From positions 1 through 64,000 of the forward strand of contig JAFEKR010000022.1 in NCBI GenBank assembly GCA_019022495.1: a stretch of 64,000 nt of DNA. The letters are read 5' to 3'. The position numbers were made by a program, and so were the translations under genes. Origin of the DNA: Epichloe hybrida. Taxonomy: Eukaryota; Ascomycota; Sordariomycetes; Hypocreales; Clavicipitaceae. Below are positions 1-64,000 of this stretch, piece after piece. Under the pieces are notes generated by a model that saw only the letters and a list, made by a program, of their open reading frames with translations, did not search any database and was not told the origin of the DNA. Each line of letters opens with the position of its first letter. The first letter of the stretch is position 1.

Positions 1-2743
1 TGGGCGAGGTATAGGTTAGACGCCTACCCTTTACATGCCCTCGCTCACCCGCCACTCCCCCGACTCCCATGCGCCCGCCCATCCCACCACTCTGCCCGCG
101 ACCAGTCTGTATGGGCGAGGTATAGGTTAGGCGCCTACCCTATACATGCCCTCGCGCACCCGCCACTCCCCCGGCTCCCATGCGCCCGCCCATCCCACCA
201 CTCTGCCCGCGACCAGTCTGTATGGGCGAGGTATAGGTTAGGCGCCTACCCTATACATGCCCTCGCTCACCCGGCACTCCCCCGACTCCCATGCGCCCGC
301 CCATCCAACCCGAGGACACCACTCTGCCCGCGACCAGTCTGTATGGGCGAGGTATAGGTTAGGCGCCTACCCTATACATGCCCTCACTCACCCGCCACTC
401 CCCCGACTCCCATGCGCCCGCCCATCCCACCACTCTGCCCGCGACCAGTCTGTATGGGCGAGGTATAGGTTAGGCGCCTGCCCTATACATGCCCTCGCTC
501 ACCCGCCACTCCCCCGACTCCCATGCGCCCGCCCATCCCACCACTCTGCCCGCGACCAGTCTGTATGGGCGAGGTATAGGTTAGGCCCCTACCCTATACA
601 TGCCCTCGCTCACCCGCCACTCCCCCGACTCCCATGCGCCCGCCCATCCAACCCGAGGACACCACTCTGCCCGCGGCCAGTCTGTATGGGCGAGGTATAG
701 GTTAGGCGCCTACCCTATACATGCCCTCGCTCACCCGCCACTCCCCCGACTCCCATGCGCCCGCCCATCCCACCACTCTGCCCGCGACCAGTCTGTGTGG
801 GCGAGGTATAGGTTAGGCGCCTACCCTATACATGCCCTCGCTCACCCGCCACTCCCCCGACTCCCATGCGCCCGCCCATCAAACCCGAGGACACCACTCT
901 GCCCGCGACCAGTCTGTATGGGCGAGGTATAGGTTAGGCGCCTACCCTATACATGCCCTCGCTCACCCGCCACTCCGCCGACTCCCATGCGCCCGCCCAT
1001 CCCACCACTCTGCCCGCGACCAGTCTGTATGGGCGAGGTATAGGTTAGGCGCCTACCCTATACATGCCCTCGCTCACCCACCACTCCCCCGACTCCCATG
1101 CGCCCGCCCATCCCACCACTCTGCCCGCGACCAGTCTGTATGGGCGAGGTATAGGTTAGGCGCCTACCCTATACATGCCCTCGCTCACCCGCCACTCCCC
1201 CGACTCCCATGCGCCCGCCCATCCCACCCCTCTGCCCGGGACCAGTCTGTATGGGCGAGGTATAGGTTAGGCGCCTACCCTATACATGCCCTCGCTCACC
1301 CGCCACTCCCCCGACTCCCATGCGCCCGCCCATCCCACCACTCTGCCGGCGACCAGTCTGTATGGGCGAGGTATAGGTTAGGCGCCTACCCTATACATGC
1401 CCTCGCTCACCCGCCACTCCCCCGACTCCCATGCGCCGCCCATCCCACCACTCTGCCCGCGACCAGTCTGTATGGGCGAGGTATAGGTTAGGCGCCTACC
1501 TATACATGCCCTCGCTCACCGCCACTCCCCCGACTCCCATGCGCCCGCCCATCAACCGAGGACACCACTCTGCCCGCGACCAGTCTGTATGGGCGAGGTA
1601 TAGGTTAGGCGCCTACCCTATACATGCCCTCGCTCACCCGCCCTCCCCCGACTCCCATGCGCCCGCCCATCCCACCACTCTGCCCGCGACCAGTCTGTAT
1701 GGGCGAGGTATAGGTTAGGCGCCTACCCTATACATGCCCTCGCTCACCCGCCACTCCCCCGACTCCCATGCGCCCGCCCATCCCACCACTCTGCCCGCGA
1801 CCAGTCTGTATGGGCGAGGTATAGGTTAGGCGCCTACCCTATACATGCCCTCGCTCACCCGCCACTCCCCCGACTCCCATGCGCCCGCCCATCCAACCCG
1901 AGGACACCACTCTGCCCGCGACCAGTCTGTATGGGCGAGGTATAGGTTAGGCGCCTACCCTATACATGCCCTCGCTCACCCGCCACTCCCCCGACTCCCA
2001 TGCGCCCGCCCATCCCACCACTCTGCCCGCGACCAGTCTGTATGGGCGAGGTATAGGTTAGGCGCCTACCCTATACATGCCCTCGCTCACCCGCCACTCC
2101 CCCGACTCCCATGCGCCCGCCCATCCCACCACTCTGCCCGCGACCAGTCTGTATGGGCGAGGTATAGGTTAGGCGCCTACCCTATACATGCCCTCGCTCA
2201 CCCGCCACTCCCCCGACTCCCATGCGCCCGCCCATCCAACCCGAGGACACCACTCTGCCCGCGACCAGTCTGTATGGGCGAGGTATAGGTTAGGCGCCTA
2301 CCCTATACATGCCCTCGCTCACCCGCCACTCCCCCGACTCCCATGCGCCCGCCCATCCCACCACTCTGCCCGCGACCAGTCTGTATGGGCGAGGTATAGG
2401 TTAGGCGCCTACCCTATACATGCCCTCGCTCACCCGCCACTCCCCCGACTCCCATGCGCCCGCCCATCCCACCACTCTGCCCGCGACCAGTCTGTATGGG
2501 CGAGGTATAGGTTAGGCGCCTACCCTATACATGCCCTCGCTCACCCGCCACTCCCCCGACTCCCATGCGCCCGCCCATCCCAGGACACACTCTGCCCGCG
2601 ACCAGTCTGTATGGGCGAGGTATAGGTTAGGCGCCTACCCTATACATGCCCTCGCTCACCCGCCACTCCCCCGACTCCCATGCGCCCGCCCATCCCACCA
2701 CTCTGCCCGCGACCAGTCTGTATGGGCGAGGTATAGGTTAGGG
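1..2743. repeat. GC-rich tandem satellite array, 111/121-bp units
   Basis: Units begin with TGGGCGAGGTATAGG at positions 1, 112, 223, 344, 455, 566, 687, 798, 919, 1030, 1141, 1252, 1363, 1473, 1590, 1700, 1811, 1932, 2043, 2154, 2275, 2386, 2497, 2612 and 2723. That gives 24 complete units and a truncated 25th that stops after GGTTAGGG. Most units are 111 bp; others carry a 10-bp insertion (AACCCGAGGACACC in place of CCCACC) making 121 bp, and a few are 110, 115 or 117 bp. Copies are nearly identical. Each unit has a 24-bp near-palindrome centred on GGCGCC. The array continues beyond the left edge. Open frames inside it arise because 111 is divisible by three; they have no start context or family and are not called as genes. 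Confidence 0.98.
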
Positions 2744-3136
2744 AACTTTAGTTAAGGGCGAAGATAAATATCTTTTTATTTTGTTTCTCCCTATTACTTG
2801 TAAGGGCTTAGGCTTTGCCTAAGCATTCTCCGTGTAGCAAATAGGGAAGGGATAAGTAGGATTAGCTAGGGGAGGGAAAAGGAGGCTTACATAAGAAGCC
2901 AAGGGGGTATAAGGGGCACCACTAGGGATAGCCTCTTCTCCTTTCCATTTTCCTCCTTAAGTCTCTTAATACTATATCGACGCCTTATTGCAGTTGCCTA
3001 GGGGCCAGTCTATAACATTACTATTCTTTCTATTCCTATCCGCTAATGCCTACTAATTATCCATAACTAACAATGCTTCGCGTTTCTCCTAATATCTACA
3101 GTAGGTCTTAGGTAATTCCGAGCACCTCGTAGCAAA

Positions 3137-3417
3137 ATGTCAGGAGCACGGAGGCCAGGGAGTCGCGGACAGGACGGTCACATGATAGAGCCCTCGGGTA
3201 AGCCTTGGCCTGCGCGGATAACTAAGTAGCTGCTAGATAGCCACGTGCACGTAGTAGGGTATTTAGACGAGGACTGCCCACAAGAGATGTGAAAGGTCAG
3301 AGTTTGAGACCTTCATGCACCCACCCCTAAGTAGCAGCTCTCTAGCTACGACCAAGAACCTCAGCCTTCACTCCGTTTATATCTCTCCCACCACAGTCGT
3401 GACACAAAATTAGCGTA
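3137..3417 (+). pseudogene. RIP-like degraded coding fragment
   Basis: From the ATG at 3137 the frame reads like protein (for example WPARITK, then LLDSHVHVVGYLDEDCPQEM) but is interrupted by several stops: TAG, TGA, TGA, TAG and a terminal TAG. All of these are what C-to-T changes in CAG or CGA codons would give. The frame stays otherwise coherent across these stops up to 3417. I do not recognise the parent protein; a transposon-encoded protein is the likeliest source because it lies beside a satellite array and LTR-like sequence. Confidence 0.35.
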
Positions 3418-3542
3418 GAACCCACAGCGTGTTATAATGCTTGCTGCTCGGAGTTACGTGAGAGTGAGACACACTGTAGCTGACCTGCTATGTAACGCGC
3501 GCAACCAATTAGAGGGCAAATAGCCTAGTTGTATTATGCTTG

Positions 3543-3800
3543 TTGTAACGGATTACAAGTAACATATTGTGTGGCTAGAAATATGACCCCTTAAGACCTC
3601 TCTCATAAGACCTCTAGCCACTTCGACCTCGGATCTATTGGCTTGTCAGATCAATTCAACCACATCGGATCCCTAGTCATGTGGCCTAGCCCCTGACCAC
3701 CTAGCTAGATAAAAGCCCTAGATTCCCTCCTTTTTCATACAAAATCAACTCTCCCTTTGTGGCCTTTGGCTTGAATTGTTCAATTGGGATGATACCCTTT
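3543..3800 (+). repeat. Possible solo LTR remnant
   Basis: The stretch starts with TGTAACGGATTACA, a TG-initial short inverted repeat, and contains a TATA-like GATAAAAGCCC near 3710, as in a U3 promoter. The downstream end and a target-site duplication could not be fixed by eye. It may simply be AT-rich intergenic DNA. Confidence 0.25.
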
Positions 3801-4072
3801 TTGCTTCGGCTAATATTGGATAGCTTCGGCTGATATTAGATTGATAAGATGACCTAATATTGGAAAGAGACTTCGCAGCTTGGATCCTCGCGATGGATCG
3901 CAAATATCGCAGACCTAGATCCCGATATCTAGGTTCAATCGTTGATATCGTTGAAATCGTTAATATCGTCATTTTCGTCAGCAACATCATTGTCGTCAAG
4001 TCCCGCTTTTCCGTTGTTTTGGGGTGGTTGTTTTTCCCTGACAAGATATTTAGAATTTATATATGCAGTGTC

Positions 4073-4082
4073 AAAAAAAAAA
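4073..4082 (-). terminator. Pol III oligo-T terminator of the tRNA gene
   Basis: Ten consecutive A residues on the plus strand, that is T10 on the tRNA strand, lie directly after the discriminator base. This is the canonical RNA polymerase III terminator and supports the tRNA gene as a transcription unit. Confidence 0.85.
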
Positions 4083-4219
4083 CGACACCTGCAGGATTCG
4101 AACCTGCGCACACGAATGTAATGCCTTACTATATGTGAATGTTAGTGGTAAACTCGAACAGGTGGGAGGACAGGATGGACGTACGCAGGGCATCGCCTTA
4201 ACCACTCGGCCAAAGTGTC
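4083..4219 (-). tRNA. tRNA-Ser (anticodon GCU) interrupted by a 56-nt insert
   Basis: Exon 1 is 4219-4185 and exon 2 is 4128-4083. Joined, they form a complete class II tRNA: a 7-bp acceptor stem (GACACTT with AGGTGTC, one G-T pair), G discriminator, D arm with the A box (TGGCCGAGTGG), anticodon stem ATGCC/GGCAT with loop CTGCTAA (GCT anticodon), a long variable arm (ACA-TTCG-TGT) and a T arm with the B box (GGTTCGAATCC). The G discriminator and long variable arm indicate serine. The interruption (4129-4184) lies between bases 35 and 36, inside the anticodon, not at the usual 37/38 tRNA intron site. It begins GTACGT, has CACTAAC 12 nt from its end and finishes ATAG, like a spliceosomal intron. 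Splicing at 37/38 instead would leave a GCG anticodon on a serine tRNA body, which is unlikely. Confidence 0.85.
4129..4184 (-). other. Spliceosomal-intron-like insert within the anticodon
   Basis: The insert is 56 nt. On the tRNA strand it has a GTACGT donor, a CTAAC branch motif and an ATAG acceptor, the same consensus used by the protein-gene introns in this window. Exact removal restores GC+T, the serine GCU anticodon. Whether it is removed, and by which machinery, cannot be seen from DNA. Confidence 0.7.
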
Positions 4220-6455
4220 TTGATTCGACGCGGACTTAACAGCTCCATATAGCAAAATTAGATAAGCTTCCGCTTGCCTAGCATCTAACCTAAGAATGCC
4301 AGCTAGGTTTTGGACATAAACAGCTATTAACAGGAACAAGCTTCTTAACATGCGACGAGTAGCAACCCCCTATTTCCCTGCTGTGCTCCTGCTGTGCTTG
4401 TCTGCGCATCGCAGTTGTCTAATTGCAATCGGTGCATTTATTTAGAGACACACGTGGTGTTATTTGTGTCTCCCCTCTTGTAAGGATAAGGGAAGCGAAC
4501 CCGCCAAAGAAATCCAAAAACCCGTCCAATCATGCGAACGCCCTTCTGTCCACCCACAGCAAACGACACAATCCCTAATCAAGATATATTTCCACGTCCG
4601 CCAAGACCATGTCATACCAAACCAGTAGGAAACTTCGTGTCCAGATAATAAGACTGTCGTGTGTTACGTGGACAGGCCACTAGAAACGCTTTCACCTTAA
4701 CCTGGTGCTCATACATTGAAGCTCGTATATAATGTTAACGTGGGTTAACGCGCGGGTCCCGCTGACTTGGAACGGTCTTGCTGGTGGCAATGATACATAT
4801 TGTGCTACCCTCGTTGCTATTAACTCACTCCTGCAGGTGGCTCCTGGTACGAGCGTGTTTCTTCTTCGATTCGCCTGGCCATGGCCTCTCATCGGTTTGT
4901 TATACTCCATTCTGGTTTGGTTTGCATCTCAAGGCCGCCAGATAGGTCGTGCAACAAATTGTGTCTGTCCTACGAGTGGCGGCGCCACTGGAGGTGTGTT
5001 TTGTGCTGGTCTTCTTTGCTACCTTATAGATCAGCCGATTGCTCGGTTTCAGGTTCCCCCTCAGGATAACGCAAAGCTTTACAGCCGCCAGCAATAACGT
5101 TAAGCTCGTCGTGACCGTTTCCGTGGCCACTTTTGGGCCAGACAGTGACCAGGCATCAGCTTCCACGGTAGGTCGTCTAACTGAGGTGCCCGTGTTTATT
5201 GGCTCGATATATGTCGTTCGCTTGATGGCTAAGAGATGGATGGGGTTGGAAAACGGGGACACCAGATTAGCTTATGTGGTCTAGTAATTCAAATGAAGAC
5301 TGATTATCCACAGCACAGATAATGTTGTTGTCCACCATGTGCTTTTGACACGGAGTAACGTAAGTGGTCGACTACTGGAACTTCTCCGTCAGAAATCGAG
5401 GCGGCTGGCTGTGCCTGCTGATTGTGGCCTTCCTACGAAACAACATGGCATCAGCCACCAGTGCCATCAATCGTCGATAAGCATTCACTTTTGGTATAGA
5501 AATGCCGCCAACCGTTGGCAGCCTCAAGTTGTACTGATATGAACTGTGCCCTGTCTACTTGGAACGAACTGGTGAAATTTAAGTACTTAACCACTAGCTT
5601 CATAGAACACCATTGTTGAGCATTGTATGCTCCTTTATCGCAGCCACTGTTAGGGGTGCGCACTCCCTTTTTGGCCTGGTTGGCCTGGCTGCTGTTTAAC
5701 AACCATCTAGTAACTGAATGATATTCGTCCTCTTTACAGAACAGCAGCTTGCTCCGATCTTCTTGGGCAGGCAAATGGATCCGTCTATTGGAGGTCCTGA
5801 GATTGTGACTCACTAACGTTTAGTGATATCATCGCGGAGTCTCGGCAATCCGTTGTTTGCGAGAAAAGCCGGCTTCGGCATGCATGGCATTGCCTTCCCT
5901 TAGAAAAGGGTCTTGTATCGTAATGTCAGCCAGCTTGACCTGTTGACCTCCTTCGCTATTACTCTCGGCTTTCCGAATTGGAGACCCGAAATTCGCTTCC
6001 GTATTGACCTCTCGGGAAGCATGTACACGGTACACTAATCGTGGTGCCTGCCCGCCGTTTGGCCCCATCCATGTAGATGCTCTGGAGTAATCGACACTGA
6101 GGCCAGCTGAATGCCTGATATACGAAGAAGAATTGTCTTAATGAAGCCGCTTTCGAAAACGAACCCGAACCTACCAACATGGACCAAGGTAATCCGCAAC
6201 CCATGACGAATTATAATGAGGGCGGTCCAAAAGCTCGTGATTCGGAATGTGTTCTGCCTAGAAGAATAGTCACTGCTAAACAGACGCAAACGTTGCATCT
6301 GGCTCTAATTAAATGGCTGTGCAATATCTCAACACAGCAATGACGTCGTCATCATCGGGTGTATCGCACGCCGTTTCCTACTCCGATCCGCCTTCCTCTT
6401 CTTCAGTATCCCAGCATCCCAGCAGCCGTACAAGTTGGACGTCCAGCGCCATAAC
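4220..6455. other. Gene-free stretch between tRNA and the SDR gene
   Basis: There are only short frames, none with a recognisable domain. The longest are a 121-codon plus-strand frame at 4732 and 120-codon minus-strand frames at 4900-5262 and 5451-5813. Near 5367-5475 a plus-strand run reads protein-like (containing DYWNFSVRNRGGWLCLL) but is bounded by stops. Decayed genes are possible; none can be named. Confidence 0.5.
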
Positions 6456-7599
6456 TCAGCTCGACCTGCTCTTCTCGCTTTGCCCCAGCCCCTGTCTCCC
6501 GACGTACGTCCTCATCCCCCTATCCACGCCCGCCACGGTCCTTGCTACGATTTGCAACCCCACCGGCAAGACGTTGTACCAGTCCACCCATCTCGCATAC
6601 AGCGGCATCCCCACCGTTGCGCCTCTCCCATTGTCGATCGCCGCGATGATCTCCTTGGCCACGTCGACAGGTTCCACGACCGGGGCAAAGAAGCTGCTTG
6701 GCGTCTGGACCCCGTAGAAAAGAGGTGTGCTCAATTGTCCTGGGGTGATGAGCACGGTGCGAATTTCAGGATGCGTCTGGCGTAGCTCGGCCGTCAAAGA
6801 GCGGTGCAACGCCGTCAGGCCAGCCTTGGCAGCCGCATAGTCTGTCAATTGCGCGGCGCCGAGGTGGCCGATGACAGACGAGATATTGACAATGGTCCCG
6901 CCGCGGCCGCCGCGCAGAATGGCCGGGAGGAATGTCTTGAGGCAGTAGAATGGGCCGAGCAGGTTGGTCGCCAGACTGGTGTCTATTTCTTCCAGGGAGA
7001 GGTTCAGGAGAGATTTCCCAATGACGACAGCCGCGTTGTTGATGAGGACTGTCGGTTTTCCGAGCTATGGTGAGCGGTTAGTATTCCCAATGATCCCTCT
7101 CGCCTCAGCAGAGGACAGAACTTACGTCTCGCTCAATCTCAGCCGCCGCTTTTGCAACCTGCTTCTTATCGCCCACATCGCACTTGTAGTGCGTCACGCC
7201 TCTGGCCTCCCCATTCTCCATGTCATTGACGTCCAGAACAGCAACGCTCGCACCCCTCATCCCGTACACCTCGGCGACCAACATGCCCAAGCCGCTCGCA
7301 CCGCCCGTGATAACAATAACTTCCTCGCTCAGGTCGACATCCCGCGGCAGGCCATGCGCAATGCGCTGGTTGATGACGCTCGCCATCCAGCTCAGTGTAA
7401 TAAGTGTCGCCCAGGCAAAGGCTCCTAGCATGCGAGGCGCATCCCACCGGACTGTTTGGGCGCGGAAGCACAGCGGGATCATCCAGCACACAAAGGGATG
7501 CAGGAATGTGACGTTGAGGACCTTGACTAAGAGGTCGATCGAGAGAGGCGCGAACCATGAATCACGCTGTGGTGGGCGTGGATAGTCCTTCGTAGCCAT
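6456..7599 (-). CDS. Short-chain dehydrogenase/reductase (SDR), membrane-anchored type
   Basis: Exon 1 is 7599-7126 and exon 2 is 7064-6456; the 61-nt intron (7065-7125) has GTAAGT, TACTAAC and ATAG. The product is about 360 aa. The start is the ATG of MATKDYPRPP; the longer frame upstream has no family support. The classical SDR signatures are in order: a cofactor glycine motif TGGASGLG near residue 100, the NNAA segment opening exon 2, a serine in NISSVIGH, and the catalytic YAAAK. A hydrophobic stretch (residues about 20-75) before the Rossmann fold suggests membrane or lipid-droplet attachment, as in the RDH10/17-beta-HSD11-like group. The substrate cannot be told; a lipid, retinoid-like or sterol-like alcohol or ketone is typical of the group. 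Likely NAD(P)-dependent. Confidence 0.9.
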
Positions 7600-8415
7600 T
7601 TTTATTTTTATCTCTTTATTCGCAGGTTGTCGAGGATAGATCACGCGATGGGTGGGATGAGATGAATGCCGGTGCTGTGCGGTAGCGACGGAAACGACTT
7701 GATGGCAGCCTCTGGGCAGTCTGAAGGAGAGCGAAATTTCAATCAACCCATGTGCGGAAAGAATATGTGTTGTTGCGAAAGAAAGGGAGTTGAAGCTGAA
7801 CAGAAGCGAGTGCGTTCAGCTTGTTGGAGCGTTGACAGGTTGAAACAAACCGGGTAGCATGTGAAGCACGCTTACAAGTTCATGTCGTACGTCAAGGGCG
7901 GGCACGGACCCCCTTCTGGTGGGGCCCTGTTGAGGTGGAGAATGGCTGAGGTAATCATTGGTAGTATTATTATGGGGAACGCAGTAGCTAGATGACTGAA
8001 CAATACGGATTACAACCTACATTACATTATCCCACTCAATTTTGGTACTGCTTCAGCCCTCAGCCGAGCCATTGAGCCGAACCCCATCTATCTGCCTGCT
8101 CTGGTCACAGTGGTCAGCTACCAACAAGCGCCTCACCTCCCTCACTATCAGAGGCAACCAGAACTCAGAAATCCTAAGCTTATGTACGCTGAAGCCTTCC
8201 TTTGCCGCATGCTGGCTGGGTCACAGCAGATGACCGAAATTCCACTCCTGTCGTCCCAGACCCCAGACCCCTCCCCTTAAACGCTGTACCGCCTCACTGA
8301 TCCAACGTGCAACCTGATTGATTATACGAATTCGAAAATGAGTAAGTAGTATGGCAAATCGCCACTGCACACAATCATGTAGAGATTTCTCCCATCGTAC
8401 ACCACCATCAACAAC
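7600..8415. other. Intergenic region upstream of the SDR gene
   Basis: This 816-bp stretch separates the SDR start from the RRG9-like stop. It would contain the SDR promoter and the RRG9-like 3' UTR. I see no further gene or structured element. Confidence 0.6.
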
Positions 8416-9414
8416 TCAATTTCCTCCCATCCCAACGCCTCCGTCCCGACCCCAACCCCGTCTCGCTCTCCTCGCCCTCTCCTCATTCTTCTCGCTCTCC
8501 TCCCACTCCCTCTCCCACTTCGCCGCCCTCCCCTTCCTCTCATGCCATTCCACATCTCTCACGATTCCCTCCCTCCTCCATTTCCTCGGCGCCTTCACCC
8601 CAATCGCGACCTTTCTCTCCCACACCTGCTTGCCTCTCCTGAACCATCTCTCCTGTCTGTCTTGCTCCTCATCCGCCGACGGAGCCCAATTGGTCCTCAG
8701 GATACGCCTGATTGCTTCGGCAGACATCTCGAACTTGGCCGCCAGTGCCTGCGTGGTGTACATATCGGGGAACTGGGCATTGAGTGCGCGTATGCCCGCC
8801 AGAGCATCAGGTGAGAGACGTTTCCGGGGAGCCCAGCCGTCCGGGAACTTTTGCTTCAGCGCTTCCTTCTGTGCCCTCCAGCCTTCTTTTTGATGGGGCT
8901 TGGCTGGAGAGTTCGGCGGAGGGTTATAGTTTCCGGTACTTTCTCTGTGCGAGCGGCTTCGATTCGGCGCCGGCGCCGGCGGCGTTGATGATGTCGAAGG
9001 AGAGATGGATGGTCTGCTCGGCTGCTCGGTCCTGCGAGTGTTCTTGGCTGCGTCTTTCTGTTTGCGAGGTTTCTTCTGGCCGGGCTCCTTGGCGGATGCT
9101 GTGGCTTCTCTCGACGATTTTTCCGCCGTCACATCATTCGTTGTGGTGGCTGAGTTTTGCTCGGACGTATCGTGTGCTGTTGCGTTTCGCTCTGTAATAT
9201 CGTCCTCCACCGCAGCGGGAGCGGAGGCCTCTTGCCTTTGGATTCCCGCTGTGCCAAACGACCGAACCGATGTCGTCGTCAGTCGATGAGCCAAACAGGA
9301 CACCGTCGATGAGGCCGTGAACCGACACTTCCTGCCAACTGCCTGGATATTATGCACTTGGGCTAACCCTTGAACAAATGTCCTCCATGGCGCAGCATGG
9401 CACGCGCAATTCAT
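8416..9414 (-). CDS. RRG9: RRG9/neugrin-like mitochondrial respiratory growth protein
   Basis: Single exon, about 332 aa, beginning at MNCACHAAPWRTF. The frame is open further upstream, but this ATG gives an arginine- and serine-rich, acid-poor leader (ending near SVRSFGTAGIQRQ) typical of mitochondrial import. The middle is disordered, with lysine-rich and proline/serine-rich runs. The C-terminal third carries the family core: KFPDGWAPRKRLSPDAL, then a helix-turn-helix-like part with FPDMYTTQALAAKFEMS and AIRRILRTNW, followed by an arginine-rich tail (RWFRRGKQVWE). Yeast Rrg9 is needed for respiratory growth and mitochondrial genome maintenance; human neugrin is involved in mitochondrial 16S rRNA and ribosome biology. 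The tail is very basic and ends in a glycine-rich run. Confidence 0.8.
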   Translation of the reverse strand: MNCACHAAPWRTFVQGLAQVHNIQAVGRKCRFTASSTVSCLAHRLTTTSVRSFGTAGIQRQEASAPAAVEDDITERNATAHDTSEQNSATTTNDVTAEKSSREATASAKEPGQKKPRKQKDAAKNTRRTEQPSRPSISPSTSSTPPAPAPNRSRSHRESTGNYNPPPNSPAKPHQKEGWRAQKEALKQKFPDGWAPRKRLSPDALAGIRALNAQFPDMYTTQALAAKFEMSAEAIRRILRTNWAPSADEEQDRQERWFRRGKQVWERKVAIGVKAPRKWRREGIVRDVEWHERKGRAAKWEREWEESEKNEERARRARRGWGRDGGVGMGGN

Positions 9415-10018
9415 GCTATTGTCGAAAGGGTCCTGCTTTGTTGAACAGCGCAGCGGATGAGACTTATTTTCTCTCTCTCCTGTGTCTCGTTTCGGATGGA
9501 TCAATGAGGGAAGAAAAGTCAAGCCAGTCAGAGCTTGGCGACGGGGCAAGGCGTATGGCGCTGAAGGCAGGGGGGCGGTGGTCCAGGTGGGTCCGCTTCA
9601 TTGGCGGTTATCCTCTGCAACAAAAAGATAACCTGTTGTCAATGCAGACTTCTGACCACATAAATGACGTTTTGTATTTAGTTGGGGTTCAAGGTGATTT
9701 GACTTGATTTCATTTCAAGGCAATTCACTTTCCATGACAATCGTTATTGTTGCGGGACACACCAACTCCAGCTTAAAATAATCGAATTTCAAACAAACTC
9801 CGAATAATCTTTCCCATGCAGTATTTCTTTGCCGACCCCCTGAGGGGAAATTATGAAAATTCTTGAATAGACGGTCCACATGATACCCCTGCCGACGACA
9901 TGTATCCATGCCGTTCCATTTACGCCAATTCTTGATGAGTAGTACCGCCGGTGCTTGCTAATTGCCCAATCTCCTCTCATGCCAAGTTCCTTTTCTTTAT
10001 AGCAGCCATGTAATTCAA
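9415..10018. other. Intergenic region between RRG9-like and calcipressin genes
   Basis: A 604-bp stretch holding the RRG9-like promoter and the calcipressin 3' UTR. No further feature is seen. Confidence 0.6.
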
Positions 10019-10780
10019 CTATGCATGGTGCATGAGCTCAAGTGGAGGGCGCGAGGTATGAGCCATGATGGGCCGCGCGCTCTCGATAGGACTGATCTCC
10101 TCGGGCTCGTCGGTCATATCCTCCACAAAGACGGCCGGCAGGTCAGGGCTGCTCCCATTGTCCGCGGGACGATATATGAGCGTTGAGCTGCGGCTTCTGT
10201 TGCGACCGGCAGACATGGACCCATCGACAGGACTGACAGGAGACTCCAATCCTTTTCCTTTGTTGCCGTGTAACTTGGCAAGCGCTTCCGCCAAGTCCTC
10301 GGCATGAACCAGCTTGTTCGGTGCGTCTTCAAGACGGACCTCCCAGCCATGAGGGGGACTGGGGGGCGGTGAGATGAAGAATAGCTTGCCAGCATCAGGG
10401 AGAGCCAGATGCTCGTCTCTGGCCTCTACATTGGTCTGTTGACCGAAGTATACTCGACAGCGATGGTCGATGATGGCTTCACCATCCCAAATGCGACGGA
10501 CGGCAATAGCTGAGTCGACGTCGAAGAAGGAGATGACGATTCGACGGAAGGACTTGAGAGGGGCGAAAGCATGGATGGGCGCCGTCTTAGTAATGAGGTC
10601 TCGGATTCGTTCCAGGTTATCCGGTCGAAAGATGTCGAGATTGTTCAGGCCTGTGAAGAGGAGAGTGTTGGATGGTGGTGTGGGCTGCACCAGCGGTGGC
10701 AAGTTGGAAAGGTCCAGCGTTAGGTTGGACTTGCGCGAGGCCGACGAGGACGACCGCGAGGGACGAGGTGAAGGCTCCAT
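10019..10780 (-). CDS. RCN1: Calcipressin (RCAN family), calcineurin regulator
   Basis: Single exon, 253 aa, close to the usual fungal length. After a serine-rich N terminus there is an RRM-like fold (about residues 37-120, from NTLLFTGLNNLDIF to RVYFGQQTN). The family signature ISPPPSPPHGWEVR follows at about 134-147; this SPPxSPP motif is the phosphorylated regulatory site in yeast Rcn1 and human RCAN1. A C-terminal PAVFVEDMTDEPEE segment resembles the calcineurin-docking region. These proteins bind the Ca2+/calmodulin-dependent phosphatase calcineurin and tune it, so the gene belongs to calcium stress signalling. No intron is needed. Confidence 0.9.
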   Translation of the reverse strand: MEPSPRPSRSSSSASRKSNLTLDLSNLPPLVQPTPPSNTLLFTGLNNLDIFRPDNLERIRDLITKTAPIHAFAPLKSFRRIVISFFDVDSAIAVRRIWDGEAIIDHRCRVYFGQQTNVEARDEHLALPDAGKLFFISPPPSPPHGWEVRLEDAPNKLVHAEDLAEALAKLHGNKGKGLESPVSPVDGSMSAGRNRSRSSTLIYRPADNGSSPDLPAVFVEDMTDEPEEISPIESARPIMAHTSRPPLELMHHA

Positions 10781-13734
10781 GATTTATGATGTGGTGATGT
10801 GTATAAAGTATTGCCACATGGGAGGAGGCGCGAGGTGCGACTTGGCGATCAAGCAAATGGCGGCAGAGGAAGGATGCTGGAAATCAAGGTGTTGTGTGGC
10901 GACGATGTTGGTTTAGCAACTCGCAACTCGGTCGCTTGTCAAAGAAGAACAGTAGATGATAAGGATGGCGGGGGGGGAGGAAACTATGTATTCAGACGAG
11001 TTGTTTGCTAGCAAGAAGAGACCTCAGATTGGCCGGAAGAATGATGGGGAAGACGACATAGATTTATGACATGTCGACGACGTGGGCAATACTGGGAGGG
11101 ACAGAAGTTGACGAGGACATTTGTTGAGGCACAGGAATGGTGATGGATGCATGCATGACCCGCAAGCCCTGCCCAGAAGTGGCAGTTGGCACAGGATGGG
11201 CGGATGGATCACCGATCCCCTCCCTGTCGGGGCTTGGCAAACCACCAGAGGGCTGTGCAACACGCTGCGGCTGCAAACGGAGACTGGCGGGGTATTTATT
11301 TTGCTGCTTCGCCGCCGTTGCCACTCGCGTTGATTTTATTAGCTCGTTTGTAGTAATGTTCAACGGGATATTTGACTGCTCATCGACAAATCGTAGACCC
11401 CGACATTCATGACTAAAGGACCCGAAGTTCGCAAACAAGGCTCGCCGGGGGGGACCGAGTCGCACAGCCGCTTTCCGCACTGCATTCGAGCTTGGTTTGC
11501 ACAAAAGACTTGGCGACACGGTCATTGATGAGTACGTACTACGGAGTACATAAGTAGTACTCCGTGCGCAACTGACGGATGACAACCCGTGGCGACGCTC
11601 CATTAGTCGGTGTGCCATTTTACGCTTAGAAGACCCGTGTCAAAGAAGTCTCACAAGATGACTCGACTCCTTCCCCCATGAGCCATGGCTGCCGAAGGCT
11701 ATCTGATCAAGACGGACTACCAGACTCGGATGGACGGGAATCAGGGCCCCCGCGCAATACGGTCTGAACACGGGCAAGCCCTTCTGCGGGATATCACAAG
11801 ATATCACAAGACACTGCTCGTTTAGGAAGTGCGTTCAACGGCTTCATTACATGACAGGGCCATGTATCCACTTCATGCGCCTCGTACCTGACGACGATGG
11901 CAATGCTGGTGAGTCGCGTGGCATCTGGCACGGCGGAACGGAGAGCGTGGTTGAGGCTTGTTGTGGTTGCAAATGATTGCATCGTGGGTGTATTTGTTCC
12001 GCCACTCCGCATTGCCCGAGCGTCTCCCTCCGTGGCTGTGCACGAGGGTCCCACTTCGAAATGCCGCGTTGACGGAAACACCCACGGGTTTTGCCTCCTC
12101 ACGAGTCCCTCTCTCCCCCGTCCCAGACTCCAGAGTTTGGTCTCCAGGTCTCTCTCCTCGAGGCTGAGCGCGCCAAGAGCAAATAGACAGCTTGGCTCAC
12201 GGGGATCAAGAGCTTTCTCCGCCGGCTGATTGCACACAAGTCAACACGGTCGTGCATGCATGCAACCATGGATCGTGCCGGTTCCACAGCATCGCCATGG
12301 GATTCATCGACACGCCGGTCCACCTACTTTTCGTCTAGCTTGTAGGTGCAAAGTTGCACTATCTATCAATAACGGGAGAATTTTCCTCGCGTCCATTCAC
12401 ATACAGTACTCGGATCAATGCCATTCGATTCGTCAGTGGGGAACATCGTCTTTATAAAAGTAGGAAACTCTTTGCCTCACCATCAACCCGTGCAATACCA
12501 TTTCGCAAAAGTTCTGAACTTCTGATTGCTGGAATAAAAGCGGTAAGCCCCGGCGCCATGGTCGTCGCCACGCCGTAACGAGCCGCAACAGATTCAGCCA
12601 GTCTTTTCTCCCCATGTTAGAAGGAACTCCCGTCTTGGAGAGTGCGGAGCAAGCGTAGTAATCCTGACGAGATCATTTCTGGACTTATAATAGTCCTCAA
12701 CATTCCAATATCTTATGCTCCGAGTAGGCTGTCGATTTGTCAATACCAAGCACTAGAGTGCGAATGGAAGTCAGCCTAAATCCCAGAGGGCGGAAACAGG
12801 TAATTGAAGGGACTAGAATAGAAGGATTTGCTCACAGATCAGGATCTGGTCTTTCCCAATGAAGTACTCGTCGCAGATTCCGCATCGCCGGCCCGATTTA
12901 ATGTGCACATAATCGTATGCTGACAAGCCAAACATCCTATTGTGGCAGTTCCAGTTTCAGAAAGTTCTTTGCAAGCTCAGAGATGAAGGAGTAGAGTAGG
13001 TAGTTCTTACTTTACACACGAAAAGATAATGTTGAGGGGATGCGGAGAGTCAACGGCACTTGCTCGAGTCTGTGTGAGTAGTGGAAGCACTCATCATGGA
13101 AATCAAAGTTCAACGTGATCTTCTTTCGTCGGCTATATTCACTTGTTTAAAGCTGGCAGACACCAGTAGAAGGCCAGCAGCATGACTTTTCGCAAGTCCT
13201 TTCACCTGTCAGCCATGCCAATTCTCTGCCGTGCTTCACGGAGCGTGCCAATGTGTGGTTCCAATTTCTTTCAACGGACCTTCTAGTTTCCGGTGGATAT
13301 ATATACACTATAGGCAACCAATTCTCGCACCGGATGTCCCTTGTAAAGAAGTTATGCAACGCATGTGACGAATGCTCGGAATACAACAATGTCATCGGCA
13401 GTCAAAAACCTTGTGTGGCCTAGCGAACATTCGACACAAAGACGATACCGTGACATCATTTCCGCCTTGAGGATTGTGAAACTTTCCAGGAATTCTTCTT
13501 CTTCTTCTTCTTGTTCTTTCAGAGACACGACTTGCTGCCAAGGAAATTGCAAACATGACATAGGGCCCTCATGCTGCGGCCAAGGCAGCCAAGCTTGCCT
13601 CTCAAGCTCGAGTCAAGACGATCCATGGTTGGTTTGCGGATTATATTGATGAAAAGGGCTGACATTATCACCATACGACCTTCCTACACAGGACATCTGG
13701 GAGAGGAGAGGCGATAGCTTGTCAGAGGACGAAG
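10781..13734. other. Gene-poor block upstream of calcipressin
   Basis: No supported gene. The longest frames (minus strand 11064-11618 and 11794-12237) have no recognisable domain, and the second has an overlapping frame of similar length on the other strand. At 11541-11565 there is a perfect 9-bp inverted repeat, ACGGAGTAC, a 7-nt spacer, then GTACTCCGT. Around 13497-13520 a TTC-rich microsatellite occurs. Confidence 0.5.
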
Positions 13735-14199
13735 TCATGCATAGATGCGCAAGGCCCAATTTTGGGGTGTTCCAGAGACAAATTCGTGAAAATTAATATC
13801 TTCTCCTTTGTCAGTCTGTGGCTCCGTCTCTTGAAACGCTACATCTTGCACGTCATAACTCGCCTTGTATTGCTTGGAATATGTGATCGACCTATCCTCT
13901 GGGTTCATCAAGCTTCAGACTGCGTTCATCGCCACACTATCGCGTACCGCATTGCAGCACGTGTAGCAAAAGCCCCTGTCTACTCGTTCGATGGTCAACT
14001 TGCCGAAATCCTCGTAAAATTCAAACCCTGCCTGCGACTCTGTTGTTGATGCATCGCTACTGACCAGTCGGGCCCCGGCTCCCAGAGGAAAGGAGCTGCC
14101 TTTCTGCACGTTACTAAATAAACTCAAGTTGATCATGGGCTTTGTTCCCATCCTTAACTTGCCTCGTCGGCTCACGACCAGGTCCTCCAATCGTAGCAA
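13735..14199 (-). pseudogene. Unidentified coding-like frame with one in-frame TGA
   Basis: From 14199 the minus strand reads as a plausible acidic protein of about 154 codons (segments such as GFEFYEDFGKLTIERVDRG and DVQDVAFQETEPQTDKG), ending TGA at 13735-13737. One internal TGA follows RDSVAMNAV; a TGG-to-TGA change would explain it. The family is not recognised. The frame abuts, tail-outward, the decayed oxidoreductase at 14200. It could be a real gene with an unseen intron, or a relic. Confidence 0.3.
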
Positions 14200-14952
14200 A
14201 TGAACCTAGCAATTCCGACTGCCTTTGCGTCGGATTCATCGACGCGTGGCAGGATCACTGCGGTGAAGGTTTGGGCGTGTGTAACTTTGTAAGCGTGAAC
14301 GTTTGGGTGAGCGTTTCTCTGGCCAGCTTGTGATTGCGACTGGATCCCGTGATTCAAGTGGTCTGACGCTCAAACCAGTTGGTACTCACGAGCAGACGAT
14401 CCGTGCTTGGCATGCTCTGCAGGAACAAGTGGAAGAGGCAAGATGATCCGCAATACGAGGGTTCAATCGGTTATTAAAGCAGGTGATGGACAAGCATGGG
14501 ACGCGACTCTGTCCGACGGCAAGAGAATGTCGGCTGAGCTCTATCTCTTACTCCACGGGATACAAGTTAAGATTTCATTTGCACCCGAAAAGCTGCTAGA
14601 CTTGAGAGAGAATGTGCAGTAAGACAAGCACTTAAGATTGACTGGAACAGGGAATATCCGGGTCATCGGCGACGTTGGCAACGATGAGCCGAAGCAACTG
14701 ACTGTGACTGATGGACAGATTAATCATCTGGCGAGTGCTCTGCATGCCGCTTGACGGAAACAGGTTCATCGGCTGAATACCACCCTGCTGGCAAGACCAT
14801 GATATTTTTTCTGTCTCTAGGCAAAAAGCTTGCGACGGGGCAGATCGGAACATGGAGGCTCTGGGGGTGGATGGTTGCGTGGGTAAAGGAGAGGAAGCTT
14901 TTTCTTGACACAGCTGCGAGCTACGTTGGTGGCGAGAGACTGCGGCATGAGT
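14200..14952 (+). pseudogene. Decayed AIF/AMID (FSP1)-like FAD-dependent oxidoreductase
   Basis: Four pieces in three frames line up in family order. MNLAIPTAFAS through ITAVKVWACVTL (from 14200) is followed by a frameshift. GQLVIATGS to LKPVGTHEQTIRAWHALQEQ (14324-14443) is next; VIATGS is the conserved FAD/NAD-domain motif. Then NTRVQSVIK to LLDLRENVQ (about 14452-14619), a stop (TAA 14620), and DKHLRLTGTGNIRVIGDVGN in the same frame. After another shift comes KTMIFFLSLGKKLATGQIG to TAASYVGGERLR. The segment between ALQEQVEEAR and NTRV, which should hold the second GxGxxG dinucleotide-binding motif (some 60 residues), is missing. Frameshifts, a stop and an internal deletion together make this a pseudogene. 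Intact relatives are NAD(P)H:quinone-type oxidoreductases. Confidence 0.75.
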
Positions 14953-15106
14953 CGTCCATGTGAACCGCAGATTCCCTGGATATACATAATCTTACAAGGA
15001 GACGATTCCATGTCTTGATACAGGTGATCCTTGCAACATCTCGCAATGACGTATCGCTTGCGTTTCCCTGCGCGTGCAATGCAATGGCCTATTGAGTCTC
15101 TAGAGA

Positions 15107-16628
15107 CTAGCGAAGCTCAACACCCAATTGTTTCACAAGTGCATCTCGCACACCATCGTGAAAGGTCTTGGCCTCCTCATTGGTAAGAGTGCGCTCCAGA
15201 CTCCGGTACACAATGCGGTATGCCATGCTCCTCCTGCCCGTCTTGGGATGCGTAAACTCATCGATGAGTCTGACATCCTCGACAACATCGCCAGCCACAC
15301 TGCGCACAATCTCCATGACGTCGTTTTCGTGAAAATTGCCCATTGTATTTCCCCCATCGGCCGATGTTGACGGCAGCCAAAATGAGACGTCTTTGGGGCA
15401 AGGAGGATACTTGGAGAAGGGCGCGAACCGTTTCAGGGTGTCGAGTTTGTCCGATACGCCCTCGAACTGGGAGAGGAAGCGATGATCCTGGGACCAGAAT
15501 AGGCGAATGTCGGGGATATTGAACAGAAGCATGGCAATGCGGTCAATTCCGATACCAAAAGCCCATCCAAGTTGAGACGGTACGCCAGCATTGTCGTACA
15601 GACTTTGCCTGACAACTCCGCATCCCAACACTTCCAACCAGTCTCCCGCGTAATACACTTCGAGCTCCCAGGAGGGGCTTGTGAATGGGAAGTATGCCTC
15701 CACCCAGCGCATTCGTAGGGGTTCATCTACAAAATTTGGGTCGCCTTTCAAAGCCGCAGTTCTTGCTCGTGAGAATATGTCGATAACCATACACTCTAGC
15801 GATCGCTTGAGATGCTCGCCGATGGCTTGCGCCTCGGCAGCGGAATGGCAATCCTGCAGAGGATTGCGCTCCTCATGAAACGGGGGATTTGGGTCCTCAA
15901 CCTGCACATCGTGCTTTGGTAGCTTCTCCAAGTCGGCTCGCACAGCGGCAGCTACGGCACCGCCAGGGACCCGGTTTCGATCCCATGATCTTGCTCCCTC
16001 CATTTGGTGGAAGACGGGGTAATGGCTTCGGTCGATGGCATCTCGTCGATAAACATCGGCGGAGATGAGGTACCCGTCGCTCTCGTTGGCCCGAAAAACA
16101 TCTGCCTGATGCGCACTCGTGTGCGTCCGCAACAATGTCTTGTCATTAATGTAGTACGTGTCGGATAGCGCCCGGCCAGGGTGGTTCGGCGGGAATCCCA
16201 ATGAGTCGAAATTCTGGTGCGTCGATACAACGGGGTGATAGTCGTTGTGATATTTGTATGTGGGTTGAGGGAAGTTGGACTCGATAATCTGTCGAGTGAT
16301 GTATACGGGGTGGTCCTTCTGCAGATGAAGTCTTCGTGAAGTGGCGTCTAGCACATTGGACGGCACGTTGAACCAAGCTGGGTCTTTCTTGTAGGTAACT
16401 CCTCGAACCAAAACGGTGCCGCCGGGTTCTTGTGATGATTGTGAGGACAGTCGGAAGCCTAGAAGGTGTCAGCGTGGGAGCGATCTCGAGCGAGTCGCAT
16501 TGCGCTGGAGAAAACCGACCTGAGCACGAGAACGTCCTGAGGAAAGTGGTGTGTTGTGGAAGTAAAAGAAGCTGAGCTTGGCGGCTGCACCCAAGTACGC
16601 TGCGCACAGCCCCGATCTGTATCAACAT
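15107..16628 (-). CDS. MSF1: Mitochondrial phenylalanyl-tRNA synthetase
   Basis: Exon 1 is 16628-16520 and exon 2 is 16458-15107, with a 61-nt intron (16459-16519; GTCGGT donor, CTGAC branch, CTAG acceptor). The product is 486 aa. The N terminus is a mitochondrial targeting sequence. The body is the monomeric class II enzyme that charges mitochondrial tRNA-Phe: HTSAHQADVF, the HYPVFHQMEGA segment, PFTSPSWELEVYY, GCGVVRQSL, and the motif 3 region GWAFGIGIDRIAMLLFNIPDIR. The C-terminal anticodon-binding FDX-ACB domain follows (FSKYPPCPKDVSFWLP to the end). The order and length match yeast Msf1 and human FARS2. It is transcribed divergently from the mitochondrial carrier gene. Confidence 0.95.
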
Positions 16629-17473
16629 GATTATGGACCAGACTTACAGTGGAAGCCGCATTTCAAGATGTCTCGTTGGCTGCTTAGCTGCCAATTACTG
16701 CCGTGTGCTTCTGTTGATGGAGGCAAAAAGCTTCAACGTCGGGACTTGTTGGGTTGGACCCTGTGGAATTGGCTTCGAGAACACGATCGACTACCCTGTA
16801 CCGTTCCCATCCATCCAGCGCCGGCGGCTGAGTTATCTCCAACGTCCATGAAAGCGCTTTCGTGAGCTGAATTTAGTTAGTTGCGATCAGATATCACAAC
16901 AATTTCTTCGTCGTGTCCCAACCAACCAACCAGCTTCTCGTTCGGAAAAACAAATGTAAAAAAAGAGGGGGATTCCAAGAATGACCCACGAAGACCACGC
17001 AACGGTGAGATAAAGCTATGAATCTCCTCCTCCTCTCTCCCGAATTACTCAAACGTTGCCAGTGTAACGCCATAAATTATCGAGCCACGTTTCCATCGTT
17101 GACTCCAATTAAATTGTAAAGATGCGGAGTAAGCTTTTGCATTTTGATTCTTGTCCATCACTCAAGTTCCCCCCGTTGGAGACAATCCTACCCAATACGT
17201 CACCGCCTACCATCGGGTCCCATTTTTCTGCCAGCCGACGTCAACGTCGCGACAGTATCAAGCCGAACCCTCCAAACTCACTCCCGCGACTCGGATATAC
17301 CCAACACATTTTCTCACTCACCTTTCACCCCCAAAATCCGCAGGTCCTTTGTGACAGGGCTTCGGGAAGGTCGAACATACTGCACCAGCACACGCTGTAT
17401 TTTCTGGAAACCTTTTGTGCGATGCAGCTGTGAAAGTCTTCTTCTCCAATCCCAGCATATGCAATCGACCGCA
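16629..17473. promoter_or_regulatory. Divergent promoter region of MSF1 and DIC1 homologues
   Basis: This 845-bp stretch separates two divergently transcribed nuclear genes for mitochondrial proteins, so it must hold both promoters. The 3' half is pyrimidine-rich on the carrier strand. No specific operator can be named. Confidence 0.5.
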
Positions 17474-18794
17474 ATGGCCGCTTCTTCGGACGTAGATGCG
17501 ACCAAGGCCGCGCCAGCCCGGAAACTCACCAAGGAAGAACGAGCTGAGCAGCGCAAAAAGAAGATGGGCCCGTCCGTGCGATATCCTTTCTGGTTCGGAG
17601 GAAGCGCAAGTAGTATGGCTGCGTGTGTGACACATCCTCTTGATTTAAGTGAGTCGATTTAAACTTTCCGGCCACATCTGCCACACATAGAGCATCCAGA
17701 AGCTAACCCAGGCGAACAGTCAAGGTAAGAGAATTTCTTCTCCCGGAAGCATGCGTAATGTAATTGCGCTTTTGGAAGAGAAGGAAGAAGAAAGGGGAGG
17801 GGGGGCAAACAAACATACCAAATGTGCATTGCGCGATTCTCACAAACGTTTTCCCCAATTCGTACAGGTCCGACTGCAAATGCGCAAAGGCGATGCGCCG
17901 AAATCCATGAGCGGGACATTCGTCCACATCGTCAAGACAGACGGCCCTCTCGCCCTCTACAGCGGCATATCCGCCTCCCTCTTCCGCCAGCTGACCTACT
18001 CGACCGTCCGATTCGGTGTCTACGAAGAACTCAAGGCCCGCTACACGAGGACCGGCGGCGAGCCCACCTTCCCCGTTCTTTCCGCCATGGCCGTCACCTC
18101 GGGCTTCCTGGGCGGCATTGCCGGCAACTTTGCCGACGTCCTCAACGTGCGCATGCAGCATGATGCCGCGTTGCCCGCCAACGACAGGCGCAACTACAAG
18201 CATGCCGTCGACGGCATGGTTCGCATGGCGCGCGAGGAAGGCCCCATGAGCTGGTTCCGAGGCTGGCTGCCCAACAGCAGCCGCGCGGCCGTCATGACGG
18301 CAGGTCAACTGGCGACGTACGATACCTTCAAGCGGCTCCTGGTGGATTACACTCCTCTGGGGGATACCTTGACCACACATTTCTCGGCATCCTTCCTGGC
18401 AGGCCTGGCTGCTGCGACGGCCACCAGTCCCATTGACGTGATCAAGACGAGGGTCATGTCTTCGACGCAAAAGCAGGGTATAATACGTCTCGTTGGCGAT
18501 ATTTACAAGACTGATGGGCTACGATGGATGTTCAAAGGCTGGGTGCCAAGCTTTTTGAGACTAGGACCGTGAGTTTTTCTCAGTCCGTTCGACACAGCCA
18601 CATCTTCTCTTTTTTCCACTTTCCCCCTTCCTTTCTTTACCCCCATCCGTGTTGCTGTTTTTTTCCCCGTGTCCCTTTATCTCGGACTCTGCAAGGCTGA
18701 CCTTCCCAGACACACCATCTGCACATTCGTCTTCCTAGAAATGCACCGCAAAACCTACAGAAAATTCAAAGGCCTTGACGAACAGAAGCTATGA
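17474..18794 (+). CDS. DIC1: Mitochondrial dicarboxylate carrier
   Basis: Exons: 17474-17648, 17720-17724 (5 nt), 17868-18568 and 18710-18794; 321 aa. The microexon TCAAG is needed to join HPLDL to VRLQM as PLDLIKVRLQM, the invariant Px[DE]xx[KR] signature of carrier repeat 1; direct joining of its neighbours would shift the frame. Both flanking introns have good borders (GTGAGT...ACAG and GTAAGA...ACAG). Repeat 2 shows ADVLNVRMQHD and the dicarboxylate-carrier-like LPANDRRNYKHAVDG; repeat 3 shows SPIDVIKTRVMS. The protein exchanges malate or succinate for phosphate across the inner membrane. Start: ATG at 17474 has better context (GCAATGG) than the in-frame ATG at 17459, which would add five residues. 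The third intron is 18569-18709. Confidence 0.92.
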
Positions 18795-19266
18795 GACCCG
18801 AAACTTCAGCACACTTGTACATATGGAAAGGAAAAGCCGTTCTTCTAGACTGGGCCGGTGATACAAGGCTCGTTTAACTGCATTTTGATATTCAAGCTTT
18901 TTGACAAGACCGGAAAAAAATACAGGCATTTGGTTGAAGAGTCTGGATGTTTGTGGCGATTGTACCAGAGTAGACAAGATGGATCAAATAGATGGCTACT
19001 ATTGTGAACTCTCCAATAACGGCACAACAAGCATTCTTGGCCACTTTCTACTCACCATCTCACGTGGTAAAGGTGCCATGTGATTCTCGATTCCAACCTC
19101 GACGCTCTAGGCGTCGCTATGCTCCTCCCTTGTGCTAAGGAATTACCAGACTCTACTGTACAAACCCAAAGCGATACTTCGTAAATGTTTGCCTTTAAAT
19201 GTGGTCGACATTTCCCAACCATCCCATGAAACGCCCGTCTCCTCTACCTTTTCCACGCATCACCCC
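18795..19266. other. Convergent 3' region of DIC1 and RPB3
   Basis: A 472-bp tail-to-tail spacer containing both 3' UTRs. No gene is seen. Confidence 0.6.
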
Positions 19267-20485
19267 TCACTGCCACGAGGACTGCCCATATGGTGTAGTG
19301 CCGTATGCGCCAGAACCACCCCCATAAGCGGTGTTGTTACCACCGCCGTATGCAGTGTTGTTGCCCCCATACGAAGTCATGTTTCCTCCATAAGGAGTAG
19401 TATATCCCCCATCCTGCCAAGGTGTCGTGCCACCACCGTCCATGTTCATATCTGGACTTCTGGGGCCATCGAACTCCCCAGCCTCCTCGCCACCGTATTT
19501 CTTGGGGTCAAGACCCTTGAGCAGCGCTCCAATCTTTTGCTGGAGTGCACGGATGCCTCCCTGGACGATCTGATCGGGTTCCATGCTTCCTGATGTCTCG
19601 ACTTCGAAATAGAATCGGTCTGGTACGGCATCGTAGTTGAATGGTTCGCCTTCTTGTGGGGGGTCCTCCCACTCAGCATATTTGCTCTTGGGCCTGTCGA
19701 TCCAAGCGCGTCAGTTCAAGGACTAACGCAATAAGAAGCAGACACGCTCAGACACCTACCATTCCTTCTCAGGATCCGTGTTGTTCTCAAACCACATATC
19801 CAGATGGTGCAGTTTGTTGTGGGGATCGTATTCAAACCCAACTGCTGACGTGGGCATCCACTTGGCATGTTCCTTGGCGATTCCCTTCTTTGCAATACAC
19901 GTAAGCTTCAGCTCTTGGTCCTTGCGCAGCTTGGCAATCAGACAGCCCAATCCCTCCGGGTCCATGATAACCGGCGATCCAACTTGAGTAGCATGACGGC
20001 CATCGACAACCAGGTCTCGCGCATACACCTTCATGATCTCGTCGCTGGTGCATCGCGCATGTAATGTCAACGTCACACTGCACTGTTCGCAGTACTGATC
20101 GCAATCGCAGTCTCGTGAGTAATTTAGTTCGTTAACGCCCTTGGCGTTGAGCGGTATCAGACCGAGTCTGTGGGCGATGAACTCGTCGGCAAGCACTGAG
20201 CTGTTGACTTCGACTTCGACCAGGTCGACGGCAATTGTGGGCACTTCTGCCTGGATAATTCTTCGTATCGAGTTAGCGAAGGAAAGGTTTGTCTTGGAGA
20301 GCACAAAATCGACGCGCGTCCTGTCGGCCTGTCAAAACCACATGAGAAAGATATCGTCAGCAAAAATGCACAACCAGGCACCGTAAAAATTGGTACGAAG
20401 TGATGCGCCATACAGCAGAGATGGTGACTTGTGGCTGCTCCGGCTCACCATCCATCACCATGGGGTCGTAATTCATGCCATCCAT
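19267..20485 (-). CDS. RPB3: RNA polymerase II subunit RPB3
   Basis: Exons: 20485-20414, 20328-19760 and 19693-19267; introns of 85 nt (20329-20413) and 66 nt (19694-19759). The product is 355 aa, in the usual range. It opens MDGMNYDPMVMDGEPE. The alpha-like dimerisation core follows: RVDFVLSKTNLSFANSIRR, then AEVPTIAVDLVEVEVNSS and the EFIAHRLGLIPL segment. The zinc site is CDCDQYCEQC. Later parts include CIAKKGIAKEHAKWMPTSAV. The C-terminal tail has YGG/TAYGG-type low-complexity repeats. RPB3 pairs with RPB11 to form the platform on which RNA polymerase II assembles. It is divergent from SOF1. Confidence 0.96.
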
Positions 20486-20896
20486 CTTGGCGAAGGGTCA
20501 AACGGCCGCCAGAGCGGGCCTGGGCTCCTAATAATCCTGTGCCTCGTTTGGTATCAAAGCGAACAGTTTTGCTATTTCTATTCGTGAAAAAAATTGGGAG
20601 ATGGTGGCAGAGAGGGACAATCAATTGGTGAACGTAAAGGTGAACGAGGCGGATCGCGAAAGGTTGGAAGAGCACACCTGCACGCTTCTCGGAGTGCCGA
20701 CCCAATGATTTATTAACCCACTCAAAGCTCTCGGACAAGCAATGATCCGCGCTCTTGCCAACCCGCATACTTTTTCCGATAAGCAAAAAAAAAAAAAAGG
20801 TATCCCCACCAAGAAGCCAAGCACCACCACAGCATTGCTCGAACCATCGCTCACATCGCCATTTTCACCCTTTCATAGAGGACAGAAACCAAAGCC
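20486..20896. promoter_or_regulatory. Shared divergent promoter of RPB3 and SOF1
   Basis: A 411-bp gap between two head-to-head growth genes (transcription and ribosome assembly). It includes an A14 tract at about 20786-20799, of the nucleosome-excluding kind. Specific factor sites were not identified. Confidence 0.55.
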
Positions 20897-22237
20897 ATGA
20901 AGATCAAGGCTCTCAACCGCTCTCTAGCAGACCACCAACCTCCAGGTTCGGACGCCGCGAAAGTACCCCGCAACCTGGATTCGGCCCTCCATCCATTCGA
21001 ACGAGCAAGGGAATACCAAAGAGCTCTCAATGCCGTCAAGCTCGAGCGAATGCACGCCAAACCCTTCATAGGGCAGCTCGGCCGCGGCCACGTCGATGGT
21101 GTCTACTCCATTGCTAAGGACCCTAACGCTGTAGAGCGCTTCGCCAGCGGGAGCGGTGACGGTGTCGTCAAGGTCTGGGACCTGACCAACCGGGACGACT
21201 CCATCTGGCACACGACGGCGCATGAGAACATCGTCAAGGGCATGGATTGGACTCGCGACCAGAAGCTGCTCACTTGCGCTGCAGACCGCACCATCAAGCT
21301 CTTCGACCCTTACAACACAAAGCCTGACTCGGCGCCTATATCCTCGTGGCTCGGCGCCGGCGCCTTCACCAGCCTGTCGCACCACCGGTCCAAGAACGCA
21401 TTTGCCGCCGCATCGAGCGTCCTCTCCATCTACGACCTCGAGCGCCACACGGCTGCGCCCGAAGTCCTGAAATGGCCCACGTCCGTCGACACAATCACAA
21501 ACGTAGCATTTAACCAAGTCGAAACATCTGTGCTGGCATCCTGCTCGAATGACCGCTCCATCGTCATCTACGATCTCCGCACATCCACCCCCGTCACCAA
21601 GACCGTCCTCAAATTCGCCTCCAACCACATCGCCTGGTCCCCCATGGAGGCCTTCAACTTCGCCACCGCCTCTGAAGACCACAACATCTATCTTTTCGAC
21701 ATGCGCAAGATGGACCGCGCCCTCAACGTCCTAAAGGACCACGTCGCCGCCGTCATGGACGTCGACTTCTCCCCCACGGGCGAGGAGCTCGTCTCCGCCT
21801 CCTGGGACCGCACCGTCCGCCTCTGGAATCGTGACAGAGGCCACTCCCGCGACATATACCACACCAAGCACATGCAGCGCGTCATGGCGGCCAAATGGAC
21901 CCCCGACTCACGATACATCCTCTCTGGCTCCGACGACGGCAACATCCGCCTTTGGAGAGCCAACGCCTCGGAAAGTGGAGCAACCAAATCAGCTCGTCAA
22001 CGACAAGCCCTCGAATACAACGAGGCATTGACACGTCGGTATGGCCATATGCCCGAGATTCGACGCATCAAGAGGCACAGACATGTTCCCACGGTTCTCA
22101 AGAAAGCGGGTGAGATCAAGTCCCAGGAACTCAAATCCATCAAGAGAAAGGAGGAGAACGAGCGCAGACATACCAAGAAACAATTTGAGAGGAGAAAGGG
22201 TGAGAGAGAGAAGATGGTGCTGGCGAGGGAGAAGTGA
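20897..22237 (+). CDS. SOF1: SOF1/DCAF13-like WD40 ribosome biogenesis factor
   Basis: Single exon, 446 aa, about the family length. The N terminus MKIKALNRSLADHQPPG and the HPFERAREYQRALNAVKLER segment are family hallmarks. WD repeats run from about residue 65 to 355, for example GHVDGVYSIAKDP, GVVKVWDL, TIKLFD, SIVIYDLR, NIYLFDMR, VSASWDRTVRLW and ILSGSDDGNIRLW. The Sof1-specific basic tail follows (ALTRRYGHMPEIRRIKRHRH, then KRKEENERRHTKKQFERRK). Sof1 is part of the U3 snoRNP/small-subunit processome in the nucleolus and is needed for 18S rRNA maturation. Confidence 0.96.
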   Translation: MKIKALNRSLADHQPPGSDAAKVPRNLDSALHPFERAREYQRALNAVKLERMHAKPFIGQLGRGHVDGVYSIAKDPNAVERFASGSGDGVVKVWDLTNRDDSIWHTTAHENIVKGMDWTRDQKLLTCAADRTIKLFDPYNTKPDSAPISSWLGAGAFTSLSHHRSKNAFAAASSVLSIYDLERHTAAPEVLKWPTSVDTITNVAFNQVETSVLASCSNDRSIVIYDLRTSTPVTKTVLKFASNHIAWSPMEAFNFATASEDHNIYLFDMRKMDRALNVLKDHVAAVMDVDFSPTGEELVSASWDRTVRLWNRDRGHSRDIYHTKHMQRVMAAKWTPDSRYILSGSDDGNIRLWRANASESGATKSARQRQALEYNEALTRRYGHMPEIRRIKRHRHVPTVLKKAGEIKSQELKSIKRKEENERRHTKKQFERRKGEREKMVLAREK

Positions 22238-23079
22238 GTAAATTTCATCTCACGTCATGTTTGGGGATTGTCATACTTGGGTGGTCTACGGACAAAATCA
22301 AAACGGTAAATAGTTTAGGCGTCTGGTAAAAGAGCTCGTATCAAGGACACGGGCACGGCATGGCACGGCGTTTTTCTCGGGCACGTTTTAGACATGAGAA
22401 TATATACCCATGTTGACCAGTTTCATAAATCTTCAACTAAGCTAGCATGTAGCATGTGACATTCATTTGTCCTTGGCAATGGATATCAAACCTTCGTCTC
22501 GCACGTTTGAATTGTGGTTTCGAAATTTTCGCTGTTTACAGTACAACTTTCCTGCCTGGCCCCCCGCCAGTTCAGCCAAGCGAGAGAGGTTCGACAAGCC
22601 GGATCCGGTTGCTCCATCTACTTCGCTTGTACTGCTTGCTGACAACGAAGTCATCAATCCCCGTCAAAATATCCATTTCCCGCCGAACGAAGGGGAGGAA
22701 AAAGTCAACAACCCCAACGTATATATCTCATCGTCAATTCACTGACGAGTGTCCATTGAAGCATAGCCGAAACCCGAAAATACTTGAGCAATAAATCACA
22801 AGCTAAACACCGGGCATATAAGAGAAACCGTGTCCCATGCGCTGCTTATCCAGTGCATCCATCGTTGAATACCACAACATTGTTCGTGAACCGCAATGCA
22901 TGCCATTCCATTGCTACTACAATCAATTCACCCCAAACAGAAGAATGCCTTTCATCCACTCCCTCAAACAAGTCAACAAGTCGGTGTTGACTAGATTCCC
23001 GTGAGATGTGGCATACATGAAAATGCGACAAGTCGAGTGAGATATACACCAAAGCACGGACCTTGGAAACAAATCGAGA
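22238..23079. other. Convergent 3' region of SOF1 and the Mga2-like gene
   Basis: An 842-bp tail-to-tail spacer. Only short unsupported frames occur; both 3' UTRs lie here. Confidence 0.6.
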
Positions 23080-26000
23080 TTATCGAATCCTCAAGTGCCA
23101 TAGTTCCACGATCCGATCTTGTATCGAATTTGTTGTTCGGAGCACCCGGTTATGACTAGCTTGAACCAGCGCTCGAACCGAAGTCCAGATGAAGGGAAAT
23201 AGTGAGGGAAAATAACTATACAGCATGGCACAAACCATGACAAGGAGCAAGGGAATCTAGAACAGGTCAGTGATGTGTTCTGCCTTTTATCTGTGCATGC
23301 GCTCCTCAAGATTGCGACTTACCCAGATGAAGAAGAGATTTCGGTCACTACGAATACTCTTCAGTTTGATCTCTCGCGCGCGCAAGAACTGCTCCTGTTG
23401 TTCCCTGGTGATGGCGTTTTTGCGACCGATCTTGAGCACTTCGGGTGCCTCATCCTCGGCCCGTCGCGTCGCCATTGTCGTGCGCGTTGTAGTCGCCGAC
23501 TGATCGTACAAAGTAGCGCACTTGGCATCCGCTTCAGCTTCAGCAGCAGCTCGCACAGCGGATTCCTCCTTTCGATCCATGTTCCCTTGTGGGAAAATGT
23601 CCTCATAGGCAGGTGGTAGTGCTGAGCCAGTGTTGTTCATGTACGATGAAATGTCCCACCAGCGACCATCCAGTTTGGCGTGGTGTTCGCCTGGTGAGCC
23701 CGCAGATCCAGGACGAGCACCAGACATACCAGGCATCAGCTGCTGTACTCGTTGTAGATATGCTTGATAGTCTGGAAGCATGGCCATTCCAGGAATAGCC
23801 GGCATCTGAGGGAAGTGGGCGAGGTTCTGCAGATGCAACGCCATGGACTGTTGAAATTGTTGCAGTTGTTGCTGAACTTGATCCCTCAACGCCGCGGCTA
23901 GCACAGTTGTTGGTGAGCCTGGGGGAACGTCCGGCGGACCCAAGTCCTCGTCATTTACCTCAGTAGACTCCTCTTCTTCTCTCCCTGTGTTGGCACGACG
24001 CATGGTGAGGTAGTGATCCTCGTCGGGATCCTCGTCGGCAAAGTCCCCAGAAGTATACTCGAGGCTCTCCTGACTGGATGAGTCCAAGAGGATCGGCTCT
24101 TCATGAGTGTGAGCTCTAGTCATTGGCTCCCAAAGTGATCGCAACGAAGTTGCACTGCTGCTGCGACTATGCAATGATCCTCCACTTCGAGATCGCACGT
24201 GTCGCTCCGAGCGGCGAATGGCACGCAGAACAGCACGAGATTGGGCCATGTCGGCTGGGGTGAAGCTCGACAAGCTACGAATCGTGGGATCAGCTCCAAC
24301 GAGCATCAAGCGCCGCACAATCTCGGAATGGTTGTGAATGGCTGCCATGTGTAATGGTGTGAAGCCTCCTTTATCCCGGGCGTCTGGATTAGCCCCTCGG
24401 GCGAGAAGAGCGGCCACGAATCGATGGTAACCCAATGAGCACGCCAAATGAAGCATCGTATGTCCCGTGGGCCTCTTAAGGTCAAGGCGTGTCTTGTGCG
24501 TGCTGTCATCGAGATCGATGAGATCCAGGCACTTGAGGAGTTGTGATTCGAGATGTTCCCGGTGGGTTACCGCAGCGTGGTTGAACATGGCACCTCCAGA
24601 CGATTGCCCCGCCGAGCCATTACCATTGCCACCACCACCACCGCCAGACCAGCTTGAACTTCCATCGTTTAGAATTCTGCGAGCCAAATCGCTTACGTCA
24701 ACCATTTGCCCAGACATTTTGTGTCCGAGGACCGAAAGTGCGGTACGGATAAGCTTGTCTTCGTTGTCATCGATGTATTTGAACGTAGGGGGCTGATTGC
24801 CCATGACAAAGCTTTGAGGTCCGGGGACGCCCTGATGCTTGAACGTGACCGCTACGGCGCCGGCAACAGGAGAAGGGGGTAACAAGCAGACCAGGGATGA
24901 GTCGCCCCAGTACGTCGTAGTGGTAGCCTTTTGTTCCCCAAACCAGACCTCTAAACCCTGGAAGAATGCAGCCCCAAGTACAGTGACTTCGATGCCACCA
25001 ATCTTGGGCCCTTCGTTGGGAATGATCTTGTGAATGACTGGCGGTGCTCGCGCCTGGTTGAGGCCGATCGGCAGGGAGTAGAGATTGGCGGTCAGGCTCT
25101 GCGGAAATTGGTTCCGAATACCATTCGCAACGTTGTTGCGCATGCCATTAGGACTGGGAGCCCGGCTAGGATGACTTGATGCTGGTGCTGAGTAGAGCTG
25201 TGCCATAGCCAAATTATCCATACTGGCTGACCGATTCGAGAAGAACGGAACCTGATCGGCGCTGCCGGGGGTCGGGGGACCGTTGGCAAACGGCTGCTGG
25301 CCGCTGACAGCTCCGAACATTTGCTCAGGCGCCTGGAATGGGCTGGGGTTGGGCGAAAACGGAGAGCTAACGGTAGAAATTTGAGCTGATGCTGTCTGAG
25401 AGCTTGGTGCTGGCGAGGTATCCAATTTGGTCATTGTCAAGCCGTTAGGAACCCTATTGAAGCTGCTCGATTTTCTTTTCTTGGCCGGGCCTCCATGGTT
25501 TGGTGACGAAGGTCGAGAGAGAGCGCGTCCCGTCACCGTTGAAGTAGTTGGCGTGGGTGTCGTTTTTCCCGAGGCAGACCCTTGGTATGGCGACTGCCCG
25601 CCACTGTTGACGTTGCCGTGACTGTTTTGCTGTGGGACTTGGAAAGCTCCAGTTTGCTGTCCTTGCATCATGTTGCAGGCATCTATCGGCTGGGGCATGT
25701 GGACAGGTATAGTCGTTGTAGTAACCGCTTCCGATACCTGCGGATTCGCAATTTGAGTCATTGGGTGCGTCTTATGGTCATCTGTAATCATGATGGGATT
25801 CGACATTGCTTGCGCAATAACTCGATCTTGGAAGTCCTTGATAGTGAAAATCACGTTGAATCCCATCTTTTCGCCGTGATGTCTGCAGTAACATGCAATG
25901 CGCATCGGCGCGTCGATCTGCATGGCACGAGGGAGCACAACAGGATCAGGGCGTCCATGAATATCTAACACGCCGCTCAGAGGTTGCCACTCCTTCACTT

Positions 26001-27490
26001 CTTGCGTGTTGAAGACAATGACACGTCGCTCTTCGTCCAGGCCCCAAACCTTCTCTTCTTCAGGTTTTTTTATTTTTTTACGCGCAGCTCGTTTTCTTTC
26101 TCTTGTGATGCAGCCATTGCAGATGCGAACATCGCCTCCGTTCTGCGGGGCATTTTTTTCGTCATCGAGATCTGGAAGGTAGCCCTGCGGAACAGACGCC
26201 GCCCTCTCCAATGCCTTCTTCTTGAGATCTCCATTGTCAATCGCACTTGTGCACACCAGACCGACGTGAAGCTCAAGGGTATCGGGCGAACGTTCTGGCG
26301 GAGGACGAGCGAGGAGCTTAGGCTTGGAAATCGTGTGGGCAGGCAGGTGCAATTTGGTGACACCGGGAGGCAGCGGCGACAGTGTCATCTTGATGGGAAT
26401 TTGTGTCTCAACGCGGGACTTGAGTGGCGTGGGCAAGATTCGCAGCTCGTAGCCAGAAGTGAAGTTATAGGACTGAGGGTGGGCGCCATTGTATACAGAC
26501 ATTTGTTGTGGCATCGACATTGGTTGCCCCGGAGGATGGCTAAATTGTGTGGGAGTTGGCAGGGCGTCGGGTGCGGAAGCAGTAGCGATATCTACTTTGT
26601 TTGGCCAGACAGTGTTCCCGTTGACCTGAGTACTGAGAGGGGATGGTGTGTTGAAGAAGGCAGCGGCGGGCGAGGAGTTGTGGCTAGTGACCATGGCAGA
26701 CATAGGGGAGACTTCTCTGGAGCCAGAGGTTTTGACTCCAATGGAAGACAATGGGTATTGCTATCGCATGAGCGGTCAGCTAAAAAACAGTGAAGGATAA
26801 GGAACCGGCGAAGGAGAGACTTACCGAGTCCCGCTTCTTATGATTTCCCGTCTTCGTTTTGGTCTTGTTGCCACTTTGACTTGTCGCTTTAAGCGAACTG
26901 TCTGTTTTGATGGTTGGCATGGCTGGTGGTGCTATGCTGACATGATCCGTTCCAGGCTGTGCGTCAGGGCTACTAGATGCACTTTCAAAATCAAAAGAGC
27001 GGTCCATGAAACTGTCATCTTGCTCGCCAAACGAATATAGCCCGTCCATGGCGGAAGAATCAGCCTCACGTCCGAAATTGAATGGATGATCGTCATCGGC
27101 AAAGGTAGCAAATTGAGCATCAACCCAATCCATCTTTATGTTAGGGCTGGTGTCCAAAGTGCTCTCGCGAGTTGTCGGAGGTGTTTTGGATGAATCTGTG
27201 CTACGGGTCCTCTTCGAAGACGTTGCCGACTCGGAGGACGAATCGTGAAAGGAGCCGTTTGGTGAGTCAGGAAACGGGCCAGTGGATGTGAGTTCCTGGG
27301 GATTCAAGTAGTGTTTCTGATCGTTGGAGCCTAAAGCTTCCAAGCCCTGTAGCGTGTCTGGACTATTTGAAAAATGGAACAAGTTGGAAGAACCAAACTC
27401 ATCGTCGCACGGATCGTGAAAATCGCTGCTCGGCATTCCTGCTCCCGCTATTAGAGGGCCTGCGACGGGAGGTCCTCCGGCAGATGGCAT
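23080..27490 (-). CDS. MGA2: Mga2/Spt23-like membrane-tethered transcription regulator
   Basis: Exons: 27490-26825, 26760-23323 and 23256-23080; introns of 64 nt (26761-26824) and 66 nt (23257-23322). About 1426 aa. Order: disordered acidic/serine-rich N terminus; a conserved region (about residues 325-550) with YELRILPTPLKSRVETQIP, PPERSPDTLELHVGL and CNGCITRERKRAARKK; a proline/serine-rich linker; an IPT/TIG domain (about 790-870, PPVIHKIIPNEGPKIGG, VWFGEQKATTT); two ankyrin repeats (about 990-1060, TMLHLACSLGYHRF, TPLHMAAIHNHSEIV); and a C-terminal helix (about 1363-1385, NLFFIWIPLLLVMVCAML) completed only when the last intron is removed. Yeast Mga2 and Spt23 sit in the ER membrane, sense lipid saturation through that helix, and are released by ubiquitin/proteasome processing to activate OLE1. 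The same role is inferred here. Confidence 0.88.
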
Positions 27491-30400
27491 GACCAGCAGA
27501 CTTGGCTGTGCGCGTTCCGCTTACTTAATGCCCGTTCGGGGTCGACCAGTCGAAGCCCAAATGTCTCTGCAGTGTACTGTTTCAATCGCGAGGGAACTCG
27601 TAAAATCGGAGCGATGTGGCGGAAGGATAGAAAGAAGTTTGCGAGCGAAGCAAAGGTCAGACCGCAAAATGGATTGGAGGTTTGCCAAGGAGGCGGGTGG
27701 GTATGAAAAATTGCTGGTGGTTGATTACTGTCGCGGGGGTTGATTGCTTGCTGCCGGAGCACTAACTAAGTCGACATCAAGCGCACTTAGCGAGCACCGG
27801 TAAATTGGGGGGGGGGGGGTTCAGAGCACCACTGTATCGCACTCTTGAAAGAAAGCGAACGGTGCCGGGATAGGGTATATGGCCTTCAAAGGTCGACGTG
27901 AGCTGGCATGGCCGAGACAACCAAGCAAAAGCTTAGAAACCCCGTCAATACACGCCACGGACCCAATGTCTTGTCGCTGGAGTGCTATTGCGCGCAGGTC
28001 GTCGGATGTTTAAAAAAGGAGCGTCTCGCCGGGCGACAGACAAACAAGACGTTATGGATACAGAGACGAAGCCTAGTCAACGAAAGCACAGTATAGATAT
28101 GTAGGGAAAGGGTGGCAATGGACGTAAGGAACAAGGGAATGGAGGATGAATGCGAGGCTTGAGTGGAAGGGTCTGGTGCAACCAAAAGTCGAGTTCTGGA
28201 CAAGTGGTAGGGCGGTGGGCACATGGAGACTCATGGGCCAAGCAAGTCAATGTGTGGTTTTTAGGGTATCCACTAATGTTTCCAGGGACAGCACTTGGGG
28301 ACTTCAGGCGCTGACACAAGTACCTTGTACCCAGAGCTCGGGCGGATGCTCCGGCTCCCGCAATGTACTGAGTACCCCGAGCGAAGTCGCTTGGCGTGGA
28401 AGAGCGCGGGAGATAGTAGGGTGGATCGGAGGGTAAGGGGATCAAAATAGATGCCGTTGTCGGCCCACCGAGGGATAAGACGTCTTCTGGTCCTGCCTGA
28501 GACTTCTTTGGTGTGGACGCCCGCGACTGCTTCATGACTCTCTCATCAGACCCTTGAGACAAGCACAGCACCAGGGTTTTAGTGTTTTGGAGTGGGTGCA
28601 GATTAGTGGACAGGCACCAACGGCAGGCCGCCAAATTTGTCAACCACTGCTTTTTGGAGTTTTGTTGATTGATCGATCATCTGTCCATTTGAAGCCGACT
28701 GCTTCTCCAACATAATTATCATCATCAGCACCCAGCCTTTCCCGGACTCAATGCGGTCACGCAAAAGCGCAATCCCTTTCCGTATATCCCGTTCGAGTCA
28801 GGAGGCATCGGCGAGCAACACTGTCTGTCGCAGTTACAATTGCGTCTGGTGTCTGATCCTTCCTGCAGACAGCTGGGGTCTTCTGGACGTTTGCTCGTAG
28901 GGTTCTTTGGCTTATGCACTAGACTCTTCGGAACTGCGGTGTAGACGGTGCCGCAATGTGATCTAGGCTTCGAGACCCCTTCATCCAGGAACGGCACATA
29001 TGTAGTTTGAAGGCAGATATTGAAAGAAGTTTCCGTCTTTCAAGATATTACATGGCGTACCGAGTGAACGAAACGGACGTCGCCCGGGTATGGTATGTAC
29101 TGTGCTGCGTAGTGGTGTCATCATGTTTGCCCTATAAATTTTTGTTTGGGCTCGTCACGACGGAATGGATTCGATCAGTTTGCAGTGGCCGTCCTCCGTA
29201 CAGTATTCTGCCGCATGCTCCTTGTTAGCAAGACTGCGGCAAACATGACACCAATATTCTCGCAACATCGAGCTCGCCACCCGGCGATGCCACAGATACA
29301 GCAAGAAACCTGAATGCAGTAACTCTCGCACCTATCTAGGTGCATCATACTATCTGGTGTTTATTCGTGGTAGAAGAACTGCACTCGTGCATGTCTATCG
29401 GTTGATGTCCTCCGCGATAGCAAGCAAATTTTGAAGCCCGGGTAAGTACAGAGTATGTCCCGATACCTACTATACGCATTAAACGAACAAGAGCATGAAA
29501 AAAGCTTGAGCCAAAGCGAGCCATAAGGCTTCTTCCTTTTTAAAAGAAAAGAAAAATATTCGGAATAGACTAGCAAGCTCGTCATCACAAACCACAACTA
29601 CCGCAGCAACAAGATCCCGAGCGATATCACCTCACGGTGATCCGTAGATGTGCCTCACTGAAACAGATTCTGATGCCAAAACACCAAACTGAGCAAAAGG
29701 CCTCGTCCAGCCACGTAGCTCAATTCCAGCAAGCTGCCACCATTGCCAAGCTTCTACACCCTGCGGGCCCTAATACGGGGTAGACGGGACAGATTCCCGC
29801 CCAAAAAAAAAGCCGGAGAACGCGGTGACAATTCCGATGCCGCATTGTTGGCTTTTAATCAGGGTTACGCTACCCGCACTGTACCCCTAGTAAGGTGGGG
29901 CGGGGCACGAGTAACAGGCGGAATACTTGATCAAACAAGGGTTACAGCGGGCCACCAGATTTGGACGTTACCCAGGGTCCGCATAAATTAGCGACTATAG
30001 CGCATGGATTGGCTTAAATTTGGCGCTTCTGCACCAGAATGGGTGCTACAAAGGCAATCCTTGTTAGCCTTACGATCACATGTCTCACACTGCAAATTGT
30101 TCATCTATCATCATGATGCTTTGATCGTGCTGCGTTGTTTTGCATGAGTGAACGAGTATTGATAACATTTACCCTCTATCAGGAGACTGCGGAGACAACA
30201 AGGACCGATTTAAGACCAAGGAAAGTCAAGACCTCTACTAGGCAGTAATTTGCTGCCCAGAACACGCACACTCTTACAGCGCACAATCGATCCTCCGTCT
30301 CCACGCCTCCTTGCGATCCTTCGTGCCATCACTTTCATCCTTCGTCTCTCAGCAGCAGTACCCTACATTGACAGAACTCTTCAGGACGCAGATGATCAGA

Positions 30401-31429
30401 GTGTACAAGTAGATGGACCAACCGCCCTCGGCAAGTTAGTGCAGCTGAGAATGGCTGGAGGGACGTGAGGCGAGCGTAGCTGTCGACTCACCTCAAATCG
30501 CCGCCCAAAACGTCCGTTACGTACGATGATCACTCCAGAGCTCGAAAGCGACCGTATATGTTTAGTACATAGGCAATAGCGAGTCATATATACATCGGCG
30601 TCTAATTTTATACACATTCTCAAGGACTTGCTAGTACTTAATGGAAGCAGTCATTCCTACACTTGAGACGACTTAAGATTTTCGATGCGCTCGCCTCACA
30701 CCGATACCCGTATGACGGGAATGGAGCATCTGCAATGCAACGGTGGTATACTCCCCGCTTACTCCGTATACCCAAGATGATATCATCTTGAAGCGTATCA
30801 ACCGAGGATCGACAGGCGCAGTATCTTTCAAGTCTGTCAGTCGCCGTTGTACGGATTATGTGCTGCAACTCTCCGCAAAAACACAAATCGCGCCATCATA
30901 AGCGTTCGATGAGTGTAAAAGCTGCATGGCGCTATGTATCGTTCTTCGTCATCTCGGCGATTCGCATGAAAATGTACGTACGGGTCATGTAATTACTCCG
31001 TAGAAAAGACCCGGACACCGATACGATGGCCGTTCTGCCGTGCAAATCTCAAGTCCATGTCACGAGCGTATGATCTGCACAGCGCCACGTCCCGTCATAC
31101 GTATTGTACAAATGTCGATGGGGAAACCAGTTGGAAAACCAATCAATCACGTACAAAATACATAATAGTCTTGTGTGAAAAACTGCAATAACATTGAACA
31201 CTGGCTGCACAACTCAGATACATACTTCTGTGACATGGGATGTGGCGTGTGTAAATTCTTCTTGCTTTTTCCAAAAGGTGCTTCCAAATGCCAGACATCC
31301 ATGCACACAGACGCGCACTTCCTCGTGCTCACACACAAGCAATTGCACATCTGCAGCTTCGTCCGTTGCACCTTGTGGCTGCAGAGCGGTCGCCGCTATC
31401 GACGCAACTAAACGGCACACAGGCATCGA
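27491..31429. other. Gene-free block of 3.9 kb
   Basis: No convincing gene on either strand; the longest frame (188 codons, minus, 28077-28643) has no domain and biased composition. A G13 run lies at 27807-27819. TACTCCGTA occurs at 30760-30768 and 30994-31002. The left end contains the Mga2-like promoter and the right end the antiporter 3' UTR. Confidence 0.55.
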
Positions 31430-33575
31430 TCAAGTATTGCCACTGTCCTTTGCATTGATGCCGCAAATCTCGCCCTCGACTTCATCGAAGTAGGTAATCT
31501 CTCTTGTGGCGCTTCGCGCACGTGTTCTCGTCCCCGAAGGCCCGGCTTCACCTGCACCGTCGGGTCGACAGGTCTGCTCCCCCTCGAGAACATTGGTGGA
31601 GTCCGAGCCAGGTGATACTCTGTTCCGTGCCTCTTCGAGGTCTGTTTCCCCGACGTTGGTTGGCACCACGCCGCGACTAGTACGGATGATCGAAGCGGTG
31701 CCGCGGCGTGCCCGAGCCGCCAGGTTTGCTCCTTCGGCATCCTCACCGTGAACTGAGACGCATCGTCTTATAACGTGTGTTCGTCCTGCAGCCTCAATGG
31801 AATTTTGGTAGCTCAGGTTTTCGCTTCGACTCTCGCTTAGGACTCGATGAACCCTAGGGGCGAGATAGCCGAGTTTTCCAAGGGGGATGCTCAAGCCGTG
31901 AACGATCTAAACATGTCAGTGGAAAGAACTGTGCAGAAATGATGATAATGTACGAGATCTCATTCACTCACAATACTGCAAACGGCTAGAAACCAGACAA
32001 CAATCGTGATCGACTCTGCTAGATCTTTGACATCTGCTCTTGGCACACCATTCTCGTCACTGAGATGGGCTTTGATAAACTCGATGCTAATAAACAGGTA
32101 GAATATGGCCGAGACACCAATGGGACCAAAAAATCCCACGAAAATAGCCTGTCGAGCCTGTCGAATCTGAGGGATCCATTTGTGCAAGCCAAACACCCAT
32201 GGTAAGCGGCGTAGGAGGAGCACCAAGAGCCCCAGAGGGATCAGGCGGCTCAATGGAATGATGACATTCTGAGAAAACTTGTGCCAAGGAAGATAGGCAC
32301 CATACCAAAGGAAAACGCTCACGTTGAGGAGCATGTCAACCGTGGGCTGTAGAGAGTCGTCCTTGGTCCGGATACGGAACCAGTCATCCCACGTGAATAC
32401 GTTACCGGCGATGAAACATGCCAACACGTCGTCTGTGCCTATCATGCCGCACGTTCCCAGGACGAACAGGGCCAACGCAATGGCAAAGACGAGAAAGCTC
32501 TCGCGGTCCACGTAGTTGCGCTTTTCAGCAAATTGAAGCATTTCTTTGGCAACCCATCCTACTACGGCGCCATATAAAACACTCAGGACGATGGTGTATC
32601 CCCACGTAAAGGCGAACCACAGCCCCATGGCATCTCCGGCACCGCCTTCGGTTGCCCCCGTGCCTACATACTTAATAAGGTACAGGGCGAAGAACAAGAA
32701 CGGGTACCCCAAGCCATCATTAGTCCCCGACTCGGCGACAATGAGATCCTGCAGGTCCTTCGGGATGTTGTGATCGGCAAATTTGCCCTTGACAACGACG
32801 GCAGATAGAACAGGGTCAGTCGGCGTGACACATGCTCCGATGGCGAGAGCGTGCAGGAAACTCGGAGTGGCGACGAAACCCCAAACAAGAAGACTAGTCG
32901 CCATCCACATACATGCCATACCTGGACCGACAAGCAGTACGATGGGCTTCAGCTGAGTCCACAAGTACTTGCTGGGCAATTGAACGCCAGCAAGGACCAG
33001 CTGCACGCCGAGAACAAGTCGAGAGAAGTTGAGCGTGATGGCCATCATCCTTTCCTCACACTGCGCGTCGGAAAGGCCATCGCGCTGACAAGCAGCGAAC
33101 GACCATGGCCGGATCCAATCGGCGGCGTGTGGACCAAATGCTACACCGACCGAGAGTGATATAACTACAAGGGAGGAGAAGCGTCAGTATTTATTCCTTC
33201 AAGAACATGGCCAAAAGTCAACGCAACAGGCACGAAGACATAGTTCAAACAATATCGAGATGGCCCGTCGCATAGCAAAGCAAACTTAGACAAGCGACGC
33301 AAATTGTGAAGCCCAGCAACAGCGCATAAACTGCCGACCGTGTTGCAGCACGAACACAATTGCAATCCCAAGAAACAAAACAAGAAAGGCAATCTTTACA
33401 AAGCATACATGCGTTCTGGTTTCAGGATTCGGAACTCACGAGCCTCGGACATGTAGCACTTCTCCTTCACCAGATACGACACCAGCCCAAAGAGGGAAAC
33501 AAACCCGCCCAAAAAGGCGACAACGACATTGAAGTCACTGAAGGCTACGGGCACAGCCCAGATGTTATGTGCCAT
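31430..33575 (-). CDS. NHA1: Plasma-membrane Na+/H+ antiporter (NHA1/SOD2 type)
   Basis: Exons: 33575-33440, 33164-31972 and 31906-31430; introns 33165-33439 (275 nt) and 31907-31971 (65 nt). 601 aa. Start MAHNIWAVPVAF; exon 1 ends YMSEA and joins LISLSVGVAFGPHAADWIRP. About a dozen membrane segments follow. Family motifs are VTPTDPVLSAVVVKG (half of the ion-binding site), ESGTNDGLGYPFLF, GMIGTDDVLACFIAGN and CSIIVHGLSIPLGKLGY. These transporters extrude Na+ (and often K+) in exchange for protons. The cytosolic tail is short (about 140 aa) beside the long tail of S. cerevisiae Nha1 and closer to S. pombe Sod2. Confidence 0.93.
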
Positions 33576-34677
33576 ATCGGCAAAAGCTGATGTTAGAACG
33601 CTGGGGTGATGGCGACGATGGCGACAATCTGGGCTGGCTGGCGGGAGGGAGAGATCATGCCGAGGGCGTGGGAGATCATGAGAATTGGCGGGAGACCAAT
33701 GCTTGCGGGACGAAGGGCTGGATGAAAAATGTGTCTTCTGTTCGACTGGAGATGCTCTGTATGCTAAAGAGCGTTGCTTTCTTGATGATGGCGGGGAGAC
33801 GGGTGAGGAAGAAGAGAGATTGGACGAGACAATAATTGAATCATTCTGTGCACACAGCTAGCTGGGTTCGCATTAGTGGCCCCTCTTCTCGCGGGCGCGC
33901 CTGCTGACAAGGCATCCAGTCACCTTGCTTATCTAATCAAATACTCGACAATTAACTTCACATGCTCTCTTTTCAGTCAACTGCAGGGGGGAATTATTAT
34001 AGCTCGAACATCGAGGGATTAACATGATAACTTGGCAATCTGCATCCGCTGACACCAGCTGTCAGATGCCGTGCTGCTGCACAATACCCGGCTTTTCAAT
34101 GTGATAGATATCGCAATTGCAAGGCGTTGTTGCGGTTTTTTCTTTGGTGGGGGGGATCTGGGGTATAATGCAGCATTGGATTGCTTATTCTTGCCGTGTC
34201 TGGGCCGCACAGCCTCGTGGCCCATGGGATTGACTGGCTTGCTGCTGCCAAGTCTTCCATGGCAAATAGAAACAGGATACAAATTCCCCGGGAGCCCAAG
34301 GTGCTCTAGGTGCCCTAGACGGTGCTATTATGAGGTACAGTGGGGTGTATCATAACATTGAGATAAATCCAATAGCTAAATCGAAATTGGTCATAAAAAA
34401 GGCCACTCAGACGCCACTAAAGCAGTCACGGCAAATGACATTCGCCGTCCCCCTCCGCGTAAAGACTCAAACACATACATGCTGGTCATGACGACGACTC
34501 AAAAGACCCAAAAGCGACACTGCAAGCCAACCCCCAGCCTGGAGCTGATTCAGGCCGTACCAAGACAATCACCATGGAGAGCCCGCCGAATCGCCACAAG
34601 ATCATCAAATCTCGTCGACAATGCCAACCCTAAGAACACACGCTCATGCAATAATTTGTGACCTCAACGGAATGCCG
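33576..34677. other. Intergenic region between RNase H1 and antiporter genes
   Basis: An 1102-bp stretch with the antiporter promoter and the RNase H1 3' UTR. A 9-bp G run lies near 34147. No gene is seen. Confidence 0.6.
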
Positions 34678-35789
34678 TCAGCTGAGCTTTGCTCCTCGCA
34701 CCGCCAACCGATCGGCAGCCATGTTTCCTCTATTAGACGCATGCCCTTTAACCCAATGGTAAGATGTGCTCGCCTTGGCCTTGGTTCTCTCGTCCATCCT
34801 GTCCAGAACAGCTCTAATAATGTCCTGGTTCTTGACGTTCTCACCCGTCGCCGTCTTCCATCCTTTACTCTTCCATCCGTGAGCCCACTGCGTCACACAG
34901 TTGATCGAGTATTGACTATCACTGATAATCTGCACCGTTTGTCCAACCGGTGCAATTTGTAGCGCCCTCAGCATAGCCATCAACTCGGCTCGCTGATTCG
35001 TCTGAGGATCACCAACCAGTCTTTCCGACACATTTCGAGCATCGCCGTCACCGAAGTAGACACCGACACCAGCCCGCGATCCTTCTCTGCCGTTTGCAAG
35101 ACTGCTTCCATCGGTATATATCTGCAGCGCGCCTTCGGCTGGACATGCTATTCCTGGATCTGGCTTCACAGCAGCCGGCTTTGGTGCCGGCTTCTGTGCG
35201 GGAGTTGCTGGTGATATGGATTGTTGCAATGCAAGAACCGGTTCTGACGATGGCACAGCTTCCCCAAGGGCCTCCAACGCTTCCCTATTGCCAAACTGTC
35301 TGATGTACGCGACCGCCTCCTTGCGCGACGCAAACCGTTTGTACTTGGGACCCTTGACTCCCTTGATAGACGCTGCCGCGTCGCTCCAATCGGTATATAT
35401 GCCCGTCGGGTTTCCCACAGCCACAGCGTAGAATCTCTCTGGCTCGTCAGACGATGCTGCTACCTTTTTGCCCGCAGCGAATGCCTCAGCGTCAGACCGT
35501 GAGGTAAATGACTTGACTATGACACAAAAAGACTTGAATTAGCCAGACCGAAATATATGACCGTGCGAGGGACTCTTATCGTTCTTCACGCTGCGCCATA
35601 ATTCATGGGAACCCACTTACACACAGCACCCTTGAAACCAGCTGTTTGAGCTGAACACTCGGCATATGTAAGGTATACGCCCGGCCGAAAGCCAGCTTGA
35701 ACTGCGTAAAATTTCGGGCCATTGTCCATTTTGCGTTTTCTGGGAGGGGTGGCTGCAGAAAAACCCCCAGAAGCAGATCTCTTATTCAT
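34678..35789 (-). CDS. RNH1: Ribonuclease H1
   Basis: Exons: 35789-35621 and 35516-34678, with a 104-nt intron (35517-35620). 335 aa from the first ATG (MNKRSASGGF). Two N-terminal hybrid-binding domains are visible: KFYAVQAGFRPGVYLTYAEC through FKSFTSRSDAEAFAAG, interrupted by the intron, and RFYAVAVGNPTGIYTDW through KYKRFASRKEAVAYI. The C-terminal catalytic domain has the four acidic residues in order: D in YTDGSS, E in NQRAELMAML, D in IISDSQYS, and D in NMAADRLA, plus WVKGHASNRGN. It cleaves RNA in RNA-DNA hybrids. The frame stays open for another 56 codons upstream without an ATG and reads like a mitochondrial leader (see findings). Confidence 0.95.
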
Positions 35790-36890
35790 GTTGTCGGCGG
35801 CCTGAGAGTTTTCGGAGCTCCAGCTGAAGAGGCCAAAAAGCTGTGTCAAAGTCGTGGTAAGTGCCCTCCTCGGTGCGCCCGAGTGCCTTGAATCTCGCCG
35901 AGAGATGGAAATCGTTGATTGTGGTATTGTGCTGGGGCGCCAAGAAGGCGTAGTCACTCTATTAAGCAGGCGTCGTGCGTTGGCGTTGAATTTTGTGCCG
36001 TTGGCAATTCTCGCGCCGAGCTGAAGGTGACGCGCGGGTAGTCAAACTGATGGCATTTCGGCAGCCAGAAATGTTAGATCTCAATGCGTACGCGAGATGG
36101 CCAAGTTGGCTCGCATGGGGAAACAAAACTAATGATCAGACTGGATGTCGAGTCGCGGAGCTCAGGGAGAGGGGGGGGTTTGAAGCGGCGATGCCAGGCT
36201 TTATGTAAAGAAATAACAAGGAGGGGAGGGGGGGGGGGGCCTCTGGGGCCAGGCACGGCGCCACTGCAGACCCTCATGATGACCACGCCTATGAGGGGCT
36301 TCCCTGCCGTGCAGACCCGAACACAACGACGCGATGCAGAAAATCTTCTTGTACAAAGACATACAAACGCATAGAACTAGGCCTTTATCATGGGGGCGGG
36401 GGTAACTAGATAAACAAGGTGCCGGATCCTCCACTATTTTCCCCGTCCATTTTACACGAAACAGTGTTCGCCTGCTGAAAATAAACCCTTGGCACATAGC
36501 AAAGCAAGCTGGTAACGTAACAGCTCTTCGAGAGCGATATCAGTTCCTTGCCAAGCGGACCATACAGCACTAACGAGTTCCTCTACTAATCAAATATTGC
36601 TTGCTCCGAAAATTGAATCAAAAGAGTCTGACTACTAGTACGTTACTCCGCCAATTAGGAAGGGGAAAAAAATGAAAACGTGGGTATAGGAGAGCGGAGC
36701 GACAAAGTCATGGCCACCACGCAATTCGTGGAGATGATCGTCCCCTGCTGCAAATTGACCAAAAACCCCGAATCCATTCGACGTTGTTCGTGGCCTCACT
36801 TCGTAGCAAATTGTTGAAACGAGGTTTTTGTTGCGACACAACGTAAACACCACGGTGGATATAGTTCTTTGTGACTCGGAAGTAGTAATC
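35790..36890. other. Intergenic region between TAD3 and RNase H1 genes
   Basis: An 1101-bp stretch containing the RNase H1 promoter and the TAD3 3' UTR. It carries a G12 run at 36228-36239. No gene is seen. 35790-35957 may be translated as a leader. Confidence 0.5.
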
Positions 36891-38259
36891 CTAAACATGA
36901 GTGGCTGGGTGTACGGGAGGGAGAGTGGGCACGTTTTCACGTTCCCATTCCCAGGCAAGCAAGCTCCAATTGAGCTCACGTCTCCAGAACAATCCCAATC
37001 CTCGGCCACCTCCATCCGGACGATCATCCGAACTCAACCCACCGGTGCGAGCCATGTGATGACAAAATACAGCTTTGCCCATTCGTGAATGTAAGATTCC
37101 CATAGAACAAGCAACACAAGGCTCATGTGTGACATATAGCTCTAGTCCATGGCAAAGATACCCGTCCTTGTTGGGATGTTCTTGTTCGAAACACTGCCGT
37201 TCCAGTTCGATCAGAGGTTTATCTTGGAAACAGTCATAGTAGAGGTTAGCCGGGTTTGAAGTTATACCAGCTGCTTGATGCTCGTGCCTGACAAGCTTTT
37301 GTGCTACCATGCTGATAGCTCGAAGCACGCAGTGCGTCATGGTGTTGCTGAGAAATGCTCCATTGCGTTCCTGATGCTTACGGGCATCACCAGCAAGACC
37401 AACCAATTCTGCTCCCATCTCTCCTCTCTGAACAATGACAGCCCCCATGGCCTCCCCAATTCCTGACGCTTTGGCCTGCAGCGCAACACGGTGAGCTAAT
37501 GCCATCCAAAGAGATGCATCCTCCTTGATCTCGTCAGTTCCTCGTCCTACCATACTAGGGTGAGGACCAAGAGGGTTGTTCTTGCGATATACGGTCGGCC
37601 AAAACTGAGATGACCACATAGCCGCTTGAACTTGGGACGTTGGTGCTAACAAGGGAATAGGAATAGTGGCCACAAAGGGGCCATTGTCCAATGCTTCTAC
37701 CGCTGCAAGAGTCTCGACAAGATCTTCTCTGTTGATCTCATTGACTTCTCCTGCGATAACATAGATCCACGTGGACTTGGCTGTGTGAATTTGGCGGCCC
37801 ACCGGATCGTCGTTCATGAATTGAGTCTTGAGGTGCGCCGGCAAATCTGTGGGTTTGGCACAGGTGCGAAGATGTGGTAGGGGATTAGCACCACCCTCAG
37901 GTCGCAGTCCTCTTAGAGCCCTGTTCTATGTCAGATTTATTTGGTTCCTTTCCAACTTGACTCAAGCAGAGACACTTGAGTATAATTTCGATGACTTGTT
38001 CAGATTCTTACGTTATGACTTCATTCGCAAATTTCGTGGGAGCACGAGTTATATATGCTTGAACGATAGTATGATCTTGGCGGACCTCTTGCGTTGTTTT
38101 CAGAGGAATCAAGACTCCCTTATTCAGGTGCTTTGCTTTGAGGTCGTTAATAAGCGGATTGGGTCGAGCTCCAGGAAGTGGAATTCCAACGTTCGTAGCG
38201 TCGATGCCCGACGCATTCACTGCTCCATTTGTGGATTTTGAGTTCGCCTCCTCTGCCAT
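36891..38259 (-). CDS. TAD3: tRNA adenosine-34 deaminase, TAD3-type subunit
   Basis: Exons: 38259-38012 and 37920-36891, with a 91-nt intron (37921-38011). 425 aa from MAEEANSKST. The C-terminal cytidine-deaminase fold has QVQAAMWSSQFWPTVYRKN, HCVLRAI in place of the catalytic HAE, and the zinc-binding THEPCVACSMGILHSR. Loss of the catalytic glutamate with retention of zinc ligands is the hallmark of the Tad3 subunit, which partners catalytic Tad2 to make inosine-34 in tRNA. A serine-proline linker (NPLGPHPSMVGRG) separates the signature segment from the core. TAD2 is not in this window. Confidence 0.93.
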
Positions 38260-41200
38260 GACTTTGTTCCGATTTAGTAAAAAACAACGCACTTATTTTA
38301 AGATGGGTAAGTGGCTGAACAAATGATATCGTGGCACGAATTGCGTGCTGGTATGGCGGAGATATGCGTCTGTTGATCTAGCAGACAAATCACCACAAAC
38401 ACCACAAACTCGACGAAAGTGTGATTGAGTGGAACACGAGTTGCCCTCAAATCTGGGAGGGCAGATAATGCAGGGGTCGAGGAAGACGTGCTGAATTGCA
38501 GAAGTGCCGTTTCTCGTAGTGAGGTTGCGGGAAGAGTTCAAACGCGAGTGCTTGGATGGCCAAGGACGGGCTTCACTCCTTAGCGAACGAGTCCGAGTAT
38601 GCCAGTGTTCAAGGCAAGGCGAGATGTATAGAGCGAACAACGGGGTTGGGAGACTTTGAAGACGCCGGAGCCAGAAAGCTAGGCGGTCACGTAAGGCTGG
38701 ATCCCAAGAGGTCCTTGTTGCCCCGGTGTCAATGGAGAGGCAGCAAACCAGGGTGGCGGCGGACGATATCTTGCCGTTACGTCTGTTATTGCCAAGTGAA
38801 GCAGGTGTTGCTGCGAAGCGAAACGTCTATGCTTCCGTTCCAGGATGCCTAGAGTGACAGAGAGGGGCGATGATCGAACCGAAATTGGCTTCGATGGGTG
38901 AAGAGACATTACCATCGATGTGTTGACGAATACTTTGGAGGGTCCGACTGGTGGCAGCTGGCCCAGCTGGTAGATGCAAATCTTTCAGCGCTGGCTCTGA
39001 TTCGCTAGTAACGGGGTCTGAGGAAGGAACACAGGATCTGGGTTGCCACGAGTGAGAATTCGGGTAAAGTCCCATAGATGGTAGAGTGATGATGCCTCCA
39101 GAACGTGAGCAACATCGCATAGACCACAGCAAGACCTTGTCTCACGATGTTTGTCAACCGTATTTGCCATTATACAAACGGGCTGTGATTTGCTGGCACA
39201 AGCAACCCAATCTTGGTGATGTGGCTGACGGATTTGTGGCAAACGCAGCCACATACGTTCTGGAAGTCCTTGAGCTCTGGGCATGCGCAGTTGTAGCAGA
39301 AGTGAACGAATAGCACATTTGCCGCTGAGTACCACTTGCAAACACTGGTCAAGATGGGGTGACGCTGGGTGCTCGCCAAAGACCTGCTGGTGGACAGTGA
39401 TGCCGCCCGCTTTCGCTGGCGATTGCCTTGTCCAGTCATTTGAAAAAGTCGATGCTGCACTCGGTAGGGCGCTTTGATGATCGCCCGCTCCACCCAACGA
39501 GCCCAAAAAGGCAATTTATTATGCAGTCAAGGGTCATCAGTGCATACTTTGATGCGCGCAACACCATCATCGGTGAAGACGCGGCTAAGCATGGCCGTCT
39601 TCCCCACGGAGTGGCTGTTCATTTGGGTGCTTCGACTCTGCCACTGCATATTAGAGGCTGAGACACCAGGCAGCTAAGCAATCATCATTCTGGCGCCTTA
39701 CCGCACTCAAAGGGACAGCATCGAGCATAATCAGACACCTTCCTTTGTTCTGTTTCGCAATGCTAGATGTGTGGCAGACGCTGCTAGGGATGGGTGGAAG
39801 GATCATGTTAATTATGTTAATTGATAATAAGGCTCACAAGGCCAAGTTTTTGCTTAGAGTGCGGCAATTGATTTCGCGCATGCCAAAATATGGCCAAGCA
39901 CTGACTGCGATGCTTGTGGTTGAACAAAACATGCAATGCAACGAGGCATGCAACGAGGCATACAATATGGGGGCACGGAACAGGTAGCACTATAAAAGGT
40001 TCAATCTGGTCGTAGTCCCAAATAGATTCGTTTGCTGCGAGTACGGAGTATTTTTACCATATGTACTAACAGGGCTCTGACTCTCGGAGTTTCACTTTGA
40101 TGCAACCACACGCAGCCCATGTCGCTGGTGAGTGGTATTCATTCGTGTTGAGAAGACATCTGTAAATTTATACCTGTGGTTTCCAAGTCATGCCTGCTAC
40201 AGTGGATTGAGCCATCTGTCGGAAAAGAAGGCTCGGGGCAGACCACATCTGCTGGACAAGCTCACCCCGAGCCCGGAAAGACAGTACCAACCGTCGTGTG
40301 ACAGCTCTGGAACATCAACCTGTACGGAGTACTCCGTATTACCCGAGGCAGAATGGCAATCTGACGCTAGAAACACCTTCATCAATCTCTCCGCTTTCCC
40401 TGCATGTGCTGATGTGTTGCGGCACGTCCTATTATGTGAGGCTCGAGTTGCTTGAAGTGGCTGCAGACCCTGCGCACGCGGCGACATCGGACCTGAACAT
40501 TTGTATTACAGAAGCCATTAACAATTGTGGGTCATGCTAAAAAGCAAGCAGGCTGTAGGAAAGCACTGAGACTGACTTCTTCCCATGTGTGCTCCGGATT
40601 CCGTACTCCGTGCTGTTACAAGTTGACTCGTGCATAACCCATGACCATATGAGTCCGCCCAACAAGTAAAGAAGAACCATTTCATGTAAAATTCATTGTC
40701 CAGGCACCAATGCTTGATGCCCCCCCCCTCCCTCTTCTACGTCGAGAAGGATGTGCCGACGCGCCAGCACACTCCATCAGGAACTAGGGGAGATCCTGGA
40801 GTCAGCAACCACCGCGGAGTACCCCCGTTCTGACAACAGTATGTGAGCATTAATGGCTCGGTTCACCGTCGTCCGTCTGCGTGTGCAAAAAAAACATCAA
40901 GAACCCTCCGAAATACGGTCCAAGTTCGGGCTTACTTAAGAAACCATGGTTAAGAAATGTGATCAGGCCCGTAGTTCAACTTTGCTCCGAGTATGATCAC
41001 ATTTGAAGTATCTGGTAGCATAATGAGGGACATGTGTTGCGAAACAAACTTCTTGTGCATGTGCATGGGAGGAGAAATCGAAGAATACCAACCAGTCTGT
41101 ACAAGTCTATGGCGTCCTCAGAATTATTAAAATTGGCAACCGTATTAACTTTACTCCGTAATATGTGTTCTTGTGGTTGTAAAAGGATGGTGCTCCACAA

Positions 41201-42731
41201 CCACAAATCCGGCTTGTCCTTCTGGCCAGAGGTGGTTTTCTGGTATCGAAATTGCCAAAGTGAGAAGTGTGAAGAGACTTGCCACCACTGAATAACTGCG
41301 CATCTTAAAGGACGCCTCCAGGTGAATTGGGTCTCTCGCGTAGGACACGAAAGCTTGTGAAGAACGCCATCAACAAGTTTCGGTGGGCAACCGAGACAGG
41401 TGCAAGTGCCACCATGGGTCTGCGAGGGAGTCGACTTACTTCATCTGAGTCATCTCCCTCCTCATCGCCAGTGGGAGACCAAACTCATTGACTTAGTCAC
41501 AAGGTATGATTCCATTATGATGTAGTCAGATTCCCGCTTGTGTGTTAAAACAATCCCCGTTGAGCGGCCTTCCTGTATGTAGTTCTTGCACTGATTGTGC
41601 AGCGAAATTAGCTTCGTCTTCGCGTATCGCAAATTTATTTTCCACATAACTCTGTGTGCTTGCTTGCAAAGCCAGCTCTTTTGACGAATTTCCTTAGTCA
41701 AACATCAAGGATTTCTGGACCCTCCACAAAGCGCTTTCGCACTACCGCCAGTGACTCAGATCGAGTGCTGATACAAACCTGAAGTCGACGGGGTATTAGC
41801 TCGGCGTTTCGCTGCCAAAGTTCCTCTCCACCACCAAAAGCCGCCATCTGTCGAGGAGGAAAGGGGGAAAACCTCCCCATCAAGTCCGCCAAGCTACCAA
41901 GCTATCCCGGGGCCCACAAGACGGCATCTCTTCGGTGCCGTCGCCGAAATATCAGACGAGAAGTAAGATATTTGCTGGTAATAAGCACCCGCTCTGCTCA
42001 TTGTGGATGTCCCGTGGTGAACGCAGCATTCGTTGGTTGTGTTCCTACTTGCAATGCTGAACGAGTTTTCTGTTGATCAAATAGCTGAGATAGCATCAGA
42101 GTTGGAACTTGCAGCAGAAGAGAATCAACCGTTTCTGTCTCGATTGTTGTCGCAATCTCGCGTATCGGCAACCCAGGTCAATTGCTCGTGGCAATCCCAG
42201 CTCAGCTCAACAAGCGTCGAATTCTGGCGAGTCAGCATCGGGGTTTGTTTCCCGTGTCCACTGCCTCTTCGGCGCGGATCAGCTAGAGCATTTGTTGGTT
42301 GACTGCATCCCAGCGCCGGGACAAGGGTCTCACTTGTGCCAGGGTCCGAAAATCCACAGACGCGGCGGTCGGAAAGGAAGCTCGACACCTGCACGAGCCG
42401 ATTTCGCTGGCTGGTGGTGCTCGCAGACGACCAACGTCATTGGATGATAAGTGGCGCAGGGTGGTGTCTTGTCTCTTGCCTGAATATGGTTCTTGGCGTT
42501 GCGCAAGCCTTGCGCAAGACGCCGAGCCGTTCTGGGCCCGCCCCCCCCAGCGAAGTCAACTTTTGGTCTGGCTGGATACTTTGCGACCACCCACACCACC
42601 CGCGGTCGAAGCAAGTACATGATAAATTACAAGACCAGACCAGACCTCCCCTCAACAATTCGCCCCGTCGCGCCAACGGCGACTACTTTTCCTCGACGGC
42701 CCATCCTCTCCCTCCTCCACACTACTCTGCA
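38260..42731. other. Gene-free block of 4.5 kb
   Basis: No supported gene. On the minus strand, frames between 38293 and 39514 have paired cysteines (CIICPPRF, CGVCGD, HFCYNCACPEL, CGCVCHK) but lie in different frames with stops between them, so only decay can be suspected. TACGGAGTA/TACTCCGTA occurs at 40042, 40323, 40330 and 41152. Short direct repeats (CAACGAGGCAT) lie near 39938-39962. The right end includes the PFK-2/FBPase-2 promoter. Confidence 0.5.
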
Positions 42732-45193
42732 ATGCCATCCGCAGTAGCCGTTCCCAGACAAGGTGTGTAATCCATGCTTGTCTACTCCGTTCAACCTCTT
42801 CTCATCCCCTTTTTTAATCCCATCTCCCGTTGCTCTCTTTCTCTTCCTTCCCAGCCTCGATCGAACCCCTGCCTTTTTCCTCATCCATAATCATTGGGCA
42901 CCCGCCTGCCTACTACGTCCCCGTCGTCACTCACGACTGCCGCCAACAGCCCCTCCGTCTTATCAATCAGCGATCAGTAGCTTACTCTGTGGTATTTTGC
43001 CTTTCTACGATTTAGACATTGGTAAACGACAAGCATCACTGTCAGATTTGGGCAAGCTTGTCATGCAAAACCAGTTTGGTGTCGCCTCGTCGCAATTGTC
43101 GTCTTCGCCAACTTCCTCGGAGCCTGAACAGTCGCTCGCTGTTCAGCCTCCCTCGTCTTTCCCTCGCAATGGCGTCCCTTACAGTTCTCCCGTGCCGGCA
43201 CCAGTAGCCATTCCCACCATGGCGTCGGCCGTCAAGATGATGAAAGATCTGACTGATTCACCACCACTATCACAGAGTGTCAACTCGACTGCATCGAGCT
43301 CTCCGCGCATGTAAGTCCCGTACCTCGAATCATCTGGGCGCGCAACCAAGACATTGCTTGCTGTGTCATGGCGACCACTCGATTTGGCCGTGCTTGACAG
43401 AAGCAACTTGTTACCCACCTCGTTCCTTTCTTTAAAATGAATGAAAATAAAAACTTTTTCATCTTTTGCTGACTCCTGCTTGTTGCTTTCACAGTCCACC
43501 ATTGCGTCAGAACTCGGGCACCCAGACACCGAGAGTTCGTCCACATGCGACGACGCTCAATATTCCCGGCATGACCAGGTCGCGAGTCTCCCCAGACGGC
43601 AGGATCCCTCAGAGAGATGTCGCCGCTAAGCTTGTCATTGTCATGGTTGGCCTTCCTGCTCGTGGAAAATCCTACATTACAAAAAAGCTTCAGCGATACC
43701 TCTCTTGGCAACAGCACGAGTCTCGCATCTTCAATGTGGGCAATCGGCGGCGCACCGCAGCAGGGATTAAGGTTTCCGTGCATCCAAACCTTGCACCGGA
43801 ACATGAACGACTCGACCCGCCTGTGGAAGCCGCCACCATTCTGCTGAATGGTGTTCGAGAACTACAGCTGGACCAGGCAGAGCCCACCATGCTAAATCTC
43901 AACGGGGATGGTCATGAGCTACATGGGGAAGCTGACCAGACCGCAAAATTCTTCGATCCCAACAACGAGAAAGCGTCTGCCATAAGGAACCAAGTCGCAA
44001 TGGAAACCTTGGACGAGTTGCTCGATTATCTATTGAACCGGGGTGGCGCGGTAGGAATCCTCGACGCCACCAATAGCACCCTCAAGCGACGGAAGGATAT
44101 TGTCCAACGCATCAGAGAAAGGGAGCCAAAACTCGGCATTCTCTTCATCGAGAGTATTTGCCGAGACCCACACCTGCTCGAGGCGAACATGCGGCTCAAG
44201 CTGTCAGGTCCTGACTACCGAAACAAGGATCCCGTCAAGTCCCTGGAAGACTTCAAGGCCCGAGTTGCCGCGTATGCTAGTGCATATGTGCCACTTGGGG
44301 AGTATGAGGAGGATAATGATTTGCAATATATTCAAATGGTGGACGTCGGTCGAAAAATGGTCCAGCACAGATTGAAGGGTTTTCTCAGCGGTGGCATCAG
44401 CACATATTTGTCGAGCTTCAATCTTGCACCTCGTCAGATATGGATCACGCGCCACGGGCAAAGCGTGGATAACGAGCTCGGCAAGCTCGGTGGCGACTCA
44501 GTCCTTACGGAACGTGGCCATTACTACGGCTTGGCACTGTATACGTTCATTACTCAAAAGCGAAAGGAATGGCTCATGGAACAGAAGAGCAAGCTGGCCC
44601 AAGCCACTTTCCCACCCCTTCCAGGCGACAACACGCCACCCTACCCAGACATGAACAGGGACCTTGACGAGAAGAATTATTGCGTTTGGACATCCATGCT
44701 TCAGCGCAGCGTGGAAACCGCCGAGTACTTTGACGCAGATGACGATTACGACGTCAAGAATTGGGAGATGCTGAACGAGCTCAACACGGGTCAATTTGAA
44801 GGAATGACGTACGAGGAAATCGCACGCAAGTATCCCGAGGAGTTTTACAAGCGGTCCCGGGATAAGCTCAACTACATTTACCCTGGTGTCGGTGGCGAGG
44901 GCTACTTGCAGGTTATCAGCCGCTTGCGCGACATGGTGAGGGAGATTGAGCGCATTACCGAGCATGTCCTCATCATCGGACATCGCTCAGTATGTCGAGT
45001 TCTCATGGCCTATTTCATGGACCTGACTCGAGAGGATATCACGGACATGGATGTCCCGTTGGGCATGCTCTACTCTATCGAGCCTAAGCCATATGGCATC
45101 GCCTTTCACGCTTACAAATACAATGAGGCGCAAGGCTGGTTCGATGAGCTTCCCAACTATCGGCCCCAGAAGGCCACTCGAGGGAGTGTCTAA
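42732..45193 (+). CDS. 6-phosphofructo-2-kinase / fructose-2,6-bisphosphatase
   Basis: Exons: 42732-42762, 43016-43310 and 43495-45193; introns of 253 and 184 nt. 674 aa. Exon 1 (MPSAVAVPRQ) joins DIGKRQASLSDLGKLVMQ in frame, which favours this start; the next in-frame ATG is 43063. After a disordered N terminus comes the kinase: P-loop MVGLPARGKSYITKK, FNVGNRRR, and KAEANM-type segment IESICRDPHLLEANM. The phosphatase half has the catalytic histidine motif ITRHGQSVDNELGKLGGDS, then ELNTGQFEGMTYEEI and the second histidine in IIGHRSVCRVLMAYF. Both active sites look intact, so it should both make and remove fructose-2,6-bisphosphate, the signal that sets glycolytic flux. Confidence 0.94.
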
Positions 45194-46089
45194 CAAGCAC
45201 TCCCTTTTCTTTTCCTTATAACGATACAGTCCTTCCACCGGCGCCATGGACACGTTTGTCTATAGCGCGCCTCTATGGGCGATTGCCAGGTTTTCACGAT
45301 CCTGGCCATGTACAAAACAACAACACCTGTTTCCAAAGAACAGCGAGCACAATATCGCAAGAAAGGAAAAGATGACGAATAGAAGACGGTGTTGAAACAA
45401 TGGCGCAATATGGAACAGGGCTATTATAGAGACGACGACACAAAGTCGAAAGATGGGAGTGTTTTGAGAAAGCGTTTGGCAACCTGAGCTTCCTCTCTTT
45501 TCTTGCCCTGTCCTGACTTAAATTTTTTTTTTTTTGGGGGTTGACGCGAACAATGAATACCCCGCTCTGGCACTCTCGAGTCCAGTGGCAACGAGTAACC
45601 TGTGTTTTATTTTCTATTCTTTGTTTTATTTTATTTTCTTCCACAAAAAGATGCACATGGCCTTTGATTCAATGAAGGGACTTGGGCATAAAGAGATGTA
45701 TTTTGGCGTTTTGACAATGTATTCCCGCGAGCCTCCTGGTATTTGTGGTCTATTGCTGGGGCGCGGCAGAGTACTGCTAGATGGTATCGGCACGATTGTG
45801 CCTATTTGTTAGACGAATGACGATTTGTTGAGAATGAATCTCTATTGGAATCCTGGCGGTGCCAAGCTGTGATGACATGCCGTAATGGCAGGTTGCCAAG
45901 ACCAGTCCTATCACTTGAACACTTCGGATACACGCAATCCAACTCGTCAAGTCATGGATCGGGCAACATCAACCCCAAAAAAACAAGACAAAACGATGCA
46001 ACCCACTCAACTCAAGGCCTCTTTGATTCCGCAGCGGCCTTTTCGCGCGCAACCATTCTATCGAAGCGCAAGATGGAAGGGAAGCCCTC
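45194..46089. other. Convergent region after PFK-2/FBPase-2
   Basis: An 896-bp spacer with both 3' UTRs. It contains a T13 run at 45521-45535 or so and AT-rich sequence near 45605-45655. No gene is seen. Confidence 0.55.
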
Positions 46090-46620
46090 CTACAGGCACG
46101 CCGCCATCCACTTCCACCACAGCGCGGACCCCGCCTCGATGCCGTGCCCCTGCAGTCTCGCGAGACTGAACCATCGCGGTTCGAGGGTGTGGACGGCCAT
46201 GACGGGGCTCAAAACGGTTCTGCGCAACCAGTCGAAGTCCTCGGGCCCGCAGGGGCAGTATGCCTCGATGGTCCCGGAGCCGCGAGCCGGGCGCATGCGA
46301 AGATTGCGAGGACCCCCATGGATTGCGGCGATTGGGGGGTTATGTATTTGTTCACGCGGTGCGTGCGCTGGGCCATGGTGGGTTGAGGTGAAAGTTGTGG
46401 GAGTAGGGGTGGTCGGTGATGACGGGTTCGAGTAGGTGATGCGAGTTGGGGGGGGGGGGGGGGATTGATGCGATGAACGGGGCGAGGTGCGTACGGACGA
46501 CGGACGGGTGTAAAAGCGAGCGGTAGCCCAACGGACGGGATTTCCTGGGATCAGCGAATCACGCCGGCTCCGGCACACTCCGAGAAACTCGCGGTTGGAT
46601 GCCGAGCCGGCGGCGCGCAT
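46090..46620 (-). CDS. Uncharacterised basic protein, possibly mitochondrial
   Basis: Single exon, 176 aa from MRAAGSASNREFL. The N-terminal 50 residues are rich in R, S and T with few acids (CRSRRDSLIPGN, ARFYTRPSSVRTSPRSS), resembling a mitochondrial leader. A proline run (encoded by the C16 tract at 46448-46463) and a PT-rich stretch follow. The C-terminal 80 residues look globular: IHNPPIAAIHGGPRNLRM, GSGTIEAYCPCGPEDFDWL, VMAVHTLEPRWFSLARLQG and a closing ALWWKWMAACL. I do not recognise the family. The evidence for coding is the well-composed C-terminal part; an open frame also extends upstream of this ATG. Confidence 0.55.
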   Translation of the reverse strand: MRAAGSASNREFLGVCRSRRDSLIPGNPVRWATARFYTRPSSVRTSPRSSHQSPPPPPTRITYSNPSSPTTPTPTTFTSTHHGPAHAPREQIHNPPIAAIHGGPRNLRMRPARGSGTIEAYCPCGPEDFDWLRRTVLSPVMAVHTLEPRWFSLARLQGHGIEAGSALWWKWMAACL

Positions 46621-47026
46621 TGACAATTCTGCCGGGGACGGGAAGAAAAGATGAGAAAAGAGGCGTTGTCGTGAAGTGGTGGGAAGAAGGATTGGCGATT
46701 GCCATGTTTTTCGATCGTGCGGCCTCCCTCCCGTTATCCTTCGGGTTATGAGCCCGGCTGTGAAGAAGGCAGCGTGGATAGCAAACTTGGACGATGCCGG
46801 ACATGCCGGCTTATCATGATTTGAGACCAAAATAGGGGAGGGATAGGCACCTCTTTAGAAAACAACCCCGGGGGGGGGGGGGGCACGGCGACCGCTTTTG
46901 CTGCAACAGTGCCAACAGATGCCTTCATTACATACATTTACGAGCTCTAGCTTCACCCCTAACTAACCAATCTACCCATCATACATGTACATACACATAT
47001 GCTGTCCATCTACCCAGATATCATCA
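46621..47026. other. Spacer between NIC96 and the 176-aa gene
   Basis: A 406-bp stretch with a G14 run at 46870-46883. It would contain the promoter of the 176-aa gene and the NIC96 3' UTR. Confidence 0.5.
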
Positions 47027-50000
47027 TTACTCCGCCGAGGCCCTCGCCAGCGCTTCGTGCACATGCGGCGGGAACCTATACCGCAACTGACTTGTATACG
47101 TCGTCAGATCCAACGTCATCTGCTTCAGCTGGTCCACCATCATTCTCCTCGTGCCCTCGTTCCCGCTAAACTGCCCATTCATGAGCTCCTCGCGCTGTCG
47201 TACACAGCAAATGATGGTCCAGAGGAGCAAGTTGGGGACGTTGATGGACACGGGCTGCGGGAGGCCCGAGAATTTGGACGCGCAGGCGCGGATGGTGCTC
47301 GCGTCCCCGGCTGCGTCGAGGGGCAGGATATCGAGGCTCTTGATTTTCTGGTCCCGGAGTTAGTTTCGTATTTCACACATTCACACAGACGAGGTAGTTG
47401 ATTTCCGCGTGTTTATTGTTATTAGATAGGGGGGGTGAAAGGGGGGTAAAGGGGGGGGTCGCGATGCAACACTTACATCCAGGCCTTGGGCCCATTGACC
47501 ACCCTCTACCACCAATTTCTTAATGGTGCTCATTTCCAGCAATACCCGGCACGCCACTTTGTTCTGGTCTTGGATCTTGCGGGAAAACATGGCGTCCCGC
47601 TCGTACATGGCCATCATGGTCTTGGCCAGCTCGACGGGGTCGTCGATGGACGCCAAGCTGAGGCTGCTTCCACCTTGCTGCTGCTGCTGCTGCTGTTGGG
47701 CGTCCACTTCGGCACCACCGGCTCTGGGTTTGACGGGCATGAGACGCATGGGGTCTTCGCCAATCTCCAACGAGATGGCTTCGCTGAGAGCGCGGCCGAC
47801 GATGGCGACCACTGTGTCGTACTCCCCGGCCAGGTGGTACAGGAGGACCGAGTCCGTGGTTCGCCCGCTCTCGTCGGCGAAGCTGGCGGCCTGCAGCGTC
47901 ACCGTGTTCACAAAGTCCGTCTCTTCGTCGAGGCCGATGAGAGACCCGCGCTCCTCAATGACGCCGCGGATGGCACGTCCGTCGGGTCGGATGTCGCCAA
48001 TGAGCTTGCTGAACTCGCGCGTCTCGAGAACCAACTCGCGCAGTGCCTCGTGGCAGAGGCTGCTCTGGCGCCGACCTGCTTCTCCGCCAAGATCCTGGTT
48101 GAGGCAGATGAGCGTGAGATAGTCGACGGCCGAAACCACATCAGCGGCGCGGAAGTCTCTGGTGTAGTAGCCAATCATGCGGCCAAAGTTGATTTGGGGA
48201 AGGTTCTTGGCGCTGTAGCTGCGAAGATCGTTTGGCGCCGACATTGGATCGCTCGGACGCAAGAGTCCGTAGTACGCCAGGGCCAGGGCAAAATGCACGG
48301 CATCGACGTAGGAAAAGGGGTATAGGTAGGCAACGGCGTCCTCGAACATGCCGGCAAGGATCTGCAGGTAGAAGAACATGCCAAAGCTGCCGCTGGTGGT
48401 GTCTTCGGATGTCGACTTGGGGAAGTGCTTGAGCCCGATTTCCCGAATGCTCGATTGCAGCTCCGCCAGACCGAAGGATTCTCCCGCCATCTCGATGGTC
48501 TTGTCTCCTTCTCTGGCGAGGTTGAATTGCAGCCAGATCCAGTCGTTGATGTCGGTGTTCAGGCCGTCTAGATTGCGGTTGCTGAGCTCGATTCGCCCAA
48601 TCACCTTGTATGAGGCCATGCGGAACGGATCGATGGAGTTTTCGGGCGCATTCCTCGAGCGCTGGATGTATTCGTTGGTGCAGCGGTCAAGCAGCTTCCT
48701 GTTGGTTATCCTGCGGTCCTCGCTGGCTGCGTAGTTGTTGAGATAGGTGGCAAATGTGCGATCGATGCCTCTGAAGTGGTTGCTATTGTCGTTGACGTAC
48801 TGCGCAGCCTCGTTCACATGCCCGGATCGGAGCAGGTAGAAGACGACGGCCCACACAAACTCACCCTGAATCTGCTGCAGCTCCGTGTTGTCCGGCACCA
48901 GATCCTTCCGGGCAGAGCGCAGTCGGATGTAAGCCTTGATCTTGCTCGTGATATCTGGCAGCCCACCAAGCTTGGCTTCATGTGGGTGCTTCGCAATCAG
49001 AGACTCCACCTCTCGCAGGAACTGCCTCTCCAGGAACGCGGTAGACCCGTGGAGGATTCGTTTTCTCATCTCAACGGAAGGCGCAGAGTTGGGGTTCTCG
49101 TCCAAGTACATGGCGGCATACTGTCGTTCCTTGGCTGTAGCACTGTTGATGGTGGTCTCTGCCTCGGCATCTTCGCCCACAATCTCAATCATGACGCGAT
49201 ACGCCTCGACCACGTGCGGCGCATGATGCTCGTGAGATTTGTGTTCCACCTCGCCCAATTCCGCAAGAATGGGGTACGGCCGCCTCATCACACGGGCAAT
49301 GTTGAGCGTGCGAACCTTCTCCGCCAACTTGGCCTGCCGCTCACGCAGGACATTGTCTTCGGTGGCGCCTCTCGACTTGAGCGTCCCGGTATCAGCAGAG
49401 CGATCCACGTCCGTAAACTCTGGCTGGTGGTGAGTGCCAATGCGGCTGGGCGTGCCAATCACTGATCGCTGAAGCATGGAGGCTCCCAGCACGCTGTTTC
49501 TGCCCGTTCGCGCCGGCGCATGCGACTTTCTTCGGGAACGTCCGAAGCCACCTTGGGATTCGCGAGCCGCCGCAGCTGAGTCTTGGCGAGGTTTGATACC
49601 GAAATGTTGGTAGATGCGCCTGCGTTGGGCGTCCCACTCCATGGCCACGTTGTCCTCGAGGAAGTTATCAAAGTCGCGAACGGACCGTTCCAAGCCGTCC
49701 GAGATCATGTCGAGCGTTGTCTTTGTTTGCAAATTGGACAGGTATGTCTCGACATCGATCTCGCTCGGGGCATATCCGTGAGTGCGCTCAACTCGGCCTC
49801 CCTGGACATCCAGCATGCCGAGATCCTTGGCAGCTGTGCTAGGATCGACTCCGGACGCAGCAAGAAGATAGTGAGCCTTGCCGTCAAGGGGCTTCTCATT
49901 CTGCTTCGACTGGAGCTTTCGTAGCCGGTGTCTCAAATCACCCAGGCCGAGCTCCAGACTGGGCAGATCTTCCATGTTCGTCTTGATGCCGCCGTCCTTT

Positions 50001-50288
50001 TGGGTTTTGGCAAACAAGCTGTCGAAGTAGGCTCCGGCGGGTTGCTGAGGCTGAGCATTCTGGGGTTGTGCCATCTGAGTTGATGCGCCCCAGAGACTGC
50101 CAGCCGGGATTCCGGGGTTTTGTTGAGGCTGTTGTGCAGTATTGGCGGCGGCCATTGTCGACCCGAACAGAGAGGGCTTCGCAGTCGTTCCACTCAAACC
50201 ACCTGCCTGCTGTGTCGTCGTAGCTCCGCCAAACGGGGAACTAGCCGTCGATGCTCCAAAAAGCGATGGCTTCTGTTGTTGTTGTTGT

Positions 50289-50321
<33 letters not shown>

Positions 50322-50578
50322 CCTTGAGGCTGCGATCCAAACAGCCCGCCTCCTGTCGCACCCGTCGTCTGATTCTGTGTGGATTGTCCAAACAGCCCAC
50401 CACCAAGAGTTCCCGTTTGTTGGCCTCCCCCAAACAATCCTCCCGCCGCGGGCTTATTCTGTTGCTGAGCACCGCCGAACAGCCCACCGCCAGATTGAGC
50501 CTGCTGCTGGTTCTGCGTAGGTTGTCCGAACAGCGAAGAGCCGCCTCCGCCAGCAGTAGACTGCCCGAATATCGACAT
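47027..50578 (-). CDS. NIC96: Nucleoporin NIC96/Nup93 with FG-repeat N terminus
   Basis: Exons: 50578-47477 and 47347-47027, with a 129-nt intron (47348-47476; GTAAGT, CTAAC, CCAG). About 1140 aa from [11 protein letters not shown]. Residues 1-220 carry repeated GLFG/SLFG units and a polyglutamine run of about 16 (50271-50320, CAA/CAG). [14 protein letters not shown] and coiled-coil-forming helices (to about 420) follow, then the alpha-solenoid scaffold, with [30 protein letters not shown] and [20 protein letters not shown]. The last exon gives [18 protein letters not shown] and a helical tail. Nic96 anchors the inner-ring scaffold of the nuclear pore and recruits the Nsp1-Nup49-Nup57 complex. 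No stop or intron separates the FG head from the scaffold. Confidence 0.94.
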
Positions 50579-51319
50579 GATGCCCCTGGTGTCTGGCCGT
50601 CCTTCGAGAGCTGTTTTCGGTTTTCGAAAGGAGGGAGAAGGGAGGGGGGGGGGGGGGCACGAAATTTTGGCTGGCCAAAAGCAATCGATCAATCGACGCG
50701 ATTAGGAGAGAGGGCGTCGCTCGCAGGTGTGTGTGAGATTCGAGATGCTGCGAAATATTTCACCACGCTGGGCGATGGACACAAGCAAGCTGGATTGGTT
50801 TTGTTATTTTTCAAGAAGCTTGAGAAGCTCGAGCCAATAGCAATGAGCAATGAGCGTGGGTGGATGTCAGTGGTGTTGTGTCAGGCACCGAGTCCCACTT
50901 TTTTATTTATCCCGTTAATAATAATAGATGTCAGCTCAAGTTGTGAGCAGGTGGGCAAATCTCCTTTCGCTGATGAGAATCACACTGAGCTCTCCGTCAA
51001 AGTTCGTCTTCGGCTCGATCATAAAGTTCAAGCTAGTACGGGGGTTTGGGTCAATCGAGCAAGGATTGAGATGCCGAATATTGACATGTGCGACCTTGCC
51101 TTGCCATATTAAATTTGCCACATCTATCCTACCTCCCCTATATTGAAGCGGCATTGAAGCGACATGAATGTGCACAATGTGATCAAAGTTGATGCCCGGA
51201 ATCGTGATGCCAGCCTACATTCCAGTACCATGCCCCTTCTTTTCCCCGCTCATCCAAATGCGAAACTACGGAAAACACGTCTTTTTTTTTTTTTTTTCAT
51301 CACGAACCACATCATCTGC
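50579..51319. other. Intergenic region upstream of NIC96
   Basis: A 741-bp stretch. It has a G14 run (50644-50657; C14 in the NIC96 leader) and a T16 run at about 51282-51298 beside the kinase stop. No gene is seen. Confidence 0.55.
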
Positions 51320-53613
51320 CTAGGCGTCTCCGCCATGCTCGCCAGCCCAATTCGCCAAAGCGCGATCAATCTTCTTGCGGTACAACTGCTGCGACTGGCA
51401 CATCTCCAGGAAGACTCCATACTTGGCATTGAGCAGTCTCCTTTCGCCCTGGTCAGTTCCCGGTTCTACCAGACGACCGCGCTTGCTCATTCGATCCATA
51501 ATATCCCAGAGAGTCTCAGGCTCGGATCCCTCCTCTCTGTTGTGACTAGCTGCTTTGGCTCCCAGCATGGCTGCGCCGTGCACGACAGCGGCATGGACAT
51601 ATCGTGGAATGAGCACTGGCATGTTGCAAGTTGTGGCGAGGAGGTTCATCAGAACCGGGTTCTGACACTGTGATCCGGACATGAAGATGGAGGAAATTTC
51701 GTGGCCTGACTTGTTCATCTGCTCAATGATCTGGCGGGTCTGCATGGCAATGAATTCCATGGTGGCGTAGTACCAGAGAGCCATATTATCGGTACTCTTG
51801 TCGCTGTCCAGCCCGATCATGGTGCCTTTCATGTTGGGGTCAGCGATGGGCGATCGATTACCCCACAAGTCGCCGTGGAAGAAGTGGTGACGGCCGAGGT
51901 AGGAGATCCCTGGTGCATCCTGCTTCCCGACCATGTACTCGAGATGGGCGTTTAAGAAGTCGTAAATGTGCTTGTCTTCAGCCTTGGCGAGCGCGCACGT
52001 CTCGTTGTACGCGGGGTGGATGTCGAGCATGTGCCGCAGGAGCTCACCAGTGGCGGATTGACCACCCTCGGCAAGCCAATAGCCAGGAAGCAAAACGTCG
52101 CGGTACGGGCCCCAGACACCAGGAACAAACACAGGATCCTTGGACATGGCCAGGTGACACGTCGATGTACCGGCAACGGCCGCCAGACGCGTGAACGCTT
52201 GCGACAAGTCGTTGTGAGGCACGTTGGCGTTGAGCTCATCGTCTCCGAGGTCGACTTTGGCCCCAACAGTACCGATCCATCCAGCGTAGGCGTCAATGAC
52301 ACCGCTTCCTACGGCAATTCCCATGGGAAGACCGAGCTGATAGGCAGCTTGGCGGCTCAGAGTTCCAACCGATTCACCAGCACTGTAATACTTTCCATTC
52401 TGTGAGCAGCGCGTTAGTATTCGGGTTTCGAAGAGCAGATGCGGCGTACTACGGGCAGTCAGTTCTTACCACACCGTGAACACCACCCATTCTCTCGAAG
52501 TTGTCCTTGGCTAGGTCACTGAGGCCAATGGTTTCGAAAAAGTCTTCCTGCCAGCCCTTGTCACTGTTGTCTACGCCAACGGGAACGTAGCCTTGCTTGC
52601 AGACAGTGCTGCAAAAGCTACGAGCCTCATTACCAGTAGCCAGGTGAGTGAGAGCATCGCCCAAATCATAGAATTTGCAGCGAGCAAATTGCTCGGCAGG
52701 CATGTTGTTCTTAAGCCAGAGGATCTTGGGTATCTCCATTTCGATGCTCATCTTGCCGCCCACATATTTGAGGAGCTTATGCTTTGAGTCATTGATCAAC
52801 TCGGTCTCATCCACGGGTCTGTGGTCGAGCCAGAGAATAACGTTGCGATCGTGGCCATCGTTGGCAAAATCGGGGCCAGTGACCGCGACAGGCTCATCCG
52901 TGTCGGTAGAAAAGACAGCGAGGGAGCAGGTAGCATCGAAACCGATACCTTTGATGTGGCTTGGATCGACATTGGACTCGCTGACAACACGACGGACACA
53001 TTCGCAAATGCACTGCCAAATGTCGGTGGTCGATTGTTCCTGGAAAGAATTGCACGGTTAGGATACAGTGAAGTCTGAGCATATGAGAAAGACCATATGA
53101 TACTGCATGTTCTCGCACATACATAGTATCCCGTCTCGGGTTGCCATAATTTGATATTCTCAGACGCGAGCGCCTTGATGTCACCTGTCTCATCAATGAT
53201 ACAGGCACGAGCAGAGCCGGTACCAACGTCTACGCCGATATAGAAGTCCTAGCAGATGAAAAGTAGTTCAACGTCAGCCAATTGCATTTTCTAAGCTCAA
53301 TGCTCCCCGTCCATGAGCTCAAGATGGCTCTATGACAACCAAGCACCTCTTTCAACTACTCGAAATGTTTGTGTTGGCGGGGGTGGCAAATACCGAGACA
53401 TTGGGGGGCCTGGACAAGGGGGGTAAACCGTCAGTATTCATCGTCCGTGTCGTAGCAAGATCCATGTTGCAATCGGATCAAGGAGGTTTGGGCAAAGAAA
53501 AAAAAAAGGGGGGGGGGGACCAGCTCGGAAAGAATTTTGGAGAGACAGTAAAATCCGCCGTCCAGAGGGTGGACTCACTCCATAGGCTTGATGGGCTTGT
53601 GGTGAGCGAACAT
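51320..53613 (-). CDS. FGGY-family carbohydrate kinase (ribulokinase-like)
   Basis: Exons: 53613-53579, 53409-53394 (16 nt), 53248-53123, 53039-52470 and 52399-51320; 608 aa. The exon lengths sum to a multiple of three and restore MEPPNVS-DFYIGVDVGTGSARA. Introns 1 and 2 have strong branch sites (TACTGAC, GGCTGACG). Family features: phosphate-1 loop GVDVGTGSARA near residue 20; IKGIGFDATCSLAVF; NVILWLDHRPVDE; the sugar-binding area with WLKNNMP; AVGSGVIDAYAGWIGT; and the ATP-side IFMSGSQCQNPVLMN and HAAVVHGAAMLGA. It matches the yeast YDR109C/human FGGY group, for which D-ribulose phosphorylation has been shown in human and is inferred here. It is longer than bacterial AraB, as usual for fungi. 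Confidence 0.92.
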
Positions 53614-53772
53614 GATTGTCCCGTTCGGTTGAGCTCCCAAGCTCAACGTAAGCTTCAGCTACAATTCTCGGCGGGAGATCGGTGGCGTTTGCAGAAATGT
53701 GTCTCTGCAATTCGAGGCGCCTTTACGGGATGTTCGGATGCTCAAAGATGGTGCAGGTAAGGTAAGTGAGCC

Positions 53773-53826
53773 GTGGTGTGTGTGGTGTGTGTGGTGTGTG
53801 TGTGTGGTGTGTGGTATGTGGTGTGG
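53773..53826. repeat. (TG)n-rich microsatellite
   Basis: An imperfect run of GTGTG and GTGGTGTG units about 54 bp long, upstream of the FGGY kinase start. Confidence 0.9.
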
Positions 53827-54347
53827 CCGAATGCAGCTGTCTTGTCTCTGCGGCTTGCTGAACAACGAATTGGACCGACAATTCGGAGTATTGACGATGA
53901 ATGGGGGAAGAAACAAAGAGTGACGAAGGCAGTTTTCTCGTGGCGGCGACAACCTGGATGCACGAGACTTAAAAAAGTTAAGAGGAGTCGAGCCTTGGCT
54001 CTTTTTTGGGTCTTGTCTGGGATCTGCGCGAGCTCTTGGCGTTGTGGAGGACGATGACGGCAGTGGACATGATGGACGGATTGTTCGACTCCACTCACTT
54101 GATGTGATGATAGGATACATAATCCGTACAACCAACCCCTACTGCACGGAGTATGTGCACACTCTGGACACGCCCCGCGGCTCGCATCTGGGGGCATCTG
54201 GAGGGGGACAGTGGCAGCGGGGCTCCAGTGGTTCAAATGCACCGGGCCCGCTGCCGCCGATTGCGGCACGCTCAACTGCCCCTTGTCTTGCAGAGTACGG
54301 ACTTATTTACAGTATTACTCGCTGCAACATGAATTCATCCACATACT

Positions 54348-54382
<35 letters not shown>
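54348..54382. repeat. Five-copy 7-bp minisatellite (CACCGCC)
   Basis: Five perfect, contiguous copies of CACCGCC, followed by CTTGC. Not in a coding region. Confidence 0.95.
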
Positions 54383-54383
<1 letters not shown>

Positions 54384-54860
54384 TTGCAGCAACTAACCCA
54401 TAATAATGTCGTTCCGTCAGGACGCTCTTGCACGATCGGCACGCGAGGCGGACCTTGACGGACGGATACATGCTGTCGGATATCGCAGCCTCATATCTTG
54501 GGCATCAATGACTTTCCCCCCCACCAAGAGAACATGTCAGTCAGTCAGTCATTTTCGACCAGGTGCATAAATGAGGGCTTTACACTGTCGGCAATGGAAA
54601 TAATCTGGCATGCATTCAACAGAGGAGACATGACGACGGTGTTACCAGCTGGCAGGCAGGTTGACTTGATCAGGCAAGCAGAAATGCAATAATACAGTGG
54701 CAGTTCTTCGGTAGCATAGCATACTACATACAAGCTACCACATGAATCATGCAAAGTTCAACAAAGCGAAATAACCACATGCTATGCTATCATCAGCCTC
54801 ATCCCAACTCATCAGACGTCATGAAACTTCGTTGCAGGAGAAAAAAGTCCCCGCGGGCAT

Positions 54861-57693
54861 TTACTGTTCCTCGTGTGCGGCCTCGCTGTGCCGACTATCT
54901 ACTAATATGACGACGGTGATGGTGGCGGCGTATGCTTCTCGAATGGCGCAGGACATGCTGTGACCGTTAGCGAGACTATGGCTCGGGTGTCGAATGTGAA
55001 TGGGCAAGACGGTGAAGTGCATGGTTGAGGAGTGAGGGCAGAACAAGAAACACGCACCAAGTCTTCCGTATATCAGCCACCACCGCGCTCAGCCCCCAGT
55101 GAGAGCACCACGCCCTCGCCAACACCTCATTGTCCGCCACACCATACGCCTCCACGACCAGGACCTTCTCCTCGTCGCCGTCCTCGTCGTCGATAAAGTC
55201 CAGCTCGTCGTTGAAGCCCATGTTGTACAGCGGCGGCGCGGGACTCGAGCGCGCGCTCGCAGAGACGCCATCCCGCAACCTCTTGTAATAGAGGCCGCCC
55301 CAGTCTCGCACCCTGACCACCTCGTCTGCCTTGACGACTCTGTATATGTAGTCAAAGAAGAGCGGGTGTGGGGCCTGCGAGCACGGCCAGCCCATGACAA
55401 AGTTGACGTCGTACATGAGCCGTAGGGGCCACGATACACCGTCTATGGCGAATTGAACGGTTGCGTCAAAGAGGCGCGGTCCGTTGACGTACGTGTCTTC
55501 TGCCATGGTGACGACGGGCTTGAATCCCACGAGCTCGATGCGGACGGTGTCGACGGCGAAGCTGTCCTCGTCGGGCACAACGAGCGTGTAATCTAGTACG
55601 GGGTAAGCCTGCGCCGCTGGGCCGAGACAGTCGGATCGTTCCGCCATGCTTTCCACGTCTTCGGTTCCAAGTCTTCGCTCTTGGTGTTTGGGACGCCGTG
55701 TGCGGACACGCGCGATTTGAGAACGGCCTAGGTCCGAAGTCGGTCGGCAGGGGCCGATCCAGCCTGCCACAGCGTGGCACGTAGGCGCGAGAACCTTCCC
55801 AACTATGCAAGCTGCTGACCAGTAGGTATGACTATTACGATACTGGAAGCCGCTTTGGGGGTGCGTGTGCGAGAGCAGCGCGAGATTGTCGGTTGCCTGG
55901 TCTGGATCTAGATCGATGAGCGTGTTCATAATAAGAAAGGGGAACGTGGGCTACATATTTCTCAGCATCGAGTCAGTCTTTGTGATGTCCTGAACTTGGG
56001 GGGAAAAAGGGGGGGGGAAAGACGGCGACAGGATGTCAACGGGGCACAACATACGCCAGGCAAAACAAGACCGCTGAAAAACGCAAATGCATCCGAGCTT
56101 ATAGAGTCCAGCCGGGATTCCTCGTCATGCAGCCGGAGGTTCTCCATGGTGCTGTTCAAGTTCGGCCACTTCATGGCCTGCGCGAACTTTTTCAGAACCT
56201 TGACTTGTCTCTTTTTGAGCTTATATCGGAGGTTCGCTGGTCGTATGTTAGCAAAGGGCATAAAGCCGAAGTAAACCTCGATTTAGGAAGCAAATGTTGG
56301 GGGGGGGAAGAGCAAAGGAGGAGAAGGGAGGAAATTCGCAACGGCCAAGGCCCAACATACTCTGCTCAGCCGTCCCCCCAAACCCATCAATTCTCACGTT
56401 CTCCCTCCACCTCCTCGCCAAAGCCAGGTTCCACCGTATCGTCGGCGGAATCTGCCCCAGCAGCTTTTCCTTGGCCCACTCCCCATGCTGCCGCGAGTGA
56501 ATTCGCATGTCCAGCTCAAGACTCAGCAGGAGCTGATGGAAAAACTTGCGGTACACCTCCGGATTCACAAACTCCGAGTTGAAGATGAACCTCGTGACAA
56601 CCTGATTCTTGGCCTCGGTGAAATCAATCCAGTCTGGGCGGGACAAAACCAGTAGCAGGTCCGTGATTTGCTTGTCCAGCGTTCGATGGGGGTTCAGGAT
56701 GCGGTCAGGGTCGCGGAGGATTCGCTTGTACAGGATGCGGTAGAGGAGGTTCTCATCGTCGTCTTCCAGGCCGGCCTGGAGTTCTCGCAGGCGCTCCATG
56801 ATGCGGTAAAGATCCATCGTTCGAGGGACCACGCCAGAGTCACGGAGGGCAATGGTGGGGGGGAGGGAGCTGCTCATGGAGACCCATTGGTTTAGGGTTA
56901 TGGTTCCGGGGCGCTCGCCGTAGAGGAACGCGCAGCTGGGTTGTTCGAGGGTTTCCCATGCGTAATATGCTCGCCCTGTACCCTGGAGTCGCAGTGTCAT
57001 GAGGGGGGTCATGGAGTCGTGGATGCTGGCGCCGTCGGTGTCGTCGGCGTTGGCACTGGATGTAGTTGTGTATAGAGCGTAGTAGTGCTCCGGGGCATGG
57101 GGGATGGGCCTCTTGTATCCTTTGTAAACGGGTGCTCCTCGAGCAATGAGTTCCATGGCATAAGGAGGCGGCAGGTCCTCCTCGTTGGACAATCCTGGCG
57201 GAGGCCACTGCGTCAAGGCCGGCGGCTCAGGAGTTTCCAACCGGTTCTTCTGCCTGGCCCCGGGGCTATCCATCTCGTCTTCCTGCTCCAGCGGTTTCGG
57301 CCGTCTCGGCCGCCTGCGAGTAGATTTTGGCCAATTATCTATCGGCTGGACTACCGATTTCATCGTCCGGCTTTTTTTGCGTGGGATTGGAATATTTTCT
57401 TGGTCCACTCTTCGTGGCGTGCCACTACTGCCATCGCCATACGCTCGTCTAGAGTGATCTCCCCCATTGAGAGCACTTTTTCTGGTCTTTTGCTTGACTT
57501 TCACCGGCGGGATCTCTTCGATGACCTGTCTCGACGCCTTGGATTTCAGCTTGGTCTTGTCCTCGGTCGACGAAGAGCTATTGTCGCGATCTCGAAACAC
57601 CTTCTCCTTGGCCCGTGACGCGAAGCTCTTGGCGCGTAGGATGCCGCCAAAAATACCCTTCTTTTTCTTTTTAATATGCTTTTCGTCGTCCAT
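54861..57693 (-). CDS. Uncharacterised 834-aa fungal protein
   Basis: Exons: 57693-56361, 56236-56055, 55950-55058 and 54957-54861; introns 56237-56360 (TGCTAAC branch), 55951-56054 and 54958-55057 (GCTAAC). The lengths sum to a multiple of three and the frame stays open throughout, so the model is solid. The N terminus is very basic (MDDEKHIKKKKKGIFGG, then RAKSFASRAKEKVFRD) and the first 180 residues are disordered. From about 200 the chain looks folded: HAPEHYYALYTTTSS, LQGTGRAYYAWETLEQPSCA, MERLRELQAGLEDDDENLLY, RKFFHQLLLSLELDMRIHS, KLLGQIPPTIRWNLALARR. Later come DAFAFFSGLVLPGPTFPFL and NSHTYWSAACIVGKVLAP. No named domain, signal peptide or clear membrane helix is recognised. The C-terminal choice (donor GTGCGT) gives the end REAYAATITVVILVDSRHSE. 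Confidence 0.8.
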
Positions 57694-58481
57694 GTTGACA
57701 TCGAAGCGTCGGTCAGCTCCCGGCTACTTTGGTGTAAATTGTTTTCCCCAGTCTCAGCGCGCGCGCCGTGGCGGTGTGGTGAGAGTGATGGCGGATCGTA
57801 CTCGCCGCCTCCGTTGCGCTTCAAGAGCTCGAGACCGCAGGCACGGCATGTGAGGACGCCTCCCAAAGCAGAAAGACCGTATATCTGTTCTTCTTAGACA
57901 CGGCGCCTGCGATGACCGCGTGTTCAGAAACACACGACGATTTCGTCTGATACCTCGATTGACCGAAAGAAGCGCCTGTAATCCGGACAGCGTGGCACCC
58001 TTCGTCCTGTGGTGCCCAGATGGCCTTGTTGCATTCATTACCTTTCCTTGCTGCGCATCCAATGCCCGACCTCATGGTCCAACTCCCCGCCCCGAATCAC
58101 CGCTTTGCGGCGCAGGGATTCACACCCGAATGAGGGGCGCAGGTTGTGTGACAATGAGTTGCAAACGCGACAATGCCTCGGGTGCACTCATTGAAGCTCT
58201 CGTCCGTGCCGAGTCAATAGAAAAGGCCCTGCTGCTGTTAAAGAAAGGAGCGGCGCGGGAAGAACAATCTAGGCGGTCAGAAGGGGAAATATGACTTCAA
58301 ACAAGACCGACCACCTGCTCTCCACCCGCTTCGCAAAATGTACATGCAAATCAATGCAGGGAGGGCGGCGAAGGCTACATGTTTGTTGGATGGCCCCGAG
58401 AGGGATCAGATGTCGGATTCCGCGGCCTGCAGGAAGGAGGCTGGGTTTGGGCCGCCGGCGTCCAATCACGGCGTCGACATG

Positions 58482-58528
58482 CACCAAGTCCCATGCACCA
58501 AGTCCCATTCACCAAGTCCCATGCACCA
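58482..58528. repeat. 14-bp tandem repeat (CACCAAGTCCCATG)
   Basis: Three full copies (58482, 58496, 58510; the second ends ATT) and a partial fourth (CACCA). Confidence 0.92.
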
Positions 58529-58530
58529 CA

Positions 58531-58573
58531 CACGGAGCACAATGTACGGACTACATTGTGCATATGCTCCGTG
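58531..58573. repeat. Inverted repeat, potential hairpin or cruciform
   Basis: Inner arms GCACAATGTA (58537-58546) and TACATTGTGC (58552-58561) are perfect with a 5-nt loop CGGAC. Outer arms CACGGAGC (58531-58538) and GCTCCGTG (58566-58573) extend it, with a small ATAT bulge on one side. Confidence 0.85.
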
Positions 58574-58869
58574 CATGACGGGGAGGATCCCCCGCCGACA
58601 CACTTCTATTAATACCGAGTGCCAGTTGACTCTTTTTGCGGCGCCACCAGTGCTGGATCGTGTCACTGTAGTGGCCCAACCGTTCAATTGGCTGGTAGAA
58701 GCAGATGTACAGATTAGCTATGGCTCAGACAAGTCACCATCAAGAACCGTCCACCTTCCGCGACAACCTCTACATCCAGAAACTCTCCACCACGGGCAAT
58801 TCACGTGAGTGCTATTGCTATTACTCCAACTCAAGAAATCAATGCGGCACGCAGCTTCGCCGACTTGAA

Positions 58870-61337
58870 TCACTTCAGCTCGTCAGAAACGACATGCGTG
58901 CCATTGTCATGGCCTCGGTCGAACTTCGCCAAGGCTTTTTGGTACTGAAATGAGAGAATCGAGTCAGCATCATCAGCCTTGTCCGAGTCGCATTCGAGAC
59001 TTGATGTGTATGAGCTACTGAACTTACCTGCAATATAAAATTGGCAAGCAACGCTACCATGAGCGCAACGCTAATGATCAAAGGACCAAACATGTTGTCG
59101 AAATCTTTTCCACTTCTCTCCAGGATCATGCCTCTTCGCACATTGAGCATGTAGTAGCCCCAGAGCCCCGCGAATCCAGCAATCACAATATACACCACGC
59201 CCATGACTTCTGCGACAAGACTCTTGCCAGCAGCAGAGTACAGGGCCAGGGCAATCGTGCCTAGCAGGATGCCAATGTGTTGCCACTTGAGGAACGTTCG
59301 CTCATTTGCCAGCCAAACTTTGGGCTCGACCTTCAGCTCGCCCATGTTCTTGATCCATTGCTTAGGCTCCACGACGCCTTCCGGGAGCTGAGCTTTCTGA
59401 GCACGCTTGGCCCTGGCATATTTCGAGAGCGACAGGCCTGGCAGCACGGACGACAATGTGCCATAACCCCCACGGCTCTGTGCTGGCTCGTTCTGCCGCT
59501 GAGCGCTGCTGGACTCGCCCTCTTCCTCTTCGGTGTTGATTGCGCCGCTTTTCCTTCTCAGCGACGTTGAAAGTGCAGCTTTGGAGTCGGCCGCCATTCG
59601 ATCCGCCAGATATGACTTACCAACGGGGGAGCTCTGGGCCGCCCTGTATGAGCTGCGGACTGTGCCAATCAAGCTTCCAACAGCCTGGACATCATCTGCT
59701 CTCTGGGCTCGCCTTTGCTCTTCTTCCTCAAAAGCCTTCTGGGGGTCCTTGCGAATATCCGTCTCGAGATCACTTAGCCAGAACGGCAAATTGTTCACGT
59801 GGTCCTCGAACAGCGACGCCACGCCGTGAACGAACTTGGAAAACCTTGGTGTGGGATGCACCAAATGCGATGCCATAAGATCCTCGATCCATGCGGGCCT
59901 CTTTCTGTTGCCGTCCTCCTTGAGCTTGATGTCGAGTACTGCAAAGGGAAACCTGGAAACCTCGCTCTGGTTGATGTTCCGGAATGGATACATCATGCTG
60001 CTGTTGTCAATGTCATCTCTATGCCAGTCATTGGGGTTCCGACAGGGGCGCTCTGGATCCAGTGTGTCTTCGCGGATGAAAGCAAGGTTGGTGTCAATGG
60101 AGATGCGGACGCGATCATCCAACGGCTTTTGGAAAGCCGTCCGGACGTAGTTGGCTCGCAGAACAGGGGAGAGCTTCTTCTGCTTGAGAAAGTCCTGAAT
60201 CTTGGCCACAGTGTTCTTGTAGCTTTCGATTTTTTCTTCGGCTTGGCCCTGACGTTCCATCTTTTGCACGCTCTTCTCCATTGCATATTCTCCATCAATG
60301 AAAGGCTTGACCCATTTGTCCTTAATCGTGAATTTGTGTTCCTGGCTCATGCCCTTGGCGTCGGTGCGCTTTAGCTCGACAAAAATCTCGGGTCGGGTGT
60401 TTAATTGTCCATACCAGCGCAGCCGGAGAGAAGACGTTTCCGACTGGCGATCAACCTTTTCAGAGTACAGTTCGAATTGTCTATTGTCGAAATAAAGCGA
60501 CGTCACCGCAGGCGAGTCGTTGCCATCAACTTCTTTGGAGGTCTGGTCGCTGTAAACAAGGGCAGGGAGTCGTCGGAGAATCAAGGTTTTGACCTCGAGC
60601 AGGTTATCGAGGTGAACCCAGACTGTACGATAAGCTCAACATCAGCAAAAAGCGGCGATGGAAAATCAGGAATGCAAGTCCGTTGTCAAATGAATCTTAC
60701 ACTTGTGGGAAGTATACCGCTCTCCATTGTGTGTCTCGCCCTGGTTATCCAGGTCCAATGGCGCAACCTCACCCTCCAGCCGTTGCCTGATGGCGAAGTA
60801 CATGATGGATAGTTTGTTCAGCAAGGGAGAGTATCCTTGCTCCGAGTTGAATGGTCGCTGGGCCAGGCTGAGCTGCATCATGGGCCGGACCTTGTATCTA
60901 TCGCCGCGTTTACGGTCATGCTTTTTGACGATTTTCAGAAACCCCGTGTAGTTGATGCTGCTGTACTTCTTCAGCTCCTTGACCTCATTGGTGATGTCAT
61001 CCAGCTCCTTCTCGAGCGCCTTGGGGTTTGCGGCGTCGCCATCTCCACGACCGGCTTCTTTGACGCCCTCGGCGGGCGCCAATTCCTTTAATTTGTCAAA
61101 GGCAACATCTGCCCGCTGCTTCAGAGCGTCGAACCGCTCCTGCTGGAAACGAGCCACTTTCTCCAGCTGAGCATTGAAAATCTCTTCGCAGAAGCGGTTC
61201 TCATCGTCTTCGGTCCAAGGTACGGAATCGTCGTCGAACTTGTCCTCGTGAAGCAAGGACTTCAGCTTGCTGTAGTCAATGTACTTGTCCTTCCATGGCG
61301 CGTACACGGCCTGCCGGAGAGTCTTGCCAAATCGCAT
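58870..61337 (-). CDS. VTC4: VTC4, polyphosphate polymerase of the vacuolar transporter chaperone
   Basis: Exons: 61337-60701, 60622-59028 and 58944-58870; introns of 78 nt (60623-60700) and 83 nt (58945-59027). 768 aa. The SPX domain occupies about residues 1-175, starting MRFGKTLRQAVYAPWKDKYIDY; its lysine-rich KIVKKHDRK helix binds inositol pyrophosphates. The catalytic tunnel domain follows (about 200-500): SLYFDNRQFELY, SLRLRWYGQ, EIFVELKRTD, VRISIDTNLAFIRED and FAVLDIKLK supply the basic and acidic residues that bind ATP and metal. After a linker, three membrane helices (from HIGILLGTIALALYS) form the DUF202-type anchor; the last intron adds YQKALAKFDRGHDN. It makes polyphosphate from ATP while moving it into the vacuole. 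Confidence 0.96.
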
Positions 61338-62109
61338 GGTGAGCAGCCGAGGCTAGTCCAGCAGCTAAAGATCGGTTCAACGCAATAAAAGCTAACGCGG
61401 AGAGGGCTTAGAAGACTCAGGATAAAGGAAAGGCAAGGCGAGGTGAGGCAAGGCACACAAGACAAGGCACGCAACACGAAAAGAAACCAGGAGCGGCTAG
61501 AAGAAAATTTGGTGAAGACGGTTCCCGACCTCCACGCGGGCGGCCAGAATGCAGCTAGAACTTGAAAACAGGACCAGCAGCGTTCGCTTGTTGCTCGGTA
61601 GTTATGTACGGAGCAGGCTCCCAATCATGGTTGCAGATGTGGGGCCAGAGTGGGCCCACTGCCCTTCTGAACTTTACATGTAAAATGTTGGCCGAACAAG
61701 GCGCAGCTCTCATCATCTAATACAAGTGGGGGGACTGTTTGCACCTTTCCACCCGAAGACGGACTCTGATAAATTGACTCGTCTGTTTTGCTTCCGCGTC
61801 ACTGTCATTGCGACGTTCGGCTCCATCTGTTCCATTTTCACAGCATTTCCGGGAATTTCATTCCAAAATAAATTTATTCACGGTCCAACCATCATGCCTC
61901 GTAATCTGTATCCAAATCAATCATCAATCCAAGCGTCAATATATTTAAACCTGAAACCCATCTGTGTCTTGCTGGTATCGTAATGCCATCATTAACAGTA
62001 AGTAGCAAACTAAATCCTCTTGAGAAAATGTTCAAGAAAAATAATTGAAAACGAAAATACCCAAAAACTCCGCTGAAATGATAAAGTTTTTGGTTTTGTT
62101 CTTTCATCC
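61338..62109. other. Intergenic region between GLT1 and VTC4
   Basis: A 772-bp stretch with the VTC4 promoter and GLT1 3' UTR. Purine-rich AAGGCAAGG-type repeats (about 61427-61475) lie in the VTC4 leader. No gene is seen. Confidence 0.6.
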
Positions 62110-64000
62110 TTACTTGGCCTCGACAACACGACCCAATATTTCCTGAGCTGTGCGCTTCACGATACCGCCGGTAACTGGGAGATTGGTGTTCTTCTCGAGG
62201 TACAAGTCCACCTCGCGAGCTGCCATGCGGCCTTCGTTGATACCCCTGTAGAAGAATCATGTTAGTAAATGGCTTTCAAATAGCAGGTAATGCATGTTGG
62301 GGTGCAGACTTACCAGACAATGAGAGATTGGCCGCGACGGGCGTCACCAGCAGCGAAGACACCCTCAATATTGGTGCAATACTTGCCAGGAGGCGTCTTG
62401 ACGTTTTTGCGTGCGTCCTTCTCAATCTCATCACCCAAAACGCGAGCTTCGGGTCCCAAGAAACCCATGGCAAGGAGGACGAGGTCTGCAGGGAAGAATT
62501 GCTGTGAGCCATCAACCTTCTTCATGTCCCAGCCACCGCTCGGTGATTTAGTCCACTCTACACGAATGGTGTTGATGCCCTTGACCTTGCCACTGCCGTC
62601 GTCAACAAACTCCTCAGACATGATACAATATTCACGAGGATCCTTGCCAGTGTGCTGACGAACCTCCGTGTGACCGTAATCTACACGATAAATTCGAGGC
62701 CACTGAGGCCAGGGGTTGTCGCTGGCTCGCTCCGGTGGAGGCTGGGGCAGAAGCTCGAAGTTGGTGACGCTCTTGGCTCCATGACGGACCGAGGTACCAA
62801 TGCAGTCATTGCCAGTATCACCGCCACCAATGACAACAACGTTCTTGTCCTTGGCAGTAATGTAGGCATTGTCACCGAGCTCAGAGTCAAGGAGAGACTT
62901 GGTGTTCTTGTGCAGAAACTCCATAGCATAGTGAATGCCGCTGAGCTCACGGCCCTTGATGGGGAGGTCACGGGCAACAGTGGCACCGGTGGCGATGACA
63001 ACGGCGTCATGGCTGGCTCTGAGTTCGGACAAAGAAGGCTGGCCTACCTCCCCAATGGCCACGCCGGTCTGGAACTTGATGCCCTCGGCAGCCATGAAGT
63101 CGGTGCGTCGCTTAACAATGCGCTTGTCAAGTTTCATGTTGGGGATTCCGTACATCAGGAGACCTCCCAGACGATCGGCACGCTCGTAGACAGTGACACT
63201 GTGGCCAGCTCTGTTCAGCTGATCGGCAGCGGCGAGGCCAGCGGGACCGGAGCCAATAATGGCAATGTTCTTTCCAGTGCGAACCTCGGGAGGTTGAGGG
63301 ATCATCCATCCCTTCTCGAAACCACGATCAATGATTGCACACTCAATGGACTTGATTCCAACAGGATCTTCATTGATGCCGAGGACGCAGGCGCCCTCAC
63401 AAGGAGCAGGGCACACACGGCCGGTGAACTCGGGGAAGTTGTTGGTCATGAGAAGACGGTTGAGAGCATCCTTCCATTCGTTTTGGAACACGAGCTCATT
63501 CCATTTGGGGATAATGTTGGAGATGGGACAACCAGTCTCGGACTGACAGAAGGGTACACCGCAGTCCATGCAACGGGCCGACTGATACTTGAGCTCGTCT
63601 TCGTCCAGGCGAGAGCTGAGCTCAGCCCAGTCCTTGGTGCGGGTCGAGGCGGCGCGGTACTTCTCGGCGCGGCGAGCATACTTCATGAAGCCCTTTGTCT
63701 TGTCAAGCACCAGCGCTCTCTTCTTTTCCGCCTTGGCATCGCCGACGGCTTCCTCGAGATCCTGCAGCTTCGTGGCCTTTTCTTCCTTCTTGTGCTTCAC
63801 GCCAGAGACAACAGGTAGGTCGTACTCGGCGCGCTTGGCCTCGGCAGCCTTGGCAGCCTCTTCCTCCAAGACTCGCTTGTAGTCAACAGGAAGAACCTTG
63901 ACAAAGCGAGGAAGGGCACGGTTGAAGTCGATAAGAATGCGAGCAGCGAGCTCAGATCCAGTGTAGTGGTGGTGATCCTCGACGAGTCCACGGACAAAAG
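62110..64000 (-). CDS. GLT1: NAD(P)H-dependent glutamate synthase (GOGAT), C-terminal part
   Basis: Partial: the 5' portion lies beyond the right edge. Exons: from beyond 64000 down to 62314, and 62245-62110; the intron is 62246-62313. Visible parts: the end of the glutamate-synthase beta-helix domain (VEDHHHYTGSELAARIL); the linker (KVLPVDYKRVLEEEAAK); a cysteine-rich iron-sulfur region, RCMDCGVPFCQSETGCPISN and CPAPCEGACVLGINE; the FAD motif IIGSGPAGLAAADQLNRAG; and the second nucleotide-binding motif VVIGGGDTGNDCIGTS. The stop follows GRVVEAK. This reductase module passes electrons from NAD(P)H to the synthase, which makes glutamate from glutamine and 2-oxoglutarate. In fungi large and small modules are one polypeptide of about 2100 aa; nothing here contradicts that. 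Confidence 0.96.

Follow-up and report, generated by a model that had tools for sequence, protein, structure and literature searches.

Can an intron of the mRNA type interrupt the anticodon of a nuclear tRNA gene that is still able to yield a tRNA? Teaching keeps the spliceosome and the tRNA endonuclease apart as two systems, and this question is raised by a tRNA-Ser(GCU) gene in the 64,000-nucleotide stretch of DNA analysed here (the window, from contig C72), in which an insert with mRNA-intron-like signals lies between tRNA positions 35 and 36. We confirmed this observation as real and precise.

The class II tRNA-Ser gene at 4083–4219 (minus strand) scored 46.3 bits against the Rfam tRNA family (E = 1e-6; gathering score 29), with the model complete from 1 to 71, and reached an E value of 8.1e-9 when searched on a 501-base stretch. 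ARAGORN, run with the bacterial code on the 64-kb window, called no tRNA. On the minus strand, the gene comprises an exon of 35 nt, an insert of 56 nt, and a second exon of 46 nt. Removal of the insert (4129–4184) gave an 81-nt tRNA-Ser(GCU) with the loop CTGCTAA, a complete cloverleaf and a long variable arm. The features of the locus are as follows; the b copies are two of four other tRNA-Ser(GCU) genes described below (C78b and C80b).

4185–4219, minus strand: exon 1 of the tRNA-Ser, 35 nt, ending in CCCTGC at tRNA position 35 and including the A box; matching the first exon of each of the four further copies at 35/35 positions
4129–4184, minus strand: insert of the mRNA-intron type by its sequence, 56 nt, between tRNA positions 35 and 36; single copy found in the genome
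4179–4184, minus strand: 5′ splice-site-like GTACGT, by sequence
4141–4145, minus strand: branch-site-like CTAAC (in CACTAAC), ending 12 nt before the insert end, by sequence
4129–4132, minus strand: 3′ splice-site-like ATAG, followed by the TAA of the anticodon loop, by sequence
4083–4128, minus strand: exon 2 of the tRNA-Ser, 46 nt, from T36 to the discriminator G73; same sequence as the second exon of either b copy
4094–4104, minus strand: B box and T arm, GGTTCGAATCC, by sequence
4073–4082, minus strand: T10 run resembling a Pol III terminator
4247–4252, minus strand: TATA-like CTATAT, 27 nt upstream of the gene; by reading, a similar box lies at a similar distance in each b copy
4240–4289, minus strand: upstream stretch common to both b copies; score reached by 0/500 shuffles against C78b and 0/500 against C80b

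This architecture agrees with the sequence-only reading in each of its elements: the exact restoration of a class II tRNA (81 nt, equal to both b copies) with this loop, the insert between bases 35 and 36 with GTACGT, CACTAAC 12 nt from its end and ATAG (coordinates and sequence both agree), and the intact A box, B box and T10 terminator (the last at 4073–4082). All Pol III signals of the gene, including the TATA-like box, were present by sequence, and the precursor contained no T run longer than three. Decayed stems, decayed boxes or exon mismatches of the kind that mark tRNA pseudogenes were not found, and the 81 positions held 0 mismatches relative to the b copies.

We then compared the gene with its relatives across the 156 contigs (79.9 Mb) of the genome, where five tRNA-Ser(GCU) genes were found: the one in the window, two on contig C78 and two on C80 (a and b on each). 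A genome-wide search with a 3′-end pattern allowing up to 3 mismatches returned ten matches, five exact (all tRNA-Ser(GCU) genes) and five with 3 mismatches; three of the latter (L057–L059) were the ends of tRNA-Leu genes (L091, L101, L102), L060 had the same letters as these, and L056 was left out of further reading. All four sister genes carry a 17-nt intron at 37/38, which the window copy is without, indicating that its ordinary intron was lost or exchanged. The sequence-only reading had called for comparison with other tRNA-Ser(GCU) copies and considered that one might be functional and intron-free; the four copies do look intact, but each has its ordinary 17-nt intron at 37/38, and an intron-free copy did not emerge.

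The mature window tRNA was identical to each of the b copies at 81/81 positions, and differed from the a copies at one base in 81. For the 100 nt upstream, the alignment score with the b copies was reached by 0/500 shuffles in both cases, whereas the scores with the a copies were reached by 278/500 and 479/500, i.e., there was no likeness. Downstream, between 35 and 459 of 500 shuffles reached the score across the four sisters. The upstream likeness to the b and not the a copies indicates that the window gene is a relative of the b genes whose 37/38 intron was lost or exchanged. A module GTTAGA..CTAGGCAAGCGG..AGCT was also observed ahead of the b-type tRNA-Ser genes, at a distance of approximately 45–70 nt (window 4240–4289, L009 and L010), and was not found when looked for upstream of the a-type genes.

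We compared the identity of the exons with the divergence of noncoding sequence. The b copies of C78 and C80 were identical at 71/101 positions upstream, and the alignable noncoding pieces of C72 and its homeologous contig C101 showed 82–90% identity. The probability of 81 neutral positions remaining unchanged by chance would be 3e-13 if identity were 70%, 1e-7 if it were 82% and 2e-4 if it were 90%. The mature tRNA sequence is thus likely to have been under selection during most of the history of the gene, though not strictly after the arrival of the insert; if the insert is young, exon identity would be a sign of past constraint and not of function of the intron-bearing form. Gene conversion could be an alternative cause of the alike exons, and would need to have spared both the insert and the flanks.

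The surroundings of the gene were also aligned with C101.

4847–7928, strand not assigned: homeologous to contig C101 by alignment, the matching pieces being 82–93% identical; homeology ends at 4847 toward the tRNA

A copy of the gene in the other subgenome was sought here and not found: C101 has no tRNA-Ser match and runs into satellite-like repeats beyond 4847. This absence from the homeologous contig and the repeat-rich, possibly subtelomeric place count against removal of the insert by the spliceosome, as do the four other intact-looking copies, with which the window gene need not be essential, and the fact that a single locus in a single assembly underlies the case for a tRNA with an mRNA-type intron.

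Several features of these surroundings are recorded in their own right. Dispersed repeats lie directly downstream of the tRNA gene, on the side of the contig end (3565–4044 and 3137–3404), with longer matches on other contigs at approximately 77–93% identity. Positions 1–2737 hold a satellite with units of approximately 110–120 bp and a palindrome-like TAGGTTAGGCGCCTA (by reading), which matches C101 at approximately 74–77% over 150 bases and is possibly subtelomeric. A dispersed element of approximately 80 nt (5614–5693; approximately 40 copies among the matches listed, at roughly 80–92% identity) is missing at the matching place of C101, and therefore looks like a clean insertion. C72 and C101 are approximately 94% identical over a gene-bearing stretch and 82–90% elsewhere, and C78 and C80 approximately 76–82% around the tRNAs. 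Two diverged subgenomes may be present, through hybridity or an old duplication, as the pairs C72/C101 and C78/C80 and two U6 genes (C67, C84) suggest.

We next consider the insert itself. It shows the sequence marks of a U2-type intron: a 5′ GT consensus, a branch site, a 3′ YAG, and fungal spacing and length. The strict pattern GTRNGT...CTRAC N5–21 YAG occurred in 0/2,000,000 mononucleotide shuffles of the 56-nt insert and the loose pattern GT...CTRAY N3–25 AG in 282/2,000,000; in sequences from a window-trained order-1 Markov model, the counts were 3/2,000,000 and 494/2,000,000, respectively. These odds refer to one site, and the many other places open to a reader are uncounted in them. Among 19 candidate protein-gene introns in the window (54–120 nt), the 3′ ends were CAG in 10 and TAG in 9, and the branch sites included CTGAC in 7 and CTAAC in 2; this set is impure, as the same filter returned 7 from reversed sequence and some candidates overlap on opposite strands. 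The signals of the insert resemble those of these candidate mRNA introns, which counts for spliceosomal removal, and the rarity of its exact motifs among them (GTACGT in 0/19, with GTACGC in 1/19, and CTAAC in 2/19) counts against it.

In the unconstrained predicted fold of the precursor, the 5′ splice site was paired (mean probability of being unpaired 0.24), with values of 0.47 for the branch site and 0.48 for the 3′ site; the stability of the precursor was not above that of shuffled sequences (z = 0.06). When the cloverleaf was enforced, U33, G34 and C35 paired with bases at the 3′ end of the insert (P = 0.92–0.98).

BLAST of the assembly at E values up to 10, in search of a second copy or donor of the insert, matched the insert itself alone, as did an assembly-wide search with its 25-nt core allowing up to 3 mismatches. 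Within this assembly, neither an introner burst nor a recent donor is consequently indicated, and membership of an introner or repeated intron family was rejected on this single-copy status. An intron nested inside an ordinary intron and leaving the latter behind was likewise rejected: GTACGT directly follows CTGC, and TAAGG directly follows the insert.

A survey of other tRNA introns in the genome, covering 21 genes, provided the comparison for the window gene. Sites matching the B box GGTTCGAATCC numbered 113 genome-wide, compared with 10 in the control; from 100 of these 113 sites, we set aside 7 already known and read 40 of the remaining 93. At these 40 sites, ARAGORN with introns allowed made 15 calls and 7 sites passed the Rfam tRNA threshold; the other 8 calls were copies of one tRNA-like repeat and were excluded from the intron count. 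Ten more genes, of 84–103 nt, were drawn from at least 63 tRNA family matches; among the 63 listed, which did not include the window gene itself, 17 were non-Ser genes longer than 80 nt, and 7 of 84 nt were left out of the survey. Together with the four sisters and the 7 B-box sites, these formed a set of 21 other intron-bearing tRNA genes (17 distinct introns).

The introns of this set were 10–36 nt in length, and all could be read as lying at 37/38, a placement chosen from the anticodon stem (pairing 5/5 in 12 genes and 4/5 in 7) and as such a fitting reading and not an independent test; the exon ends of L129 and L130 were set by hand. None of the introns in the 21 genes read (17 distinct) started with GT. 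One gene, L122, matched the loose GT-AG expression and was rejected, its intron being CTG...CTA and not GT-AG. This genome may hold further tRNA genes with mRNA-type introns. Two genes for U6 were found, one of 103 and one of 104 nt, and both were without an intron; there is thus no second Pol III example in this genome, and this counts against spliceosomal removal at the window gene.

The survey also brought up two repeat families. A multi-copy tRNA-like element, ACCCCGTGGCGTGGTGGTTACA...GGTTCGAATCCCACACGGGGC, was present at L099, L100, L103, L104, L107, L108, L110, L118 and L120 (8/40 loci by pattern and L103 by eye), in many cases preceded by AT-rich sequence resembling TTATATAATTA. It fell below the Rfam tRNA threshold, with ARAGORN assigning 8/9 copies to Arg or Pyl and giving them a 7-nt intron, and may be a SINE of tRNA origin or an unusual tRNA. 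A second family, TCTTTTGGTCTATTGGGATTCCTAGCACACC..., with a B-box-like GGTTCGAATCC, was seen by reading at L081, L082, L085, L086, L090, L092 and similar loci.

How, then, is the insert best explained? The sequence-only reading had offered a tRNA that needs the spliceosome and, as the alternative, a non-functional copy into which an intron had inserted; the sequence favours the former, and the latter proved too simple, as the 37/38 intron is also missing. Put more fully, an mRNA-type intron or other DNA would have entered a spare tRNA-Ser gene that is now silent or whose precursor is degraded. The presence of four further tRNA-Ser(GCU) copies, the location among dispersed repeats (3565–4044, 3137–3404) and satellite (approximately 1–2737, by reading), and the paired 5′ splice site in the predicted ensemble are all consistent with such a fate. 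Decay, however, would not be expected to give exons equal to the b copies at 81/81 positions with Pol III signals kept, and the precise placement of an insert with full splice signals is unlike decay. A very young insertion could look alike, yet the donor search of the assembly found none; we regard a non-functional copy as unlikely, though deserving of consideration.

An ordinary intron cut by the tRNA endonuclease (Sen) at 37/38, as in the sisters, with the GT-AG appearance arising by chance, appears improbable to us. The 37/38 parse also gives a 56-nt intron, whose third-last base, G, can pair with C32 (C32–G(−3)); a pairable 32/−3 combination was found in 13/21 of the other introns as well, and is therefore unspecific. 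The 3′ joint of the window gene is alone unremarkable and could stem from an ordinary intron, since 4/21 of the other introns (loop CTCATAA, two distinct) end in AGTA before A38. Pairing of U33–C35 with the insert end under the enforced cloverleaf would form an anticodon–intron helix like that of ordinary introns, and Leu genes of this genome have ordinary introns of 33–36 nt. What weighs against this explanation is its product: cleavage at 37/38 would not leave a functional anticodon, but the loop CTGCGTA with anticodon GCG and U37, a serine tRNA for the Arg codons CGC/CGU, which is the product of 0/4 sisters. Seryl-tRNA synthetase is not known to read the anticodon, so a GCG product would insert serine at Arg codons, which makes an ordinary intron unlikely; the case against a product with GCG and U37 draws on tRNA identity rules and the purine at position 37. 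The combined splice signals would, in addition, be a coincidence. Use of both machineries on one precursor, the spliceosome giving Ser(GCU) and Sen a misreading Ser(GCG) as a conditional source of Arg-to-Ser mistranslation, is structurally possible under both parses, but selection against mistranslation would be expected and no sequence feature speaks for the second product; we give it very little credence.

The precise restoration of the tRNA, exons equal to those of two other copies despite diverged flanks, the intact Pol III signals and the intron-like signals favour spliceosomal removal. From these sequence features, we consider it probable that this is a Pol III tRNA-Ser(GCU) gene that has lost or exchanged its ordinary 37/38 intron and now carries, at 35/36, a U2-type intron processed by the spliceosome. 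The precursor transcribed by Pol III would measure 35 + 56 + 46 nt; GUACGU, CACUAAC and AUAG would be recognised by the spliceosome, with the 56 nt leaving as a lariat; and C35 would be joined to U36, giving a normal tRNA-Ser(GCU) that would then be charged and used.

Two routes to this arrangement may be proposed, and both fit the locus as judged from its sequence. In one, an excised mRNA intron would reverse-splice into a tRNA already without its ordinary intron, and reverse transcription with recombination at the locus would then remove the old intron and bring in the new one in one step. In the other, a long ordinary intron with TA at both sides would gain a G between C35 and T36, which would create GTACGT and shift both joints by two bases. 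On balance, we lean towards the wider proposal of a nuclear tRNA matured by the spliceosome, in which reverse splicing or this one-base conversion replaced an endonuclease-type intron by one of the mRNA type lying within the anticodon, leaving a precursor open to two machines and two anticodons.

If this is true, a tRNA gene has switched systems, and the spliceosome is able to process a short precursor whose Pol III promoters are internal; the locus would also be a natural case of intron exchange, as the sister genes retain the ordinary intron. If the insert is spliced, maturation of this tRNA would depend on the mRNA splicing machinery. The two cutting routes would give different anticodons, GCU and GCG, a clean readout that makes the locus easy to test.

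In the titles and abstract openings of the open-licence literature, with subscription literature mostly outside this scope, we recognised no spliceosomal intron in a nuclear tRNA gene; an earlier report of an mRNA-type intron in a tRNA may exist. Fungal U6 snRNA genes with mRNA-type introns are reportedly described in Canzler 2016. In the literature, tRNA splicing is described as spliceosome-independent (PMC13149111), and among small structured RNAs, frequent interruption is given as known for U3 and U6 alone (PMC5832005).

The closest likeness is to the U6 introns of S. pombe and other fungi, which are U2-type introns in a short structured Pol III RNA; in S. pombe, the spliceosome removes such an mRNA-type intron from Pol III-made U6 (PMC8917221), a precedent for the removal proposed here. 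The host here differs, being a tRNA with internal promoters that would normally be served by Sen and ligase, and removal by the spliceosome, known for U6, is here suggested by sequence. Fungal U3 snoRNA and lichen rDNA introns are likewise spliceosomal introns in noncoding RNAs, and those in rRNA are removed in lichen fungi and engineered yeast, a second precedent, but their hosts are not tRNAs (PMC8527467). Canonical Sen introns at 37/38 share the interrupted anticodon loop, and the four sisters each carry one; the insert in the window gene differs in lying at 35/36, splitting the anticodon, having a GT–branch–AG organisation and measuring 56 nt as opposed to 17 nt in the sisters. The tRNA genes of algae and archaea that are interrupted at unusual sites, along with permuted tRNAs (PMC3978253, PMC9602550), resemble this gene in having an unusual site of interruption; however, the introns of PMC3978253 are described as of the BHB type, and the portions of these papers at hand describe no spliceosomal signals in tRNA genes. 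What this locus would add is a further class of host gene for introns of a kind already known, and not a new kind of intron.
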